NCBI RefSeq assembly: GCF_014199535.1
Contig: NZ_JACHNV010000009.1
Coordinates: forward strand, 62,001-126,000
Source: Hymenobacter latericoloratus
Lineage (GTDB): Bacteria; Bacteroidota; Bacteroidia; Cytophagales; Hymenobacteraceae
DNA: 64,000 nucleotides
Direction: 5' to 3'
Below are positions 1 to 64,000 of this stretch, one piece after another. The notes below the pieces were generated by a model. It was not told where the DNA came from. It did no database searches and worked only from the letters and a program-made list of their open reading frames with translations. Position 1 is the stretch's first letter, and the number at the start of each line of letters is the position of its first letter. The translations under genes were made by a program, and so were the position numbers.

Positions 1-935
1 ACGGCCTCCATTTGCTCTTTTGACAGCGCCGGCAGCTCGGCGGCGCTGAGGTTCGATTCGAGTTGGCTGGGCTTGGAGGCGCCGGGAATCACGCAGCTTA
101 CCTCATCAAGCATGAGTACCCAGCGCAAAGCCACGGGAGCAAGATTGGGCTGGTCGGGGAACACCTTTTTCAACTCCTCCACAGCTGCCAGGCCGGTTTC
201 ATAATCCACGCCCGAGAAGGTTTCACCCTTATCAAAAGCCTCGCCATTGCGGTTAAACTGGCGGTGGTCGTCGGGAGAGAAGGTAGTTTCGCGTGAGAAT
301 TTGCCGGTGAGCAGGCCGCTGGCCAGAGGCACGCGCACAATCAGGCCTACGTCGTGGCGCTTGGCTTCACTGAACAACAGCTCCGTGGGACGCTGCCGGA
401 ACATGTTGAAGATGAGCTGAATGGTGGTGACGTTGGAAAACGTGAGAGCCTTCAGCCCTTCCTCTACCTTCTCCACGCTCACGCCCAGGTTCCGGATTTT
501 GCCTTCGTCCTTCAGCCGATCAAACACCTCAAAGATTTCGGGGCGGTAGTACACCTCCGTGGGCGGACAGTGCAGCTGAATCAGGTCCAGGGTTTCGAGT
601 TGCATGTTGCGCAGGCTGGCCTCCACGAACTTGCGGAGCGCCTCGGGCTGATAGGCTTCGTTGACGTGAGGCTGCAGCTGGCGGCCGCACTTGGTGGCCA
701 CGTACACCCGCTCGGAGCGGCTGCGCACCAGCCGGCCCACGGCTTTTTCACTTTCGCCGTCGCCGTACACGTCGGCCGTGTCGATAAAATTGATGCCGCT
801 GTCCACGGCTTTGTTCAGGATGGCGTCGGCCGTTTCGTGGCTGAACGGGTCGCCCCATTTGCCGCCCACCTGCCAGGTGCCGAGGCTAATTTCAGAAACG
901 TTGAAGCCGGTTTTGCCGAGTTTGCGGTACTGCAT
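1..935 (-). CDS. Aldo/keto reductase (C-terminus cut by window edge)
   Basis: The reverse strand reads as an NAD(P)H-dependent aldo/keto reductase from an ATG at 935 and stays open to the window edge, so about 311 residues are visible and only a short C-terminal piece is missing. The catalytic tetrad is recognisable: Asp52 and Tyr57 in FIDTADVYG, the lysine in VYVATKCGR, and the histidine in LDLIQLHCPP. The TIM-barrel ends with the usual VIPGASKPSQL cofactor-binding segment. The family reduces aldehydes or ketones in the cytoplasm; the substrate cannot be told. It is transcribed away from the ABC ATPase gene, and the gap holds a REP-like repeat. Family assignment is firm, specificity is not. 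Confidence 0.9.
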   Translation of the reverse strand, partial: MQYRKLGKTGFNVSEISLGTWQVGGKWGDPFSHETADAILNKAVDSGINFIDTADVYGDGESEKAVGRLVRSRSERVYVATKCGRQLQPHVNEAYQPEALRKFVEASLRNMQLETLDLIQLHCPPTEVYYRPEIFEVFDRLKDEGKIRNLGVSVEKVEEGLKALTFSNVTTIQLIFNMFRQRPTELLFSEAKRHDVGLIVRVPLASGLLTGKFSRETTFSPDDHRQFNRNGEAFDKGETFSGVDYETGLAAVEELKKVFPDQPNLAPVALRWVLMLDEVSCVIPGASKPSQLESNLSAAELPALSKEQMEA

Positions 936-983
936 GGGGTAGGAAGGAAGTAATATGGATGATTTTGCGAGGAGAGTTGAACG

Positions 984-1062
984 GTTATTCCGGGCAGCGC
1001 AAGGAATCCGGGGTAGTGTTCAGAAAGTATCCCAGATTCTTCGCGCTGCTCAGAATGGCAAC
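984..1062. repeat. REP-like palindromic intergenic repeat
   Basis: Two arms, about 986-1024 and the reverse complement of 1026-1062, share a core close to ATTCCGAGCAGCGCGAGGAA and form an imperfect inverted repeat. The same core recurs at 3170-3208 and 3814-3852. It lies between two divergent genes. On the reverse strand a spurious reading frame across it encodes the peptide CHSEQREESG, a hallmark of this repeat type in Bacteroidota genomes. Confidence 0.7.
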
Positions 1063-1107
1063 TTGCTTGTACGCCAAACAGCCGCCGCAAGCTACTGCCC
1101 GCCTGCC

Positions 1108-1116
1108 TATCTTTAC
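1108..1116 (+). promoter_or_regulatory. Candidate -7 box (TATCTTTAC)
   Basis: One base off the Bacteroidota sigma-A -7 consensus TAnnTTTG, 26 bases before the GTG start of the ABC ATPase gene. No convincing -33 TTG was fixed. Confidence 0.35.
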
Positions 1117-1142
1117 TTTTTTCCGCCTCGCTTCCCGTCGCC

Positions 1143-3140
1143 GTGTCCCAGCCCATTCTGTCCGTCCGCAACCTGACCATCGACTTTGCCAGCCACCGCG
1201 GCAACACGCGGGCCGTGGCAGACATTTCCTTCGACCTGCGGCGGGGCGAAACGCTGGCCATTGTAGGCGAGTCGGGCTCGGGCAAGTCGGTAACTTCCCT
1301 GGCCTTGATGGGGCTGATTCCGCTGCCGCCCGGCCAGATTACCTCCGGCGAGGCCCGGTTTCAGTCGGAGGCATTAGGGGAGGTAGATCTGCTGCAGCTC
1401 AGCGACGAGCAGCTGCAGCGCGTTCGGGGCAACGACATCAGCATGATTTTCCAGGAGCCGATGACCTCCCTCAACCCCGTGTATACCTGTGGCAGCCAGG
1501 TAGTGGAGGCGCTACGCCTGCACACCACGCTCACGGAGAAAGAAGCCGCGGCCCGCACCGTGGAGCTGTTTACCATGGCCCAGCTCCCGCGCCCCGAGAA
1601 AATATTCACGAGCTACCCCCACGAAATCAGCGGCGGCCAGAAGCAGCGCGTGATGATTGCCATGGCCATGGCCTGCAACCCCGCCATCCTGATTGCCGAC
1701 GAGCCCACCACCGCCCTCGACGTAACGGTGCAGGCCCGCATGCTCCGCCTCATCGACGACCTGCGCCGCCAGCACAATACGGCCGTCATCTTCATTACCC
1801 ACGACCTGGGGGTAGTAGCCGAAATAGCCGACCGGATTCTGGTGATGTACCGGGGAAGGGTGGTAGAACAGGGCACTGTTCTGGACATTTTCACCAACCC
1901 TCAGCATCCGTACACCAAAGGGCTGCTGGCATGCCGACCAAAACTTTCAGTCGGCAAAAAAAAGTTGCCCGTGGTGGCCGATTTCATGCGTGAAACGGCC
2001 GAGGGAGGCTTTATAGCTACTAAAGCTGGCGCTACGCAAGTGATTGAGCCTGTTGAAGGTGAAAGGAATGCTTTAGCCTCTCAAAACAGCAACGAAACCG
2101 CCAAAACGTTCCCCGTGGAACATTCTGTTTCACGACCTGTGGAACCCCATTTCGGGCTGGAAACGGCTCCAAGCGTCGAATCGGGCCAGCCGCTGTTGCT
2201 CGGCACAAACCAGGGTAGCGCTGATATGCCCAGTGGGCAAATAGCAGAAGCCAATGCTGTGACAGGCTTTGTTGGCAAGGCAGGGGTAGGGCAGACTGCA
2301 GTTCCTGGTGATATGGCTCCGCTGTTGCAGGTAGAGAACCTCAACGTGCACTTTCCTATTCGCAAGGGCTTCTTTAACCGGACCAAGGAGTTTGTGCGGG
2401 CCGTAGATGGAGTGAGCTTCAATATCTACCCCGGCGAAACGGTGGGGTTGGTAGGGGAGTCGGGCTGCGGCAAGACCACGCTGGGCCGCACCCTGCTGCG
2501 ACTAGTGGAGCCCACCTCGGGTAGTATTTTGTTCGAAGGAGTGGATCTGGCCACGTTGCCCGCCGACCAGCTGCGCCGCAAGCGCCGGGAGTTTCAGATG
2601 GTATTCCAGGACCCTTATGCTGCCCTCAACCCTATGATGACCGTGGGCGAGGCCATCCGGGAGCCCATGCGCGTGCACGGGGTAGGCGGCACTAGGCAGC
2701 AGCAGAAAGACCGCGTGCTGGAGCTGCTGCGCACCGTGGGCCTGCGCGATGAGCACTACCTGCGCTACCCCCACGAGTTCAGCGGAGGCCAGCGCCAACG
2801 CATCTGCATAGCCCGGGCCCTGGCCCTGCAGCCGAAGTGCATCATCTGCGACGAGTCCGTGTCGGCCCTCGATGTCTCGGTGCAGGCCCAGGTGCTCAAC
2901 CTGCTCAACGACCTCAAGCGTGAGTTCGGCATCACCTACCTCTTCATCACCCACGACCTGTCGGTGGCCCGCTTCATGTCGGATCGGTTGCTGGTGATGC
3001 GTCAGGGGAAAATTGTGGAAAGCGGCCCGGCCGCTGAGCTCTACGCCAACCCCCGGCACGAGTACACCCGGCAGCTGCTGGCCGCCATTCCGAAAGACGA
3101 GCCCGCCGACATTCGGGCCGCCGTGGCAGGTAGGGCGTAG
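1143..3140 (+). CDS. Dipeptide/oligopeptide ABC transporter, fused double ATPase (DppD-DppF type)
   Basis: A 665-residue protein with two complete ABC ATPase domains in tandem. Domain 1 (about 1-265) has Walker A GESGSGKS at 42-49, signature SGGQKQRV and Walker [13 protein letters not shown]. Domain 2 (about 395-650) has [16 protein letters not shown] and [12 protein letters not shown], where the usual Pro after Asp-Glu is Ser. Each domain ends with the oligopeptide-type tail ([22 protein letters not shown]). It would power import of peptides or nickel from the inner face of the membrane; no permease or binding protein is adjacent. The start is GTG at 1143, chosen because [11 protein letters not shown] is the normal beginning. 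The linker of roughly 125 residues (270-395) is long, low in GC and unlike either domain. Confidence 0.92.
2107..2142. other. Degenerate parS-like half-sites inside the ABC linker
   Basis: CGTTCCCCGTGGAACA (2107-2122) differs at three positions from TGTTCCACGTGAAACA, and TGTTTCACG at 2127-2135 matches the first nine positions of a parS, followed by GTGGAAC. Both lie in the variable linker of the ATPase gene, where protein constraint is weak. They may be chance. Confidence 0.25.
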
Positions 3141-3169
3141 GAGGGAAGAAGGATGGTAATACTTCCGCC

Positions 3170-3320
3170 CGTCATTCCGAGCAGAGCGAGGAATCTCGCG
3201 TGCTGACGCTACGTGGCTATTGTTATGCAGAGGCGGAGCCGAAGCATCCCGCTCGGCTAACATCTGGTTACCGTTGCCACGTCAGCCGAGCGAGATGCTT
3301 CGGCTCCGCCTCTGCATGAC
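3170..3320. repeat. REP-like repeat unit, left flank of the GIY-YIG gene
   Basis: Two parts: a 39-base module (3170-3208) whose inverted copy lies at 3814-3852 with one mismatch, and a large hairpin with 34-base arms 3225-3258 and 3284-3317 (33 of 34 paired, 25-base loop). The hairpin could also end transcription of the ABC ATPase gene, though no T-run follows. Confidence 0.8.
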
Positions 3321-3399
3321 GTTCTACAGGTTTCTTTTCTCTGCCAGATGACTTTCCTTGCTCACCGGTACTCTACCTATCCATATCCCTACCTCTACT

Positions 3400-3711
3400 A
3401 TGTACGTCTATCTGCTAACCAATCCGGCCGGTACCGTTCTCTACACTGGCTTAACCAACGACCTTGAACGACGCCTGTATGAGCACAGCCAGGGGCTGGG
3501 TGAAGCTAGTTGCTTCACGGGCCGATACCAGTGCAACCTGCTGATGTACTTTGAAGCGCTGCCCAATGCCCGGCAGGCTATAGCCCGGGAGAAGGAAATC
3601 AAAGGCTGGAGCCGGGCGAAGAAGGAGCAGCTGATTGCTGCGCTGAATCCGACGTGGGCGCCTATTGATTTAGGTACTTGGGATGGAGGCAACTCAGCAG
3701 CCGGAAACTAA
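3400..3711 (+). CDS. GIY-YIG nuclease family protein (YhbQ/UvrC N-terminal-like)
   Basis: A 103-residue single-domain GIY-YIG protein. The start is taken at the ATG at 3400, because MYVYLLTNPAGTVLYTG is the normal N-terminus; an upstream TTG in frame adds 14 unlikely residues. The family motifs are present: the YVYLL and LYTGLT strands (the latter in place of YIG), the conserved Arg in NDLERRLYEH, CFTGRY, and the glutamate helix AIAREKEIKGWSRAKKEQLI with NPTW near the end. The fold cuts DNA with one metal ion; the cellular role of these short stand-alone versions is not settled. It is alone between inverted REP-like repeats, which suggests a cassette. Family firm, function open. Confidence 0.88.
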   Translation: MYVYLLTNPAGTVLYTGLTNDLERRLYEHSQGLGEASCFTGRYQCNLLMYFEALPNARQAIAREKEIKGWSRAKKEQLIAALNPTWAPIDLGTWDGGNSAAGN

Positions 3712-4067
3712 TCTGTCTTGCCAAACGTCGTAGGGTAGCTAACGTCAGTTACCAACTGACATGCCGGGGCGGAACCGAAGCACCTCGCCCGAATCGTGAG
3801 GTAGTAGTGCCGCCGTCAGCACGCAAGATTCCTCGCTCTGCTCGGAATGACGAGCTGCGGTTTTGCTTGCACGTGCCAGTCAAGGCCATCGTTGCGGCCC
3901 TTTTTCAACTAGAAATAGTTATTCCCCGATATATTCCGTATCATCTCTCTGAAGCCCGGTTTCGGGCTGGATTACTTTACCCCGGGAAACCTCGTAGTAC
4001 TACCGTTTCCCACTCATTCAACTCCGCCGCCTGCGAAAACGACAACCACTGGCGGCCCCTTTTCTAC
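3712..4067. other. Intergenic stretch with REP-like repeat
   Basis: The 356 bases between the GIY-YIG gene and rnr hold a small inverted repeat near 3741-3760 (GTCAGTT/AACTGAC), a degenerate copy of the hairpin module (about 3766-3792, GCGGAACCGAAGCACCTCGC) and the 39-base repeat at 3814-3852. From about 3895 the sequence is richer in A and T and is the likely promoter region of rnr, but no clean -7 box was fixed. Confidence 0.6.
3814..3852. repeat. Inverted copy of the 3170-3208 REP-like module
   Basis: The reverse complement of these 39 bases equals 3170-3208 except for one T/C change. The two copies face each other across the GIY-YIG gene. Confidence 0.85.
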
Positions 4068-6611
4068 ATGAAAGAAAAAGACGAATCTGCTGCCCCCCGC
4101 GCCCCTCGCGCGAAGGCAGCCCGCCGCACCGATGCCGCTGCGGTTTCCATTTCCAAGGACCTTGTGTTTCGCATTTTCCGCGACAACCCCGGCAAAGTAT
4201 TCTCTTACCGCCAACTCTCCCGCCGGCTGGGCGTGACCACCAAAGAGCAGCGCGAAGACATTTTTGAACACCTGAAAAGCCTGAAGAAAAGCGGCCTGCT
4301 CACGCTGCTTCAGAACGACGACTACCGCCTGACGGATGCTGCGGCTGCCCAGGCTGCTACCGAGCCTGCCAGTGGCCGCAAAACGCGCCGCAACGAGCGG
4401 GAACCCTTCGCCGGCATGAGCCGGGGCGGGGGGCGCCCGGTGGAAACCGAGTTCGGCCAGGACCCCGTGGTGCACCGCCGCCGCGAGGCTGGCTTCGACT
4501 TCCCCGATGCCGACAAGCCTGCTACCCCGCGCCGCCCCCGGCATGAGGGTGGCGGCGAGGTCATCACCGGCACCGTAGCCTTGGCTACCGACAAGTACGC
4601 CTTCGTCATCTCGGAGGAAAGCGAGCAGGACGTGCGCGTGTTCACCGACCGCCTGAAGTTTGCCATGCACGGCGACACGGTGCGTCTGCGCCTGCGGGGC
4701 TCCCGCGACGGCCGCCCCGTCGGCGATGTGGTGGAGGTAGTAAACCGGGTGCGCCCGGAGCTGGTGGGCCGCCTGCACATGCAGGGTGGTATCGGCTTCG
4801 TGAAGCCCGACAACCGCAAGCTCTACTTCGATGTGTTCGTGCCCTACGAGAACCTGAACGGCGCCAACCACGGCGAGAAGGTACTGGTGCGCATTGCCGA
4901 GTTTCCGGAGAATGATGCCGGCCATTTGCCCGTGGGCGAAGTGGTGCGCAGCTTCGGGAGGGCCGGCGAAAACGAGGCCGAAATCAACGCCATCATGGCC
5001 GAGTTTGGGCTGCCGTTTGAGTTCCCCGCCGAGGTAGAGGAGGAGTCGGAAAGCATTCCGCTGGAGATTCCGCAGAGTGAGGTGGAGCGCCGCCGCGACT
5101 TCCGCAACGTTACTACTTTCACCATCGACCCCGCCGACGCCAAGGACTTCGACGATGCCCTCAGCATTCAGCAGCTCGAAAACGGGCACTGGGAAATTGG
5201 GGTGCACATCGCCGACGTGACCCACTACGTGCGGCCCGGCATGGCCCTGGAGAAAGAAGCCCGTTACCGGGCTACCTCCGTGTACCTCGTGGACCGCGTG
5301 ATTCCCATGCTGCCCGAGCGCCTCAGCAACGGCCTCTGCTCCCTGCGTCCTCACGAGGATAAGCTGACCTTCTCGGCCGTGTTCGAGCTCGATGAGAAAG
5401 GCAGGCTCTACAACTCCTGGTTCGGCAAAACCATCATTCACTCCGACCGCCGCTTCTCCTACGAAGAGGCCCAGGAGCGCATCGAAGGGCTGGAGGCGGA
5501 CTATACGCCGGAGATTCAGCTCATGAACGACATCGCCAAGAAGCTCTGCGCGGCCCGCTTCAAGCAGGGGGCCATCAGCTTCGAAACCCAGGAGGTGAAG
5601 TTCAAGCTCGATGAGCAGGGCAAGCCGCTGTACGTGTACGTGAAGGAGCGCAAGGACGCCCACAAGATGATTGAGGAGTTCATGCTGCTGGCCAACCGCA
5701 AGGTGGCTGAGTTCGTGTTCAAGCTCAAGAACCGGAAGCCGCGCTTTACCATGGTGTACCGCGTGCACGACGCCCCCGACGAGGAGCGCTTAGCCAACTT
5801 TGCCCTCTTCGCCCAGAAGTTTGGCCACCAGCTCGACCTCTCAAACCCGAAGAAGCTGAGCACCGAGCTGAACGATTTGAGCAGCGAGGTGGTGGGCCGG
5901 CCGGAGCAAAACGTCATCCAGACGCTGGCCATCCGGACCATGGCCAAGGCCACCTATACCACCGATCCGCGCGGGCACTTCGGCCTCGCCTTCGACCACT
6001 ATTCCCACTTCACCTCGCCCATTCGTCGCTACCCCGATATGATGGCCCACCGCCTGCTGGAGCACTACCTGGAGGGCGGCAAGAATGTGGAGGTGGAGCC
6101 CATTGAGGAAGAGTGCAAGCACTCCTCGGAGCGCGAGAAGCTGGCCGCCAACGCTGAGCGTGCGAGCATCAAATACAAGCAGGTGGAGTTCCTGCAGGAC
6201 CGCATCGGCGACACGTTTACGGGCGTGGTGTCGGGCCTGACCGAGTGGGGGCTCTACGTGGAAATTGAGGAGAACAAGTGCGAAGGCATGGTGCGCGTGG
6301 CCGACATTCCTGGCGACTTTTTCGAGCTGGATAAGGACAACTACCGCCTGGTAGGTCAGCGCAGCAAGCGCATCATTCAGTTCGGCGACGAAATGCAGGT
6401 AGTGGTGAAATCGGCCAACCTTCTGGACCGCACCATCGATTTCGAGCTGGTGGACAACCGCCCCGACTCGGTGAAGAACCGGGAGCGGGAGGAGCGCGAC
6501 GCCCACCGCGAATCGCGCCGCGGCTACCGCCCCGAGCGGAGCAGCGGGAGCAGCAAAGGCGGCCGCCCCGGCGGAGGCAAGTCTGGGGGTGGCAGCAAGC
6601 GCCGCCGGTAA
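4068..6611 (+). CDS. rnr: Ribonuclease R
   Basis: An 847-residue 3'-to-5' exoribonuclease that degrades structured RNA in the cytoplasm. Start at the ATG at 4068 (MKEKDESAAP); the open frame runs further upstream through repeat sequence and is not coding. Domains in order: N-terminal winged helix (KDLVFRIFRDNPGKVFSYRQ), two cold-shock domains, RNB catalytic domain with TFTIDPADAKDFDDALSI near residue 350 carrying the metal-binding aspartates, S1 domain (about 713-790), and a short Arg/Gly/Ser-rich tail. Length and order match RNase R. It ends at a strong hairpin shared with the opposing TonB-like gene. Confidence 0.97.
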   Translation: MKEKDESAAPRAPRAKAARRTDAAAVSISKDLVFRIFRDNPGKVFSYRQLSRRLGVTTKEQREDIFEHLKSLKKSGLLTLLQNDDYRLTDAAAAQAATEPASGRKTRRNEREPFAGMSRGGGRPVETEFGQDPVVHRRREAGFDFPDADKPATPRRPRHEGGGEVITGTVALATDKYAFVISEESEQDVRVFTDRLKFAMHGDTVRLRLRGSRDGRPVGDVVEVVNRVRPELVGRLHMQGGIGFVKPDNRKLYFDVFVPYENLNGANHGEKVLVRIAEFPENDAGHLPVGEVVRSFGRAGENEAEINAIMAEFGLPFEFPAEVEEESESIPLEIPQSEVERRRDFRNVTTFTIDPADAKDFDDALSIQQLENGHWEIGVHIADVTHYVRPGMALEKEARYRATSVYLVDRVIPMLPERLSNGLCSLRPHEDKLTFSAVFELDEKGRLYNSWFGKTIIHSDRRFSYEEAQERIEGLEADYTPEIQLMNDIAKKLCAARFKQGAISFETQEVKFKLDEQGKPLYVYVKERKDAHKMIEEFMLLANRKVAEFVFKLKNRKPRFTMVYRVHDAPDEERLANFALFAQKFGHQLDLSNPKKLSTELNDLSSEVVGRPEQNVIQTLAIRTMAKATYTTDPRGHFGLAFDHYSHFTSPIRRYPDMMAHRLLEHYLEGGKNVEVEPIEEECKHSSEREKLAANAERASIKYKQVEFLQDRIGDTFTGVVSGLTEWGLYVEIEENKCEGMVRVADIPGDFFELDKDNYRLVGQRSKRIIQFGDEMQVVVKSANLLDRTIDFELVDNRPDSVKNREREERDAHRESRRGYRPERSSGSSKGGRPGGGKSGGGSKRRR

Positions 6612-6630
6612 ACAGGCCCCGCGTTGCCCT

Positions 6631-6695
6631 ACCCCCCGAAATAACAGAAGCCCCTACTTCGATATGAGGTAGGGGCTTCTGTAATTTCAGGGGGT
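6631..6695. terminator. Bidirectional terminator between rnr and the TonB-like gene
   Basis: A perfect 14-base stem (6644-6657 with 6669-6682) is extended by near-complementary outer arms (6631-6642 and 6684-6695). It sits between two convergent genes. Confidence 0.75.
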
Positions 6696-6727
6696 AGGAA
6701 ACTCCCGGATACGTTGCCAGCCAAATC

Positions 6728-7315
6728 TCAAGGAAACAGAACGGGCAGCGTTATGGCCGTGTCGGCAGTTTTGCCGTTGCGCTTTCCGGGCTCAAACCGA
6801 GGTAGGCCACGGATGCACTCCACGGCGGCCGCAGCGTAGGCGGCGTTGAGGCCCTGGCCCGGTGCAACTTGCACGTCCGTCACCTCACCCGTGGTCCGTA
6901 CAACCAGATTCACCAGTACGCGGCCGCTTTGCCGGGGGCCGGAAGGGCGCTTCAGGGTTTTCCGGATGGCCTTGGCCAGCGCCTCCTGCCCGCCCGGAAA
7001 AACGGGTACCTGCTCCACGGAGAGGTAGCCCCCAGTGGTGAGCGGGAGCGAGTCGGCGGCGGCTGGTGCGGGCGGGGCAACGGCGGGTTTGCGGGCCGGG
7101 CGCGGCGGGGCCGTAACGGGGGCCGGCGGGCGGGCGTCCCACCAGTTGTAGGAGTTCTGGGCAAGGGCCGCCGTTGGCAGAAGCAGCCAGCACAGAAGCG
7201 CGTAAGCTTCATAGCAGATAGGGGGTAGAGGCCCGACGAGCCCGCTGCGGAAGATAACGAAGTTGCCCCCGCCCTGTTGCCTACTATCCACACCGATACT
7301 ACTATCACGCGCCAC
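6728..7315 (-). CDS. TonB C-terminal domain protein
   Basis: A 195-residue protein ending in a TonB C-terminal domain (about 105-195): VFPGGQEALAKAIRKTLKRP, then GRVLVNLVVRTTGEVTDVQV and a closing FEPGKRNGK segment. A hydrophobic stretch ALLCWLLLPTAALAQ ahead of a Pro/Ala-rich linker looks like a signal peptide, so the domain is probably periplasmic. The frame opens with GTG at 7315 and the true start may lie downstream; no good ATG precedes the signal sequence. Such proteins usually touch TonB-dependent outer-membrane receptors, but this one has no ExbB/ExbD neighbours and may not transduce energy. Confidence 0.75.
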   Translation of the reverse strand: MARDSSIGVDSRQQGGGNFVIFRSGLVGPLPPICYEAYALLCWLLLPTAALAQNSYNWWDARPPAPVTAPPRPARKPAVAPPAPAAADSLPLTTGGYLSVEQVPVFPGGQEALAKAIRKTLKRPSGPRQSGRVLVNLVVRTTGEVTDVQVAPGQGLNAAYAAAAVECIRGLPRFEPGKRNGKTADTAITLPVLFP

Positions 7316-7425
7316 CTCATCCCTTCGTCACCCCACCACATAGTACAATTCACCTCATCACCTCATCACGGTTCACCCCATCACCCCACAACTCTTCCGT
7401 ACCTTTCCCTTCTGAACTTTCACCT
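7307..7425 (+). repeat. TCACC(C/T)CATCACC-type simple repeat tract
   Basis: Several near-copies of TCACCTCATCACC and TCACCCCATCACCCC occur upstream of the polyprenyl synthase gene. Similar tracts lie at 31935-32005 and, weaker, at 19990-20030 and 25515-25545, each time upstream of a plus-strand gene. Confidence 0.6.
7400..7408 (+). promoter_or_regulatory. Candidate -7 box (TACCTTTCC)
   Basis: Near match to TAnnTTTG, 23 bases before the GTG start of the polyprenyl synthase gene and directly after the TCACC tract. Confidence 0.35.
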
Positions 7426-7431
7426 TATTCC

Positions 7432-8403
7432 GTGGATCTGTCCCAACTCACTGACCGCATCAATACCGGCCTCGCTCAGCTTCGCTACGGCGAAGAACCG
7501 GCGGCCCTCTACGAGCCCATTCGCTACATCATGGCCCTCGGCGGTAAACGCATCCGGCCGCTGCTGACGCTGCTGGGTGCTTACGTTTTCACCGATGAGC
7601 TGGAGCCCGCCCTGAAGCCGGCCCTGGCTACCGAAGTCTTCCACAACTTCACCCTGCTCCACGACGACCTGATGGACCAGGCGCCCCTGCGCCGCGGCCA
7701 GGCTACCGTGCACGAAAAGTGGAACCCCAACGTGGCTATCCTGAGCGGCGACGTGATGCTGGTGCGGGCCTACGAGCTCTTCCTGGATGTGCCCGCCGAG
7801 CTGCTGCCCCATGTGCTGCGCCGCTTTTCCCAAACCGCCGCCGAGGTGTGCGAGGGCCAGCAGTGGGACATGAACTTCGAGACGGAAACTGAGGTCAGTA
7901 TCGAGCAATACTTGGATATGATTCGGCTAAAAACGGCCGTACTGCTGGGCTTTGCTCTGGAGCTCGGGGCCCTGCTCGGCGGCGCTTCGCGGCAGGATGC
8001 CGACCACCTGCGGCAGTTTGGCGTAGGCATTGGGGTAGCCTTTCAGCTGCGCGACGATTTGCTGGACGTGTACGGCGACGTGGCCACTTTCGGCAAGCGC
8101 GTGGGCGGCGACATCCTCAGCGACAAGAAAACCTACCTCCTGCTCACGGCCCAGGCCCAGGCCAATGAGGCGCAGCGCGCTGTACTGGCCCAGCACATCG
8201 GCCAGCCCGTGCCCGATGCCGATGCTAAGGTGCAGGCCGTGCGAGCTATCTACGATGAGCTCGAAATCCGCCCTCAGACGGAAGCTCTCATCAACGACTA
8301 CTTCCTGGACGCTTTGCAGCATCTGGAGCGCGTGGCGGCCCCCGAAACGCGCAAAAAACCGCTCCACCAGCTTGCCCTCCAACTCATGGAGCGCGAGCAA
8401 TAG
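7432..8403 (+). CDS. Polyprenyl (isoprenyl) diphosphate synthase
   Basis: A 323-residue trans-prenyltransferase that adds isopentenyl diphosphate units to an allylic primer in the cytoplasm. Seen: GGKRIRP (37-43), first Asp-rich motif HDDLMD with Asp78, Asp79 and Asp82, and second motif RDDLLDVYGD near residue 206. Start is GTG at 7432. Product length (C15, C20 or the longer menaquinone side chain) cannot be fixed by eye. The downstream rhomboid gene follows after 33 bases and is probably co-transcribed. Family certain; no symbol given because ispA, ispB and geranylgeranyl synthases share these motifs. Confidence 0.93.
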   Translation: MDLSQLTDRINTGLAQLRYGEEPAALYEPIRYIMALGGKRIRPLLTLLGAYVFTDELEPALKPALATEVFHNFTLLHDDLMDQAPLRRGQATVHEKWNPNVAILSGDVMLVRAYELFLDVPAELLPHVLRRFSQTAAEVCEGQQWDMNFETETEVSIEQYLDMIRLKTAVLLGFALELGALLGGASRQDADHLRQFGVGIGVAFQLRDDLLDVYGDVATFGKRVGGDILSDKKTYLLLTAQAQANEAQRAVLAQHIGQPVPDADAKVQAVRAIYDELEIRPQTEALINDYFLDALQHLERVAAPETRKKPLHQLALQLMEREQ

Positions 8404-8436
8404 CCTTTTCCTTTCTTTCGCCCTTTTTTCAGGCTC

Positions 8437-9066
8437 ATGGAAATTTCTCCTACCCTTGTGCTGACCGTGCTGACGGTGGGCATCTCCCTCTACGCATGGT
8501 CCAACGAGGCCCTGCTCGACAGCTGGATTCTGGACCCCTACCGGGTGAAGCGCAACAACGATTACTACCGCTTCATCACCTCCGGTTTTCTGCACGCCGA
8601 TTTTGGCCACTTGCTGTTCAACATGCTGGCGTTTTACTCGTTCAGTCAGGTAGTAGAAACCGTCTTCTTCGGGGTGTTTGGGCCTACTACCGGGCTGCTC
8701 TACTTCCTGCTCCTGTACCTGGGCGCTATCGTGCTATCGGATGTTCCTACTTATCTCCGCCACCGCGACGACCCTAACTACCGGAGCCTGGGCGCCTCGG
8801 GTGGGGTAGCGGCCATTGTGTTTTCCGCCATTCTGTTTAATCCTACGGCAGGCATCCGCATCTTTCCTATTCCGGTTGACATTCCCGGCTTCATCTTCGG
8901 CTTTCTCTACCTGGCGTACTCCTACTACATGGGGCGCCGCCGGGGCGACAACATCAACCACGACGCTCACTTTTACGGCGCGCTGTACGGTATCGTCCTG
9001 ACGCTCATTCTGATACCCCGGGTTGGGCCGCTATTCTTCAGCAAAATCCAGGAATTTGTGAATTAA
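8437..9066 (+). CDS. Rhomboid family intramembrane serine protease
   Basis: A 209-residue protein with about six membrane helices. The catalytic serine is in LGASGG (Ser121) and the partner histidine in HDAHFYGALYG (His178). The first loop has FLHADFGHLLFNM, the usual rhomboid HxxxN-type element. It would cut membrane proteins within the bilayer; the substrate is unknown. It sits 33 bases behind the prenyl synthase gene. Confidence 0.92.
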   Translation: MEISPTLVLTVLTVGISLYAWSNEALLDSWILDPYRVKRNNDYYRFITSGFLHADFGHLLFNMLAFYSFSQVVETVFFGVFGPTTGLLYFLLLYLGAIVLSDVPTYLRHRDDPNYRSLGASGGVAAIVFSAILFNPTAGIRIFPIPVDIPGFIFGFLYLAYSYYMGRRRGDNINHDAHFYGALYGIVLTLILIPRVGPLFFSKIQEFVN

Positions 9067-9178
9067 CTATATGATTATCAGATGTTTGTGAGTGTAGCGC
9101 TTGCCGGATAATATCCATTTTAGGTGATGTGCGTACAGGATGGCATACTCTCTACCATTCTACACACTCCCTGCACTC

Positions 9179-9463
9179 ATGAACAAGCTCGTTTCCTCCC
9201 TCACCAGCAACCGTTCCTTTACCCTGACCGGTATTCTGGCTCTCTTAATGTCGTTTGCGCTGAGCAGCTGCGGCCGTACCCGCAATGCCGATGGCTCACT
9301 GACGACGGCCGGTGTGATTCACCTTATTCTGGCCGTATATGCCTTGTTTAAGTTGTTCCAGCAGCCCTGGTCGTTGGGCAAGAAGCTTATCTGGGGTTTG
9401 ATTATTTTCTTCTTCCCCTTCTTGGGCTCGTTGGCCTTCCTGCTCTTCGGTAAAGACAAATAG
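9179..9463 (+). CDS. Small membrane protein with PLD-nuclease N-terminal-like (PLDc_N) domain
   Basis: A 94-residue protein starting at the ATG at 9179 (MNKLVSSL). A first hydrophobic segment ends in LSSC, which could be a lipobox, followed by two more hydrophobic segments and the sequence WSLGKKLIWGLIIFFFPFLGSLAFLLFG, typical of the short PLDc_N membrane domain (hydrophobic, Pro-Phe-Leu-Gly, then Phe-Gly-Lys). Function is unknown for stand-alone versions. A perfect hairpin terminator follows directly. Confidence 0.65.
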   Translation: MNKLVSSLTSNRSFTLTGILALLMSFALSSCGRTRNADGSLTTAGVIHLILAVYALFKLFQQPWSLGKKLIWGLIIFFFPFLGSLAFLLFGKDK

Positions 9464-9479
9464 TAAATAGCCAGCCGCC

Positions 9480-9530
9480 ATAACCAAACAGCCCCGATGC
9501 TCTTCGCGAGCATCGGGGCTGTTTGGTTAT
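9480..9530. terminator. Bidirectional terminator, perfect 23-base stem
   Basis: Arms 9480-9502 and 9508-9530 are perfectly complementary around the loop TTCGC. It separates two convergent genes. Confidence 0.85.
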
Positions 9531-9549
9531 GGCGGGTAGTCAGTCAGGC

Positions 9550-10170
9550 TTACTGCCCGCCTAGCAAGTGCTGCTTTTCCATTCTGGTAACGTGCTGTAG
9601 AATAGCTGCTGTGTTCGTGATTTCCGTGGCCTGCCAGTAGTCGCCTTTGTTGAGCATCTTCACTTCCAGCACAAGGGTAGTATCGTAGCGGGGTTGGGTG
9701 AACTCCAGCCCAACCAGGGCCTGCTCGCCTTCTTCCTTGGTGTATTTAATGCCCTTGAACTGACTGTCTTTGCTAACCACTTTGCCGGCCAGCCCCAGCA
9801 GCGACACATTCCCGATGGGCTTGGGCACACTGGCTGCTGCCTCCACCGAGCCGGTTTCTACGTAGCGCTGTACCTCCTGCCGGGCTGCCTGGGCTAATTG
9901 AGGCTTCAGAAGCCGCAGAGCTCCTTTCAAAGCAAAACCTCCGGGGTTGAGCATGCCCAGCACGGAGCCTTGCTCGGTTATGTCGTCAACTAAGCTGCTG
10001 GTTACGCTGCTTACATCCACGTAGCGCTCAAACGCGGCTGGGTCCCGGTCGTGCACGGCTTTAGCTGCCTGCATCAATGAGTATTCGGGACCCGTTGAGA
10101 TGTGCCGGTAATAGAGGTAGCCACCCACAGCTATGCCCAGCAGAAGCAGGGCTATAATCATTTTTTTCAT
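9550..10170 (-). CDS. DUF2939 family protein
   Basis: A 206-residue protein from the ATG at 10170 (MKKMIIALLLLG), with one N-terminal membrane anchor followed by YLYYRHISTGPEYSLMQ, the usual DUF2939 opening, where two tyrosines and a GP precede a helix of AxAxxxxD type. The rest is probably extracytoplasmic. Function unknown. A longer frame to 10272 adds a basic stretch and is rejected because a good -7 box (10206-10214) lies inside it. Confidence 0.75.
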   Translation of the reverse strand: MKKMIIALLLLGIAVGGYLYYRHISTGPEYSLMQAAKAVHDRDPAAFERYVDVSSVTSSLVDDITEQGSVLGMLNPGGFALKGALRLLKPQLAQAARQEVQRYVETGSVEAAASVPKPIGNVSLLGLAGKVVSKDSQFKGIKYTKEEGEQALVGLEFTQPRYDTTLVLEVKMLNKGDYWQATEITNTAAILQHVTRMEKQHLLGGQ

Positions 10171-10205
10171 GAGAAGGAATAGAGGACGAGAAACGTCGTA
10201 AGAAA

Positions 10206-10214
10206 GTAAAAGTA
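10206..10214 (-). promoter_or_regulatory. Candidate -7 box (TACTTTTAC, minus strand)
   Basis: Near match to TAnnTTTG, about 36 bases upstream of the ATG of the DUF2939 gene; it supports the shorter start. Confidence 0.4.
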
Positions 10215-10302
10215 GCATGATTTTACCCGGTTGCCGGCGGCGTTTCGGCCTACCCCGGCTGTCGTAAGCCAAGGCACAACACCACCTGATTAGCGTTTAC
10301 CC

Positions 10303-11148
10303 ATGCCTGATATTGCAACCTTTCCCGAAGTGCACGGCCACCGTGGCTGCCGGGGCCTGCGTCCTGAAAACACATTGGCAGCCTTCCGCCACGCGGTGAG
10401 TTTAGGCGTTGATGTTTTGGAACTGGATGTTGTAGTGTCAGCCGATCATCAGGTAGTCGTGTCTCATGAACCCTGGATGTCGGCTACCATTTGCCGGACG
10501 CCGGCGGGCGAAGCCATTACCCGGGCGGAGCAGCTGCGACACAACCTGTACGCCATGCCATACGCCCTGATCCGGCAGTACGACTGCGGCCTGACCCAGC
10601 ACCCGGCCTACCCCGAGCAGGTGCCCGGACCAGCCCACAAACCGCTCCTGCGTGAGGTAGTCGCGGCCGCCGATGCTGCGGCTCGGCAGCAGGGACGCGC
10701 CCCGGTTCGGTTCAGTGTGGAACTGAAAAGTACCCCCGAAGGCGACACCTTATTTCACCCCACCCCAGCGGTTTTTCTGGCCTTGGTTCTGGCCGAGCTG
10801 CAGGTCCTGGGTATTGCCTCGCGCACCACGCTGCTGTGCTTTGATAAGCGTATCCTTCAGCAGGTCCGGCAAGCAGCTCCGGGGCTGCCGCTCTGCCTGC
10901 TGGTAGAGGATACAAAACCACTTGGTGCGCACCTGGCCGAGCTAGGTTTCCTACCAGAAGTAGTCGGTCCTGACTTCCGTCTGCTGACACCCAGCCTCGT
11001 TGCCAATCTGCGGGAAGCAGGCCTCAGCTTTGTTCCCTGGACGGTTAACGAAATGGCTGATTTGCGCGCGGTGCTGGCCTACCGTCCTCAGGGCATTACC
11101 ACCGATTTTCCTGACCGTTTACTGGCGCTGCGAACCTCATTTGTCTAG
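10303..11148 (+). CDS. Glycerophosphodiester phosphodiesterase
   Basis: A 281-residue GDPD-family enzyme that hydrolyses glycerophosphodiesters to glycerol-3-phosphate and an alcohol. Seen: HGHRG (11-15), PENT with Glu22, ELD at 40-42 and SHEPW with His55, which together make the metal and phosphate site; a C-terminal VPWTVN segment completes the TIM barrel. There is no obvious signal peptide, so it is probably cytoplasmic. It stands alone; downstream lies the HTH locus. Confidence 0.93.
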   Translation: MPDIATFPEVHGHRGCRGLRPENTLAAFRHAVSLGVDVLELDVVVSADHQVVVSHEPWMSATICRTPAGEAITRAEQLRHNLYAMPYALIRQYDCGLTQHPAYPEQVPGPAHKPLLREVVAAADAAARQQGRAPVRFSVELKSTPEGDTLFHPTPAVFLALVLAELQVLGIASRTTLLCFDKRILQQVRQAAPGLPLCLLVEDTKPLGAHLAELGFLPEVVGPDFRLLTPSLVANLREAGLSFVPWTVNEMADLRAVLAYRPQGITTDFPDRLLALRTSFV

Positions 11149-11501
11149 CGCCGCATAGGCTCAATACCTGGGAGATTAAGTGCTCCGGCAACAGGTAGGC
11201 AGGAGGGAACTCCGTCCAGCTGCAGCTCCAATAGTTAGCGATTTTTCAGACCCAGATACGGGCGTGCAACAAAAGATACACTAGGCTCCTTGTAACAATG
11301 TTGATCTTGTTACAACTGTAGTCAGCCGATACAGGTACGTGCTTTGTTACGTGTAACAGTAAGCCGTGTACACCGATGTTACAACAGGGTATTTTACACG
11401 TGTAACACAGTGGCTGTACCAGTGATGATACACTGTGTCTATTGGTTACATGTGACACAATGTTATATTTACGTACTCACCACCTGATACACTTTCTGAT
11501 T
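11149..11501. promoter_or_regulatory. Regulatory region packed with TGTTACA/TGTAACA sites
   Basis: Five exact heptamers lie here: 11291-11297, 11308-11314, 11352-11358, 11377-11383 and 11401-11407; GGTTACA at 11444-11450 is a sixth with one mismatch. They form higher-order inverted pairs: TTGTAACAA/TTGTTACAA (11290-11298, 11307-11315), TGTTAC-GT-GTAACA (11345-11358) and the 12-base palindrome TTACACGTGTAA (11394-11405). The arrangement looks like an operator cluster for a dimeric DNA-binding protein, most simply the product of the next gene; that link is inference. Confidence 0.75.
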
Positions 11502-11900
11502 ATGTCACATCAAGGCGAAATCCTGCAGGAAGCCATCAAAAACAGCGGTATTTCAATTACGCGTATCGTGGACGAACTAGGTATTACACGTCCTACTATC
11601 TACCGTAAATTCAAGGAAGAAACGCTTGATTACGGATTTGTAAAGAGGGTAGGGGATGTAATATCACACGATTTTTCTCAGGAGTTTACAGTAGCGCAAC
11701 AAACTGTTTTGCCACTTGTTACACCCAGTGTTGTATCATCTGTAACAAATACGCAGGTTGCTACAAATCCTCCGCGTTACAATGCTGCGCCTGTTACAGA
11801 TACAGATCCTGTAAAACAGCTGCTGGCGCTGCAGCAGAAGTATATTGCCCTTCTCGAGGCTTATAATGAGCTTCTCTTGAAAGTGTATGGGCCTAAGTAA
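11502..11900 (+). CDS. Small helix-turn-helix DNA-binding protein
   Basis: A 132-residue protein from the ATG at 11502 (MSHQGEILQEAI). Residues 18-40, ending in LGITRPTIYRKFKEE, form a clear helix-turn-helix. The middle (about 60-105) is Val/Thr/Pro-rich and probably flexible. The C-terminus (107-128, KQLLALQQKYIALLEAYNEL) has leucines spaced like a short coiled coil, suggesting dimerisation. The frame is open 20 codons upstream, but that part overlaps the operator cluster. Three further exact heptamers fall within the coding sequence (11717-11723, 11741-11747, 11792-11798), encoding Val-Thr pairs. GC content is visibly lower than in the neighbours. A parS site follows seven bases after the stop. 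It may be a phage-type repressor relative or an origin-region binder; undecided. Confidence 0.8.
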   Translation: MSHQGEILQEAIKNSGISITRIVDELGITRPTIYRKFKEETLDYGFVKRVGDVISHDFSQEFTVAQQTVLPLVTPSVVSSVTNTQVATNPPRYNAAPVTDTDPVKQLLALQQKYIALLEAYNELLLKVYGPK

Positions 11901-11906
11901 CAGGTC

Positions 11907-11922
11907 TGTTCCACGTGAAACA
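11907..11922. other. parS centromere site
   Basis: TGTTCCACGTGAAACA matches the conserved bacterial parS consensus TGTTNCACGTGAAACA at every position and equals the well-known Bacillus subtilis site. ParB (Spo0J) loads at such sites and organises chromosome segregation. parS sites normally lie near the replication origin, and recF and a dciA-like gene are 1.1-1.5 kb away, although neither parA nor parB is in the window. Confidence 0.85.
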
Positions 11923-12149
11923 TTTCTGTTATAGTTACTTGAGTGCAGGTGTCCGCGGAGGTACTATAGACCCAGCTGGGGCGGATACGCTGTAATGCAG
12001 CCTGGCCTCGCAAAAAGCACAAACGGAGCACCGGCCAAAACAGGATAACACAGCCTGTTTCCGGGCTAGGTCAAGGAGAACAAACCCTTCGCCTCCCATT
12101 CAACACTTCACCTCTCTTTACGACAAACTCAAGTCTGCAAACCACGCCA
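11923..12149. other. Intergenic stretch after parS
   Basis: No gene or RNA seen. The sequence from about 12096 reads in frame with the thioesterase remnant but has no ATG. Together with 12695-13052 it looks like neutral, decaying DNA. Confidence 0.4.
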
Positions 12150-12694
12150 CCAGCGTACCGTCCGGTGTCTTACTCACGGGTAACTTTAACCGAGCTGATG
12201 CTACCTTCCTAAGCCAACTTCGGGGGTAAAATTCACGGAGGAATTTTACTGTCTCTTATGGACAAGGTAGCCTATGCCGCCGCCTCAAAGCACGCCGGTA
12301 CTTACTGCGTCACGGTGAGCGTTGATGGGGTTAATTTTATGAAGCCTGTAGAAGTAGGCGAGCTGGTGTCGCTGTAGGCTTCCATCAATTATGTTGCCGT
12401 ACCTTATTGCTCGTCGGTATTGAAGTAACGGCCGAAGATGTACGAACCGGAACGGTGAAACATACCAATACTTGTTACTTTCCTATGGTCGCCAAAGACG
12501 ACGAGGGGCAGCCTGCAATAGTACCCGGCCTTCGCCTGGAAACCTCGGAGAATACCCGCCGGTTTCTGGAAGCCATTAAGCGACGCGAGGTCTAGGAGCA
12601 GTATAGTCGCGAGTTTGATAACGCCCGCACTCGGCTGGCTATTGAGCAGCAATTACACTTGATGGAAAAGGAGCGTTGCGAAATAGGCTACTAG
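12150..12694 (+). pseudogene. Decayed acyl-CoA thioesterase (hotdog family)
   Basis: In one frame the sequence reads YRPVSYSRVTLTELMLPS, stop (TAA 12210-12212), then ANFGGKIHGGILLSLMDKVA and onward to GVNFMKPVEVGELVSL, stop (TAG 12375-12377), then ASINYV. One base is lost near 12395, and the next frame continues RTLLLVGIEVTAEDV and VKHTNTCYFPMVAKDD to KRREV, stop (TAG 12593-12595), then a helical tail to TAG at 12692. This is the classic cytosolic acyl-CoA hydrolase layout (LTELMLP, FGG, SLMD, HTNTCY). Three in-frame stops and one frameshift make it non-functional as a single protein. No good start codon is visible upstream. Confidence 0.82.
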
Positions 12695-13052
12695 CCGAAG
12701 GCGAAGCAAAACCAACACGGCTGAGCGCAGCCGCTTCGGTTTGCGGCCTTAGCAGGGGTAGGGGAGCAGCATGGCTGCGCTTAATAAGAAAGGTGCCGCG
12801 CAGGCTCGTCGCTACCCAAACTGGTTCAACCGGGTTTTATAACCTATGGCTGGCGTAGTCACAAACGTTCGAGCAAACATCTACGGTTGGGAGCCTACTC
12901 TGCTAATACTGGCTGCCAAGCTGGGGGACTAAGCGACCGGAACAAGTAGGGGAGGCTATTCTGGTGGAAGGCTGTAGCAGATTAAGCAACCCACGCACAA
13001 CTTGAGAAGAGCAGATGCAGCTACAGCGCTTGGGAGAGCTGAGGTAGATGCA
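12695..13052. other. Non-coding, probably decayed stretch
   Basis: Only short broken frames occur, one beginning MAALNKKGAAQARRYPNWF at 12771 and stopping after 23 codons. No family was recognised. The stretch may hold remains of another gene that once followed the thioesterase. Confidence 0.4.
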
Positions 13053-13376
13053 TCATAGAAACACTACTTCTTTAATGACATCCGCGCCAACCTCAGCGTT
13101 AATAATTTCGAGCACTCGGGTCTTGGCCATGACGAGCTCATGCTTGAGGGGCGCCGAGGACAAGCGCACAAACAGCTTGTTGTTGCTCACGTACACCTGC
13201 TGGGTTTTCATCGCCACAGCTTTGCCCATCACCCGCTCCCAGCTGGCTACTACCGTTACCTCGTTCAGCTTGCCCTGGAGCCGGTAGGCGCGGAGCAGAG
13301 CCGTAATCCCATCCTTCAGCGGAACAATGTCAGACTGACGGGAATTGTCGGAGGAGAAAGGTTTTTTGAGAGCCAT
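13053..13376 (-). CDS. DUF721 (DciA-like) protein
   Basis: A 107-residue DUF721 protein: KDGITALLRAYRLQGKLNE, then VVASWERVMGKAVAMKTQQV and LFVRLSSAPLKHELVM, the family's KH-like core with the characteristic W and the LSS-LKHEL segment. DciA proteins of this family help load or run the replicative helicase in bacteria lacking DnaC; whether this applies here is inferred. It follows recF after 65 bases on the same strand, a common order. The ATG at 13376 is preferred over the GTG at 13415, because a good -7 box lies at 13420-13428. Confidence 0.85.
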   Translation of the reverse strand: MALKKPFSSDNSRQSDIVPLKDGITALLRAYRLQGKLNEVTVVASWERVMGKAVAMKTQQVYVSNNKLFVRLSSAPLKHELVMAKTRVLEIINAEVGADVIKEVVFL

Positions 13377-13419
13377 TGCATTACTTAACGCGCGAGCAAC
13401 AGACGTGTTGCCCACCGCC

Positions 13420-13428
13420 CCAAAGATA
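13420..13428 (-). promoter_or_regulatory. Candidate -7 box (TATCTTTGG, minus strand)
   Basis: Exact TAnnTTTG match in the recF-dciA gap, 44 bases before the chosen ATG, so the dciA-like gene may be transcribed on its own as well as from recF. Confidence 0.45.
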
Positions 13429-13441
13429 CCACCCAGGTATG

Positions 13442-14554
13442 CTAAAGCAGTGTCACCGTACCCGAATCAACCCGGAAGCGACGAATATCATCCGACAGAG
13501 CAGCCAGCACCCGGTCGGTGCGTTCCAGGTGGGTATCGGTCAGAAAAATCTGCCCGAAGGTATGGTTGGCAACCAGCTGCATGAGGCGGGTAATCCGCTT
13601 CTCGTCGAGACGGTCAAAGATGTCATCGAGTAGCAGCAACGGCTTCTGCTGCTTGTGCAGCGCCAGTATCTCAAACTGGGCCAGCTTGAGTGCAATAGCA
13701 AATGACTTCTGCTGGCCCTGCGACCCGTACCCCTTCACGCCAAGGCCGTCCATTAAAAAGGTAACGTCGTCGCGGTGGGGGCCCATGGTGGTACGCTGCA
13801 GGCTCAGATCCTTGCGCTCCTGCAGACGTAGCAGCTTCAGAAAATCAGCTCCCGGCAGCTCACTCTTGTAGGCCAGCGTCACCTGTTCCCGAGCGTCCGC
13901 CAACTGTTCGTAATGTCGTTGAAATACCGGCTCGAACTCTACCAGGAATTGCTGCCGCCGTTGCACTAACTGCTCGCCCAAGGGCGCGAGCTGCTCATCC
14001 AGCACCAGCAGGTAGTCCCGGTCGTAGCCCGCCTGCCGATCGGCCGCCAGCTTAAGCAAAGAGTTGCGCTGCTTCAGTAAATGGGAGTACCGAATCAGAT
14101 GCTCCAGGTACGTATGGTCGAGCTGGGAGATTAAACTATCGAAATATTTGCGCCGCTCCTCGCTCCCCTGGCGGATAAGGTCCGTGTCGTAGGGCGAGAT
14201 AAGCACTACCGGATACTTGCCGATGTGGTCCGAAACTCGTTCGTAGGGCTGCTTGTCGTGGCTGACCGTTTTCTTCTGCCCCACCCGCAAGCTGCACTGT
14301 ATGGTTTCGGGTCGGTCGGCAGCGGCGCTTCGGAACTTGCCCTTCACAACAAAGAACTCGGCCCCTTGCTGAATGCTCTGCGCATCCGAGGTAGAAAAGG
14401 CACTCTTGGTCAGGGAGAGATAATGAATGGCATCGAGCAGGTTGGTTTTGCCACTGCCGTTGTCCCCGATAAAACAATTGATATGTGCCGACAAGCCTAC
14501 ATTGGCTTCCTCGTAGTTTTTAAAGAACAGTAAATGCAGGCTTTCGAGTATCAT
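13442..14554 (-). CDS. recF: DNA replication and repair protein RecF
   Basis: A 370-residue SMC-like ATPase from the ATG at 14554 (MILESLHLLFFKNYEE, the normal RecF start LxLxxFRNY). Walker A is GDNGSGKTN (30-38); the signature is YGSQGQQKSFAIALKLAQ; Walker B is LLLLDDIFDRLD. It acts with RecO and RecR to load RecA at gaps. It is divergent from pdhA across 68 bases, and upstream of the DUF721 gene. The frame to 14611 overlaps the pdhA promoter and is rejected. Confidence 0.96.
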   Translation of the reverse strand: MILESLHLLFFKNYEEANVGLSAHINCFIGDNGSGKTNLLDAIHYLSLTKSAFSTSDAQSIQQGAEFFVVKGKFRSAAADRPETIQCSLRVGQKKTVSHDKQPYERVSDHIGKYPVVLISPYDTDLIRQGSEERRKYFDSLISQLDHTYLEHLIRYSHLLKQRNSLLKLAADRQAGYDRDYLLVLDEQLAPLGEQLVQRRQQFLVEFEPVFQRHYEQLADAREQVTLAYKSELPGADFLKLLRLQERKDLSLQRTTMGPHRDDVTFLMDGLGVKGYGSQGQQKSFAIALKLAQFEILALHKQQKPLLLLDDIFDRLDEKRITRLMQLVANHTFGQIFLTDTHLERTDRVLAALSDDIRRFRVDSGTVTLL

Positions 14555-14585
14555 GCGACGGGTTCGGAATTGCAATCCTTTTACG

Positions 14586-14594
14586 TACTTTCGC
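14586..14594 (+). promoter_or_regulatory. Candidate -7 box for pdhA (TACTTTCGC)
   Basis: One base from TAnnTTTG, 28 bases before the pdhA ATG in the divergent recF-pdhA gap. Confidence 0.4.
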
Positions 14595-14622
14595 ATCCCA
14601 AACGCGAACAACCGAAAGCAAG

Positions 14623-15798
14623 ATGGCGGAGACGAAAGTAAAGGGTGCCTCTAAGGCTTCCAATTCGACGAAGAAATCGTCGGCCCCGAAAGCTACCCCC
14701 CAAGGCGAGGCTGCTACCGATACGGTAAAACAGCCCGATCCGGTGCTGCCACCCGTCAACAGCGAGGCTGAGCAGGCTACGGGCGCTCCTAAAGCAACTA
14801 CCCCCGATCAGCCGCAATTCCCGAAGGAAACCTACCTGCAGTGGTATGAGCAAATGCAGCTCATGCGCAAGTTCGAGGAAAAAGCCGGTCAGCTGTATGG
14901 CCAGCAAAAGATTAAAGGCTTCTGTCACCTGTACATAGGCCAGGAGGCGTGCGTGGCCGGAGCCGTGTCGGCCCTGACCAAAGACGACAAGTGGATTACC
15001 GCTTACCGTGACCACGCCCACCCCTTGGCCCTGGGCACCTCGCCCAATGCTATTATGGCGGAGCTGTACGCGAAGGCTACCGGCTGCTCTAAGGGCAAAG
15101 GCGGCTCCATGCACATCTTTGATAAAAACGTTAACTTCATCGGCGGCCACGGCATCGTGGGAGGGCAGGTGCCACTGGGTGCCGGTATTGCTTTCGCCGA
15201 GAAGTATAATAAGACCGGTAACCTGTGCATCTGCTACATGGGCGACGGGGCCGTACGTCAGGGCGCTCTGCACGAGGCCTTCAACATGGCTATGCTCTGG
15301 AAGCTGCCCGTCATCTTCGTGGTCGAAAACAATGGCTATGCCATGGGAACCTCGGTGCAGCGTACCTCCAACGTAACCGAGCTTTACACCCTGGGTGAGA
15401 GCTACGATATGCCCTCGGAGCCGGTAAATGCCATGAACGTAGAGGACGTGCACAATGCGGTAGCCCGCGCTGCCGAGCGCGCCCGCGCCGGCGAAGGTCC
15501 TACCTTTCTGGAGTTCAAAACCTACCGCTACAAAGGCCACTCCATGAGTGACCCCGCCAAGTACCGGACCAAGGAGGAGCTGGAAGACTACCGTTCCCGC
15601 GACTCCATCGAGTCCGTGCGCCACACCATCCTGACGCACAACATGGCCACGGAAGAGGAGCTCAGCGCCATTGATGAAAAGATTAAGGCGCAGGTGCTGG
15701 AGTCAGTTGAATTTGCCGAAACCTCGCCCTTCCCTACGGCCGATGAGCTGTACAAGGATGTGTACGTGCAGCAAGACTACCCCTACATCCGCGACTAG
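14623..15798 (+). CDS. pdhA: Pyruvate dehydrogenase E1 component, alpha subunit
   Basis: A 391-residue thiamine-diphosphate enzyme subunit. The TPP-binding motif begins GDGAVRQGALHEAFNMA at about residue 207 and ends in NNGYAMG; the entry FCHLYIGQEA and AYRDHAHPLALG segments are typical. With the beta subunit it decarboxylates pyruvate and passes the acetyl group to E2. Residues 1-60 are a Lys/Ala/Pro/Thr-rich leader without homology to the core, so the normal protein begins near residue 62 (PQFPKETYLQWYEQM). The beta and E2 genes are not adjacent. A YfgM-like gene follows 47 bases downstream. Confidence 0.95.
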   Translation: MAETKVKGASKASNSTKKSSAPKATPQGEAATDTVKQPDPVLPPVNSEAEQATGAPKATTPDQPQFPKETYLQWYEQMQLMRKFEEKAGQLYGQQKIKGFCHLYIGQEACVAGAVSALTKDDKWITAYRDHAHPLALGTSPNAIMAELYAKATGCSKGKGGSMHIFDKNVNFIGGHGIVGGQVPLGAGIAFAEKYNKTGNLCICYMGDGAVRQGALHEAFNMAMLWKLPVIFVVENNGYAMGTSVQRTSNVTELYTLGESYDMPSEPVNAMNVEDVHNAVARAAERARAGEGPTFLEFKTYRYKGHSMSDPAKYRTKEELEDYRSRDSIESVRHTILTHNMATEEELSAIDEKIKAQVLESVEFAETSPFPTADELYKDVYVQQDYPYIRD

Positions 15799-15845
15799 TA
15801 CTGCGGGAGTTTACCAGGCCCCGGCCTCCTTTTTGCGTAATCCTC

Positions 15846-16628
15846 ATGTCAAAAATTCCTTTCACAGGTAAAAGCCAACAGGCCCGCCAGCAACAGGCGC
15901 AGCGTGCCGTTCCTTCTGCGGACCCGCTGCAGCCGGCGGAAGCCTATAACCCCGAGCATCCGCTGCTGGAAGACCCTGACGCCTTGGCTATCCGCTTGGC
16001 TGAATCGGAAGACTTTGTGCGGCGCAATAAGAACGTGCTGCTGGGTCTGCTGGCGGTAGTGGTACTGGCCGTGGTAGGAGGCTTCGGCTACTACCTGTGG
16101 CGGGGCTCGCAGGACAGCAAAGGACAGGCCGCCTTGTTTCAGGCAGTGAACTACTGGGAAGCTGACTCCTTGCAGAAAGCCATGAAGGGCGACGGCCGCA
16201 ACCTGGGGCTGGAGCGCGTGGCCTCAGAGTACAGCGGTACCGACGCCGGCAACTTAGCTAACTTCTACGCGGGCGTTGCCGCTCTTAAGCAGGGGCAGTA
16301 TCAGCAGGCTATCGACTACCTCGAAGACTTTAGCTCCAACGACTACTTGGTACAGGCCCGGGCATATGCATTGCTGGGCGATGCGCACCTGGAACTCAAC
16401 CAAGCCAAGGAAGCCGCCAACTTTTATAACAAAGCTGCCAACCACAATGCCAATGAGTACCTGTCGCCAGCTTATCTGCTGAAGGAGGCTACTGCTTGTG
16501 AGCTAGGCAAGGACAATGAAGGCGCTATTGCTGCCTACGATAAAATCCTGGCAGATTACCCCGCTTCGGCAGAGGCCACGGAAGCCAAGCAGTACAAGGC
16601 GCGCGCCGAGGCGCTGGCCGGCAAATAG
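15846..16628 (+). CDS. Membrane-anchored TPR protein (YfgM/TPR_21-like)
   Basis: A 260-residue protein with a charged cytoplasmic N-terminus of about 55 residues, one membrane helix (NVLLGLLAVVVLAVVGGFGYYLW, about 59-81) and a periplasmic TPR region with FYAGVAALKQGQYQQAIDYL, a second repeat beginning ARAYALLGDAHLELNQ and a third, DNEGAIAAYDKILADYP. The architecture matches the YfgM/TPR_21 family, which in proteobacteria works with the PpiD/SecYEG translocon. A PpiD-like gene is in the window (23248) but not adjacent. It ends at a 30-base perfect hairpin. Confidence 0.8.
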   Translation: MSKIPFTGKSQQARQQQAQRAVPSADPLQPAEAYNPEHPLLEDPDALAIRLAESEDFVRRNKNVLLGLLAVVVLAVVGGFGYYLWRGSQDSKGQAALFQAVNYWEADSLQKAMKGDGRNLGLERVASEYSGTDAGNLANFYAGVAALKQGQYQQAIDYLEDFSSNDYLVQARAYALLGDAHLELNQAKEAANFYNKAANHNANEYLSPAYLLKEATACELGKDNEGAIAAYDKILADYPASAEATEAKQYKARAEALAGK

Positions 16629-16637
16629 CTTTACATT

Positions 16638-16699
16638 CTCTAGCAGGGTTAACGAAGAAGGACGGGCTTGCCCGTCCTTCTTCGTTAACCCTGCTAGAG
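16638..16699. terminator. Very long perfect hairpin (terminator)
   Basis: Arms of 29 bases, 16638-16666 and 16671-16699, are perfectly complementary, and a C-G pair at 16667/16670 closes a two-base loop. No T-run follows. Most likely the terminator of the TPR gene. Confidence 0.7.
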
Positions 16700-16742
16700 T
16701 ATATGGGGCAGACCCCGCGTAAGCTGAAGTGCCAGCCAGCAG

Positions 16743-16751
16743 TACCTTTGC
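16743..16751 (+). promoter_or_regulatory. -7 box for ribH (TACCTTTGC)
   Basis: Exact TAnnTTTG match 39 bases before the ribH ATG and downstream of the long hairpin. A second, weaker candidate (CTTTGCACC) lies just behind it. Confidence 0.5.
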
Positions 16752-16790
16752 CTAAGTACTTGCTTTGCACCTCAACCAGAATCACCATTC

Positions 16791-17267
16791 ATGGCTACTT
16801 CCCTCAAGAACCTGAGCGACTATACCTCCGACAACTTCATCGATATTTCCGACAAGCGCTTTGGCCTGGTAGTAGCCGAGTGGAACCGGGAGATTACCGA
16901 TACGCTGGCCCGTGGCGCCTACGACACGTTGATTAAGCACGGGGCTAAACCAGAAAATATATTCCGCAATACCGTGCCCGGCAGCTTCGAGCTGACACTG
17001 GGGGCCCAACTGCTGGCCCAGCACGAGGAAATTGATGCGGTTATTTGCCTGGGGGTAGTTATCAAGGGTGAAACCAAGCACGACGACTACATCTGCCACG
17101 CCGTAGCCAGTGGTATTACCAACGTGGGCCTAAAGTTCAACAAGCCCGTTATTTTTGGGCTGGTGACCACCAACACGCTGGAGCAGGCCTGGGACCGGGC
17201 CGGTGGTAAGCACGGCAACAAAGGGGTAGAGGGGGCCGTGGCCGCTATTCACATGCTCGGTTTCTGA
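16791..17267 (+). CDS. ribH: 6,7-dimethyl-8-ribityllumazine synthase
   Basis: A 158-residue lumazine synthase that joins 5-amino-6-ribitylaminouracil and a butanone phosphate to make the riboflavin precursor. Seen: VVAEWNREIT (substrate W-N), VPGSFELT, LGVVIKGETKHDDYI with the catalytic histidine, VIFGLVTTNT and the closing KGVEGAVAAIHML. Length is normal. Other riboflavin genes are not adjacent. Confidence 0.97.
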   Translation: MATSLKNLSDYTSDNFIDISDKRFGLVVAEWNREITDTLARGAYDTLIKHGAKPENIFRNTVPGSFELTLGAQLLAQHEEIDAVICLGVVIKGETKHDDYICHAVASGITNVGLKFNKPVIFGLVTTNTLEQAWDRAGGKHGNKGVEGAVAAIHMLGF

Positions 17268-17545
17268 TAACGTACTGCGGAGCTTACCAAGAGCCCGGCG
17301 TCACTCCGGAAGCAATCCGTATGATCCTATGCTCATTAGCAGACAAAAGCGTAGCTTTGCGCCCTAAAATGCTTGGTCATCGGGAGCTTCCGGGAGCAGG
17401 CAGTACCGGTCCGGCAGCTCTGGGGGCATCAGTAAGGTAAACTTATTCGTGCAAGCCGCTGTTGGGCTCTAACTGCTAGTATCCTGCTCAGTTCGAGGCA
17501 GGCAGTCAGCTAATCATCATTCTTATAACCTCTCCCTGCACCAAC
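17268..17545. other. Intergenic stretch, TAGCTTTGC box
   Basis: A TAnnTTTG-type box (TAGCTTTGC) lies near 17353 and could be the promoter of the DksA-like gene with a long leader. The first 20 bases after the ribH stop resemble those after the pdhA stop (GTACTGCGG, then TTACCA). Nothing else was recognised. Confidence 0.3.
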
Positions 17546-17929
17546 ATGAGTGAAGAACCCCTACGCTATTCCAGGGAAGAACTAGCGGAGTTTGAGCAGA
17601 TCATTCAGGATAAGCTCACCGCTGCCCGCAAGGAAGTAGCGTTCATCAAAGAAACGCTGAGCCGTAAAAACGACTCGGGCACTGATAATACGGCTTCTTC
17701 TTCGAAGGTGCTGGAGGACGGTGCTGACACGGCCGAGAAAGAGAGCCTGAACCAGCTGGCGTCGCGCCAGATGAAGTTTATCCAGCAGCTCGAAAATGCC
17801 CTGATTCGCATTAAGAATGGCACCTATGGGGTGTGCATCGGTACTGGCAAGCTGATTCCCAAGGAACGTCTGCGTGCCGTACCGCATACGCAGCACTCCA
17901 TTGAGGCCAAAATGGCCCGCCGCGACTAG
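17546..17929 (+). CDS. TraR/DksA-family protein without the Cys4 zinc finger
   Basis: A 127-residue protein with the DksA/TraR plan: N-terminal helices (REELAEFEQIIQDKL), an acidic coiled-coil tip and a C-terminal GTYGVCIGTGKLIPKERLRA segment. The proteobacterial finger needs four cysteines; only one (CIGTG) is present and the later pair is replaced by VPHTQHSIE. Such Cys-poor forms are usual in Bacteroidota. It may bind the RNA polymerase secondary channel, but this is family inference. It is monocistronic. Confidence 0.85.
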   Translation: MSEEPLRYSREELAEFEQIIQDKLTAARKEVAFIKETLSRKNDSGTDNTASSSKVLEDGADTAEKESLNQLASRQMKFIQQLENALIRIKNGTYGVCIGTGKLIPKERLRAVPHTQHSIEAKMARRD

Positions 17930-18104
17930 GTTCGCAGCGGCCGCGCTTACTTGCCCGGACTCGTGACCGGCTCCCGCTACGGCAGGGCTGGGTTGCTGGT
18001 CCGGGCACTGTTTTCAGAAGCCCTTCGTTAGGGGTTTTCTGAGTTTTGAATCTGATTTTTCTACTACGGTACCGTAGCGATACGGCACGCACGCTTCTTC
18101 CACT

Positions 18105-19904
18105 ATGGGCAAGAAACACTTCTCCGGCGATACGCCCGGCCGCCGTGGCCGCCCCACCGGCAACTCCAGCGGGGGCGAAGGCTTCCGCAAATTCTCTCAG
18201 CCCGGCCGCAACCGCGACGAGCGGGGAGCAGGCAGCGCCCCGCGTTTCGGCGGCCGCGATGATGCCCGCGGCAACGACCGGCCCGGCTTTGGCCGTCCGG
18301 CCAGCGGCAGCTTCACCGGCCCGAAGAAATTTGGAGGGGTAGGAGGCTTCGGCAGCACCAAGAAGTTTGGGGCAGCCGGTGGCAGTTTCTCCCGTAACAA
18401 TGAAGGGCGGAGCGGCAGCTACGGGCAGCAGGGTGGCGCCCGCCGCTTTGAAGGAGGCGAGGACCGTCGCGACGAGCGGCCGATACGCTCCTTCGAGCCC
18501 AAGAAATCCTGGCAGGGCCAACCTTATAGCCAGGAGGGCAAGCCTACCGTACCCCGTGGCCTGCCCGGTGAGCGGAACCGTCGGTTTGTTAAACAAAACC
18601 CCAACAGTCAGGACGAGCCCCGCACGGAAGGATTCCAGCCGCGGGAGTTCCGCGACAACCAGAGCCGCCGCCCTGCCGCGGAAGGGGAGCGGGAAATTCG
18701 GCCGGCCCGGCCCTTCGACTACCGGGGCCGCCCCGATGACCTACCTACGGACCGCCGGGCTGAGCGTTCTGATGACCGGCGTTTTGACCGAAACGCCGGA
18801 GGCAATGACCGGCGCGAGTTCGGCAACCGCAAGCCGGGTGGCTTCGGGGCTGAGCGCCGCGAAGGCGGCTTCGGGGGCGGAAGCTTCGGGGAAAAGCGCA
18901 CTGCCCGTCCCGGCGGCTTCAACAGCCCCAACCGGCGGGAAGGCCGCTCGTTCGGCGAGGAGCGAACCGGTGGTTTCCGGCAGCCGCGGGAAAGCCGCTC
19001 GTTTGAAGAGCGCCCGAAGCGGGCTCACGACGAGTTCAAGGGTAGGGGCAAGCAAACGCCCGAGTCGAACCAGGCCGGCAAGCGCAAGTTTGGGGAAGTA
19101 GCCGGGGAAGCCCCTGACTACAAAAACCTCAAGTTTTACGAGGAAGACAAAACGCGCGGCAATAAGCGCCGCCGCGAGGAAGACGACCTGGCCAGCGGCG
19201 AGGTGCGCCTGAACCGCTACATCGCCAACGCAGGCATTTGTTCCCGCCGTGAAGCCGATGCCCTGATTGCGGCCGGCGAAATCAAGGTGAACGGAGAGGT
19301 AGTAACGGAAATGGGCTACAAGGTGCAGCCCTCCGACACGGTGCAGTACGGCAAAACCAACCTCAACCGCGAGAAGCTGGTGTACGTGCTGCTCAACAAG
19401 CCCAAAGACTACATCACGACCACGGATGATCCGGAAGGCCGCCGTACAGTGATGGAGCTGGTGAAAAGTGCCTCGAAAGAGCGTGTGTTTCCCGTAGGCC
19501 GCCTGGACCGCAACACCACGGGCCTGCTGCTCTTCACCAACGACGGGGAGGTAGCCCAGAAGCTTTCCCACCCTTCGCACCGCAACAAGAAGATCTACCA
19601 GGTAGAACTTGACAAGCCCCTGACCGAGGAGCACCTGCGCCAGATTGCCGAGGGCCTGGAGCTGGAAGATGGCAAAGCCGAAGTGGACGACGTGGCCGTG
19701 GTAGCGGGCAACCCACACTTTGTGGGCGTAGAAATCCACATTGGCCGGAACCGCATTGTGCGCCGCATCTTCGAGCACTTAGGCTACGATGTGGTAACCC
19801 TGGACCGGGTGCAGTACGCTGGCCTGACCAAAAAAGACCTGCCCCGTGGTAAGTGGCGCTTCCTCACCGAGAAAGAAGTCATTCGCCTGAAGTATTTCAT
19901 GTAG
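18105..19904 (+). CDS. rluB: 23S rRNA pseudouridine synthase (RluB/RsuA family) with long RG-rich N-terminal extension
   Basis: A 599-residue protein. The C-terminal 235 residues are a standard RsuA/RluB enzyme: S4 RNA-binding domain from about 366 (VRLNRYIANAGICSRREAD), then the catalytic domain with GRLDRNTTGLLLFTNDGE (catalytic Asp near 468) and RNRIVRRIFEHLGY. The N-terminal 365 residues are disordered, rich in Arg, Gly, Ser, Phe and Glu, with repeated RRE, GGF and RSFE-type segments; they probably bind RNA. Extended forms are common in Bacteroidota. RluB by family resemblance, not by proof of the modified uridine. Confidence 0.9.
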   Translation: MGKKHFSGDTPGRRGRPTGNSSGGEGFRKFSQPGRNRDERGAGSAPRFGGRDDARGNDRPGFGRPASGSFTGPKKFGGVGGFGSTKKFGAAGGSFSRNNEGRSGSYGQQGGARRFEGGEDRRDERPIRSFEPKKSWQGQPYSQEGKPTVPRGLPGERNRRFVKQNPNSQDEPRTEGFQPREFRDNQSRRPAAEGEREIRPARPFDYRGRPDDLPTDRRAERSDDRRFDRNAGGNDRREFGNRKPGGFGAERREGGFGGGSFGEKRTARPGGFNSPNRREGRSFGEERTGGFRQPRESRSFEERPKRAHDEFKGRGKQTPESNQAGKRKFGEVAGEAPDYKNLKFYEEDKTRGNKRRREEDDLASGEVRLNRYIANAGICSRREADALIAAGEIKVNGEVVTEMGYKVQPSDTVQYGKTNLNREKLVYVLLNKPKDYITTTDDPEGRRTVMELVKSASKERVFPVGRLDRNTTGLLLFTNDGEVAQKLSHPSHRNKKIYQVELDKPLTEEHLRQIAEGLELEDGKAEVDDVAVVAGNPHFVGVEIHIGRNRIVRRIFEHLGYDVVTLDRVQYAGLTKKDLPRGKWRFLTEKEVIRLKYFM

Positions 19905-20035
19905 GCACGCAACCACCGCTTCGGCTGGTGGCTCTTACTGGTGAGATGATAAAAGGATAAGCCGGCGTTTGCTGAATGCAGCGCGGCTTGTCATTTCGTC
20001 ATCTCACCATTTTACTACCCCTCACTGCTGGTTTA

Positions 20036-20779
20036 GTGCGCACCCTGGCCCTTGATATTGGTAACACAGCCGTGAAGTACGGCTGCTTTGAGGCCGATGT
20101 ATTAGTGGAATCGGCTACCGGCCAGACGCCGGAGCAGGTGCGTGCTGCAGTGGCACGGTTGCGCCCCGAGCATGGGGTAGTGGCTTCCGTAGCGGAACCT
20201 GCCGCCGCTTGGGCAACCGAGCTGCGTCCGCAGATTCCTGGCCAGGTGCTGGAGTTTGCGCCGGCTACTACCCCGCTACCTATTGCCAACGCCTACGCTA
20301 CCCCCCACACCCTGGGCGCCGACCGGCTGGCTGCGGCCGTAGGCGCCGCGTGGCTGCTGCCAGGCCGCAACGTAGTAATTGTGGATGCCGGCACCGCCAT
20401 CAAATGCGACCTGGTGGAGGGAGGCCACACGTTTCGGGGAGGCAGCATTGCCCCGGGGCTAGCCATGCGGTTTCAGGCCCTGCACACGTTTACGGGCCGG
20501 CTGCCGTTGGTAAGTCACTTACCCAACGTGGAAGCTTCCGTGCCCCTCACCGGAACGGACACCGAGTCTGCCATCCGCAGTGGGGTAGTGAACGGGGCCG
20601 TGGCCGAAGTGCGTGGCCTGCTAGCCGACTATGAGGCCCAGTATCCTGGCCTGGCCGTGGTGCTGGCCGGCGGGGACGCGGCTTTTTTCCGTGCCCGGTT
20701 GAAAGGACCTATCTTTGTTATTCCAGAGCTCGTGCTGATTGGGCTCCACCGAATTTTAGTACACCATGTCTCAACCTAA
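20036..20779 (+). CDS. coaX: Type III pantothenate kinase
   Basis: A 247-residue ASKHA-fold kinase that phosphorylates pantothenate, the first step to coenzyme A. Start is the GTG at 20036, giving VRTLALDIGNTAVK with the phosphate-binding DIGNT. Also seen: TLGADRLAAAVGA, VIVDAGTAIKCDLV and GGSIAPGL. The open frame reaches back to 19976 without family residues. Its last 14 bases overlap the next gene (20766), so the two are translationally linked. panC and panD in the window supply the substrate pathway. Confidence 0.93.
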   Translation: MRTLALDIGNTAVKYGCFEADVLVESATGQTPEQVRAAVARLRPEHGVVASVAEPAAAWATELRPQIPGQVLEFAPATTPLPIANAYATPHTLGADRLAAAVGAAWLLPGRNVVIVDAGTAIKCDLVEGGHTFRGGSIAPGLAMRFQALHTFTGRLPLVSHLPNVEASVPLTGTDTESAIRSGVVNGAVAEVRGLLADYEAQYPGLAVVLAGGDAAFFRARLKGPIFVIPELVLIGLHRILVHHVST

Positions 20780-22118
20780 CTTCACCGGCCTGGCCGGTGG
20801 TCTTTCGCTGCTGGGCTTGCTGGTGGCTTCGCCGGCCGTACTGGGGCAGGGCCTCGGCAACTCGCCTTACTCGCGCCTGGGCCTGGGCGACGCCAGCCTG
20901 AATTCCGGCGGTGTGCGGCAAATGGCAATGGGCGGCATTGGGGTAGCGGCGCCCAACAGCGTAAACGTCAATGAAATCAACCCGGCGCTGCTGTACTATA
21001 CCACCCGGACCACTTTCGAAGGTGGCTACAGCGGGCAGTTCAAAACGCTGCGCAACAATGTAAGCCGGCAGCGCACGGGCTCGGCCAACCTGGGCTACCT
21101 GGCCCTGGCAGTACCCATTAACCGGCGCTGGGCCGGCGCTATCGGCCTCAAGCCCTACAGCGCCGTTGACTACGAGTCCACGACCGTAGATAATAGTGTG
21201 GCCGGCGACCCGAACGCGCAGGTAGAAAAGCAGTACAAAGGAAGCGGCGGCTTGGCAGAGGCCTACATGAGCCACGCCGTGCGGGTGGCCAAGGGACTCA
21301 CGGCCGGCGTATCCGTGGGGTACGTTTTTGGCAGCATCGATCAGGAAGCCGGAACCCGGGTGGGTACTTCTGCTACCTCGTTGGAGCTGACTAACCGCGA
21401 CATCTACCAGCAGCATATCCATTACTCCGACTTCGCTTTCCGGGCCGGGGCACACTACCGGGGCAAGTTCAACGACAAGCTCAACTATAACGTAGGTGGT
21501 ACCTACAGTTTCCGTTCCAACCTGAATGGGGAGCGGAGCCTGAGCCTGATCCGGCAAACCTACGAAGGCTTGCAAACCTCGCTTACGGCCCTGGAAGTAG
21601 ATGCTACCGGCCGCGCCCAGGTGCCCGCTCTCACCCAGCTTGGCATCAGCCTCGATGATAACCGAAGCTGGAGCGTGAGTCTGGAAGGTACCCGCCAGCA
21701 GTGGTCGCAGTTCCGGGCATTCGGGGAGCAGGGCGGTTCATCCGGCATCCCGCTCAGCGACACCTACCGAGTGGCAGTTGGGGGTGAGCTGACGCCAGAC
21801 GTGAGTTCCGTGGACAGCTACTTTAAGCGGGTAACGTACCGGGCGGGCCTGAGTGTGGCGCAGCTCCCGTACCGGCCCGGGGGCAACACCCTCTACGACC
21901 GGGCCGTGAGCTGGGGCTTTGCTTTTCCCCTGCCCACGGCTACCCCGCTCGATGCCACTACCATTAGCCTGGCGTTTATGTACGGGCAGCGAGGCAACAC
22001 CAACACCCTGCAGCTTGCTGATGGCACCCTGGAGCGCAACGTGAAGGAAGACTACGTGCGGATGCAGCTGGGCGTAACCCTGAACAACCGCTGGTTTATC
22101 AAGCGCCGCATTCAATAA
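20766..22118 (+). CDS. Outer-membrane beta-barrel protein (OmpP1/FadL-like)
   Basis: A 450-residue protein with a signal peptide (LSLLGLLVASPAVLGQG) and then GNSPYSRLGLGD, GGVRQMAMGGIGVAAPN and NEINPALLYYTTRTTFE, the opening typical of the Bacteroidota outer-membrane transport-like family in which the N-terminus plugs the barrel. The rest alternates aromatic and polar residues as beta strands. Ligand unknown. It overlaps coaX and is followed by lptC after 7 bases, so it is part of an operon running to the small protein at 22730. Confidence 0.75.
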   Translation: MSQPNFTGLAGGLSLLGLLVASPAVLGQGLGNSPYSRLGLGDASLNSGGVRQMAMGGIGVAAPNSVNVNEINPALLYYTTRTTFEGGYSGQFKTLRNNVSRQRTGSANLGYLALAVPINRRWAGAIGLKPYSAVDYESTTVDNSVAGDPNAQVEKQYKGSGGLAEAYMSHAVRVAKGLTAGVSVGYVFGSIDQEAGTRVGTSATSLELTNRDIYQQHIHYSDFAFRAGAHYRGKFNDKLNYNVGGTYSFRSNLNGERSLSLIRQTYEGLQTSLTALEVDATGRAQVPALTQLGISLDDNRSWSVSLEGTRQQWSQFRAFGEQGGSSGIPLSDTYRVAVGGELTPDVSSVDSYFKRVTYRAGLSVAQLPYRPGGNTLYDRAVSWGFAFPLPTATPLDATTISLAFMYGQRGNTNTLQLADGTLERNVKEDYVRMQLGVTLNNRWFIKRRIQ

Positions 22119-22125
22119 GGCCGTC

Positions 22126-22722
22126 ATGACCTCAGGCTATTTCCGTTACCTGATACTGGTGCCAGGGTTGCTGCTGGCCAGTGCCGTAGCCGGCTGCCAC
22201 AAGCGGGAGGAGGAAGTGGCCGCGAAGAAAATCAGGTACACGGGGCCCACCATGGAAACGCAGAATCTGCTCATGATTGTGAGCGACTCGGCCAAGCTCC
22301 GCATTCGCCTGACTTCCCCATTGCGCCAAGACTTTGAGAATGGCAACCAGATTTACCCGAAGGGGGTTGAAATTACCTTTCTGGGTGAAGACGGCACCAC
22401 CGTGGTCAACACCATCAAGGGGAATTACGGGCTGTTTGATAAAAGCACGAGTCTGTACACGCTGCGCGGCAACGTGCGCGTAACTAACGTGCCCAAGCAG
22501 CAGAGCATGAATACGGAGGAAGCTTTCTTCGACCAAAACAAAGCCCTCATTTATACCAAGAAGGAAACCGAAATCCGGGTTACTACCCCCACCGAGGTGC
22601 TGACCGGCCGGGGCCTGACGGCCAATCAGGATTTCTCGCTCTACAGTATACTCAACCCTACTGGCGTCTTCACCCTTCAAAACGCGCCCGCGGCCAATCC
22701 TGCCCCGGCTGCTACCCGCTAA
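22126..22722 (+). CDS. lptC: LPS export periplasmic protein LptC
   Basis: A 198-residue lipoprotein (lipobox AVAGC, Cys24) with an LptC/OstA-type beta-jellyroll: YPKGVEITFLGEDG, then KGNYGLFDKSTSLYTLRGNV, TEEAFFDQNKALIYT and LTGRGLTANQDFS. It bridges LptBFG to LptA in lipopolysaccharide transport; lptB is in the window at 32019. In Cytophagales the lptC version is often a lipoprotein, as here. It lies in the coaX-omp-lptC operon. Confidence 0.88.
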   Translation: MTSGYFRYLILVPGLLLASAVAGCHKREEEVAAKKIRYTGPTMETQNLLMIVSDSAKLRIRLTSPLRQDFENGNQIYPKGVEITFLGEDGTTVVNTIKGNYGLFDKSTSLYTLRGNVRVTNVPKQQSMNTEEAFFDQNKALIYTKKETEIRVTTPTEVLTGRGLTANQDFSLYSILNPTGVFTLQNAPAANPAPAATR

Positions 22723-22729
22723 CTACCGC

Positions 22730-22996
22730 ATGAAACGTTTCTGGGACCCTGGCATCAGCCGTACTCTTCTGTTTGTTGCGGGCGTCGTGACCTTCGTCAT
22801 TGCTTCTTACCAGACCCTGGTAACCGGTAATATGGAAGGCCTCTACCAAAATTACTGGCTGTTCATGCTGTCATTCGGGGCCATCATCTGGCTGCGCTAC
22901 CTTCGTCAGCAGGATAAGATTGCCGCTGCCGAAGCCGAAGCGGCCCGCAAAGCCGCCGAAGCCGCCGCCCGAAAACAGCCCAAGAAGAAACGATAG
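22730..22996 (+). CDS. Small two-helix membrane protein
   Basis: An 88-residue protein with two membrane helices (RTLLFVAGVVTFVIASYQTL; YWLFMLSFGAIIWLRYL) and a C-terminal Ala/Glu/Lys-rich helix ending in PKKKR. No domain was recognised. It begins 7 bases after lptC and is the last gene of the operon. Confidence 0.7.
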   Translation: MKRFWDPGISRTLLFVAGVVTFVIASYQTLVTGNMEGLYQNYWLFMLSFGAIIWLRYLRQQDKIAAAEAEAARKAAEAAARKQPKKKR

Positions 22997-23078
22997 GCCC
23001 CCGGCAGGGCAGAACCAACGGCCGGCCGTTGCCCCAGGATTCATTCTTCCTCGTAGCCGCCTACCCCACCATTACCAG

Positions 23079-23115
23079 AAAAGCCTTTCCTGTCCCGGAG
23101 GAAAGGCTTTTTTTA
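23079..23115 (+). terminator. Rho-independent terminator
   Basis: A 12-base stem (23079-23090 with 23100-23111) followed by T residues closes the coaX-lptC operon. Confidence 0.85.
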
Positions 23116-23199
23116 TGGCTAACCCGGCGCCCGCTTACCAGAGCGGGTCATCTGACTGAGCCCTCGTCATTTCATTACCGAATGACCACGTTTTTTGGT

Positions 23200-23207
23200 T
23201 ATTTTGC
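23200..23207 (+). promoter_or_regulatory. Candidate -7 box (TATTTTGC)
   Basis: Close to TAnnTTTG, about 40 bases before the ppiD ATG. Confidence 0.35.
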
Positions 23208-23247
23208 ACCTCTTTCCACTTTTCTTACTGCGCTTCTTTTCAAGTAA

Positions 23248-25374
23248 ATGGCATTAATCAACACGATTCGGGAAAAATCGGGCTGGGCAGTCGGGGCCAT
23301 CATCATCGGCCTGCTGCTCTTTATGCTGGGGGGGGACTTCCTGTATGGCCGCAGCAGCATCTTCGGCAAGAATGATCTGACGGTCGGCGAAATTGCCGGT
23401 GAAAAGGTGGAATACGAGGCGTTCAATGCTACCCTGGAGCAGGCCAAGCAGGGCTTCATTGCCCAGCAGCAGCGCCAGCCCGATGAGCAGGCCATGGGCT
23501 ACCTCCGCGACCAGGCCTGGAACCAGACCATCTACCGCATTGCCTTCCAGAAGGAATTCGACAAGCTGGGGCTGAAAGTATCGGATGAAGAACTAACCGA
23601 TATGGTGCAGGGCAACAACATTCACCCCAGCATCCGGCAGGCCTTCACTGATCCGGCTACCGGCCAGTTCGACCGTACCAAAGTAATTGAGTACCTGCGC
23701 AACCTCGATAAACTGCCGCCCCAGGCTCAGGATGCCTTCCGCAACTTCGAAGCCAACCTTGGGCCGGAGCGCATGGCCAGCAAGTACAACAACCTGCTGA
23801 AGCTGAGTACCTACGTTACCTCGGCCGAAGCCAAGCGCTTCGACCAGGCCCAGAACACCCGCGCCACCCTGCGCTACCTGATGGTGCCTTACTTTGCCCT
23901 CTCCGATTCGAGCGTGCAGGTTACCGACAGCCAACTGCAGGCCTACCTCGATAAAAACAAAGGCCGCTACAAAGTGGAAGATGGCCGCAGCATCGAGTAC
24001 GTATCCATCCCGGTAACGGCCTCGCCCGAGGACAGCGCCACGGTGCGTAAGACCGTAAATGAGCTGGCTACCCAGTTTGCTACGGCCCCCGTTGATTCGG
24101 CCTTCGTGAAGCTGAACTCCGACGCGCCCACCAGCCCCGCCTACCTCTCGCCGGCCGATATGCCGGAGAAGCTACGCGAGCAGCTGCCCCTGCAGGTAGG
24201 CAAAGTATATGGTCCGTACGCCGAAAACGGCACCTACTCGCTCTATAAAGTATCGGGCCAGAAGGCCGGTGCCCAGGCTGCAGCCCGGGCCAGCCACATC
24301 CTCATCAAGCCCGAGGGAACTACCCCCGAGGCCGATGCCGCCGCGAAAGCCAAGGCCACGGAGGTACTCAACAAAATCAAAGCTGGCGCTGATTTCGCGG
24401 CTATGGCCCGCCAGTACGGCACCGATGGCACTACCGCCACCGGCGGCGACCTGGGCTGGTTCCAGCAGGGCCGTATGGTGCCCGAGTTTGAGAAGGCCGT
24501 CTTCGGCGCTACCTCGGCCGGGCTGCTGCCGGCCCCAGTGAAAACCTCGTTCGGCTACCACATCATCAAGATTACCGCTCCCAAAACGGCGCAAACCTAT
24601 CAGGTAGCCACGGTGCAGAAAAGCATTCAGCCCACCGACGCTACCCGCGACGTGGCCTACCAGAAAGCCCAGGCGCTGAAAGGCGAAGCCACCAGCCTGG
24701 AAACCTTCCGCGCCGCCGTAGCCAAGGACAAGAGCCTGCAGAAAGTAGAAGCCAAAGGCCTCGGCCGCGGCGACCAGGCCGTAAATAACCTGCAGGGTGC
24801 CCGCCAGCTGGTGCGCTGGGCCTACGGCGTAAACCCTGAGGGTGAGCCCACCGAGGTCGGCGACGTTTCGGAGGTATTTGAAATCGGTGACCAGTATGTA
24901 ATTGCTGTTCTAACCGGCGAGCGGAGCAAAGGCACGGCCGACCTGACCAGCGTGAAGCCCGAAATTACCGCTGCTGTACGTAACGAATTGAAGGCCGAGC
25001 AGATCATGAAAAAGCTGAACGGCACCAAAGGCACGCTGGAGCAGATTGCGCAGGCTTACGGCAACGGCGCCCAGGTGAAAACGGCCGAGGGCGTAGTGCT
25101 GGGCCAGGGCCTGATTCCGGGCCTTGGCAATGAGCCGGTGGCTGTAGGCAAGGCCTTTGGCCTGAAGCCCGGCCAGAAGTCAGCGGCATTTGCCGGTGAG
25201 CAGGGCGTACTGATTGTAGAGCCCGTTAGTGTGCAGGCAGCCCCCGCTACTACCGATGTGAAAGCGGTACGCCAGCAGCTGACGGCTCAGCGCGCCGCCC
25301 GCGCCGACGGCCTCATCTACGAAGCCATTAAGCAGCACGCCAACATCAAGGACAACCGCACCAAGTTCTTCTAA
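23248..25374 (+). CDS. ppiD: Membrane-anchored peptidyl-prolyl isomerase (PpiD/SurA type)
   Basis: A 708-residue protein with one N-terminal membrane helix (AVGAIIIGLLLFMLGGDFLY), a SurA-N-like helical chaperone domain (about 50-210) and one clear parvulin domain at about 346-450: ARASHILIKPEG, a central GGDLGWFQQGRMVPEFE and TSFGYHIIKI. The C-terminal third repeats chaperone-like helices. The layout (MALINTIREKSGWAV start) matches the Bacteroidota PpiD family, which folds outer-membrane proteins in the periplasm. Monocistronic with a strong terminator. Confidence 0.92.
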   Translation: MALINTIREKSGWAVGAIIIGLLLFMLGGDFLYGRSSIFGKNDLTVGEIAGEKVEYEAFNATLEQAKQGFIAQQQRQPDEQAMGYLRDQAWNQTIYRIAFQKEFDKLGLKVSDEELTDMVQGNNIHPSIRQAFTDPATGQFDRTKVIEYLRNLDKLPPQAQDAFRNFEANLGPERMASKYNNLLKLSTYVTSAEAKRFDQAQNTRATLRYLMVPYFALSDSSVQVTDSQLQAYLDKNKGRYKVEDGRSIEYVSIPVTASPEDSATVRKTVNELATQFATAPVDSAFVKLNSDAPTSPAYLSPADMPEKLREQLPLQVGKVYGPYAENGTYSLYKVSGQKAGAQAAARASHILIKPEGTTPEADAAAKAKATEVLNKIKAGADFAAMARQYGTDGTTATGGDLGWFQQGRMVPEFEKAVFGATSAGLLPAPVKTSFGYHIIKITAPKTAQTYQVATVQKSIQPTDATRDVAYQKAQALKGEATSLETFRAAVAKDKSLQKVEAKGLGRGDQAVNNLQGARQLVRWAYGVNPEGEPTEVGDVSEVFEIGDQYVIAVLTGERSKGTADLTSVKPEITAAVRNELKAEQIMKKLNGTKGTLEQIAQAYGNGAQVKTAEGVVLGQGLIPGLGNEPVAVGKAFGLKPGQKSAAFAGEQGVLIVEPVSVQAAPATTDVKAVRQQLTAQRAARADGLIYEAIKQHANIKDNRTKFF

Positions 25375-25393
25375 GCCGGAGCCTGCTTACAAC

Positions 25394-25430
25394 AAAAAAG
25401 GGCCGTACCTTAGGGTGCGGCCCTTTTTTA
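25394..25430 (+). terminator. Rho-independent terminator after ppiD
   Basis: Stem 25394-25405 with 25418-25429, A-tract before and T-tract after. Confidence 0.85.
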
Positions 25431-25580
25431 GTGTCGGGTTGGTGAGGTGGTGAATCAGTGAGATTGCTGTTTTGGCGGACCATATGCGCCACTTGCGCAA
25501 ACGGAACAACAAACTCCCCATTTCACCAGCTCACGGACCACCGTCCGGCACTCCGGGCCCGGTCTTTTCGTTATGTGCCT

Positions 25581-27413
25581 ATGAACCAGTCGTTGCGTTT
25601 GATTTTAGGACATGGGAGTCTGGCGGCCCTGCTGCTAACGGCGGGGCCGGTGGTGGCGCAGCAGTCGGAAGACAGTGCCGTGCAGCTCGCCCGGGAGTAT
25701 GAGCGGACCGGGGAGCATGAAAAGGCGGCTTACCTCTTTGGCCGGCTCCGCCCCGACGAGCAGACGGCCCCCAACATCCTGCCCGATTACCTGGCAGCCT
25801 TGCAGGCGCTCAAGCGCGACAAGGAAGCCGAAAAGCTTGTGAAGCGGGCTCAGCGCCAGCGCCCCACCGACCTAGCCATGGGCGTGACCCTGGGCCAGGT
25901 GTATGCCAAAGCCGGCGACCAGGGCGCGGCTCAGAAACAGTGGGACCGGGTGCTGGCGCAGTTAACCAGCGCTCAGGTAGTGCCGGTGGCAACCGAGTTT
26001 CAGAAGGCGGGCCTACCGGAGCTGACGGCCCGCACTTACCTGCGGGGCCGGGAGTTGGCCAAAAACGAAACAGAGTTTGCCCCCCAACTCATTCAGCTAT
26101 ACACGCAAAGCGGCCAGACCGACAAGCTGATGAGCGAAACCCTGCGCCTGGTGCAGGACGACGAGCAGCAGCTGCCCTTCGTGCGCAACATGCTTCAGAA
26201 TAGCCTGCAGGACGATAAGGACTTCGCGGCCCTGGAAAAAGAGCTGCTGACCCTGGTACAGAAAAACCCCGAGCGGGGGGTGTACAGCGAACTGCTGCTG
26301 TGGCTGCAGGTGCAGCGCCGCGACTTCACGGGGGCGCTGGTGCAGGCCAAAGCCCTCGACCGGCGGGGCCGCACTGAAGGGCAGCGGGTACTGGAAGTAG
26401 CCGAAATTGCCCGCCGCAACAAAGACTACGAAAGTGCCATCAGTGGGTACGAGTACTTGGTGCGCGAGTACCGCGGCCGGCCCTACTATGCCCTGGCCCG
26501 CCAGCGCCTCGTGCAAACCCGCGAGGATCAGGTCCGCACTACCTACCCCGTAAGCGTAACCCAATTGCGCAGCCTGCTGCAGGACTATCAACAAGTACTC
26601 ACCGACCTGGGGCGTACCCCCGAAACGGCGCCGGTTCTGCGCAGCATGGCTGCCCTGATGGCCTTCCAGCTCGATGAAAAGGATGCGGCCATCAAGCTGC
26701 TCAATGAAGTGATTGAAATGCCCCGCGCCAGCCTTGATGTGGTGGACCAGGCCAAGATCGACCTGGCTGACATCTATTTGCTGCGCGCTGAGTCCTGGGA
26801 AGCTACCTTGCTGTATTCGCAGGTTGAAAAGTCGCACAAAGACACCCCATTGGGGTACGATGCCAAGCTGCGTAATGCCCGCCTTAGCTACTTCGCCGGC
26901 GACTTCAAGCTGGCCCAGAGCCACCTGGATATTCTGAAGCAGGCAACCAGCCGCGAAATTGCCAACGACGCCATGCAGCTTAGCCTGCTTATCACCGATA
27001 ATACGGCCATGGACACCGCCGGCGTAGCCCTGCGCGACTACGCCACGGTAGAGCAGCTCGTGTTTCAGAACAAGATTCCGGACGCCCTGCGCGGCCTGGA
27101 TGCCCTGCTGCAGAAGTACCCGGGCCACGCCCTACAGGATGAAGCTTGGTTTCTGAAAGCGCAGCTGCTGCGCCGCACCGGCGACTACCCTGCCGCTCTG
27201 GTTACGCTGGAAAGCATTACGGCTAACCCCAAGTACGATGTGCTCAGCGATGATGCGCTGTTCTTAGCGGCCAGTATTCAGGAAGAGAATCTGCAGGATT
27301 TCGGTAAGGCCCAGCAGCTCTACAACCAGGTACTGGTGAAGTACCCCGGCAGCATTTACGTGGCCGAAGCCCGTAAGCGTTTCCGTAAGCTCCGCGGCGA
27401 CGTTGTGAATTAA
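25581..27413 (+). CDS. Secreted tetratricopeptide repeat protein
   Basis: A 610-residue protein with a signal peptide (MNQSLRLILGHGSLAALLLTAGPVVAQQ) followed by many TPR-like helical pairs, for example LAREYERTGEHEKAAYLFGRL at the start and YNQVLVKYPGSIYVAEARKRF at the end. The end segments resemble the outer-lipoprotein BamD/YbgF-type repeats (QxxLVKYPGS). No enzyme motif is seen. It is probably a periplasmic scaffold. The start is the ATG at 25581, because upstream residues have no signal-peptide form. It is flanked by terminators, hence monocistronic. Confidence 0.8.
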   Translation: MNQSLRLILGHGSLAALLLTAGPVVAQQSEDSAVQLAREYERTGEHEKAAYLFGRLRPDEQTAPNILPDYLAALQALKRDKEAEKLVKRAQRQRPTDLAMGVTLGQVYAKAGDQGAAQKQWDRVLAQLTSAQVVPVATEFQKAGLPELTARTYLRGRELAKNETEFAPQLIQLYTQSGQTDKLMSETLRLVQDDEQQLPFVRNMLQNSLQDDKDFAALEKELLTLVQKNPERGVYSELLLWLQVQRRDFTGALVQAKALDRRGRTEGQRVLEVAEIARRNKDYESAISGYEYLVREYRGRPYYALARQRLVQTREDQVRTTYPVSVTQLRSLLQDYQQVLTDLGRTPETAPVLRSMAALMAFQLDEKDAAIKLLNEVIEMPRASLDVVDQAKIDLADIYLLRAESWEATLLYSQVEKSHKDTPLGYDAKLRNARLSYFAGDFKLAQSHLDILKQATSREIANDAMQLSLLITDNTAMDTAGVALRDYATVEQLVFQNKIPDALRGLDALLQKYPGHALQDEAWFLKAQLLRRTGDYPAALVTLESITANPKYDVLSDDALFLAASIQEENLQDFGKAQQLYNQVLVKYPGSIYVAEARKRFRKLRGDVVN

Positions 27414-27438
27414 ACACAGTTAAATCGGCTGAAACCCC

Positions 27439-27478
27439 AAAGGCCCCCGGGCGCAATAGTTGCGGCCGGGGGCCTTTT
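27439..27478 (+). terminator. Rho-independent terminator
   Basis: GC-rich 12-base stem 27439-27450 with 27466-27477, short T-run after. Confidence 0.8.
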
Positions 27479-27479
27479 G

Positions 27480-27872
27480 CTTGGTATTCGCTACCTTCCC
27501 CGAGAAGCGAAACCCCGGGTGTCCATTCCTGCCTAGGCGCATCAAAAGGCCGTTGCTTTACTTTATTAGAAATTTGCTTTTAAGAGAAGCAAGCTATTCA
27601 AACGAGTTATAAGTAGGGCTTGCTCTACGGATGTGCATAACATGAATATTGTAAAGCAAGCCGATGCAGCTACCTGCGCCTGGGTCCGGAACCGGGTGGG
27701 GGGTAGGTCCGGCGCTTTAGAAGATAACCAACTGATTTGCTACCGCCAGCCGGAAGCGCAGCTACTGGCCTACCCCTTAGTATATGTTCCGTTCGTGGCA
27801 AAGGGCCGCCGGAAGAGCCATTTTTCTTTGTACTTTTGAAGATACAGCCCACGGTGGCCCCCCTGCACGAGT
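27480..27872. other. Intergenic stretch before recJ
   Basis: AT-rich part at about 27545-27660, no convincing gene (a short frame 27633-27839 has no recognisable features). The recJ promoter box lies at its end. Confidence 0.4.
27831..27839 (+). promoter_or_regulatory. -7 box for recJ (TACTTTTGA)
   Basis: Exact TAnnTTTG match 33 bases before the recJ ATG, preceded by a T-rich run. Confidence 0.5.
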
Positions 27873-29594
27873 ATGGAAAAAAGATGGATTCGCAAGCCCA
27901 CGCCCGACCCTGAAAAAGTTCGGCACCTGGCCGACGCACTGCGCGTCAACGAGGCTATCATTTCCCTCCTGTGCCAGCGCCAGGTGTGCACCTTCGAGGA
28001 GGCCCGGGCCTATTTCCGTCCATCCCTCGATTCCCTGCCCGACCCGCTGCTGATGCGCGATATGGACCGCGCCGTGGAGCGGCTGGTGCGGGCCCTGCAT
28101 ATGGGCGAGCGGGTATTGGTATTCGGCGACTACGACGTGGACGGCACCACTTCCGTGGCCTTGGTGTATAGTTACCTCTGCCAATTCTTCGGGCCCGAGC
28201 GGGTGGACTACTACATTCCGGACCGCTACAAGGAAGGCTACGGAGTATCGGAGGCGGGTATCGACTTCGCGGCCGATTTTGGCTACCAGCTCATCATTGC
28301 CCTGGACTGCGGGGTGAAAGCCGTTGAGAAGATTGCCTACGCCAACACGCGCGGAGTTGACTTTATCATCTGTGACCACCACTTGCCCGGGGCCGATTTA
28401 CCGGCGGCCGTGGCCGTGCTTGACCCCAAGCGCGCCGACTGCCCGTATCCGTTCAAGGAATTGTCGGGCTGCGGAGTGGGCTTCAAGCTGATGCAGGCCT
28501 TTACCCAGCACCAGGGCTGGCCCGAGGAGCCCCTCCACGAGTTGCTGGATCTGGTAGCCGTCAGCATTGCCGCCGACATTGTGCCGATTACGGGCGAAAA
28601 CCGGACCCTGGCCTATCACGGGCTGCGCCTGATCAACGACCGGGTGCGCCCCCAGCGGCCTGGCCTCGATGCCCTCCGCGAGCTGGCCGGGCTGCAAACG
28701 GCCGAGCTCAACATCAGCAGCCTGGTATTTGGTTTCGCACCCCGCATCAATGCGGCGGGCCGTATGGGCGACGCCAAACGCTCGGTGGCCATGCTGCTGG
28801 CCGAAAGCACCGACGAGGCCAAGGAAAAAGCCGGGGTAGTGGATAAAACCAACCAGGAGCGCCGGGGCTTTGACACCAGCATTACGAAGGAAGCTCTGGA
28901 AATGATTGAGCAGGATGCCCTGCTACGCTCGGCCCGTACCACCGTGCTGTTCAAGCAGGACTGGCACAAGGGGGTAGTCGGCATTGTGGCCTCCCGCTGC
29001 CTCGACAAGTACTACCGCCCTACCATCATCCTGACGGAGAGCAACGGCAAGGCCACGGGCTCGGCCCGCTCGGTAGTAGGCTTCGATGTGCACCAGGCCA
29101 TTGAGGAGTGCGCCGAGTTGCTTGATCAATATGGGGGCCATATGTACGCGGCCGGCCTTACCCTGCCCGTGGAGAACGTGCCCGCCTTCCGCGAAAAATT
29201 TGAGCGGGTGGTAGCCGGCCGCATCCTGCCCGAGCAGCTAATTCCGCCCGTAGAAATCGACCACGTGCTGCAGCTCAGCGACATCACGCCTTCATTTTTC
29301 CGGCTGTTGAGCCAAATGGAGCCGTTCGGGCCGGGCAACCCCAATCCGGTATTTGCCTCCGAAATGGTGTACGCCACCCCCGACTCGGCGCGTATCGTCG
29401 GCAATTCCCACCTCAAGCTCACGCTCACTCAGGACGGCCGCCATACGGTAGATGCCATCGGCTTTGGGCTGGGCGAGTACCACGAGCAGATCCGGCAGGG
29501 GCAGCCATTCAGTGTGTGCTACACCATTGAGATGAACGAGTTCCGGGGCGTGAAAAACCTGCAGCTGCGGGTAAAAGACATTCGCTGGGAGTAG
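27873..29594 (+). CDS. recJ: Single-stranded-DNA-specific exonuclease RecJ
   Basis: A 573-residue 5'-to-3' single-strand exonuclease of the DHH family. Seen: FGDYDVDGTTS, ALDCGVKA, CDHHLPG (the DHH motif near residue 168), then APRINAAGRMGDA and the DHHA1 domain with HKGVVGIVASR and GGHMYAAGLT. It serves recombination, mismatch and base-excision repair. Length is normal. Monocistronic. Confidence 0.96.
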   Translation: MEKRWIRKPTPDPEKVRHLADALRVNEAIISLLCQRQVCTFEEARAYFRPSLDSLPDPLLMRDMDRAVERLVRALHMGERVLVFGDYDVDGTTSVALVYSYLCQFFGPERVDYYIPDRYKEGYGVSEAGIDFAADFGYQLIIALDCGVKAVEKIAYANTRGVDFIICDHHLPGADLPAAVAVLDPKRADCPYPFKELSGCGVGFKLMQAFTQHQGWPEEPLHELLDLVAVSIAADIVPITGENRTLAYHGLRLINDRVRPQRPGLDALRELAGLQTAELNISSLVFGFAPRINAAGRMGDAKRSVAMLLAESTDEAKEKAGVVDKTNQERRGFDTSITKEALEMIEQDALLRSARTTVLFKQDWHKGVVGIVASRCLDKYYRPTIILTESNGKATGSARSVVGFDVHQAIEECAELLDQYGGHMYAAGLTLPVENVPAFREKFERVVAGRILPEQLIPPVEIDHVLQLSDITPSFFRLLSQMEPFGPGNPNPVFASEMVYATPDSARIVGNSHLKLTLTQDGRHTVDAIGFGLGEYHEQIRQGQPFSVCYTIEMNEFRGVKNLQLRVKDIRWE

Positions 29595-30008
29595 CGAACA
29601 GCCCACAGCTACAGCGCAGCATCAGCAGGCGGAAACCGGCAGCACGTACTGATTTTTATTCCAGCCCGAATAGCCTTCCCGCACCTAGGTGCCCATGGGT
29701 CCGCGCGCAGTGCTGCCAGCTACCGTTGGCGGAAGTGCTTGCAGCCGTACCTGCATCACAGTGCCCTTGAGGCAATGCTCTTGCCGAACTTGCCGGTCCA
29801 CTTATAAGCCCCCGTAGCCGTGCAGTGCCGCAACAAGGTCGGGTTACCTGCCTTTGCCGGATAGCAGAAAACGGAACGTCTTGTGTAGGGCGTGCCGTTG
29901 CGCAGGCAGCCCGCGCTACCCCGTGCCTGCTTGCAGAGAGGCCGGGCCGCAATGCGTACCTTGGTGCGGGCGTTAACAACGTCTTTCCCTCTTATCTATT
30001 CCGTTTTA
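29595..30008. other. Intergenic stretch before the M61 gene
   Basis: 414 bases with no gene, repeat or RNA that could be supported. A TACCTTGGT sequence near 29958 is a weak promoter candidate for the peptidase. Confidence 0.3.
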
Positions 30009-31844
30009 ATGAAAGCAGTTTATCTGGCGCTCGGGCTCGGGCTGGCTACCACAGGCACTATCGCCGCTCAGCAACCGGGCGGCTATCAAATTAACCTCGA
30101 TCTGCAAAATATTCAGAACGACCGGGTTAAAGTAGTCATCAACACGCCGGCCGTGAAAGAGGCCCAGGCTACCTACGTAATTCCCTCGGTAGTACCGGGC
30201 TCGTACTCCAAAAAAGACTACGGCCGCTTTGTCACCGATTTCAAGGCCTTCGACAAGCAGGGCAAGCGCCTGAAGGTGAAAAACAACGGGCCCAACCTGT
30301 TCGTTATTGATAACGCCAAAAATCTGGCCCGCCTGGAGTACCTCGTGGATGACACCTGGGACGCCAAGCAGGACGACTCGTTTATCTTCCAGCCCGGCGG
30401 CACCAACATCGACGCCGGCCGCAACTTCACCATCAACCACTACGGCTTCTACGGCTACCTCGAAGGCTACAAGATGCAGCCCTACCAGGTGAGCGTGCAA
30501 AAACCCGCGGCCCTCTACGGCGCCACCGCCCTGGACGTGCGCCGCGAGTCGGCCACCCAGGACGTATTCACGGCCCCCAACTACGTGACCCTGGCCGACG
30601 GCCCCATCCTGTACGCCAAACCCGATACGGCCAGCTTCAGCACGGGCGGCGCGCGCATTTCGGTGGCGGTGCTGTCGGAGAGTGGGGTTGTGAAAGCCAC
30701 GGAAGTCAGCCAGATGCTGCGGCCCGTGTCAGAGGCCCTGACGAAGTTTTTCGGCAAGATGCCGGTGTCGAAGTACCAGTTCCTGTTCTACTTCCCCAGC
30801 CTGAACTCGCCGCTCAACAGCAAGAACGGCGGCTACGGAGCCATGGAGCACAGCTATTCCTCGCTCTACTTCCTGCCCGAAATGCCCGACCCCGACCGGC
30901 TGCGCAGCATGGTGCTGGAAGTGGCCTCGCACGAGTTTTTGCACATGCTGGCCCCGCTCAACATTCACTCGCGCGAAATCGGGGAGTTCGACTTCCGCGA
31001 CCCGAAAATGTCGCAGCACCTGTGGCTCTACGAGGGCGTGACGGAGTACGTCTCGCAGCTGGTGCAGGTGCGCGGCGGCCTGATTTCCCCCGAGGAGTTC
31101 CGGGAGCGGATGAAAGGCAAAATCGACAATGCCGGCAAGTTCGAAAACGTGTCGTTTACGGAAATGAGCCGCCGGATTCTGGAGGCGCCCTACAAAGACA
31201 TGTACCCCAACGTGTACGAGAAGGGTGCCCTGATTGGCCTGCTGCTCGATATCCGCATCCGGGAGCTGAGCCAGGGCCGCCAAACCCTGCGCGACGTGCT
31301 GCTGGCCCTGCGCGAGAAATACGGCCCTACCCGCTCCTTCGAGGACAGCCAGCTGATTCCGGAAATGGTGGCCCTGACCAGCCCCGAGCTGCAGTCCTTC
31401 TTCGACCGGTACGTGGTAGGGAAGGAGCCGCTGCCCCTGGCCGAGTACTTGGGCAAAATTGGGTGGGTGTACGCGCCCGTGGGCCAGACCCGGGTGAAAG
31501 CTTTCGGCAACCTGGGCTTCGGCTACGATCAGGCCAAAGACCAGTTCCGGGCCGTGAAAACCAAGGCCGAGGATAACGCTTTCGGCCTGAAGGAAGGCGA
31601 CGTGATTGTGGCCGTAAACGGGCAAGCCGTAACCATGCAAACCGCCGAGAAGCTGCTGCGCCCCCTGGTAGAGCCCAAAACCACCGACCCCGTGCGGGTG
31701 AAATTCCGCAGCGGCTCCGGCCCCGAGCAGGAGCGCCAAGCCAGCCCCCGGGAGTTTGAAGTGGAAGTCAAAAACCTGGTGGAGCCCGTGCCTACCCCCA
31801 CCCCCGACCAGCAAGCCCTGCAGGACGGGTTGCTGAAAGGGTGA
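30009..31844 (+). CDS. M61 family glycyl aminopeptidase with PDZ domain
   Basis: A 611-residue secreted metallopeptidase with a signal peptide from the ATG at 30009 (MKAVYLALGLGLATTGTIAAQ). The N-terminal beta domain is followed by the thermolysin-like core with zinc motif HEFLH at 308-312, then PLNIHSREI and, thirty residues on, WLYEGVTEYV giving the third zinc ligand. A PDZ domain covers about 500-590 (GFGYDQAKDQFRAVK, GLKEGDVIVAVNGQ). The family removes N-terminal glycine or alanine. Probably periplasmic. The 5' gap of 414 bases holds nothing recognised. Confidence 0.92.
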   Translation: MKAVYLALGLGLATTGTIAAQQPGGYQINLDLQNIQNDRVKVVINTPAVKEAQATYVIPSVVPGSYSKKDYGRFVTDFKAFDKQGKRLKVKNNGPNLFVIDNAKNLARLEYLVDDTWDAKQDDSFIFQPGGTNIDAGRNFTINHYGFYGYLEGYKMQPYQVSVQKPAALYGATALDVRRESATQDVFTAPNYVTLADGPILYAKPDTASFSTGGARISVAVLSESGVVKATEVSQMLRPVSEALTKFFGKMPVSKYQFLFYFPSLNSPLNSKNGGYGAMEHSYSSLYFLPEMPDPDRLRSMVLEVASHEFLHMLAPLNIHSREIGEFDFRDPKMSQHLWLYEGVTEYVSQLVQVRGGLISPEEFRERMKGKIDNAGKFENVSFTEMSRRILEAPYKDMYPNVYEKGALIGLLLDIRIRELSQGRQTLRDVLLALREKYGPTRSFEDSQLIPEMVALTSPELQSFFDRYVVGKEPLPLAEYLGKIGWVYAPVGQTRVKAFGNLGFGYDQAKDQFRAVKTKAEDNAFGLKEGDVIVAVNGQAVTMQTAEKLLRPLVEPKTTDPVRVKFRSGSGPEQERQASPREFEVEVKNLVEPVPTPTPDQQALQDGLLKG

Positions 31845-32006
31845 TAGAGTGATGGGGTGAATAGTAACAGGTAAAAGGCGATGAGGTGGAACGTGCAATG
31901 CCGAGTTCGCCTTCCGCCACTCCATACTGATTTTTTTCTGCCTAGTTCACCTGTCACTCATCACCTCTTCACCATTTACCTCATCACCTTTCACTTCATC
32001 ACCGTT
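31845..32006 (+). repeat. TCACC/CATCACC simple repeat tract upstream of lptB
   Basis: Tandem variants of TCACCTCATCACCTTTCAC occupy about 31935-32005, and a run with the complementary character (GATGGGGTGAA, GATGAGGTGG) lies at 31848-31890, so the two parts face each other as a loose inverted arrangement. It ends at the promoter box. Confidence 0.55.
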
Positions 32007-32015
32007 TACCTTTGC
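32007..32015 (+). promoter_or_regulatory. -7 box directly at the lptB start (TACCTTTGC)
   Basis: Exact TAnnTTTG match ending four bases before the lptB ATG, so transcription would begin near the start codon and the message may be leaderless. Confidence 0.45.
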
Positions 32016-32018
32016 CCC

Positions 32019-32750
32019 ATGATTCTGCGAGCTGAACATCTGGTCAAGAAATACAAGTCGCGCACGGTGGTGAACGATATGTCGCTGCATGTGGAACAGG
32101 GCGAAATTGTGGGCTTGCTAGGGCCCAACGGCGCCGGCAAAACCACCTCGTTTTACATGACGGTGGGCATGGTGAAGCCCAACGAGGGCAAAGTGTTTCT
32201 CGATGACAAGGACATCACGAAGTTGCCCATTTATCAGCGGGCCCGGCTCGGCATCGGGTACCTGGCCCAGGAGGCTTCCGTATTTCGCGACCTGACCGTG
32301 GAAGAGAATGTGCTGTCGGTGCTGGAAATGACGGATCTGCCCAAGCAGGCCCAGCGCGATAAAGTGGAGGAACTGCTCAACGAGTTTAGCTTAACCCATG
32401 TGCGCAAGAATTTGGGGCGGGTGCTGAGCGGCGGCGAGCGGCGGCGCACCGAAATTGCCCGCGCCCTGGCCGTGGACCCTAAGTTCGTGCTCCTCGACGA
32501 GCCTTTTGCCGGGGTTGACCCCATTGCCGTAGAGGAAATTCAGGGCATTGTGGCCAAGCTTAAGCATAAGAACATCGGCATCCTCATCACCGACCACAAC
32601 GTGAACGAAACCCTCAGCATCGTGGACCGGGCCTACCTCTTATTCGAGGGCAAACTGCTGAAAGCCGGCACCGCCGAGGAACTGGCCGAAGACGAAATGG
32701 TACGCCGCGTGTACCTGGGCAAACATTTTGAGTTGAAGCGTAAAATATAA
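32019..32750 (+). CDS. lptB: LPS export ABC transporter ATPase LptB
   Basis: A 243-residue ABC ATPase from the ATG at 32019 ([18 protein letters not shown], the normal LptB start). Walker A is GPNGAGKTT, signature [15 protein letters not shown], Walker [14 protein letters not shown], followed by the H-loop ITDHN. It powers LptFG in extracting lipopolysaccharide from the inner membrane. The stop codon touches the left repeat of the GxxExxY cassette. Confidence 0.96.
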
Positions 32751-32786
32751 TCGCAGATTGTGCAGATTACACCGATTTCACAGATT
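32749..32786. repeat. CAGATT-type inverted repeat, left of the GxxExxY gene
   Basis: 38 bases starting inside the lptB stop codon. They match the reverse complement of 33372-33409 at 32 of 38 positions; cores are GCAGATTG and ATTTCACAGATT. Confidence 0.8.
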
Positions 32787-32865
32787 TGATCATAGATTAT
32801 TACTGTCCTATTGACGTCAGTAAGCATATCTGGAAAATCAGTATTAGCTGCATATTCTGTAATTG

Positions 32866-33243
32866 ATGGAGTATAAGTATAAGGAACTAACCCACCGGGT
32901 GATGGGGTGCGCGATGCAAGTGCACCGGGCGCTGGGGGTGGGGTTTCCGGAGGTGGTGTATCAGCGAAGCTTGGCCCTGGAATTAGAAGCGGCGGGTATT
33001 CGGTTTCAGCGAGAAATTCAGGTGCCGCTATTTTACCGCGGACAAGAGGTCGGCTTCCGACGCGCCGACTTCATGGTGGAGAGCTGTCTGCTAGTCGAGC
33101 TGAAAGCCGTCAGTGAAATTATACTACTCCACCAGCAGCAGATAATCAACTACTTAAAGGCCTATCAGCTGGAAATAGGCTTGCTGCTGAATTTTGGTGA
33201 AGCCAGCTTACAATTTCGTCGCTTTATTCGCACAAGCCAGTAA
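32866..33243 (+). CDS. GxxExxY family protein
   Basis: A 125-residue protein beginning MEYKYKELTHRVMGCAMQVH at the ATG at 32866 (a TTG precedes it). It carries the name-giving motif in GVGFPEVVY and the following PD-(D/E)XK-like core: DFMVESCLLVELKAV, where the Asp and the Glu-Lys pair could bind metal, and a helix LHQQQIINYLKA. Families of this kind are predicted nucleases; no activity is proven. It is enclosed by inverted CAGATT repeats, and this gene type is often seen next to such repeats in Bacteroidota. Function open. Confidence 0.85.
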   Translation: MEYKYKELTHRVMGCAMQVHRALGVGFPEVVYQRSLALELEAAGIRFQREIQVPLFYRGQEVGFRRADFMVESCLLVELKAVSEIILLHQQQIINYLKAYQLEIGLLLNFGEASLQFRRFIRTSQ

Positions 33244-33371
33244 GCGTAAGGCTCTGATGCAACAGTTGAGATGTACCCCAAAAACAAACTAGTAACTCTG
33301 CCTCGTATCAGCCATTTTGTTACACGCAGACGGAGCCTGTTTTGCCTCCTACAGCTCTTCGCCCTCTCCAG

Positions 33372-33409
33372 AATCTGTGAAATTTATTCAATCTGCTCAA
33401 TCTGCGATT
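33372..33409. repeat. CAGATT-type inverted repeat, right of the GxxExxY gene
   Basis: Inverted partner of 32749-32786 (32 of 38 positions). It overlaps the start codon and first codons of the GH3-family gene. Confidence 0.8.
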
Positions 33410-34921
33410 CTTACCTGGGCCGTTCAACGGCGGCTAGCCAACGTAGAGCACATCCGCCGGTACCCGCACGAAGCCCAGCAGCAAGTGCTGCACGAACTGC
33501 TACAGACGGCCCGACCTACTGATTGGGGGCGGCGCTACGGTTTCAGTGACGTATTATCGGCCCGGGAATTTGCTCAGCGCGTGCCTATCAGCAGCTACGA
33601 GGAGCTCTACCCCGAGCTGGAGCGGGTGCTGCGCGGCGAGGCCAACGTGCTCTGGCCCGGGGTAGTGCACTGGTTTGCCAAAAGCAGCGGCACCACCAAT
33701 GCCCGCAGCAAGTACATTCCGGTTACGCGCGAATCGTTGCGCGAGGGCCACTACCGCGCCGGCCGCGACATGACGGCCCTGGCCACCCTCTACTACCCCG
33801 ATATCAACATCCTGGGTGGGAAAACCCTCTCGCTGGGCGGCACCCACGGCCCCAACCCGTTCCGTCCCGCGGCGGCAGGCTCCCGCGTCGGCGACGTGTC
33901 GGCGGTGATTATGCAGAACCTGCCGGCCTGGGCTGAGTTCGTGCGTACGCCCCCGCTGGAGCTGGCCTTGCTCGATGAGTGGGAAGAAAAGATTGAGCGC
34001 ATTGCCCGCCACGTACTAACCGTGGATGTGCGCGTGCTGGCTGGTGTGCCCACCTGGATGATTGTGCTGCTGCGCCGGGTAACCCAGCTGGCCGGGGCCA
34101 GCTCTATTCTGGAAGTATGGCCTAAGCTGGGGCTGTTTCTGCACGGAGCGGTGGCATTTGGTCCCTACCGGGAGCTGTTTCGCCAACTGGTGCCCAGCCC
34201 CCACATGCATTACCTGGAAGTGTACAACGCCTCCGAAGGCTACCTGGCCCTGCAGGATGAGCCCAACTCCGAGGACCTTCTGCTGCTGCTCAACCACGGC
34301 ATTTACTACGAGTTCCTCCCCCAAGACCAATGGGAAGTTCCCGAGCCCCGGGCCATTGGCCTCGATGAGGTGCAGCTTGGGCGCACCTACGCCCTCATTA
34401 TCAGCACCAACGCCGGGCTATGGCGCTACAAAATCGGGGATACGGTGCGTTTCACCAGCTTGGCGCCCTACCGCATCCGCATCTCGGGCCGCACCAAGCA
34501 CTTCCTGAATGCCTTTGGGGAAGAAGTAGTGGTAGAAAACGCCGACGCGGCCATTGCGGCCGCCTGCCAAGCCACCGGTACCACCGTGCGCGACTATACG
34601 GCCGCTCCCGTGTACTTCGCCACCCACGATGGGGCTTCGCGCGGCCGTCATCAGTGGCTGATTGAGTTCCATCAGGCTCCGGCTGAGCCCAACCAATTTG
34701 TGGAAGTGCTGGACCATACCCTGCGCCAACTCAACTCCGACTACGACGCCAAACGTCACCGCGACCTGGCCCTTACCCCGCCCCAGCTGACGGTGGCGCC
34801 GTCGGGTACCTTCGAGCAGTGGCTGGCGGCCCGGGGCAAACTCGGCGGGCAGCACAAAGTGCCCCGCCTAAGCAACTCCCGGGAGCTCATCGAGGAAATT
34901 CTACTTCAACTAAAAAAATAG
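33377..34921 (+). CDS. GH3 (auxin-responsive promoter) family protein
   Basis: A 514-residue acyl-adenylating enzyme homologue. Seen: FAKSSGTTNARSKYIPVT (the ATP-binding Ser-Ser-Gly-Thr-Thr), YNASEGYLALQDE, LWRYKIGDTVRFTSL and GRTKHFLNAFGEEV, the standard GH3 series. In plants these conjugate amino acids to jasmonate or auxin; bacterial members are of unknown substrate. The start is taken as GTG at 33377, which gives VKFIQSAQSAILTWAVQRR; these first residues are encoded by the inverted repeat. A longer frame back to 33317 gives no family residues. Confidence 0.88.
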   Translation: MKFIQSAQSAILTWAVQRRLANVEHIRRYPHEAQQQVLHELLQTARPTDWGRRYGFSDVLSAREFAQRVPISSYEELYPELERVLRGEANVLWPGVVHWFAKSSGTTNARSKYIPVTRESLREGHYRAGRDMTALATLYYPDINILGGKTLSLGGTHGPNPFRPAAAGSRVGDVSAVIMQNLPAWAEFVRTPPLELALLDEWEEKIERIARHVLTVDVRVLAGVPTWMIVLLRRVTQLAGASSILEVWPKLGLFLHGAVAFGPYRELFRQLVPSPHMHYLEVYNASEGYLALQDEPNSEDLLLLLNHGIYYEFLPQDQWEVPEPRAIGLDEVQLGRTYALIISTNAGLWRYKIGDTVRFTSLAPYRIRISGRTKHFLNAFGEEVVVENADAAIAAACQATGTTVRDYTAAPVYFATHDGASRGRHQWLIEFHQAPAEPNQFVEVLDHTLRQLNSDYDAKRHRDLALTPPQLTVAPSGTFEQWLAARGKLGGQHKVPRLSNSRELIEEILLQLKK

Positions 34922-34954
34922 TTTAACTTCGGAGGCTTCTTTTTTCGCCCTTCG

Positions 34955-35497
34955 ATGCTGATTCGTTCCCGTCTTTCTAGCCCGCGGCACTACTTGTATA
35001 CTTTGCGTAGGCTGCTGAGCTGGGCGGCCACAGCCGCTAGCTTGACCGCTTGCACAGGTCTGCAGCATGGACCCATCGGGTTCTGGTCGCGCAACCGCTA
35101 CCACCGTGCCACTGAGGAGCGCCATGGACGCTGGCGCGAGTACTTCGACAAGGAAGAACGGCACCTGGCCAACCGGGGCTCCTACCGGCGCGGCCGGCCC
35201 GTGGGCCGGTGGCAAACCTACAGCCCCAGCGGTGCGCGGGAGCATACGGAGCAGTTTCACCGGAAACCCTACGGCCTGGTAACCATTGCTTACTATCATC
35301 CCAACGGGCGGGTGTCCAAGCGCGGTCAGGCCCGGTACCGGGCTGAGCCCACGGGCGCGCACTTCTTCTGGTTTGGGGAGTGGCAGCGCTTCGACGCGGC
35401 TGGCAAGGCCCTACCCTCGGAGTGGTACGAAAACGGACATCAGGTAGCGCCGCCTGGTAAGAGCGTGGGTCCGGAACTCAAAGAAAAAGCACACTAG
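34955..35497 (+). CDS. Lipoprotein with MORN-like repeats
   Basis: A 180-residue protein with an Arg-rich N-terminus, hydrophobic segment LLSWAATAASLTACTG (Cys about 32, lipobox LTAC) and then two or three MORN-type units (GSYRRGRPVGRWQTYSPSG, YYHPNGRVSKRGQ, FWFGEWQRFDAAG). Such repeats often sit in toxin-antitoxin-like or peptidoglycan-adjacent lipoproteins; no function is claimed. It starts 33 bases after the GH3 gene. Confidence 0.7.
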   Translation: MLIRSRLSSPRHYLYTLRRLLSWAATAASLTACTGLQHGPIGFWSRNRYHRATEERHGRWREYFDKEERHLANRGSYRRGRPVGRWQTYSPSGAREHTEQFHRKPYGLVTIAYYHPNGRVSKRGQARYRAEPTGAHFFWFGEWQRFDAAGKALPSEWYENGHQVAPPGKSVGPELKEKAH

Positions 35498-35648
35498 TGC
35501 CGGAGCTAAGCGAATGGTATTATATAAAAATCCTATATTGGGAAAACAGGGTTATTGTGGGATTATAGATCCGGTACCCAATAGGTAACGTATCTGTACC
35601 AGCCTGTTGTTCTGAAGCAGACTGCGCAGTCTCAGTCTGTGCCTCCTG

Positions 35649-35657
35649 TATTTTTGC
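35649..35657 (+). promoter_or_regulatory. -7 box (TATTTTTGC)
   Basis: Exact TAnnTTTG match 48 bases before the small membrane protein ATG. Confidence 0.45.
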
Positions 35658-35705
35658 CAGGGTTGCGGGTACTTGTACGGATCGGATTTTCTTAAAATCT
35701 TACCA

Positions 35706-35885
35706 ATGTCTGTCCCTATTTCCTCCTCTCACCACTCGGGGCACAGGCGCCGGTGGCGGCGTAGCTTGAAAACCGATGATAAAGCATCCGTCCGGACGAC
35801 CCGTGCGGTCATTGGTTTTCTGGGATTATTGATTCTGGCGCTGCTGATCAGCCTGGCCATTATTGCCACTACGGTTAGTGAGTAG
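35706..35885 (+). CDS. Small single-helix membrane protein
   Basis: A 59-residue protein from the ATG at 35706: Ser/His/Arg-rich N-terminus, then one membrane helix AVIGFLGLLILALLISLAIIATT. No family was recognised. It has its own promoter box (35649-35657) and terminator, which support it as a real gene. Confidence 0.6.
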   Translation: MSVPISSSHHSGHRRRWRRSLKTDDKASVRTTRAVIGFLGLLILALLISLAIIATTVSE

Positions 35886-35908
35886 CTGAGCAGTAGCAGC
35901 AACAAAAC

Positions 35909-35956
35909 GCAATGCCCTGGCCCGCCGGATACGTATCCGGTGGGCCAGGGCATTGC
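35909..35956. terminator. Bidirectional terminator (near-perfect palindrome)
   Basis: Arms 35909-35932 and 35933-35956 pair at 23 of 24 positions. It lies between two convergent genes. Confidence 0.8.
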
Positions 35957-35988
35957 CTTAGCAGATGGGGTAGCCCTCAGCTGGCTAC

Positions 35989-36771
35989 TTACTCATCCAG
36001 TATCCCGCCTACAAGGTTGCCCAGCATCCCACCGCTCTCCTTTTGCCCGTTGCCGCCGCCGGGCGCCAGGGCCTGAATCAGTTTTTTGATGGGCATGGAC
36101 TGCAGCCACACCCGGCCCGTGCCGCGCAGAGTAGCCAGTAGCAGCCCTTCGCCCCCAAAAATCATCGATTTCAGACCGCCCGCGCGGGCAATGCTGAAGT
36201 CGATGCCCGGCTCGAAAGCTACCACACAGCCGGTATCAACACGCAGCAGCTCGTTGTTAAGGCGCTTTTCAATGATGGTGCCGCCCGCATGAATGAAGGC
36301 TTTGCCGTCGCCGGTCAGGCGCTGCAGAATAAAACCTTCACCTCCAAAAAAGCCCGCGCCTAGCTTTTGGTTGAAGTGCAGGTTGATTTTGGTGCCCCGG
36401 GCGGCGGCCAGAAAGCCATCCTTCTGCACGATAAGCCCCTGGGGCAACTCGCCCAGGTCGATAGGAATAATGGTGCCGGGGTAGGGCGCCGAGAAGGCCA
36501 CATGCGCCTTACCATAGCCACCACGGTGCGTGAAGTGGGTCATGAACAACGACTCGCCGGTAATCAGGCGCGTACCCGCCGAGAACAGCTTACCCATAAA
36601 GCCCTGGTCGGGTTCCGAGCCGTCGCCCATTTTGGTTTCGAACGCTATGCTCTCGCTCATGTACACCATGGCACCGGCTTCAGCCACCACGGTTTCGTTG
36701 GGGTCCAGTTCCACTTCCAGCACCTGAATATCGGTGCCGATGATTTTGTAGTCGACGTCGTGGGAGCGCAT
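35989..36771 (-). CDS. AIM24/TIGR00266 family protein
   Basis: A 260-residue beta-rich protein from the ATG at 36771 ([20 protein letters not shown]). It shows the family features: [30 protein letters not shown], a middle [16 protein letters not shown] and [14 protein letters not shown], closing with [21 protein letters not shown]. The C-terminal Gly-rich tail ([14 protein letters not shown]) is short. Homologues are often linked to tellurite resistance or mitochondrial shape, without a known mechanism here. An upstream frame to 36840 lacks family residues. Confidence 0.9.
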
Positions 36772-36848
36772 AAAACGGAGCAAAGAAGCAGGTGAAAATG
36801 ATTTCCCAAGTATAGCGAAACCCCACTTGATGGCCGCCATATAGCACG

Positions 36849-36910
36849 CCGGTACCTGCTTTTGCCAGAACTACCACCATAATGGCAGTTCTGGCAAAAG
36901 CAGGTACCGG
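36849..36910 (-). terminator. Long perfect hairpin, likely terminator of the 36951 gene
   Basis: 24-base arms, 36849-36872 and 36887-36910, pair perfectly around a 14-base loop, downstream of the minus-strand gene at 36951-37319 and upstream of the AIM24 gene. Confidence 0.7.
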
Positions 36911-36950
36911 CAACGCATACAGCATAGGCGTGGGCGCTCAGACCCTGGGC

Positions 36951-37319
36951 TTACTCCTCGTCAGGGTCTTTAGGCAGTTCTTCGTCTACGTCGGCCTCGG
37001 CTTTCGGTCCTTTTTTCTTGGCCTCTTTGCTGGTACGGCGCATAAAGTCCTCATCCGATTCTTCGGGTTCCTGTACGCCGTCCTCCAGCGGAAAATCTTC
37101 CTCTTCTTCCTTCTCGCCAAACTGCCCGTCGCGGTTCACCAGCTTTTTGTCGCGCACGTGGCGGTTCAGAAACTGGTTGATGTCCTCGATGGAATAGTTG
37201 GAGGTGATTTCACCCAACGGGTTTACTTTGATTTCAAAGCCCTCCAGCTCCTTATGAACGCGGGCTTTCTTCTCAGGGTCGTTCTTTTTCTTTTTCGGGC
37301 TAACGGGTTTCTTGGCCAT
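36951..37319 (-). CDS. Highly charged small protein
   Basis: A 122-residue protein: basic start (MAKKPVSPKKKKNDPEKKA), a conserved-looking core KELEGFEIKVNPLGEITSNY, then IEDINQFLNRHVRDKKLVN, and an acidic tail rich in Glu and Asp. The charged ends resemble nucleic-acid- or ribosome-bound proteins, but no domain was recognised. It is monocistronic, with a long hairpin behind it. Real by position and codon use; function unknown. Confidence 0.65.
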   Translation of the reverse strand: MAKKPVSPKKKKNDPEKKARVHKELEGFEIKVNPLGEITSNYSIEDINQFLNRHVRDKKLVNRDGQFGEKEEEEDFPLEDGVQEPEESDEDFMRRTSKEAKKKGPKAEADVDEELPKDPDEE

Positions 37320-37464
37320 GATCTGGGCAGCTAAAGTCGGTTCAAGTCTACAGCGGCCACGTAGCGCAGGGCAAGCCGCCTTGGAACTGGTAGTACGGCA
37401 CTGCTCCCTAAGCGGTTGAAGCCGGCCCAGCCAAGCTGCCGTTTCCAGGCCGCAAGCAATAAGA

Positions 37465-37496
37465 AACGCCTGCCGAATTATAGTTCGGCAGGCGTT
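37465..37496 (-). terminator. Terminator after gltX
   Basis: 13-base stem 37465-37477 with 37484-37496, A-rich flank on the downstream side of gltX. Confidence 0.75.
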
Positions 37497-37532
37497 CTAT
37501 CCGGTGTTATGGGTTGTCTGTTGGCAGCAGAG

Positions 37533-39077
37533 CTACGCCGCCGGAAGCTGTGCTACGGCCTGGTTTATCCGTTCGGCCGTTTCCTCAGCTCCCAGAATGC
37601 TCATGATGTGCATCAGGTCGGGGCCCGCGGCGGCGCCCGTAACCGCTACGCGCAGGGCCTGCAGCACCTGCCCAATTTTGAGACCCTGGGTTTCCAGCAC
37701 CTGGGTCAGCAGGGCCTTAATGCCATCGGGAGAGGTGTCGGGGGTAGCGCGGAGCTGGCCAGCAAACTCCTTCAGCGCGCCGGCTACCTGGGCGTTCCAC
37801 TTCTTGCTGATCACCTGCTCGTCGTAAGTGGCGGGGCGCTGGAAGAACAGCTGGGCCTCGCGGGCTAGGTCGGCCGGGAACGTGGCCCGCTCTTTTACCA
37901 GGGCAGCAATCTGCTCGGCTTTGCTGGTGGGCATCTCCACGCCCTGGCCTTGCAGGCTCTCGGTCAGGTATTGAGCCAGCTCGGCATCGGGTTTGGCGCG
38001 CAGGTACTGCTCGTTGTACCAGCGCACCTTGTTCTGATCGAAGCGAGCCGGCGACTTGCTCACGCGCTCAATGGAGAAAGCCTCAATCAGCTCGCTCATC
38101 GTGAATAGCTCCTGCTGGGAGCCCGGGTTCCAGCCCAGGAAAGCCAGGAAGTTGATAAAGGCCTCGGGCAGGTAGCCCGATTCGCGGTAGCCACTGCTGA
38201 CGGTGGGGGCGCCGGTTTCGGCATCTTTGCCGTGCCACTCCAGCGGAAACACCGGGAAGCCCAGCCGGTCGCCGTCGCGCTTGCTCAGCTTGCCGGTACC
38301 GTCGGGCTTGAGCAGCAGGGGCAGGTGAGCAAACTGGGGCATGGTGTCTTCCCAACCCAGGTAGCGGTAGAGCAGTACGTGCAACGGAGCCGAGGGCAGC
38401 CACTCTTCGCCCCGGATAACGTGGGTGATTTCCATCAAGTGGTCATCCACGATGTTGGCCAGGTGATAGGTTGGCATGCCATCTGACTTCATCAGCACCT
38501 TATCGTCAATAGAAGACGAGTGCACCACCACCCAGCCGCGAATCAGGTCGTTGAAGCGTACTTCTTCCTTGCGGGGCACCTTCAGGCGAATTACGTACGG
38601 CGCGCCGCTTTCCAACAACTGCTTTACTTCCTCGGCCGGCAGAGTCAGGGAATTGCGCATCTGGGCGCGCGTGATGCTGTTGTACTGCGGGTTGGGTACC
38701 TTCGCAGCCGTCAGGCGGGCGCGCATGGCGTCCAGCTCCTCGGGCGTATCAAAGGCGTAGTAGGCGTGGCCGCTGTCAATAAGCTGCTGGGCGTACTGCA
38801 GGTACATGGGCTTCCGCTCGCTCTGACGGTAGGGCGCGTGCGGGCCACCGTTCCAGGGGCTTTCATCCAGCTCAATACCGCACCACTCCAGGCTTTGGCG
38901 GATATAATCCTCGGCGCCCGGCACAAAGCGGTTCTGGTCGGTATCCTCAATGCGGAGCAGCATCTTGCCGCCCAGCTTGCGGGCTAGCAGATAATTATAG
39001 AGCGCAGTGCGCACGCCGCCGATGTGCAGCGGGCCGGTGGGGCTGGGCGCAAAACGCACCCGTACTTCTCTTTCCAT
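37533..39077 (-). CDS. gltX: Glutamyl-tRNA synthetase
   Basis: A 514-residue class I aminoacyl-tRNA synthetase. HIGH-type motif in SPTGPLHIGGVRTALYNYLL (about 13-31), KMSKS-type motif GTGKLSKRDGDRLGF, and the C-terminal anticodon-binding helices. It charges tRNA-Glu; whether it also charges tRNA-Gln is not visible. A -7 box lies 43 bases upstream, and a hairpin lies downstream. Confidence 0.97.
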   Translation of the reverse strand: MEREVRVRFAPSPTGPLHIGGVRTALYNYLLARKLGGKMLLRIEDTDQNRFVPGAEDYIRQSLEWCGIELDESPWNGGPHAPYRQSERKPMYLQYAQQLIDSGHAYYAFDTPEELDAMRARLTAAKVPNPQYNSITRAQMRNSLTLPAEEVKQLLESGAPYVIRLKVPRKEEVRFNDLIRGWVVVHSSSIDDKVLMKSDGMPTYHLANIVDDHLMEITHVIRGEEWLPSAPLHVLLYRYLGWEDTMPQFAHLPLLLKPDGTGKLSKRDGDRLGFPVFPLEWHGKDAETGAPTVSSGYRESGYLPEAFINFLAFLGWNPGSQQELFTMSELIEAFSIERVSKSPARFDQNKVRWYNEQYLRAKPDAELAQYLTESLQGQGVEMPTSKAEQIAALVKERATFPADLAREAQLFFQRPATYDEQVISKKWNAQVAGALKEFAGQLRATPDTSPDGIKALLTQVLETQGLKIGQVLQALRVAVTGAAAGPDLMHIMSILGAEETAERINQAVAQLPAA

Positions 39078-39119
39078 ACAAACAACTGGTTCGCGCCCGG
39101 TTCAGGTCCGCAGCGCGCC

Positions 39120-39128
39120 GCAAAGGTA
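39120..39128 (-). promoter_or_regulatory. -7 box for gltX (TACCTTTGC, minus strand)
   Basis: Exact TAnnTTTG match 43 bases before the gltX ATG. Confidence 0.5.
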
Positions 39129-39213
39129 GGTAATTAGCCGGGGAGGTAGGATGATATAAAATAGGCCTCGGGAGCAGTTGGCCAGTAGCTCCATCAGCCT
39201 CGGGTGGGCGCCT

Positions 39214-39825
39214 TTACTCAACAAGTAAACTGTGCTTGGTCAGCAGCCCGGGCAAGCCGGACAGGGCAAAGTGAGCCTGCTTCAACTCGTTCAGTTCGGG
39301 GTCCAGTCCTACGTTCTGGGCCGTCCGGAAATCGGCGCCGTTTAGTTGAGTGTGTAGGAAAACGGCCCGGTCCAACTCGCACCGCTCAAATACGGCGCCC
39401 GTCAGGTCGGCCTGGGTGAAGTTGGCCTCGCGCAAAGAGCACTCTACAAAGCGCGTGTTCGGCATTACCCGGCCCGAAAAGGATGCATAATCCAGCTGGC
39501 ACCGGCTGAAGTGGACGCTGAACAGCATGTCGCGGCAGGCTTCAAACGGTAGTCCCAGCAGCTTGCAGCCATCAAAAGCCACATTTTGCAAGGACGTGTT
39601 GGCCAGACTGGTACCGGCCAGATTGCAGTTTTCAAACCGGCACTCACTGAACAGGTAACCTGCTAAGCTGGTCTGGCTGAAGTCGAAGTTGAGAAAGTGG
39701 TACTGCTCGAACTCCCGTTCGCCTGCCAGCCCGGGCGGCAGGGCCCGGGCCAGCACCCGTTCCGGCGGGAAATGCTCAGGCTTGCGCTGGGGCTTCGGGG
39801 CTTTGCGAGGGGTAGGGCGGCGCAT
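39214..39825 (-). CDS. Pentapeptide repeat protein
   Basis: A 203-residue protein with a basic, Pro-rich start (MRRPTPRKAPKPQRKPEHF) and then a run of A(D/N)LxX pentapeptides (FDFSQTSLAGYLFSECRFEN, NLAGTSLANTSLQNVAFDG, LREANFTQADLTGAVFERC), which fold as a right-handed quadrilateral helix. Some relatives mimic DNA and guard gyrase; nothing here shows that. Its ATG at 39825 overlaps the stop of the small membrane gene in the form TAATG, so translation is coupled. Confidence 0.88.
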   Translation of the reverse strand: MRRPTPRKAPKPQRKPEHFPPERVLARALPPGLAGEREFEQYHFLNFDFSQTSLAGYLFSECRFENCNLAGTSLANTSLQNVAFDGCKLLGLPFEACRDMLFSVHFSRCQLDYASFSGRVMPNTRFVECSLREANFTQADLTGAVFERCELDRAVFLHTQLNGADFRTAQNVGLDPELNELKQAHFALSGLPGLLTKHSLLVE

Positions 39826-40019
39826 TATTCCTGATTTCTGAAGCGAAGCCACAGGAGAAGCCCCAGCAGCACAGCTCCACCCCGGATCAGCCAAGCCGTA
39901 GTCGGGCCCCAGTTATTAGTCCAGTCGAGCAGCGGAAACCGAAAGTTGGCGGGTAACAGCAGCGGGGCTATCATGGCAACCAACCCAGCCATAAACAGGA
40001 AAATGCCTACCTCTTTCAT
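39825..40019 (-). CDS. Small membrane protein, coupled to the pentapeptide gene
   Basis: A 64-residue protein from the ATG at 40019 (MKEVGIFLFMAGLVAMIAPL) with two membrane helices, the second ending in LLGLLLWLRFRNQE. No family recognised. The TAATG overlap with the next gene suggests the two products work together or are held at a fixed ratio. Confidence 0.65.
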   Translation of the reverse strand: MKEVGIFLFMAGLVAMIAPLLLPANFRFPLLDWTNNWGPTTAWLIRGGAVLLGLLLWLRFRNQE

Positions 40020-40106
40020 GTAATACAATCAGGGAGATGATGCAATAGGGACTTGGCCGCGCAACCTCCCGGCTACGGTAAGCGGAGCAGGCTGCTTGGG
40101 CGGTCG

Positions 40107-40493
40107 TTACTTCACGGCGATGCAGGATATTTCTACCTGCACGTCCTTGGGCAGGCGGCTGACTTCCACGGTTTCGCGGGCCGGTGCGTAGTCAGCGAAA
40201 AAATAGTTGCCGTAGATTTCATTGATGAGGCCGAAGTTGCCCAGGTCTTTCACGAAGATGGTGCACTTCACCACGTCGCGCAGGGTATAGCCTGCCGCTT
40301 CCAGCACGGCCTGCAAATTGCGCATCACTTGGTGGGTTTCCTGGGCTACGTCCCCGTCGCCCACTAACTGGCCCGTATCTGCATCCAGCGCAATCTGGCC
40401 CGAAACGTAGATGGTGTTGCCGGCCTGAATAGCTTGGCTATAAGGGCCAATAGGAGCAGGGGCTTGGGCCGAGTAAACGATGGTATTTGCCAT
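40107..40493 (-). CDS. ridA: RidA family enamine/imine deaminase
   Basis: A 128-residue trimeric deaminase that removes reactive 2-aminoacrylate-type intermediates. Seen: GPYSQAIQAGNTIYVSGQ, VMRNLQAVLEAAG, VVKCTIFVKDLGNF and the catalytic arginine in APARETVEVSRLPKDVQVEI. Length is normal. It lies downstream of glmS on the same strand but separated by a strong terminator and its own -7 box. Confidence 0.95.
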   Translation of the reverse strand: MANTIVYSAQAPAPIGPYSQAIQAGNTIYVSGQIALDADTGQLVGDGDVAQETHQVMRNLQAVLEAAGYTLRDVVKCTIFVKDLGNFGLINEIYGNYFFADYAPARETVEVSRLPKDVQVEISCIAVK

Positions 40494-40529
40494 AGGAGGG
40501 TGGTGATTGGAAAAGGAGATATTGCAGCA

Positions 40530-40537
40530 CCAAAGTA
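40530..40537 (-). promoter_or_regulatory. Candidate -7 box for ridA (TACTTTGG, minus strand)
   Basis: Close to TAnnTTTG, about 37 bases before the ridA ATG. Confidence 0.35.
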
Positions 40538-40592
40538 AACCGAAAAACCGAACCCTGTTGCCTTGTACTGGCCCATGGTAAGCACGCAGCGC

Positions 40593-40638
40593 AAAAAGAA
40601 AAAGCCACTTCAGGAAGCTGAAGTGGCTTTTTCTTTTT
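40593..40638 (-). terminator. Terminator after glmS
   Basis: Perfect 20-base stem 40593-40612 with 40619-40638; the T-rich side follows glmS on the minus strand. Confidence 0.88.
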
Positions 40639-40647
40639 TATAAAAAA

Positions 40648-42483
40648 TTACTCTACCGTTACCGATTTGGCCAGGTTACGGGGCTGGTCAACGTTGCAGC
40701 CGCGGAGTACGGCAATGTGGTAGGAAAGCAGCTGTAGCGGCACCACCGATACCAACGGCACCAGCACCTCGCTGGTAGCGGGCACCTCAATAGTAAACTC
40801 GGCCATTTCCGGAATCACCGTATCGCCTTCCGTCACTACGGCAATGATGCGGCCCTTGCGGGCTTTCACTTCCTGAATGTTGCTCACTACCTTCTCGTAA
40901 GAGCTGTCTTTGGTAGCAATAACCACCACCGGCATGTTCTCGTCGATAAGAGCAATGGGGCCGTGCTTCATTTCAGCGGCGGGGTAGCCCTCTGCGTGGA
41001 TGTAGCTGATTTCCTTCAGCTTAAGGGCGCCTTCCAGTGCCACCGGGAAGTTGTAGCCCCGGCCCAGGTACAGGAAGTTAGGCACATCCTTGAAGATCTT
41101 CGAAATCTGCTCAATTTCGTCGTTCAGCTGCAGGGCCTTTTCTACTTTGGCCGGAATGGTGTTCAGTTCCACCATCAGCTCGCGCAGCTTGGTGTCGGAG
41201 AGGGTACCGCGCTTGTGGCCCACAATCATGGCCAGCAGGGTCAGTACCGTTACTTGGGCGGTAAACGCCTTAGTTGAAGCTACTCCAATTTCGGGGCCGG
41301 CATGGGTATAGGCGCCGGCATCGGTGGCGCGGGCAATGCTGCTGCCTACCACATTGCAAATGCCAAATATGGTGGCGCCCCGGCTCTTAGCCAACTCAAT
41401 AGCCGCCAGCGTATCGGCTGTTTCGCCCGATTGGGAAATGGCAATTACAATGTCGCGCTCCGTGATAACGGGGTTGCGGTAGCGGAATTCGGAGGCGTAT
41501 TCCACTTCCACCGGGATGCGCGCCAGGTCCTCGATGAGGTATTCGGCCACCAAGCCCGCGTGCCAAGAAGTTCCGCAAGCCACAATAATGATGCGGTCAG
41601 CATTCACAAACTTACGCTCGTAGGCCCGCACGCCGCCCATATTCAGGTGGCCGGCCTCTAGTTCCAGGCGGCCGCGCATCGAGTCGAGGATGGAGCGGGG
41701 CTGCTCGAAAATCTCCTTTAGCATGAAGTGCTCGTAGCCGCCTTTCTCGATGCGGTCCAGCTCCAGCTCCAGCGTCTGAATGTAGGGGGTCTGCTTAACG
41801 TCTTCTTTGGTGCGAATTTCCAGCTGACCGTCCTTAATTACCGCCAGCTCGTAGTCATTCACGTACACTACCTCATTGGTGTATTCAATGATGGGCGTCG
41901 CGTCGGAGGCCAGGAAGAACTCATTTTCGCCTACCCCAATCACCAGCGGAGAGCCTTTGCGGGCCGCAATCAGTTGGCCCGGGTTGTCCTTGCTCAGCAC
42001 CACAATGGCGTAGGCACCTACCACCTCGTGCAGGGCCAGACGCACGGCCTCCTCCAGAGAGCAACTGTTCTGCTTCTGAATTTCCTCAATCAGGTTCACG
42101 AACACCTCCGTGTCAGTATCGGAGTGGAACACGTGGCCCTGCTGCTGCAGGTGCTGCTTGAGAGCCGCGTAGTTTTCGATGATACCGTTGTGAATGATGG
42201 CAATCCGCTCCGAGGTAGAGTAGTGCGGGTGCGCATTCACATCATTGGGTTCCCCGTGGGTAGCCCAACGGGTGTGGCCCATGCCAATGTTGGCGTGTGT
42301 ATCTTTTTCTGCAATAAAAGCCTCCAGGTCAGCTACCTTCCCCTTTTTCTTGTAAACACTAAGCTGGCCGTTGAGCAGCGCTACGCCAGCGGAGTCGTAG
42401 CCGCGGTACTCCAAGCGGCGCAAACCTTTGATGATGATGGGGCAAGCCTCACGGTGCCCAATGTAAGCGACAATTCCGCACAT
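40648..42483 (-). CDS. glmS: Glucosamine-fructose-6-phosphate aminotransferase (isomerizing)
   Basis: A 611-residue enzyme making glucosamine-6-phosphate, the entry to cell-wall and lipopolysaccharide amino sugars. The N-terminal glutaminase begins MCGIVAYIGH, with the nucleophilic cysteine second, and has RLEYRGYDSAG and GHTRWATHG. Two SIS sugar-isomerase domains follow (CGTSWHAG; SQSGETADT), ending LAKSVTVE. The gene is followed by a strong terminator. No glmS ribozyme was seen, and none is expected in this phylum. Confidence 0.97.
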   Translation of the reverse strand: MCGIVAYIGHREACPIIIKGLRRLEYRGYDSAGVALLNGQLSVYKKKGKVADLEAFIAEKDTHANIGMGHTRWATHGEPNDVNAHPHYSTSERIAIIHNGIIENYAALKQHLQQQGHVFHSDTDTEVFVNLIEEIQKQNSCSLEEAVRLALHEVVGAYAIVVLSKDNPGQLIAARKGSPLVIGVGENEFFLASDATPIIEYTNEVVYVNDYELAVIKDGQLEIRTKEDVKQTPYIQTLELELDRIEKGGYEHFMLKEIFEQPRSILDSMRGRLELEAGHLNMGGVRAYERKFVNADRIIIVACGTSWHAGLVAEYLIEDLARIPVEVEYASEFRYRNPVITERDIVIAISQSGETADTLAAIELAKSRGATIFGICNVVGSSIARATDAGAYTHAGPEIGVASTKAFTAQVTVLTLLAMIVGHKRGTLSDTKLRELMVELNTIPAKVEKALQLNDEIEQISKIFKDVPNFLYLGRGYNFPVALEGALKLKEISYIHAEGYPAAEMKHGPIALIDENMPVVVIATKDSSYEKVVSNIQEVKARKGRIIAVVTEGDTVIPEMAEFTIEVPATSEVLVPLVSVVPLQLLSYHIAVLRGCNVDQPRNLAKSVTVE

Positions 42484-42534
42484 ATTTTAGTTGGTTGTGA
42501 CAGAGTAGAAACTTCTGAGAAACGAAGCAAAAAC

Positions 42535-42563
42535 GGGCGGCATCGGCAAAAGCCGTGCCGCCC
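42535..42563 (-). terminator. Hairpin after the DUF4270 gene
   Basis: GGGCGGCATCGGC (42535-42547) and GCCGTGCCGCCC (42552-42563) form a GC-rich stem with one bulge; A-rich on the side that is downstream for the minus strand. Confidence 0.6.
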
Positions 42564-42596
42564 TTGTAGGCCAAACTAGCTTAGCACATAATGCTG

Positions 42597-44126
42597 TTAA
42601 CGAAGCTTGGAATAATATACGCGCAGCTTGATTTTAGCGGCATCAGGTTGCGAGAGATTCACAAGCTGGGCCCGGTTCAGGGTCAGGTTGGGGTTGGTAC
42701 GCAAAACCGGCGACAGCAGTAGGGCCGAGGGCCGCTCCCCGTTCAGACGGTCCTGCAAGTAGGCCTGCAGATACTCGGTCAGCGGCATGCTGTAGTATTG
42801 AAGTGCCTCGTAGCTGGGATACAAGGCGGCGGCAGCCGGGCTACCAACGCCAGTGGCCAACGACTGACTACCCTGTACGGGGCGCTCTATCTGGATGAGC
42901 CGCTCGTAGGTGGTGGCACCTACCGTGCGCTCCAGGGGTTGGTTGCTGGCATTGACCTCGTAGAGGTACACGCTGTTGCCACCAGGATAGGGAAACAGCC
43001 CATTAGTGTTCTGCTTGATAGGCAGCAGAAGCTCCGCCCGGTTCACGGCCAACTCCGAGTTGTTCATGAGGGCCTGCAGCCCTGACAGTTCAATGCGGGT
43101 GGCCAGGCCAACCCCGTCCTGGATGTAGGTCAAGTCTTCCGTGGCGGTTGCGCTGACTTGCTGTCCGGCAGTCGCCAGACTAGCCAGGGCAGTACCCGAA
43201 AAATCCGTGGAAAGCTGGGTGAAATACTTCGGGCCAGTGGTTGGGGCCTCGGTGGGCAGTGGTCCTGCTACCAGGCTGTAGGAGTGATACCGGCCTGATT
43301 TGCCTTTAATGCCCGCCGTGCCTTTCACATTGTTCCCACTGAAGTAGAATACAATCCGGGAGTTATAAGAACGGTTGAAGGCTACGATGTTATCAGCAAA
43401 ACCAGCCGCCGGACTCAGCGCAATTCCTTTCCATGCTGCATTCAGCTTTTCCTGGCTCATCGGGCTGCTCTGCAGGGTCGCAAACGTAGTGTTAGCCAGC
43501 GCGGCCGTAGCCGGATATTTCAGCAGGCGAAGGCGCACCACTTTATCGAGCGTCGTTACCTGAACGCTGTCCTTCTTGTCTGCCGTGTTTGAGGCCAGCT
43601 GCTGCCACACTTTTAGCTCTCGGTTAAGCGGAGCAGCCAGGTTGCTGAGCAGGGGTGTAGTGGCCGGGGCTGCTGAGGCAGAGTTATAGACCGTCCGGTT
43701 GTCAAGGGGCTGCTGCAGGGCCGCTAGGTTAAACCGAAGCGGCTGGTTCGCAGTGCCGTACACCTGATCGAAGCCCAGACTAAACACTACGGAATCCAGC
43801 CGGGCTGTAGCAGCGGGCAACGAGTCAGCGGGGCTCAGCAGCGAGTTGTACTGCAGGTTCAGGTAGGCCTGAGCCGTAGTGGTGCCTACTTTAGCATCAC
43901 GGAGGCGGCCTACCAGAACCTGGTTGCTGTTAACTGTCTCAATGGGCTGCTGGCGTACCGTAGCCGTTGAAACCGTTAAATCGAGGTATTGCGAAGTAAT
44001 AGGAGAGGTGCCGGGCAACTCCAGGCCAACATCATTGGCTTTCTCGCAGCTTGTGGCCAAGCCCAGCAGCGAAACGGCAAAAAGGGAAACCGACGTAAGT
44101 CGGCTGGCGCTAGCTGGCCAATTCAT
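42597..44126 (-). CDS. DUF4270 lipoprotein
   Basis: A 509-residue outer-surface or periplasmic lipoprotein (signal ending LATSC, Cys27). The family features are present: an opening NDVGLELPG and LVGRLRDAKVGTTTAQAYL, mixed beta segments, and a final LNRAQLVNLSQPDAAKIKLR. Function unknown. The gene overlaps the 3' end of glycogen synthase by 17 bases and lies between it and glmS, a neighbourhood I recall as recurrent in Cytophagales. Confidence 0.85.
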   Translation of the reverse strand: MNWPASASRLTSVSLFAVSLLGLATSCEKANDVGLELPGTSPITSQYLDLTVSTATVRQQPIETVNSNQVLVGRLRDAKVGTTTAQAYLNLQYNSLLSPADSLPAATARLDSVVFSLGFDQVYGTANQPLRFNLAALQQPLDNRTVYNSASAAPATTPLLSNLAAPLNRELKVWQQLASNTADKKDSVQVTTLDKVVRLRLLKYPATAALANTTFATLQSSPMSQEKLNAAWKGIALSPAAGFADNIVAFNRSYNSRIVFYFSGNNVKGTAGIKGKSGRYHSYSLVAGPLPTEAPTTGPKYFTQLSTDFSGTALASLATAGQQVSATATEDLTYIQDGVGLATRIELSGLQALMNNSELAVNRAELLLPIKQNTNGLFPYPGGNSVYLYEVNASNQPLERTVGATTYERLIQIERPVQGSQSLATGVGSPAAAALYPSYEALQYYSMPLTEYLQAYLQDRLNGERPSALLLSPVLRTNPNLTLNRAQLVNLSQPDAAKIKLRVYYSKLR

Positions 44127-44922
44127 TATAGAGAGCGTAGTAAGAGGTCAGCAGGTTATCGTCGGCGCCGACCTGCTCAATTTGTTTCTTGGCTGAATAT
44201 TCCGTGAACAGGGTGTTCAGGTTTTCGCTGAACGATTCATCGGACTTCACTACCGTGTCAGAATACTCCATGCCTACCTTGATGAAACCACCGAAGTCAG
44301 CGGTTTTCAGCGCTGCCAGCATGTCGTCCTCAATGTCCAGCATCTTGGCCTTCTCAATCAGGTCGCCCTCAAATTTGTGGTCGAACTCATTGTTGTAGAT
44401 GGTGAATACCGATTTGGCGTCCTTGAAAATCGGGTCCTTTTTGTAGGTCGTCTTCAGGTACATCGGAATCAGGCCCGTCATCCAGTCGTTGCAGTGCACA
44501 ATGTCCGGGGCCCAGCCCAGCTTCTTCACGGTTTCCAGCACGCCTTTGCAGAAGAAGATAGCCCGCTCGTCGTTGTCGGCGTGGAACTTGTCGTTCTTGT
44601 CCACCAGCACCGATTTGCGGTGGAAGTAGTCTTCATTGTCAATGAAGTACACCTGCAGCTTGGCGTTCGGAATAGAAGCAACCTTGATAATCAACGGCTT
44701 TTCGTCCTCGCCTACGGCAATGTTGATGCCCGAGAGCCGCACCACTTCGTGCAGGCGGTTCTTGCGCTCATTGATGATGCCGAAACGGGGCACGAAAATG
44801 CGGATTTCCATCCCCATTTCCTGCATTCCCTGCGGCAGCCGCCGCAAAAACTCTGCTACCTTGGTGGTCTGCAAAAACGGGTTGATTTCCGTGGCAGCGT
44901 AGAGTATTCTCAACTTGGACAT
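44110..44922 (-). CDS. Glycogen/starch synthase, catalytic-domain-only (GT5)
   Basis: A 270-residue protein containing only the N-terminal GT5 Rossmann domain: LRILYAATEINPFLQTTKVA (in place of KTGGL), YFIDNEDYFHR, FFCKGVLETVKKLGWAPDIVHCNDW and SVFTIYNNEF. The C-terminal nucleotide-binding half of normal GlgA, some 200 residues, is absent. Short versions occur in Bacteroidota, but activity without the second domain is doubtful. It overlaps DUF4270 by 17 bases and diverges from panC. Confidence 0.82.
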   Translation of the reverse strand: MSKLRILYAATEINPFLQTTKVAEFLRRLPQGMQEMGMEIRIFVPRFGIINERKNRLHEVVRLSGINIAVGEDEKPLIIKVASIPNAKLQVYFIDNEDYFHRKSVLVDKNDKFHADNDERAIFFCKGVLETVKKLGWAPDIVHCNDWMTGLIPMYLKTTYKKDPIFKDAKSVFTIYNNEFDHKFEGDLIEKAKMLDIEDDMLAALKTADFGGFIKVGMEYSDTVVKSDESFSENLNTLFTEYSAKKQIEQVGADDNLLTSYYALYNELAS

Positions 44923-44968
44923 ATAGAGTCAGTTGGGGTGATTAGGAATGGGCAACACTTTGGGATGC

Positions 44969-44977
44969 ACAAAATTA
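44969..44977 (-). promoter_or_regulatory. -7 box for the glycogen synthase gene (TAATTTTGT, minus strand)
   Basis: Exact TAnnTTTG match 47 bases before the ATG at 44922. Confidence 0.45.
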
Positions 44978-45042
44978 AACATTTTTGAGGGAAATTTCAA
45001 CCAAACCTACTTGGCCACTCGCTGGAGCGGTCATTCTACTCT

Positions 45043-45894
45043 ATGGAGATACTGAACACCGCTGCGGAGTTGCAAGCCCATACCGAAAAGTGGCGGCAAG
45101 CCGGTAAGCGTATTGGCCTGGTGCCAACAATGGGTGCCTTGCACGAAGGACACCTGCAACTAGTGCGCGCCGCCGCCCGGGAGTGCGACGTTGTTGTGAC
45201 CAGCATCTTCGTGAACCCTACCCAGTTCAACAATCCCGACGACTTCCGCCTTTATCCTCGGCTGCCCGAGGCCGATGCCGAGCTGCTCGGGCCGGCGGGC
45301 TGCACGGCCTTGTTTCTGCCCGCCGTAGCCGATATGTACCCCCAGCCCACAGTGCTGCACTTTGATTTCGGAGCTCTGGAGCGCGTGATGGAAGGCGCGC
45401 ACCGCCCGGGGCACTTCAATGGGGTAGCCACGGTAGTAAGCAAGTTGTTTCACCTGAGCCGGCCCCACCGGGCGTACTTCGGCCAGAAAGACTTGCAGCA
45501 GGTAACCATTGTGCGGCAGCTGGTGGCTGATTTGTCGTTTGATTTGGAGGTAGTGGCCTTCCCGACCGTGCGCGAAGCCGATGGGCTGGCCATGTCGTCG
45601 CGGAACCGCCGGCTTGATGCCCCAGCCCGTGCTCTGGCTCCGCTCCTGTACCAGAGCCTGCAGCTGGCTGAGAAGATGGTGCGGGATGGAGAGGCTACCC
45701 CGCAAGCCGTCCGGCAGGCGGTGCGCGAGTTCCTAAGCTCGCAGCCCGCCATTGAGCTGGAATATATAGAAGTGGCCGATGCCCACACCCTGCAACCCCT
45801 GACGGACTGGCAGCCCGGGCGGCCAGTGGCTTTGTGCCTAGCTGCTCACCTGGGCGGGGTCCGCCTAATCGATAACCTAGTGGTTGGGCGATAA
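45043..45894 (+). CDS. panC: Pantothenate synthetase
   Basis: A 283-residue ATP-dependent ligase joining pantoate and beta-alanine. Seen: VPTMGALHEGHLQLVR, FVNPTQFN, RPGHFNGVATVVSKLFH, YFGQKDLQQ and AMSSRNRRL (KMSKS-like). Together with PanD, 127 bases downstream, and CoaX at 20036 it supplies coenzyme A. Length is normal. Confidence 0.97.
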   Translation: MEILNTAAELQAHTEKWRQAGKRIGLVPTMGALHEGHLQLVRAAARECDVVVTSIFVNPTQFNNPDDFRLYPRLPEADAELLGPAGCTALFLPAVADMYPQPTVLHFDFGALERVMEGAHRPGHFNGVATVVSKLFHLSRPHRAYFGQKDLQQVTIVRQLVADLSFDLEVVAFPTVREADGLAMSSRNRRLDAPARALAPLLYQSLQLAEKMVRDGEATPQAVRQAVREFLSSQPAIELEYIEVADAHTLQPLTDWQPGRPVALCLAAHLGGVRLIDNLVVGR

Positions 45895-45984
45895 GCGTAG
45901 GGTAGGGGCAGAGCGCTTTCCGACGGCAGCCGGTGCCTGAACCACTACCTTCCGGCCGTTGCCCCATCACTCGGTCCCGGTTCG

Positions 45985-45993
45985 TATCTTTGC
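45985..45993 (+). promoter_or_regulatory. -7 box for panD (TATCTTTGC)
   Basis: Exact TAnnTTTG match 28 bases before the panD ATG; a TTG at 45959-45961 could be the -33 element, though the 23-base gap is slightly long. Confidence 0.5.
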
Positions 45994-46021
45994 GGCCCAA
46001 AATTCACCCGCTTTTTTATCC

Positions 46022-46369
46022 ATGCACATCGAGGTTCTCAAGTCAAAGATTCACCGCGTAAAGGTTACGCAGGCGGAGCTGCACTACGTGGGTAGCATCA
46101 CTATTGATGAGGACCTGCTGGATGCAGCCAATATGGTGGAAAACGAAAAAGTGACCATTGTGAATATCAACAATGGGGAGCGGTTTGAAACCTATACCAT
46201 TAAGGGGGAGCGGGGCTCGGGCATGATTTGCCTGAATGGCCCGGCTGCCCGGCGGGTGGCCGTCGGCGACATCATCATTATCATCTCCTACGCCCTCATC
46301 GACTTTGCAGAGGCCCGTGCCCATAAGCCTACCGTTATCTTTCCTGATCAACACAACCGTGTTGGGTAA
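46022..46369 (+). CDS. panD: Aspartate 1-decarboxylase
   Basis: A 115-residue pyruvoyl enzyme making beta-alanine from aspartate. Self-cleavage site Gly-Ser in [15 protein letters not shown], followed by [17 protein letters not shown] and [12 protein letters not shown]. Start at the ATG at 46022 ([16 protein letters not shown]), since the earlier frame overlaps the promoter box. It sits just behind panC. Confidence 0.96.
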
Positions 46370-46491
46370 GCCCGCTGCGCTCTGAGAGATGTGGCTGCTG
46401 AGCCAGAAATGAAATAGCCTACTTGCAGGCCGCTTCGTTCTGGTTTGGCAGCCACTTTTGCTGGGTAGGCTGCAAGCACTTAGTTATTATC

Positions 46492-47508
46492 ATGAAACAA
46501 TTTCTGAATATTCTGAAGTATGGCTTGCTGCTGGTAATATCAGGGCTGCTGATGTGGTACGCCCTGCGCGGACAGGAGCTGCGGCTGGTGGGCGAGTACG
46601 TGCGCACGGCCAACTACGGCTGGCTGGGCCTGACGGTCCTGCTGTCGGCCATGGGCTACTTCAGCCGGGCGCACCGCTGGCACATGCAGCTGGAAGCCAG
46701 CCGGCAGCGCGTCAGCTACTGGGATGTGTACCACGCCATGATGGTGGGCTACCTGGCCAACCTGGTACTACCGCGCATGGGCGAGGTTATTCGGTGCTCG
46801 GTGCTGCAGCGCACGGGCAAGGTGCCGGTGCAGGTGTCCTTGGGGGCTGTTATTGCCGAGCGGGTCATCGACCTGCTGATTCTGGCGGCTCTGCTGGGCC
46901 TGGTACTGCTGCTGGACTTTCAGAAGTTCTGGGCCTTTGTGGTGAGCTTGTTTTCGGACCGCTACAACTCCCTGGCCGCTCACCAGAACCTGCTGCTACT
47001 GGTCCTGGGGGTAGTAGGGCTGCTGGTGCTGGTGCTGGGCTACCTGCTGTTCCGGAATCTGGAGAAGCTACGCCAGCACGCGCTGTTTCTGAAACTGGAA
47101 AACTTTGTGCGCGGCCTGCTCGATGGGGTGTTCAGCATCCGGAAGCTCCGCAACCCCGGCCTGTTTCTGCTGCACACGGCCTTTACCTGGCTGGTGTACT
47201 ACCTCATGGACTACCTGGCGTTTTTCGCCTTCCCGGCTACGGCCGGCCTTACCCCCGCCGCCGGCCTGGCCGTGCTGACCTTCGGGGCGCTGGGCATGGC
47301 CGCGCCGGTGCAGGGCGGCTTCGGGGCCTTTCACCTGATGGTGCAAAGCACTCTGCTGGTGTACGGCATCAGCAAGGAAGCCGGCATTGCCTACGCCTTG
47401 GTGGTACACGGCTCCCAAACCCTGCTGGTAGTGCTCATGGGCGGCATCAGCTTCGTTGCCAGCATGATGAAATCGGGCCGCCGGGTAAAACAAGTGGCGC
47501 TAACCTAA
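46492..47508 (+). CDS. Lysylphosphatidylglycerol synthase-like membrane protein (flippase-like domain)
   Basis: A 338-residue integral membrane protein, from the ATG at 46492 (MKQFLNILKYGLLLVI), with about eight helices and the LPG_synthase_TM signature: SRAHRWHMQLEA, VGYLANLVLPRMGEVIRCSVL, VIAERVIDLLIL and APVQGGFGAFHLMVQ. The MprF-like flippase half is present but the soluble aminoacyl-transferase half is not, so it likely moves a lipid. It leads into hldE-like and peptidase genes spaced by 12 and 59 bases. Confidence 0.85.
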   Translation: MKQFLNILKYGLLLVISGLLMWYALRGQELRLVGEYVRTANYGWLGLTVLLSAMGYFSRAHRWHMQLEASRQRVSYWDVYHAMMVGYLANLVLPRMGEVIRCSVLQRTGKVPVQVSLGAVIAERVIDLLILAALLGLVLLLDFQKFWAFVVSLFSDRYNSLAAHQNLLLLVLGVVGLLVLVLGYLLFRNLEKLRQHALFLKLENFVRGLLDGVFSIRKLRNPGLFLLHTAFTWLVYYLMDYLAFFAFPATAGLTPAAGLAVLTFGALGMAAPVQGGFGAFHLMVQSTLLVYGISKEAGIAYALVVHGSQTLLVVLMGGISFVASMMKSGRRVKQVALT

Positions 47509-47520
47509 GCTTCAGCCCGT

Positions 47521-48012
47521 ATGTGGACAAAAGATAAAATTATGCCCCTGGCGGCACTGCTACCCCAGGTAGCCGCCTGGAAAGCCCAGGGCGAACGGGT
47601 AGTGTTCACCAACGGCTGCTTTGACCTGCTGCACCTCGGCCACGTCGATTACCTCGAAAAGGCCCGCCACCTGGGGCAGCGGCTGGTAGTTGGGCTGAAC
47701 ACCGATGCTTCGGTCAGCTGCCTCAAGCCCGGCCGGCCCCTGCAGGACGAAGTGTCACGGGCGCGGGTGTTGGCCTCGCTTTTGTTTGTAGATGCCGTAG
47801 TGCTCTTCGATGAGCAGACGCCGCTGGCCCTGATTGAAGCCATCCGGCCCGACATTTTGGTGAAGGGCGACGACTATCAGATCAGTGGAATTGTGGGCCA
47901 CGAAGTGGTGTTACAAAACGGTGGCCAGGTGCTGACCGTACCACTGGTAGCCGGCTACAGCACCACGCGCATCGTCGAGCGGATTTTGGGTAGCAAGCAA
48001 GCGGAGGGGTAG
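47521..48012 (+). CDS. rfaE2: D-glycero-beta-D-manno-heptose 1-phosphate adenylyltransferase
   Basis: A 163-residue nucleotidyltransferase with VVFTNGCFDLLHLGHVDYLEKA (the HxGH nucleotide motif), VVGLNTDASV and VKGDDYQISGIVGHEVV. It adenylates heptose-1-phosphate for lipopolysaccharide core. It is the stand-alone form of the HldE C-terminal half, so a separate kinase gene must lie elsewhere. Confidence 0.93.
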   Translation: MWTKDKIMPLAALLPQVAAWKAQGERVVFTNGCFDLLHLGHVDYLEKARHLGQRLVVGLNTDASVSCLKPGRPLQDEVSRARVLASLLFVDAVVLFDEQTPLALIEAIRPDILVKGDDYQISGIVGHEVVLQNGGQVLTVPLVAGYSTTRIVERILGSKQAEG

Positions 48013-48071
48013 GGAAATGCTGCCGGCCGCTCTTGCTGCCGCGTCACCCATCACCCCTAACTTTCTGCCTC

Positions 48072-48770
48072 ATGTACTACAACTCAAGCCCTGTTTTTCT
48101 GATCATCATTCTGGCGACGGTAGCCGGGTGGCTGATTCAGTGGCGGCTGCGAAGCAAATTCAACCAGTACTCTCAAATCGGGCTGCAGTCGGGCCTCTCA
48201 GGCAAGCAGATTGCCGAGTTGATGCTGGCTGACCACGGCATTACCGATGTGCGCGTTATCAGCACGGAAGGCCGCCTGACCGACCACTACAACCCCGCCG
48301 ATAAAACCGTGAACCTGAGCGAGGCCGTGTACGCCGAGCGCAGTGCCGCCGCCGCGGCCGTAGCCGCCCACGAGTGCGGCCACGCCGTGCAGCACGCCAC
48401 GGCCTACAGCGCCCTGCAATTCCGTTCGGCGATGGTGCCCGCCCTGAGCGCAGTATCTAAATTTATGCCCCTGGTTCTGATGGCCGGCGTGCTGCTGCTC
48501 CGGACCACGCCGTATCCGTTGGGGCTGGGCATCTTGCTTTTCTCGCTTACTACCTTGTTCTCCTTCGTGACCTTACCGGTGGAGTTTGATGCCTCCAAGC
48601 GGGCCCTGGCCTGGATTGACAAGCGCGGCATCGTAACCCCGCAGGAGCACAGCATGGCCAAAGACGCCCTTTGGTGGGCCGCCATGACCTACGTAGTAGC
48701 GGCCCTCAGCTCCTTGGCTACCCTGCTTTACTACGTCAGCCTGTTTATGGGAAGCCGCGACCGTCGTTAA
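48072..48770 (+). CDS. Membrane zinc metallopeptidase (YugP family)
   Basis: A 232-residue protein from the ATG at 48072 (MYYNSSPVFLIIILATVAGW). The zinc motif is AAHECGHAVQHATAY, with the upstream DHYNPADKTVNLSEAVYA and the downstream EFDASKRALAWI, which carries the third ligand, both family features. Three or four membrane helices. The substrate of these peptidases is unknown. It closes the gene run that begins with panC. Confidence 0.92.
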   Translation: MYYNSSPVFLIIILATVAGWLIQWRLRSKFNQYSQIGLQSGLSGKQIAELMLADHGITDVRVISTEGRLTDHYNPADKTVNLSEAVYAERSAAAAAVAAHECGHAVQHATAYSALQFRSAMVPALSAVSKFMPLVLMAGVLLLRTTPYPLGLGILLFSLTTLFSFVTLPVEFDASKRALAWIDKRGIVTPQEHSMAKDALWWAAMTYVVAALSSLATLLYYVSLFMGSRDRR

Positions 48771-48786
48771 GTCTCCTTCGTATATG

Positions 48787-48823
48787 AAAAAAGCCGCCCC
48801 AGTTTCCGGGGCGGCTTTTTTTT
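48787..48823 (+). terminator. Rho-independent terminator
   Basis: 14-base stem 48787-48800 with 48808-48821, A-tract before and T-tract after. Confidence 0.88.
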
Positions 48824-49093
48824 ATGCGTTGTAGAGAAAGAACCAGCCATTGTATGAGCTGCGCTTACTGAGGGAGAAGAAGCGAAGTGCCTGCTCACGA
48901 ACCTTGAAAAAGAAGTGCCAATCTCAGCCAGACAGGAAACAAAAACTGGGCAAGATGCATTATTCGGCTAGCCTACTAAAAAATTGAGGCATGGCTGCGT
49001 GATCTGCAAACTTGTCGGTTAATTTTGAGGGCTGCCAGCGAATTTACGCCGGCTTCCTACGGATTGCTTTTCCCACCCCACCCTTATTATCGC
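48824..49093. other. Intergenic stretch with promoter for the acyl-CoA dehydrogenase
   Basis: About 270 bases (323 counted from the previous stop). No gene seen; the TAATTTTGA box at 49020-49028 is the only element recognised. Confidence 0.4.
49020..49028 (+). promoter_or_regulatory. -7 box (TAATTTTGA)
   Basis: Exact TAnnTTTG match, 65 bases before the ATG of the acyl-CoA dehydrogenase; it argues against the longer frame starting at 49025. Confidence 0.45.
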
Positions 49094-50233
49094 ATGGATT
49101 TTCAGCTTACCGAAGAACAACTGGCCGTTCAGGCTGCCGCCCGCGAATTTGCCCAGACTGAACTGTGGGCCGGCGTTATTGAGCGGGATGAACACCAAAA
49201 ATTTCCCGCCGAGCAAATCAAGAAGATGGGTGAGCTGGGCTTCCTGGGCATGATGGTAAGCCCCGAGTACGGCGGTGGTGGGATGGATACCGTGAGCTAC
49301 GTGCTGGCCATGGAGGAAATCAGCAAAGTAGATGCTTCCTGCTCGGTTATCATGTCAGTGAATAATTCGCTGGTATGCTGGGGCCTGGAGAAATACGGCA
49401 CCGAGGAGCAAAAGCGCAAATACCTGCCCGGCCTGACCTCCGGCGAAATCATCGGGGCTTTTGCCCTTTCGGAGCCCGAAGCTGGTTCCGACGCTACCAG
49501 CCAGCGCACTACCGCCGAAGACAAAGGCGACTACTACCTGCTCAACGGCACCAAAAACTGGATTACCAACGGCACCACTGCCTCGGTGTATCTGGTAGTG
49601 GCCCAAACCAACCCCGAACTCAAACACCGCGGCATCAATGTGCTCATCGTGGAGAAGGGTATGGAAGGCTTTGTGCAGGGACCCAAAGAAAATAAGCTGG
49701 GCATCCGCGGCTCCGATACCTGCTCGCTGATGTTCAACGACGTGAAGGTGCCCAAGGAAAACCGCATCGGTGAGGACGGCTTCGGCTTCAAGTTCGCCAT
49801 GCAGGTATTGGCCGGCGGCCGCATTGGCATTGCCGCCCAGGCGCTGGGCATTGCCTCTGGCTCCTACGAGTTGGCTCTGAAGTACTCCAAGGAGCGCAAA
49901 GCCTTTGGGGTGCCGATTTCTCAGCACCAGGCTATTCAGTTCAAGCTAGCCGACATGGCAACCACCATCGACGCGGCCCGCTTGCTGTGCCTGCAGGCCG
50001 CCGCCGACAAGGACGCCCACCGCGACTATGCCAAGTCGGGCGCTATGGCCAAGCTCTTCGCCTCCAAAACCGCTATGGACAGCTCCGTGGAAGCCGTTCA
50101 GATTCACGGGGGCTACGGTTTCGTGAAGGAATACCATGTGGAGCGCCTGATGCGCGACGCCAAAATCACCCAGATTTACGAGGGAACTTCTGAGATTCAG
50201 AAAATTGTAATCTCTCGGGAAATCCTGAAGTAG
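49094..50233 (+). CDS. Acyl-CoA dehydrogenase (short/medium-chain type)
   Basis: A 379-residue flavoenzyme for the first oxidation of fatty acyl-CoA. Seen: MDFQLTEEQLAVQAAAREFA, AFALSEPEAGSDATSQ, a central KNWITNGTTASVYLVVAQ, QVHGGYGF-type EAVQIHGGYGFVKEYHVER, and the catalytic Glu in TQIYEGTSEIQKIVISREIL. The chain-length preference is likely short, from the Glu position. It is monocistronic, with a terminator behind it. The decayed thioesterase elsewhere shows that acyl-CoA genes are not all retained. Confidence 0.95.
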   Translation: MDFQLTEEQLAVQAAAREFAQTELWAGVIERDEHQKFPAEQIKKMGELGFLGMMVSPEYGGGGMDTVSYVLAMEEISKVDASCSVIMSVNNSLVCWGLEKYGTEEQKRKYLPGLTSGEIIGAFALSEPEAGSDATSQRTTAEDKGDYYLLNGTKNWITNGTTASVYLVVAQTNPELKHRGINVLIVEKGMEGFVQGPKENKLGIRGSDTCSLMFNDVKVPKENRIGEDGFGFKFAMQVLAGGRIGIAAQALGIASGSYELALKYSKERKAFGVPISQHQAIQFKLADMATTIDAARLLCLQAAADKDAHRDYAKSGAMAKLFASKTAMDSSVEAVQIHGGYGFVKEYHVERLMRDAKITQIYEGTSEIQKIVISREILK

Positions 50234-50264
50234 GTTTTGAATTGCCTAAAAGTCAGAAGTATTG

Positions 50265-50299
50265 CACAAAACCCAGCCCTTTTTAGGCTGGGTTTTGTG
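50265..50299 (+). terminator. Terminator after the acyl-CoA dehydrogenase
   Basis: 14-base stem 50265-50278 with 50286-50299 and T-rich sequence behind. Confidence 0.85.
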
Positions 50300-50320
50300 T
50301 TTGTGTGAATTTTTATATGT

Positions 50321-50328
50321 TATTTTGC
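50321..50328 (+). promoter_or_regulatory. Candidate -7 box (TATTTTGC)
   Basis: Close to TAnnTTTG, 63 bases before the AraC gene; TTG at 50301 may be the -33 element. Confidence 0.35.
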
Positions 50329-50390
50329 ATTAGATAACTGCGGGGTACTATTTCTACCCCCACGCCTGAGATCTTAAATGCCCGTCAAAG

Positions 50391-51314
50391 ATGGAAGATT
50401 ATAATAAAGTGATTGAGTCGCTGGGTGTTCGGTACATCAAGGCGAAAAATCTGGTATTGCAGCAGCCCTTTACGGTGCGCAATTCCTATGATGTAGGCAA
50501 CAATCTGATTCTGTTGCACAAGGGCCGTATCTCTTTCGGTGACGAAGATCAGCTGGTAGAGGAAGGCGAAATGCTCTTTATTCCGGGTGGCCGCGCTACC
50601 AAAGTAACCTACGGCGAAACCTCGAGTAAGAGCATCACCAACGACGACCTCATCACGAACAAGGATAAATTCTTCCACTCCAACTCCGATCTGGACCTGA
50701 TTGGTGACGCCGAGGAAAGCCATTCCTTCGTCAGCTTCGAGGCTAAGGTGTTCGACTCCGTGAACTTCTTTGCCTCCCTGGACGTGCCGGCCTTCCTGAT
50801 TACCGGTAACTCCAAGCTGGCAAACCTGGTTATTAAGGTGGTAGAAGAAAGCCTACAGGAACTGCCGGGCCGGGAGCGCCTTATCACCATCTACACCGAG
50901 AACATTGTGGTGGAGATTGTGCGCTACATCCTGAAGAATAAGATGTTTGTGGAGCAGCTGGCGACCAACAGCACCTACTTCAAAGATCCGCGCCTTATTG
51001 ATCTGTTCAACTACATCAAGGAGAACATTGGCGGCGACCTCTCGAACAAGGTTCTCTCGGGCGTAGCCAACGTGAGCGAAGACTACGTAGGCCAGTACTT
51101 CAAGATGCTGACCGGCATCAACCCCCAGGACTACATCGAATATCAGCGCATGGAGCGCGCCGTGTTCCTGTTGCGCACCACCAAGAAGAGCATCCGCGAC
51201 ATTGGGAAGGAAGTGGGCTACAAAGACACCGCTTACTTCTGCCGGCGCTTCAAGATGATGTTTGGGATTCCGGCCGGCAAAATGCGCCGCCGTGAGTCGG
51301 CCATGAATATCTAA
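50391..51314 (+). CDS. AraC family transcriptional regulator
   Basis: A 307-residue protein. Residues 1-110 resemble a cupin sensor (NNLILLHKGRISFGD, EGEMLFIPGGRATKVTYGE). The C-terminal 100 residues are an AraC double helix-turn-helix: NKVLSGVANVSEDYVGQYFK, TGINPQDYIEYQRMERAVFLL and IRDIGKEVGYKDTAYFCRRF with FGIPAGKMR. Ligand and targets unknown. The stop codon is followed directly by a degenerate CAGATT/GGATTACACGGAT repeat and then a terminator. Confidence 0.92.
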   Translation: MEDYNKVIESLGVRYIKAKNLVLQQPFTVRNSYDVGNNLILLHKGRISFGDEDQLVEEGEMLFIPGGRATKVTYGETSSKSITNDDLITNKDKFFHSNSDLDLIGDAEESHSFVSFEAKVFDSVNFFASLDVPAFLITGNSKLANLVIKVVEESLQELPGRERLITIYTENIVVEIVRYILKNKMFVEQLATNSTYFKDPRLIDLFNYIKENIGGDLSNKVLSGVANVSEDYVGQYFKMLTGINPQDYIEYQRMERAVFLLRTTKKSIRDIGKEVGYKDTAYFCRRFKMMFGIPAGKMRRRESAMNI

Positions 51315-51350
51315 TCACAGGCTCAGACGGATTTTATGGATTACACGGAT
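51312..51350. repeat. Degenerate solo copy of the GxxExxY-associated repeat
   Basis: AATCACAG followed by GGATTACACGGAT begins at the stop codon of the AraC gene. GGATTACACGGAT matches CGATTTCACAGAT of the left GxxExxY repeat at 10 of 13 positions. No GxxExxY gene is near. Confidence 0.45.
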
Positions 51351-51374
51351 GCTGCGAACAGGTCTGGTAATCTT

Positions 51375-51426
51375 CCAATCAACGAAAAAGCGCCCCGCGG
51401 TAACGGGGCGCTTTTTCGTTGATTGG
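51375..51426. terminator. Bidirectional terminator, perfect 23-base stem
   Basis: Arms 51375-51397 and 51404-51426, between the convergent AraC and GGGP synthase genes. Confidence 0.88.
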
Positions 51427-51510
51427 AGGGTAGGGCAGTGGCTGGCAAAAACGGACGTGCCGGGTGCTGAGTGAAAAGTGAGCTGCTTACCACGCTTTCC
51501 GGGCCCGCGC

Positions 51511-52281
51511 TTATTCCGTCAGAATCCGGGACTGATTGAACTGGTGCACCGTGCGCGCCATATCGGCCAGGAAGGCCGGCTCCTTTTCAATCTGGTTGCC
51601 AATTACGATTACATCGGCGCCAGCTTGCAGAGCGGCCTGGGCTTTTTCGATGGTATTAATGCCGCCGCCTACAATCAGGGGCACCTCCACGGCCTGGCGT
51701 ACTGCCCGGATCATGGCGGGCGCCACGGGGTAGAGGGCGCCGCTACCCCCATCGAGGTACATTAGGCGTAGCCCTAGCTGCTCGCCCGCCATGGCCGTGC
51801 AGGCCGCAATACCGGGCTTGTCGTAGGGTAGGGGGGTAGTGCCGCTGATGTAGCTAGCCGTCGTTTGGCGGCCGGTATCTACCAGCATGTAGCCGGTAGG
51901 CAGAATCTGGAGGCTGCTCTGGCGTAGCAGCGGGGCCGCAATAACGTGCTGCCCAATCAGGAAATCGGGGTTGCGGCCCGAAATCAGGGAGAGTAGCAGA
52001 ATACCGTCGGCCTGATCATCGAGGTGCAGGCTGTGGCTGGGAAACAGCAGCACCGGCACGGCCGAGCGGCTTTTGATAAAACGAATGAGGGCAGCCTGGC
52101 GAGAGTTCATCACCAAGCTGCCGCCCACAAAAAAATAATCTACAGGATGCTGTTCACTCAGCTCCAGTATCTGCTGGCAGCTGACCTCATCTACATTGTC
52201 GGGGTCCAGCAGTACCGCCAGAGACTTCTGGCCATGAGTCCGGCGCTTGCTTAGGGCATCATACAGGCTGGTGAGGCGCAT
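51511..52281 (-). CDS. Geranylgeranylglyceryl phosphate synthase (GGGPS/PcrB family)
   Basis: A 256-residue TIM-barrel prenyltransferase from the ATG at 52281 (MRLTSLYDALSKRRTHGQKS). Seen: SLAVLLDPDN, FFVGGSLVMNS, LLFPSHS, LMYLDGGSG and VGGGINTIEKAQAAL, the GGGPS phosphate-binding set. It attaches a polyprenyl chain to glycerol-1-phosphate, an archaeal-type ether-lipid step also found in some Bacteroidota. Its start overlaps the end of the preceding gene by 23 bases. The longer frame to 52404 has no family residues. Confidence 0.88.
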   Translation of the reverse strand: MRLTSLYDALSKRRTHGQKSLAVLLDPDNVDEVSCQQILELSEQHPVDYFFVGGSLVMNSRQAALIRFIKSRSAVPVLLFPSHSLHLDDQADGILLLSLISGRNPDFLIGQHVIAAPLLRQSSLQILPTGYMLVDTGRQTTASYISGTTPLPYDKPGIAACTAMAGEQLGLRLMYLDGGSGALYPVAPAMIRAVRQAVEVPLIVGGGINTIEKAQAALQAGADVIVIGNQIEKEPAFLADMARTVHQFNQSRILTE

Positions 52282-53002
52282 CCGCGTCGTCGTGGTGGTA
52301 GGTAAATTCAATATCCTTGGTTTCCGGCTCCGTCTGAACCGGGCCCGAAGATGCAAGGTCGGGATTTTTAAGGATAGGTAAATAGTCGCCGGCCTTCTTT
52401 GCAATATAGGCCATCAGCACGGCCGAGGCCTGGGCCATCAGCAGTTTGCCGGTTTCCGACTGCAGAAATGCCTTCACGGCCGAGGCCAGCACGGAAGATG
52501 CTCCGGCTTCTGACGACCCTGCCGACCGTGGAGCGGGAACCGCGCGGTAGGGCGCCGTTTCATCCAAGCCCAGCGGCCGGAACGGGTCGGCGTCGGTATG
52601 GTAAACCTCCGGGGCAAGGTGGGCCCGCTCGTGGGCGTGCGGGTGGGTTTGGCCCCGGTCATACTGATGATGCCCGGTGCCAAAGCCCAAATCGTCGGCA
52701 ATGGCTGTATCTACCGTGGTGGAAATCTTCTGGCGCCGGGGCCGGTGGGAGGTGCCCAGCTGGTGTCGGGCATATTCCTCATCGTTTTCGAGCGCGTGGC
52801 GTTTTTTTTTTCCGCCGAAGGTCTTCGAAAGCAGCCAGACGCCTCCCAGTACACCGGCGCCGATGGCCACGTACTTGCTGACTACCTGGGTTTTCGCTTT
52901 GATGCCTTCCACTTCGCCCATCAGGGCGCGTTCGTACTCCAGCTTCTGGCGTTCCAGAAACTCTTTTTCATCTTCAAACAGCGGGTTATGCAGATCGGCC
53001 AT
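52259..53002 (-). CDS. Membrane-associated protein, unknown family
   Basis: A 247-residue protein: an N-terminal helix with many Glu (NPLFEDEKEFLERQKLEYE), one membrane helix (VSKYVAIGAGVLGGVWLLSK), a disordered His/Pro/Asp-rich middle, and a second hydrophobic helix near LLMAQASAVLMAYIAKKAGDYL. No domain was recognised. It carries an A10 run (52802-52811 on the plus strand as T10) within GGKKKRH. It lies between the holin-like and GGGPS genes, overlapping the latter by 23 bases. Confidence 0.75.
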   Translation of the reverse strand: MADLHNPLFEDEKEFLERQKLEYERALMGEVEGIKAKTQVVSKYVAIGAGVLGGVWLLSKTFGGKKKRHALENDEEYARHQLGTSHRPRRQKISTTVDTAIADDLGFGTGHHQYDRGQTHPHAHERAHLAPEVYHTDADPFRPLGLDETAPYRAVPAPRSAGSSEAGASSVLASAVKAFLQSETGKLLMAQASAVLMAYIAKKAGDYLPILKNPDLASSGPVQTEPETKDIEFTYHHDDADAPHQPV

Positions 53003-53010
53003 ACGAGGGG

Positions 53011-53397
53011 TTAGGCTTGGCGTTTATCGGATTTGTAAATGGTGTTGTTCAGAAGCTTATCAGCCAGGCTCTGGAACAGTTTCTTATCTACCCCAACCAC
53101 CAGAATAATGAGTAGCAGCAGGTAAAAGCCGGCCACAATGCCAAAGCCCCAGTACGGACTATCCAGCACATCGTTGAGCAGCAGGCCCAGAAATACATTC
53201 AGAAACAGGAAAAACATCAGGCCCACGAGGCCCAGCGTTACGCCGTGGACGGTGCCTACGAAGGCAGTCTTGACTTTTTCCTGCGTTTCAAGGCGTACCA
53301 AGTCGATGCGCGTATCGAGGTAGCCCATCAAATTGCCCATCAGGTTATCGGTGCGGGGCGTTTTGGTGGCGTCATCTTCAGTGGAGAACAGGCCCAT
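53011..53397 (-). CDS. Phage holin family / Holin-X-like membrane protein
   Basis: A 128-residue protein with two membrane helices (GVTLGLVGLMFFLFLNVFLGLLL; WGFGIVAGFYLLLLIILVVGV), an amphipathic start (YLDTRIDLVRLETQEKVKTA) and a charged end. This is the actinobacterial Holin-X-like superfamily (PF07332) plan, which despite its name is a normal cell membrane protein. It precedes the 52259 gene by 8 bases and is first in the operon that includes GGGPS. Confidence 0.8.
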   Translation of the reverse strand: MGLFSTEDDATKTPRTDNLMGNLMGYLDTRIDLVRLETQEKVKTAFVGTVHGVTLGLVGLMFFLFLNVFLGLLLNDVLDSPYWGFGIVAGFYLLLLIILVVGVDKKLFQSLADKLLNNTIYKSDKRQA

Positions 53398-53517
53398 AGG
53401 GGAGAATTTTTGCGAGGAACAATGTTACAGGTTCACAGGCCGGTAAACCGCGCCGAGGCCGGTTTGCCGAACGACCCTTTCTTACGGAAAACCCGGCGGC
53501 GTGTCTGAAAATTGCCG

Positions 53518-53526
53518 TACTTTTAC
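53518..53526 (+). promoter_or_regulatory. Candidate -7 box (TACTTTTAC)
   Basis: Near match to TAnnTTTG, 17 bases before the TTG start chosen for the J-domain gene, and inside the alternative GTG frame. Confidence 0.35.
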
Positions 53527-53542
53527 TATATACCACCGCCGT

Positions 53543-54691
53543 TTGAGCCAGAATCATTACCAGATATTGGGCGTAGCTCCCACGGCTACGGCCCGCGAGA
53601 TAAAGCTGGCTTACAAGCAGCTGGCCATAAAGTACCACCCGGATAAACACCAGGGCAGTGCCCTTTACGAAGATCTGTTTAAGGCTGTAGCCGCCGCCTA
53701 CCAGGTCCTCGGCGACGCTAACCGCCGGGCCCAGTATGATTTTCAGCTGCAGGTGGCCGCCCGCCGGGCCGAGGAGGCTCGGCGGCAGCAGCAATTCCGT
53801 AACCAGGGCCAGCGCGTGTACGGAGTACCCATGCCCCCGCCGGCCGCGCCGGTGCGCACCCGCCGCCCGGCCGGCTCCTTCGAGCGGCACTACCGCCCCC
53901 GGCCCAAGCAGCGCGCCCGGTTTACCCGGCGCGATTTGCGACTTATTCTGTTGCTGGTGGGAGCAATAGCCCTGTTTGTGCTTTCTGTGCGGGTATCTAT
54001 GTACCGCATTACGGCGGCCAGCAACTACCAGCGCGGGTTGGCGGCCTACGCCCGGCATGAGTGGAGTGGAGCGCACAGCTTTTTCTCGGAGGCGCTGCAG
54101 TTTCGGCCCGACTATGCGGATGCCCTGCGCCGACGCGGCGAAATTGAGGAGCTATTCTATCACAACCCCGCCGCCGCTATTGCCGACTATCAGGCGGCTC
54201 TGGCCCAAACTACCCAGCCGGCCGACCGCGCCCGGATCTTGCTACGCCTGAGCTTATGCTACCGCGCCCTGCAGCGCCCTGATCAGGTAGAAGTATTTGC
54301 CGGGCAGGCGCTACGGCAGGACTCTACCCTGGCCCAGGCCTGGTTGCTGCATGGAGAAGCTCTGCTGTTTACTCATCGGTATGCCGCGGCCCACCGTGAC
54401 TTTGCTGCCGGGCTCCGGCATGCGCCAGGGGAGCCGGCCTACCTGGCGGCTCGGTTGCTGCTGTACCGGGGCCTTGCCAATTACAAGATGCATGATTTGC
54501 GGGCCGCCCGCGCTGATTACTGGCAAGTGCTGACTACATTTCCGCGGTACGGACAGGTGTATTTTCTGCTGGGGCGCATTGCCCAGCAGGAAGGCAACGC
54601 CAAGGAAGCCTGCGAGTTTTTCCGGCGGGCAGTGGTCCAGGGCTATGGCTTTGCCCAGCGCGTGCACGACGAAGTGTGCCCTACCCCCTAA
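53543..54691 (+). CDS. J-domain protein with membrane helix and TPR region
   Basis: A 382-residue protein if read from the TTG at 53543 (SQNHYQILGVAPTATAREIK), or 396 from the GTG at 53501. The N-terminal J domain has the YHPDKH signature and should stimulate a DnaK. A basic, Arg/Pro-rich linker and one membrane helix (RLILLLVGAIALFVLSVRVSMY) follow, then TPR repeats with YQRGLAAYARHEWSGAHSFFSEAL and similar units. The TTG start is favoured because the promoter-like box falls inside the longer frame. It could recruit DnaK to the membrane. Confidence 0.85.
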   Translation: MSQNHYQILGVAPTATAREIKLAYKQLAIKYHPDKHQGSALYEDLFKAVAAAYQVLGDANRRAQYDFQLQVAARRAEEARRQQQFRNQGQRVYGVPMPPPAAPVRTRRPAGSFERHYRPRPKQRARFTRRDLRLILLLVGAIALFVLSVRVSMYRITAASNYQRGLAAYARHEWSGAHSFFSEALQFRPDYADALRRRGEIEELFYHNPAAAIADYQAALAQTTQPADRARILLRLSLCYRALQRPDQVEVFAGQALRQDSTLAQAWLLHGEALLFTHRYAAAHRDFAAGLRHAPGEPAYLAARLLLYRGLANYKMHDLRAARADYWQVLTTFPRYGQVYFLLGRIAQQEGNAKEACEFFRRAVVQGYGFAQRVHDEVCPTP

Positions 54692-54697
54692 AAAGCC

Positions 54698-54729
54698 CCA
54701 GACCCTCTTCGCGTCCGAAGAGGGTCTGG
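54698..54729. terminator. Terminator between the J-domain and susD genes
   Basis: Perfect 14-base stem 54698-54711 with 54716-54729 around a short GC loop, between convergent genes. Confidence 0.8.
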
Positions 54730-54881
54730 AGTGTCACTAAAAATACCGGGTAAAAATCTGCTTCTAGTTGTAGTGCACACACAATGCCCAATAGTTGCGC
54801 TCGGGAGGGTTGGTAATGCTTTCAGAGGTAAGACCGACCGCTGAGCTTCTCCCCCTAAGCGCCCCTACCGGAAAGAGAAAT

Positions 54882-56396
54882 TTATTTGTTCCACCACACG
54901 GGAGTGGTCATGGCATCGGGGCCCTGCTGGGCTAGCGCGTTGTAATAGGCGGTGGGGTTGAGGCGCTGCTCGGCCCGCGGATAGCGCAGGCGCCGAGGTA
55001 CTTGACCGTTGGTTTCGCCGGGGTTTTGGGTGGCCTGCAGCACCGGAAACCCAGTACGCCGGTACTCGGCGTAGGCCTCGAAGCCATTGTGCCCAAAAAG
55101 GGAAAGCCACTTCTGGGTGATGATCTGCTCCAGGGCACGGGCGGGCTGGAAGCGCACCCCGGGCTCCTGCAGGTAAGCCACGGCTACATCGGGGTTCGTA
55201 ATGCCGGCCAGAGCCAGGGCCTCGCGTACGCCAGCGTTGTACCACTGCTCGGCCGTGCCACCGGCATCCCAGCCGCGCAGGCAGGCTTCCGCCCGCAGAA
55301 AGCATACTTCGGCGTAGGTCAGCAGATTCTGGTCGTTGGTGATGGCGCGGTAGCGGCTACCGGCCTGCGAGAAGCTGGCAGGGGCGTATTCCCGCATGGT
55401 CAGTTGGGTAGCCGATAGGCCATTGGGCAGCCCCACCCGCGCCGGATTGCTCCCGGATACGGCGTCGGCAAAAACCGTCAGGCGGGGGTCGTGGTAGCGG
55501 GTCAGGTACTCAACAAGGGTGGCACTGATGCGGCAGTCGCCGAAGCCTAGCACCACGGCCAGCGGATTCTGGTTAATCCGGATGCTACCCCCGGTATTCT
55601 TCATAACGGCCGATTCGCGCTGGCTGGTCATGACGCCGGCCGCCAGGGCTTCCCGGACGTGCTGCTCGGCCAGAGAAGGGTAGGCCGCCGCGAGCCGCAT
55701 GGCCGTCCGAAGCCGCAGAGAGTGGGCAAAACGGCGCCACCGCTCATTAATTTCGGCTACCGAAGCCGCCGGGAAAGCCGCTCCGGGGTTGGCATACAGC
55801 AGATCCGAGGCGCCGAAACTATCCTGTTGCGAGTCGTCGAGGGCCGCGGCGGCAACTTGCAGCTCCCGTAGTAAATCGAGGTAAATTGCCTGTTGCCGGT
55901 CGTAAGGGGGGCGCACTAAGCCCGTTGCGCCCTCAAAAGCGGAGAAATACGGCACGTCGCCCCAATAATCGGTGATGCGCTGAAACAGGAAAGCCCGCCA
56001 GATCCGGGCTTGGCTCAGCCGGTTTACCGCGCCGGGCCTGCCCTGCATCTGCCGGATGGCCTGCTGCAAATCCATACCGTAGCCCGAGTAGAAGCTGTTC
56101 CAGAAAGTAGTGGCCCACTGGTCGTTGCTTTCGTAGCGGTCCGTGGAGAAGCCGGGGGTAGAGTTGGCAAAATACTGCACCCACATGTTGGCATGCAGAT
56201 GTTCGCCTACCTGCTGGTCGTTGTCGTAGAGCGAGCCGTATTTCAGGGCCCGGGCAAATAGCATCTCGGGCGAGGCCTCGCTGGTTTTGGTGGGGTCGGA
56301 GTTGATTTCCTCAAACCGGTCGGTGCAGCCGGCCAAAGCCAGCAGGGCAATGCCGGAGGCCACGGGTAGCAGACGATGAACGGCGGAAAGCAGCAT
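54882..56396 (-). CDS. SusD/RagB family outer-membrane lipoprotein (SusD_RagB-like 2)
   Basis: A 504-residue surface lipoprotein (signal ending ALAGC, Cys24). After DRFEEINSDPTKTSEA come TPR-like helices and the typical SusD pieces MWVQYFANST, a middle LYANPGAAFPAASVAE and YRRTGFPVL, ending in WWNK. It forms the lid over the SusC transporter just upstream on the same strand (20 bases) and binds the ligand. The sub-family (SusD-like 2) often accompanies peptide or unknown ligands. Confidence 0.93.
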   Translation of the reverse strand: MLLSAVHRLLPVASGIALLALAGCTDRFEEINSDPTKTSEASPEMLFARALKYGSLYDNDQQVGEHLHANMWVQYFANSTPGFSTDRYESNDQWATTFWNSFYSGYGMDLQQAIRQMQGRPGAVNRLSQARIWRAFLFQRITDYWGDVPYFSAFEGATGLVRPPYDRQQAIYLDLLRELQVAAAALDDSQQDSFGASDLLYANPGAAFPAASVAEINERWRRFAHSLRLRTAMRLAAAYPSLAEQHVREALAAGVMTSQRESAVMKNTGGSIRINQNPLAVVLGFGDCRISATLVEYLTRYHDPRLTVFADAVSGSNPARVGLPNGLSATQLTMREYAPASFSQAGSRYRAITNDQNLLTYAEVCFLRAEACLRGWDAGGTAEQWYNAGVREALALAGITNPDVAVAYLQEPGVRFQPARALEQIITQKWLSLFGHNGFEAYAEYRRTGFPVLQATQNPGETNGQVPRRLRYPRAEQRLNPTAYYNALAQQGPDAMTTPVWWNK

Positions 56397-56415
56397 AGGG
56401 GGGCAGCGGCGCGGG

Positions 56416-59400
56416 TTAAAACTCCAGCGTAAGATAATAGCCTACCGTCTGGCTATTGGGGTAGCCGCCCGATTCCAGCCCCTGCGCCCGGGAAAGGTTG
56501 TACGCCGATTCAGGGTCAAACCCCTGCGTTGCCCGCTTCAGAAACCCCAGGTTTCGACCAATAATAGAAAAACTGGCCCCCTGCAGCCGCCCTATACGCG
56601 TGATAAAAGCCGCCGGCAGTCGGTACGTCAGGGTTACTTCGCGCAGCTTAACGAAGGTAGCATCATACACGAACGGCTCTGAAAAGGTAGATAACCTGGC
56701 CCAGTAGGCTTGCGGGTTAACGTAGCGCCGACTGGGGGTGTAGGTGTTATCGGGGTTGCGCACGGCGCCCTCCACCAGCAGTCCCCCCGTCGGAATCCAC
56801 TCCTGCGGGCTGATGCCGGCGGCTTCGCGGGCCGCTTCGGAGGCGTACCAGCCCGCCCGGCCCGCCAGGGTGGCGCGGGTGTTCCCAAATAGCGCGGCCT
56901 GCTGCTGCGAAACAGAGTAGATCTGACCACCCCAGCGCGCATCCAGCAGTACGCTCAGGCTCAGATTGCCGTAAGAAAACCGGTTGAAGAAGCCCCCGAA
57001 CCAACGGGGTTGAAAGTTGCCCAAACGGGCAGTGGTTTGGCCAGGCGGCAGGGGTAGGCCATCGGGGCCAACCAGCAGGCGGCCGTCGGGGGTGCGCTGA
57101 AGCTGGGTGCCGACAATATCGCCGAATGGCCGGCCGGCTTGCGCAACAATAGCAACGTTGTTTGATTCGGCTCCTAACTGATAGAGCGGGTTGTCTTCCG
57201 CCAGACGCACTACTTTGGAGCGGTTGGCGGCCCAGTTCAGGGTGAGCTCCCACTGCAGGCGCTGGCCGGGCCGTAGAGGAGCCGCCGACGCTACCACTTC
57301 CAGCCCCTGATTCTGGATGTTGCCGGCGTTGAGCAGTTGGGTCCGGAAACCGGAGGTAGCCGAAATCAGGACGCTGGTGACTTGGTTGAAGGTATTACTG
57401 CGGTAGGCGGTGATATCCAGGGTAGCGCGGTTCCGGCCGAAGCGCATTTCTGAGCCTACCTCTACCGAGCGGGTAATCTGAGGCTTGAGGTGCAGCACGG
57501 CCAGCTGATCCTGCAGGTTGGCGAAGGGCTGACCCAGGTGGGAGCTGCCTACGCCCGGTGCTTCGGGCACACCGGAGCCCAGGTCGTACTGGGTCGTCAG
57601 CTCGTAAGGGCCGGCGCCTTTGCCTACGCGGGTCCAGGAAGCGCGCAGCTTCCCCAGCGTAAGAAAGCGCGACTTCCAGCCCAGCAGCTCGGTGTAAGAA
57701 GCAGCCAGTGAAGCGCTGGGGTAAAAGTATGACCAGCTGCCGCGCGGCAGGGTAGAGTCCCAGTCGTTGCGGCCCGTAACTTCCAGAAACACTGCCTCGC
57801 GGTAGGCCAGTTGGGCCCGGCTGAATACCGACTGCACCTCAAACCGGGAGAAAGAATACACCGGCGACTTACTGGCGGCATTGGCCAGCGTAAACACATT
57901 AGGCCTCAGCAGGCCCTGGCCCGTTACGCCGGTGGTTTCGTTGCGCTTCTGCAGCAGGCTGCCAAAGGCCTGCCCCGTCAGGGACCAGCGCTGCCCCAGT
58001 TGGCGCGAGCCGCTGGCAATAAAATCGAAGTTGTGTTCCCGCATGTGCAGCCGGCTCTCGGCCACGCCGCCCCGGTCCGGCACGGCCGTATTGTTCCAGG
58101 AAGTGTAGCTGGCGTAGCGGTACCCCACATCGGAAACATAAAAATCGGTGCCTGCCCGCAGTTGTAGCCACAGCCTATCCGTGATGTCGTAGCGCACAGC
58201 CGCGAAGCCGTTGGCCCGGTGCTGGTTGGCTTGGTTGGTATTGAGGTAGGCCGTCCAGAAGGGGTTCTGGCGCATCGTGTTTCGGAAGCCCGCATCCCGG
58301 TTCTGGTTCCAAAGCACGGGCCGCAGCGTCAGCGGGTCGCGGTAGGAGCGCAGGTCATCCAGGTCCACACTGCGCGGCAGGTGCTGAAACTGCGTCATCA
58401 CATTGTCGGAATTAGAACCCAGGGTGGGCCGGTTGAAATTGCGCGAGTAGATGTAGCTGGCTTTCACATCCACGGATAACCGGCTGGTAAACTGCCGCGT
58501 AGCGCGCACGGTTGCAAAATTGCGGGCCAGACGGCTGTTGGGGTAGGTGCCCCGGTTGCGCAGGTCGGCCACCGACACGCGCAGGGTGGAGCGCTCCGTC
58601 CCGGTGGCCAGCGCCACGGTGTTGGCCGTGGTATAGCCCAGCTGAAAGAAGTCCTGCACGTTGGTGGGCTGCGCCGAGAAAGGCTTCAGCTGCCCGGTCC
58701 AGTGGCGCACCAGCTGGCCTTGCATGCGTGGGCCCCAGCTCCCCACTGATTCCAGGGCTTCCTCTACCTGCGGAAAACCTTCCGGCGTCAGAATCAGCTT
58801 GCCCGCGGCATCATCCAGAAAGCGCCCTTGGGTGCCTTGTCCGTACTGGTTCTGGTAGTTGGTCAGTAGGTGGGCCCGGTCGAAGGTAGTAGTAGAGCTG
58901 ACACTGAGGTGCAGGCCGGGCTGGCCTTTTTTGGTGGTGATAATGAGCACTCCGTTGGCGGCGCGGTTGCCGTACAGGGCCGCCGCGTTGCCGCCCTTCA
59001 GCACCGATAGGGAGGCAACATCTTCCGGGTTGATGGCCGAGAGTCCGTCGCCGGAGTCGTAGCCCCCGTACCGGGTTGCCTGCAAGGGGTTGCGGTTATC
59101 GATGGGCACCCCATCTACTACCACCAGCGGACGACTGTCGCGGGTGAGCGAGGTATAGCCTCGGATGATAATGTTGGTGGAGCCCATCGGTCCCGAGCCG
59201 CTCCGGCTGACCTGTACGCCGGCCAGCTTCCCGCTTACGGAGTTAATAAAGTTTGGCTCCCGGGACTCAACTATCTGGCCGGCCGGCAGGTCCTGCACCG
59301 AGTAGCCCAACGACTTCCGCTCCCGCGCCAGCCCGAAACCCGTCACCACCACCTCGGCCAAGGTGCGGGCATCTTCGCGCAAAACAACCGCTATTGCCTG

Positions 59401-60042
59401 CCTGAGCGGCGCAACCCTGACTTCCTGACCGATAAAGCCCAGGGAATTAACCACCAAAACGCTGTCGGTGGAGGTAAGGGGAAGCGTGAATTCTCCGTCG
59501 GCCGAAGCAATAGCACCCCGGGTAGTACCCTTCACTAGCACGCTGGCGCCCGGCAAAGCAAGGCCGGTGCTCAGGGCCATAATCCGCCCCCGCAGGGTGC
59601 GCCCGAAGGCAGTGGCCGGCGGGGCAGACCTGGTAGTGGGCGAGGGGGTAGGGGTGGGCACCGGCCTGGAAGAAAACAGCTGCAGCACAATCTGCGGCCC
59701 AACAATGCGGTAGTTCAGCCCAACTGGGTGCAGTAGCTGCTGTAGTGCCTGCTCCAGAGGGGCCTGCGTCAGCTTCAGTGTGGGCACCCGCCGGCCTTGC
59801 ACCTGGGCTTCGCTGTACACAAACGTATAATGCGTTTGTCGTTCCAGCTCCCGGAGGACGGCCGGAAGCTCCTGGTCTTTCGTCTGCAGCGAGACAAGCG
59901 GTGCGGGCGCGGCAGTCTGACTATAGCCGACGCTGGCTGTTGCTAGCAGTGCGGCTGTTACCAAGGCCCGTGGGTAGCCGCGTAAACCGGTACTGCCTCC
60001 GGACCACGCCCGCGCTACAGATGCCGGAAGCCAATACTTCAT
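56416..60042 (-). CDS. SusC/RagA TonB-linked outer-membrane transporter with STN domain
   Basis: A 1208-residue outer-membrane protein. After the signal peptide (ALVTAALLATASVGYSQ) comes a secretin/TonB short N-terminal (STN) domain at about 48-123, which lets ligand binding signal to FecR; then a carboxypeptidase-regulatory-like domain (LPGASVLVKGTTRGAIASAD), a plug with VNSVSGKLAGVQVSRSGSG-like INSVSGKLAGVQVSR and SVLKGGNAAALYGNRAANGV, and a long barrel ending GYYLTLEF. Nothing identifies the ligand. It pairs with the adjacent susD. Confidence 0.95.
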   Translation of the reverse strand: MKYWLPASVARAWSGGSTGLRGYPRALVTAALLATASVGYSQTAAPAPLVSLQTKDQELPAVLRELERQTHYTFVYSEAQVQGRRVPTLKLTQAPLEQALQQLLHPVGLNYRIVGPQIVLQLFSSRPVPTPTPSPTTRSAPPATAFGRTLRGRIMALSTGLALPGASVLVKGTTRGAIASADGEFTLPLTSTDSVLVVNSLGFIGQEVRVAPLRQAIAVVLREDARTLAEVVVTGFGLARERKSLGYSVQDLPAGQIVESREPNFINSVSGKLAGVQVSRSGSGPMGSTNIIIRGYTSLTRDSRPLVVVDGVPIDNRNPLQATRYGGYDSGDGLSAINPEDVASLSVLKGGNAAALYGNRAANGVLIITTKKGQPGLHLSVSSTTTFDRAHLLTNYQNQYGQGTQGRFLDDAAGKLILTPEGFPQVEEALESVGSWGPRMQGQLVRHWTGQLKPFSAQPTNVQDFFQLGYTTANTVALATGTERSTLRVSVADLRNRGTYPNSRLARNFATVRATRQFTSRLSVDVKASYIYSRNFNRPTLGSNSDNVMTQFQHLPRSVDLDDLRSYRDPLTLRPVLWNQNRDAGFRNTMRQNPFWTAYLNTNQANQHRANGFAAVRYDITDRLWLQLRAGTDFYVSDVGYRYASYTSWNNTAVPDRGGVAESRLHMREHNFDFIASGSRQLGQRWSLTGQAFGSLLQKRNETTGVTGQGLLRPNVFTLANAASKSPVYSFSRFEVQSVFSRAQLAYREAVFLEVTGRNDWDSTLPRGSWSYFYPSASLAASYTELLGWKSRFLTLGKLRASWTRVGKGAGPYELTTQYDLGSGVPEAPGVGSSHLGQPFANLQDQLAVLHLKPQITRSVEVGSEMRFGRNRATLDITAYRSNTFNQVTSVLISATSGFRTQLLNAGNIQNQGLEVVASAAPLRPGQRLQWELTLNWAANRSKVVRLAEDNPLYQLGAESNNVAIVAQAGRPFGDIVGTQLQRTPDGRLLVGPDGLPLPPGQTTARLGNFQPRWFGGFFNRFSYGNLSLSVLLDARWGGQIYSVSQQQAALFGNTRATLAGRAGWYASEAAREAAGISPQEWIPTGGLLVEGAVRNPDNTYTPSRRYVNPQAYWARLSTFSEPFVYDATFVKLREVTLTYRLPAAFITRIGRLQGASFSIIGRNLGFLKRATQGFDPESAYNLSRAQGLESGGYPNSQTVGYYLTLEF

Positions 60043-60102
60043 GTAAACGGTAGCGCGGAAAAGAAAGTGGTAAAATCTCTCCCAATATACGCCGCTCCGG
60101 GC

Positions 60103-61188
60103 TTACAACGAGCGGCCCGAGGCGGGCTCAGCGGCACAGCCCGGGCCGGTAATCAACAGCTGATTATCCGTCAGCTCAAACCCAAAGCTACCCGTCAGGG
60201 ACAGGATGCTGATGACTTCTCGCAGGGTTTGGTTGCGGAAGCGGCCAGTGAGGCGGCAGTTGCGCAGCTGCTCGTTGGCAAACTGCACCCGTACGTTGAA
60301 ATGCCGTTCCAGGGTGCGGGCCACATCGGTCATCGACGTGCCCTGGAACACGAGGCCCCCCCGGCTCCAGGTAGCATAGTCCTGGCTGTTTACTTCTTCC
60401 CGCCGCAGGGTTTCGCTGCTTTTAGAGTACACCACCCGCTGATTGGGCACCGCGTACATCGTATCGGGAGTGGATGCGGCGGCCGTGTGAATAAAAGCTA
60501 CCCGACCCGTTACCACGGCAGTTTCCACTGTTTCGTCTTCCTCGTAGGCTTTTACATTGAAGGACGTGCCCAGTACCCGCACCTGCTCCCGGCCCAGGTG
60601 AATAACAAAGGGCTGCCGGCGGTTGGGCGTTACCTCAAAAAACGCCTCTCCCTGTAGGTACACTTCGCGGCGGGCTTCCTTCTTAAAGGACAAAGGAAAC
60701 CACAGGCGGCTATCGGCGTTCAGCCATACGGCCGTTCCGTCGGCGAGCAGTACTTTGGCGGTGGCTCCCCGTGCTGTGGTCTTCTCAGTGAAGGCCAGCG
60801 GAATGAGTGCTCCTTGATTATAATGACGGTAGCCCCAGTAGCCGACAGCGGCACTGCCGGCCAGCAGCAGCGCCGCCACGGAGGCTGCCAAACGAGTGCG
60901 CCACCATGGCTCCGAAGCCGAAGCCGGCTGTAATGGTAGCAGGTGGGGGGCAGTTGCTTCCTCCTCCTCTTCCTCGAGGCGGGCCAGCAGGCGCTCTAGG
61001 GCAGCGGCGGTATCGGTTGGCGCTACCGCCGGGACCGGGCTCTGCCAGTACCGTCGGGTTTCTTCATACACTAAGCGCTCATCGGGCGAAGCCTGGGCCA
61101 GCCACGCATCCAGCACTTCGTGCTCGGCTGCTGAAAGCTCTCCGGCCAGGTCCTTCCCAATAAGTTCATGTAGTGCTGAAAGCTCCAT
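60103..61188 (-). CDS. FecR family anti-sigma factor
   Basis: A 361-residue single-pass inner-membrane protein from the ATG at 61188 (MELSALHELIGKDLAGEL). The N-terminal part binds sigma; a membrane helix follows (LAASVAALLLAGSAAVGYWGY), then the periplasmic FecR domain (ARGATAKVLLADGTAVWLNA, then VYLQGEAFFEVTPN, VRVLGTSFNVKAY) and a C-terminal DUF4974/STN-like domain (GTSMTDVARTLERHFNVRV). It holds back the ECF sigma until SusC signals. A frame to 61230 lacks family residues. Confidence 0.94.
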   Translation of the reverse strand: MELSALHELIGKDLAGELSAAEHEVLDAWLAQASPDERLVYEETRRYWQSPVPAVAPTDTAAALERLLARLEEEEEEATAPHLLPLQPASASEPWWRTRLAASVAALLLAGSAAVGYWGYRHYNQGALIPLAFTEKTTARGATAKVLLADGTAVWLNADSRLWFPLSFKKEARREVYLQGEAFFEVTPNRRQPFVIHLGREQVRVLGTSFNVKAYEEDETVETAVVTGRVAFIHTAAASTPDTMYAVPNQRVVYSKSSETLRREEVNSQDYATWSRGGLVFQGTSMTDVARTLERHFNVRVQFANEQLRNCRLTGRFRNQTLREVISILSLTGSFGFELTDNQLLITGPGCAAEPASGRSL

Positions 61189-61305
61189 AGATAGAAACAG
61201 ATAGGTACGCCTTGTATAAGGTATAGACACAGGCGCCGGTGTATGCCCTTAACCCGGTGCCAAAACTTACGGGCCCCGCGCCGGGTGTTGCCGGCAGCAC
61301 CTGCC

Positions 61306-61959
61306 CTAAACTCCGCTGGTCCCTACCCCCAGCAGCAACGGAAATGCTGCTAACGCAACCCGCAGCACGCGGTTGGCGGCCGAGGCTGAAGCAGAGGAGC
61401 GCATCTGCAGGTGCTGCTGCAGTTCCGCGCTGATTTTCTTGATGGCGATGCCCATCTGTACCTCAATGGTTTTCACCGAGATGCCCATGATTTCGGCTAC
61501 CTCCTTGTACTTCAAGCCATCCTCCCGGATCAGCTTGAAGATAATTTTACACTGGGGAGGCAGCTTCTCCACGGCCCGCTGAATCTCGGCCTGTAGCTCG
61601 GCCGTCAGCAGCTCCCGCTCCGGGGTCATCAACTCCACCGTCAGGGCTACTGGTACTTCATCCAGGGACATGCCCGGCTGGTTTCCTGCCTTCTGCAGGT
61701 AATTTAGGGCCTGGTTCTTAACGGCAATGTAGAGGTAGCTATTGATATTTTGCACCGCTACCAGGGCAACCCGTTTCTGCCACAGCTTCAGAAATACGTC
61801 GGAAACGGCCTCCTCCGCCAATTCCCGCGAGCGGACATAGAGCATGGCAAACTTCAGCAGCCGGGCGTGGTAATGGCTGAAGAACTGGGCAAATGCCTGC
61901 CGGTCGTCGGTGGCCATGCGGCGCACGAGCTCTTCGGTGGGGAAAGAAGCGGAATCCAT
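61306..61959 (-). CDS. RNA polymerase sigma-70 factor, ECF (FecI-like, Bacteroidota type)
   Basis: A 217-residue ECF sigma factor. Region 2 is at FAQFFSHYHARLLKFAMLYV, with AEEAVSDVFLKLW, and region 4 at LPPQCKIIFKLIREDGLKYK, then EVAEIMGISVKTIEVQMG. It ends in a hydrophobic run (VLRVALAAFPLLLGVG) beyond region 4, a little unusual. Controlled by the FecR protein 117 bases downstream, it should activate the susCD genes. A -7 box lies 13 bases before its start. Confidence 0.94.
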   Translation of the reverse strand: MDSASFPTEELVRRMATDDRQAFAQFFSHYHARLLKFAMLYVRSRELAEEAVSDVFLKLWQKRVALVAVQNINSYLYIAVKNQALNYLQKAGNQPGMSLDEVPVALTVELMTPERELLTAELQAEIQRAVEKLPPQCKIIFKLIREDGLKYKEVAEIMGISVKTIEVQMGIAIKKISAELQQHLQMRSSASASAANRVLRVALAAFPLLLGVGTSGV

Positions 61960-61972
61960 GGAAATATTTTAA

Positions 61973-61981
61973 CTAAAAGTA
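61973..61981 (-). promoter_or_regulatory. Candidate -7 box for the sigma gene (TACTTTTAG, minus strand)
   Basis: Near match to TAnnTTTG, 13 bases before the ATG, implying a short leader. Confidence 0.35.
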
Positions 61982-62039
61982 CCGGGCTCCGTGCGGTAAA
62001 CCAAATAAAGTCAGGTGCTCAGGCTTTCAGCACGGGTAG

Positions 62040-64000
62040 CTACTCATCGTGCCTAACTGTTCCCAAATCAGTTTCCTGACTTTCAATAGCAGGCAACTCA
62101 AACTTCCAGCGCACAAACGCCTCCAGCCCTTCGTATTCAGGTAGGCCCAACTGGTCGTAGAGGCGGGCGGTAGTGCGGTTGCGCTCCTCGGCCCGCTGCC
62201 AAAACTCCCGCTGGTCGGCGCCGGGAAACAGCGGCCGGTCCTTCTGCGACTGGTGCTTGAAAATGGCCCGCCGTTTCCGCGTAAGCTCCTGGGGCGACAG
62301 TGGCACGGCCATTTCAATCTGGTCAACGTCCCACTCTTGCCACGCGCCCCGGTATAGCCAAACCCTACAGTCCGGCAGCCACCCGGCCTGAGCCGCCTGC
62401 AGCCGCCGGATGGCCTCAAAAATGGCCGCCAGACACACGCGGTGGGTTCCGTGCGGATCAGACAGGTCGCCGGCCGCATACACTTGGTGCGGCCGTATTC
62501 GCTCAAGCAGCTCCACGGTCAGCCGGATGTCTGCTTCCCCGATGGGTTTTTTGCGCACCCGGCCGGTTTCATAGAAAGGCAGGTCCATGAAATGCACATT
62601 CTGGTCGGGGATGCCCGCGTAGCGGCAGGCGCTTTTAGCCTCTCCGCGCCGGATTAGCCTTTTGATCTGCTGTACCTCCGCTGAGTCAACCTGGCCGGGG
62701 TGCTTGTGGTGCAGAAAGTCGGCTACGCGGCGGTACAGGGCTTCGGCGGGCTGCTCATCCAACCGGAACGCCTCGTCGTACTCGGCTACAAACTCAGCAA
62801 ACCGAATGGCTTCGTCATCGAACACGGCAATATTCCCCGACGTCTGGTAGGCTACGTGCACCTCGTGGCCTTGGTCCACGAGGCGCAGCAAAGTGCCACC
62901 CATGGAAATGACGTCGTCATCGGGGTGGGGCGAGAAAATAAGTACTCGCTTTGGGAAAGGGGCCGCGCGCTCCGGCCGGTCCGTATCATCGGCGTGGGGC
63001 TTGCCGCCGGGCCAGCCCGTAATGGTGCGCTGCAACTGCCGAAACACCCGGATGTTGATGTCGTAGGCCAGCCCCGATTCGGCCAGCAGCGCCGACAGCC
63101 CATTTTCGTTGTAATCTTCGTCGGTGAGCTTCAGAATGGGTTTTTGCAGGGTGCGGGCCAGCCACGTAACGCCCTTGCGCACGGTGGCTGCGTCCTGCCA
63201 GTTCAGGGCCTTTCCTACCAGCCACGGCGTTTTTACCCGGGTCAGCTCGGCGCTGGCCGCCGCGTCCAGCACTACCTGCACGGCCTTGTGCTGCTGAAGG
63301 TAGGTAGCCGGCACCGAGTCTGACATGTCGCCTTCTACCATCCGCTTCACCACGGCCGCTTTACCCTCACCCCAAGCCAACAGCACAATCTGGCGGGCTT
63401 CCAGAATGGTGCCTACGCCCATGGTGAGGGCGCGGCGCGGTACGTTCTCTTCCCCGTAAAAGTCGGAGGCGGCGTCGGTGCGGGTAATGTGGTCGAGGGT
63501 AATCAGGCGGGTGCGGGAGGCGGCCCCGGAGCCGGGCTCATTAAACCCAATGTGCCCGGTGCGGCCAATGCCCAGCACCTGCAAATCAATACCGCCCGCC
63601 GCCCGGATCTGCTCCTCGTAGCGCCTACAGAACTCTGCTACCTGTTCTTGCGCAATAGTGCCATCCGGAATGTGAATGTTTTCGGGCTGAATATCAAGCT
63701 GATCGAATAAGTATTCGTGCATAAAGCGCACGTAACTCTGCAGCGAGTCGGGCCGCATGGGGTAGTACTCATCCAGATTAAAGCTGATAACGTTGCGAAA
63801 ACTTAGGCCTTCCTGCTGGTGCAGGCGCACCAGCTCCTCGTAGAGACGGGTAGGGGTAGAGCCGGTAGCCAGCCCCAGCACGCACATCTGGCCGGCCGCC
63901 GCCTTCCGGCGAATAAGCTCTGCAATCTGGTGGGCCACCGCTACGGAGGCTTGCTCAGAATCGGCATAAATCTGGGTGGGTAGGCGCTCGGCCCGTAGTT
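62040..64000 (-). CDS. nagB: Glucosamine-6-phosphate deaminase fused to PIG-L/LmbE deacetylase (5' end cut by window edge)
   Basis: The frame is open to the right edge; about 653 residues are visible, beginning RAERLPTQIYADSEQASVAV. The first 330 residues are NagB-like: VLGLATGSTPTRLYEEL, a FNLDEYYPM aspartate, GIGRTGHIGFNEPGS. The second half, from about 350, is a PIG-L/LmbE domain with SPHPDDDVISMGGTL and SDPHGTHR zinc ligands. NagB makes fructose-6-phosphate and ammonia from glucosamine-6-phosphate; the second domain may remove an acetyl group. The fusion recurs in Bacteroidota. The first residues lie outside the window, and the gene ends 80 bases before the ECF sigma gene on the same strand. 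Confidence 0.92.
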   Translation of the reverse strand, partial: LRAERLPTQIYADSEQASVAVAHQIAELIRRKAAAGQMCVLGLATGSTPTRLYEELVRLHQQEGLSFRNVISFNLDEYYPMRPDSLQSYVRFMHEYLFDQLDIQPENIHIPDGTIAQEQVAEFCRRYEEQIRAAGGIDLQVLGIGRTGHIGFNEPGSGAASRTRLITLDHITRTDAASDFYGEENVPRRALTMGVGTILEARQIVLLAWGEGKAAVVKRMVEGDMSDSVPATYLQQHKAVQVVLDAAASAELTRVKTPWLVGKALNWQDAATVRKGVTWLARTLQKPILKLTDEDYNENGLSALLAESGLAYDINIRVFRQLQRTITGWPGGKPHADDTDRPERAAPFPKRVLIFSPHPDDDVISMGGTLLRLVDQGHEVHVAYQTSGNIAVFDDEAIRFAEFVAEYDEAFRLDEQPAEALYRRVADFLHHKHPGQVDSAEVQQIKRLIRRGEAKSACRYAGIPDQNVHFMDLPFYETGRVRKKPIGEADIRLTVELLERIRPHQVYAAGDLSDPHGTHRVCLAAIFEAIRRLQAAQAGWLPDCRVWLYRGAWQEWDVDQIEMAVPLSPQELTRKRRAIFKHQSQKDRPLFPGADQREFWQRAEERNRTTARLYDQLGLPEYEGLEAFVRWKFELPAIESQETDLGTVRHDE

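Follow-up and report, generated by a model that had tools for sequence, protein, structure and literature searches.

Which protein reads a dense cluster of short DNA repeats that lies both in front of a small helix-turn-helix (HTH) gene and inside it, and what might such an arrangement serve? The question is raised by a locus in a 64-kb stretch of DNA (the window) from a host genome of 5.04 Mb in 25 contigs. A scan of the window recovered eight exact copies of the heptamer TGTTACA/TGTAACA at 11291-11798, spanning the HTH gene and the sequence before it, as a first-pass annotation had claimed, and its division of these into five copies before the gene and three within agrees with the ATG at 11502. 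The 12-base palindrome that it described is likewise present. The features referred to in the text are the following.

11291..11407: upstream heptamer block, five exact copies, at 11291-11297 (-), 11308-11314 (+), 11352-11358 (-), 11377-11383 (+) and 11401-11407 (-)
11394..11405: 12-base palindrome TTACACGTGTAA, inside a parS-like 16-mer with one mismatch at 11392-11407
11502..11900 (+): HTH protein gene, 132 aa, with HTH, linker and C-terminal helix; orthologues in relatives
11717..11798: intragenic heptamer block, three exact copies in linker codons, at 11717-11723 (+), 11741-11747 (-) and 11792-11798 (+)
11895..11945 (+): weak hairpin around parS, perhaps the terminator of the HTH gene; z -0.83 in the window
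11907..11922: parS TGTTCCACGTGAAACA, 6 bases past the stop codon; sole exact TGTTNCACGTGNAACA in the genome
13053..13415 (-): DciA gene; conserved neighbour, outside the array
13442..14611 (-): RecF-like gene with a RecF/RecN/SMC N-terminal domain; conserved neighbour, outside the array

Dinucleotide shuffles of 11241-11900 (n = 5000) gave a mean of 0.38 copies and a maximum of 5, and 0/5000 reached eight. The AT-richness of the stretch makes the chance expectation stated earlier (below 0.1) a slight underestimate, which leaves intact the conclusion that the clustering is non-random. The rest of the window contains three further exact heptamers, against 0.4 expected under a maximal-order Markov model, and the count for the whole 5.04-Mb genome was 49 + 42 (91, array included).

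The heptamer array and its conservation

The array was followed in 72 named loci, which comprise Hymenobacter (some metagenome-assembled) and one Solirubrum, the window itself lying outside this set. At least one exact heptamer was present at the gene in 72/72 loci, with a range of 1-10 near the gene and just one exact copy in locus L094. The first-pass expectation that the cluster follows the HTH orthologue is borne out by these counts, no named orthologue being devoid of heptamers, although homologues further removed, in genera other than these, are without the array. The mean number of exact copies within -300 to +420 was 4.5; copies were found upstream in 66 and inside the gene in 68 of the 72 loci, and only two exact copies over all 72 loci lay more than 500 bases away from the gene. 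TGTTACA was the most enriched 7-mer upstream (156 in 21,168 positions, or 73.7 per 10 kb). In the linker-coding segment it occurred 167 times in 9,555 positions (175 per 10 kb) and in the flanks once in 640,874 positions (about 641 kb). Two 100-bp blocks hold 288 of the 342 exact copies (125 at -200 to -100 and 163 at +200 to +300), and the stretch coding for the HTH is nearly empty, with 8 copies between -50 and +200 (4, 1, 1 and 2 in successive bins). When five enriched variants were added, which had been picked from the same data and for which the flank level was 0.034 per 300 bp, each locus had 3-9 upstream and 1-6 linker sites (means 5.6 and 3.8), that is about nine sites per locus.

The two orientations were split roughly evenly, at 88/68 upstream and 93/74 in the linker. 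Because both are about equally used, it is duplex DNA that is read. An RNA-level element was rejected on the same equality, and no Rfam match was found in the window. Upstream, the positions, spacing and orientation of the copies vary between species, as expected if what is maintained is how many sites there are and not how they are arranged. Ordered inverted pairs, which had been noted in the window, did not prove to be a general rule: the 90 adjacent upstream pairs in the 72 relatives showed all four orientations (27 +-, 23 ++, 21 -+ and 19 --) and many spacings. A local avoidance of the heptamer in the flanks was also considered, as the single copy there compares with 5.8 expected under the maximal-order and 37 under a first-order Markov model. 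No avoidance is claimed, because random samples fit the maximal-order expectation (4 against 4.1 expected in G010 and 12 against 10.3 in G076), because the window outside the array exceeds it and because the flanks come from related species.

All three intragenic copies in the window read in frame as xxT GTT/GTA ACA. In the linkers of the 72 genes (residues 60-110), 155 of 213 Val-Thr pairs were spelled T GTW ACA, against 0/215 in control frames, which were further long frames from these loci selected on their GC content at each codon position; ACA made up 4.3% of the Thr codons of the controls. The whole HTH gene is AT-rich, Thr not after Val being ACA in 233/522 cases and Val not before Thr being GTT or GTA in 323/539. 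The fairer, within-gene control gives a product of at most 27%, before a preceding T is required, against the 73% observed. Judged from this spelling, the in-gene copies look as if they were selected as DNA. The linker is rich in Val-Thr most likely because the heptamers are retained there, as a side effect of that retention.

The HTH protein as candidate reader

With Pfam the protein matched 11 families up to E = 1, every one of them HTH, the best match being PF02796 (26.6 bits against a cut-off of 23.8). An AlphaFold2 model of the monomer was built on 16 sequences (model residue 1 is Ser2), and had a mean pLDDT of 72.1 and a pTM of 0.40, 34 of its 131 residues having a pLDDT below 50. It predicts a helical HTH at about residues 3-53, a low-confidence linker at about 65-97 and a single long C-terminal helix at about 102-128. 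In the alignment of orthologues the HTH and the C-terminal helix were nearly invariant; the linker was variable. Comparison of the model with the PDB by fold gave no match at E <= 0.001, the weak matches being cyanase first and then XRE- and HipB-type HTH domains, and a PDB sequence search gave a single weak match (E 0.093). A mobile-element origin of the protein was considered and rejected, as no match was found in plasmid or phage collections at E <= 1e-5. Promoter-like words at -80 to -10 were TAnnTTTG in 5/72 and CATATTT in 37/72 loci.

Orthologue-level matches to the gene were found in 119 of 120 genus genomes; the exception, G090 (83% complete), had a paralogue-level match only, and in G099 the gene was split over two contigs. 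Relatives of the protein occurred in 161 of 204 family genomes. At three loci designated g6, parS stands 7-8 bases past the stop and three or four heptamers are present, two of the three loci being without an exact in-gene copy. Neither a heptamer, in the gene or up to 300 bp upstream, nor parS at the gene was found in 12 Pontibacter-like loci and five Hymenobacter paralogues. At the level of the order, 19 homologous genes were considered from 14 of 16 loci (L237 and L238 were left out): parS stood at none of these genes, and 17 of them are without a heptamer, the exceptions being one L225 gene with two and one L231 gene with one. The idea that distant homologues carry the array was rejected on these counts. 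A single origin of array and parS linkage is probable, in the common ancestor of Hymenobacter and its sister genus, so that their co-occurrence counts as one evolutionary event. In L223-L227 (family f21, genomes of 0.9-1.5 Mb) up to four HTH relatives per genome were seen, standing as pairs of full-length genes without parS.

Is it the HTH protein that reads the heptamers? Its binding is something that we infer, and in 20 genomes the heptamer was counted 64-292 times each, with the array, which would suit a different protein, another regulator or a nucleoid protein, of which the HTH gene is merely a target. Such a reader is improbable, given that the array extends into the HTH coding sequence and that homologues with a different HTH sequence are without the array.

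The copies elsewhere were examined further. In 20/20 genomes the heptamer was rarer than a backward control, which is unmatched for composition. Close exact heptamer pairs numbered 0-31 per genome, being present in 109 of 120 genomes and found nowhere in 11; the backward control gave 0-6 per genome and equalled or exceeded the real count in some. By hand count, in the 26 genomes with places listed, 55 of 75 close pairs lay at the HTH gene; G004 and G017 had no close pair there, and in G005 and G015 most pairs were elsewhere. Three 22-bp perfect or near palindromes of the form TGTAACA-N8-TGTTACA, away from the HTH gene at G005:C1:1629128, 2285528 and 2314565, may be bound by a different regulator. 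At G015:C1:2765892-2765944, also away from the gene, a nested stretch resembling a hairpin contains four heptamers. G099 (310 contigs) had 31 close pairs, perhaps a repeat, whereas none of the remaining 119 genomes had more than 8.

parS at the end of the gene

What alters the view of the array most is a feature that the first-pass annotation did not have: a parS site just past the stop codon of the HTH gene. The 16-bp TGTTNCACGTGNAACA, which we take to be the parS consensus, occurred exactly once in 110 of the 120 genus genomes and not at all in 10, its backward control being nearly always 0. A passage of PMC10197239 quotes the parS form TGTTTCACGTGAAACA and states that parS numbers from one to 20 occur. 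The site was located 5-8 nt past the stop in 71/71 named loci with a complete gene, 66 being exact and 5 having C for the first T (L102, where the contig ends inside the gene, was left out). It was also present within 12 nt of the stop, one mismatch allowed, in 46/46 further loci of 44 genomes, which overlap the named species. With one mismatch allowed, 12 genomes had one or two parS sites each against 0-5 in the backward control, so that one near match says little by itself. In G074 and G109, both without an exact parS, a near-exact site again adjoins the HTH gene. Positions 5 and 12 of parS were asymmetric in 70/71 named loci (C/A in 59 and T/G in 11), one locus having a symmetric centre.

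ParB was represented by one TIGR00180 match over the cut-off in 10/10 genomes. There is a formal likeness between the heptamer and half of parS (TGTTNCA), and a parS-like 16-mer with one mismatch was found inside the array of G000 and of G032, one in each. Could ParB itself read TGTTACA as parS half-sites? This is disfavoured and its probability is minimal: in the 72 clusters TGTTCCA, the common parS half-site here, had 2 copies against 325 of TGTTACA, and these clusters contained no head-to-head TGTTACA-NN-TGTAACA and no parS-like 16-mer (at most one mismatch). TGTTTCA (29) and TGTTGCA (30) were mildly enriched in them. Genes parAB and parS are usually close together. In nine single-contig Hymenobacter genomes, taken as circular, parB was 0.66-1.72 Mb from parS.

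The position of parS can also be accounted for by history. On this account the HTH protein is an ordinary multi-operator autorepressor, perhaps working by looping, and parS stands at the end of the gene as a terminator, or within one, with no functional link. The sites do flank the gene's own promoter region as well as its coding region, most of the close pairs in the 26 genomes lie at the gene, and homologues without parS or array exist. In addition, the parS core is part of a longer palindrome. The arms flanking the 16-mer pair at seven consecutive positions in 55-61 of 71 loci, and RNA folding went beyond shuffles in two of six sequences (L036, z -4.86, and L041, z -5.29), being weak in L033, L089 and L096. 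Thus parS may double as terminator in some species, and it could have been captured merely as part of the gene's terminator. However, autorepression leaves unexplained why a single parS is fixed at this gene, whereas in two other genera it is situated between mnmG- and ybeY-like genes (names that are a reading of the translations) in 4 of the 5 loci examined out of 10. Moreover, about nine sites per locus are many for one promoter. Plain autorepression is the main rival, and we hold it to be quite conceivable, at somewhat less than even odds. Even if the protein is no more than a repressor, the locus shows clearly how DNA sites can bend a sequence that codes for protein.

The array is an AT-rich stretch beside the genes for DciA and a RecF-like protein (the name RecF being a reading from its domain), as might befit a replication-control element, either an origin or an initiator-titration site, in place of an operator or centromere element. 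This is very unlikely. No DnaA-box cluster was found within 5 kb and there were 2 exact TTATCCACA in the 72 loci; near matches to the DnaA box were at chance level in the window. For want of such a cluster, the idea that the array holds DnaA boxes or an origin was rejected. In the nine single-contig genomes, again treated as circles, dnaA and parS were separated by 0.98-2.15 Mb, although replication origins need not sit at dnaA, as is noted in PMC10197239. GC skew was determined from 20 coarse samples in each of two genomes. In G010 its sign changed at 820-850 kb, with parS at 870 kb and several other changes, and in G076 parS at 3.284 Mb was inside a flat cumulative minimum at 2.8-3.6 Mb, about 0.8 Mb wide. 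It is plausible that parS is close to the origin.

The gene order around the HTH gene was constant over 75 loci (the 72 named and three g6), some of which are cut by contig ends. A DUF2939 gene was present in 75, the genes for DciA, the RecF-like protein, pdhA and a TPR protein in 74 each, polyprenyl synthase and rhomboid in 73, GDPD in 71, ribE in 65 and RNR in 61. Between parS and the DciA gene the window contains a broken 4HBT thioesterase remnant at 12258-12595 (PF03061, 32.1 bits over 37/39 residues), the next frame, 12407-12592, being without a Pfam match.

A putative complex at the centromere

The explanation that we prefer, with a probability of about one half, is that the HTH protein binds the heptamers, bridges the two blocks, represses itself and probably acts at the adjoining parS. 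In the mechanism that we infer, a small sequence-specific HTH protein would read TGTTACA in either orientation, its HTH binding the heptamers one by one at about five to six sites upstream and about four in its own linker-coding segment. Its long C-terminal helix would oligomerize, joining molecules and bridging blocks about 400 bp apart, while the flexible linker would absorb the variable spacing; looping between the blocks would repress transcription of the HTH gene. As the only parS of the chromosome stands at the end of this gene, the complex would be assembled about 100-600 bp from the centromere, where it could most simply be a roadblock, a lock or an anchor for ParB. An action on the ParB-parS complex is put forward as a hypothesis, no ParB-contact motif being known in the HTH protein. 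By analogy, the complex might lock ParB clamps as KorA does, or stand in their way as a roadblock; precedents are given in PMC11790492 and PMC9242446.

The earlier suggestion of a multi-site complex that is more than an autorepressor fits the copies in 72 loci, the retention of the in-gene copies as DNA and the predicted HTH-linker-helix layout; as to its being more than an autorepressor, plain autorepression stands as a rival. The array is a real, genus-wide feature, and it speaks well for a protein that binds its own gene at many sites beside the centromere; its function there is hypothetical. More doubtful, and offered only tentatively, is the notion that a single ParB centromere has gained a dedicated second DNA-binding protein, encoded at parS, with about nine sites on its own gene, a linker peptide shaped to encode them and a local complex that would control ParB loading or spreading. 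Such a centromere would be the chromosomal equivalent of the KorA-KorB clamp lock, or a hybrid with two proteins. Should the protein act on ParB at parS, the genus would provide a simple natural setting, with one parS, one ParB and one adjoining array, in which to ask by what means further proteins bound to DNA restrain or lock the ParB clamps of a chromosome.

Among the matches listed in a literature search, those for TGTTACA included, no description of such a system was found. Nearest in plan are Par of pSK1, a staphylococcal single-protein partition system, and RocS of Streptococcus pneumoniae. pSK1 Par has a coiled-coil part, upstream binding sites and autoregulation. Both proteins have an N-terminal HTH, a role in DNA segregation and a shared DUF536 part, according to PMC11500499. 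They differ from the present protein in having DUF536, which was not found in it (Pfam up to E = 1), and here a ParB-parS system is present in addition. The omega protein of pSM19035 is a ribbon-helix-helix protein on contiguous heptads. It binds heptad repeats with operator and centromere functions, according to the titles of works cited in PMC5016525. In contrast, the protein here is HTH according to Pfam and the helical model, not ribbon-helix-helix, and the spacing of its heptamers is irregular. In KorA-KorB of plasmid RK2 a small DNA-bound repressor locks a ParB-type sliding clamp, as reported in PMC11790492. That system belongs to a plasmid and acts at target promoters, whereas here a chromosomal parS is combined with a multi-site array and the contact with ParB is hypothetical. 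Finally, RacA of Bacillus subtilis combines an HTH with a coiled coil and has sites in the origin region. These sites are longer and dispersed, whereas at the Hymenobacter locus they form one compact array.
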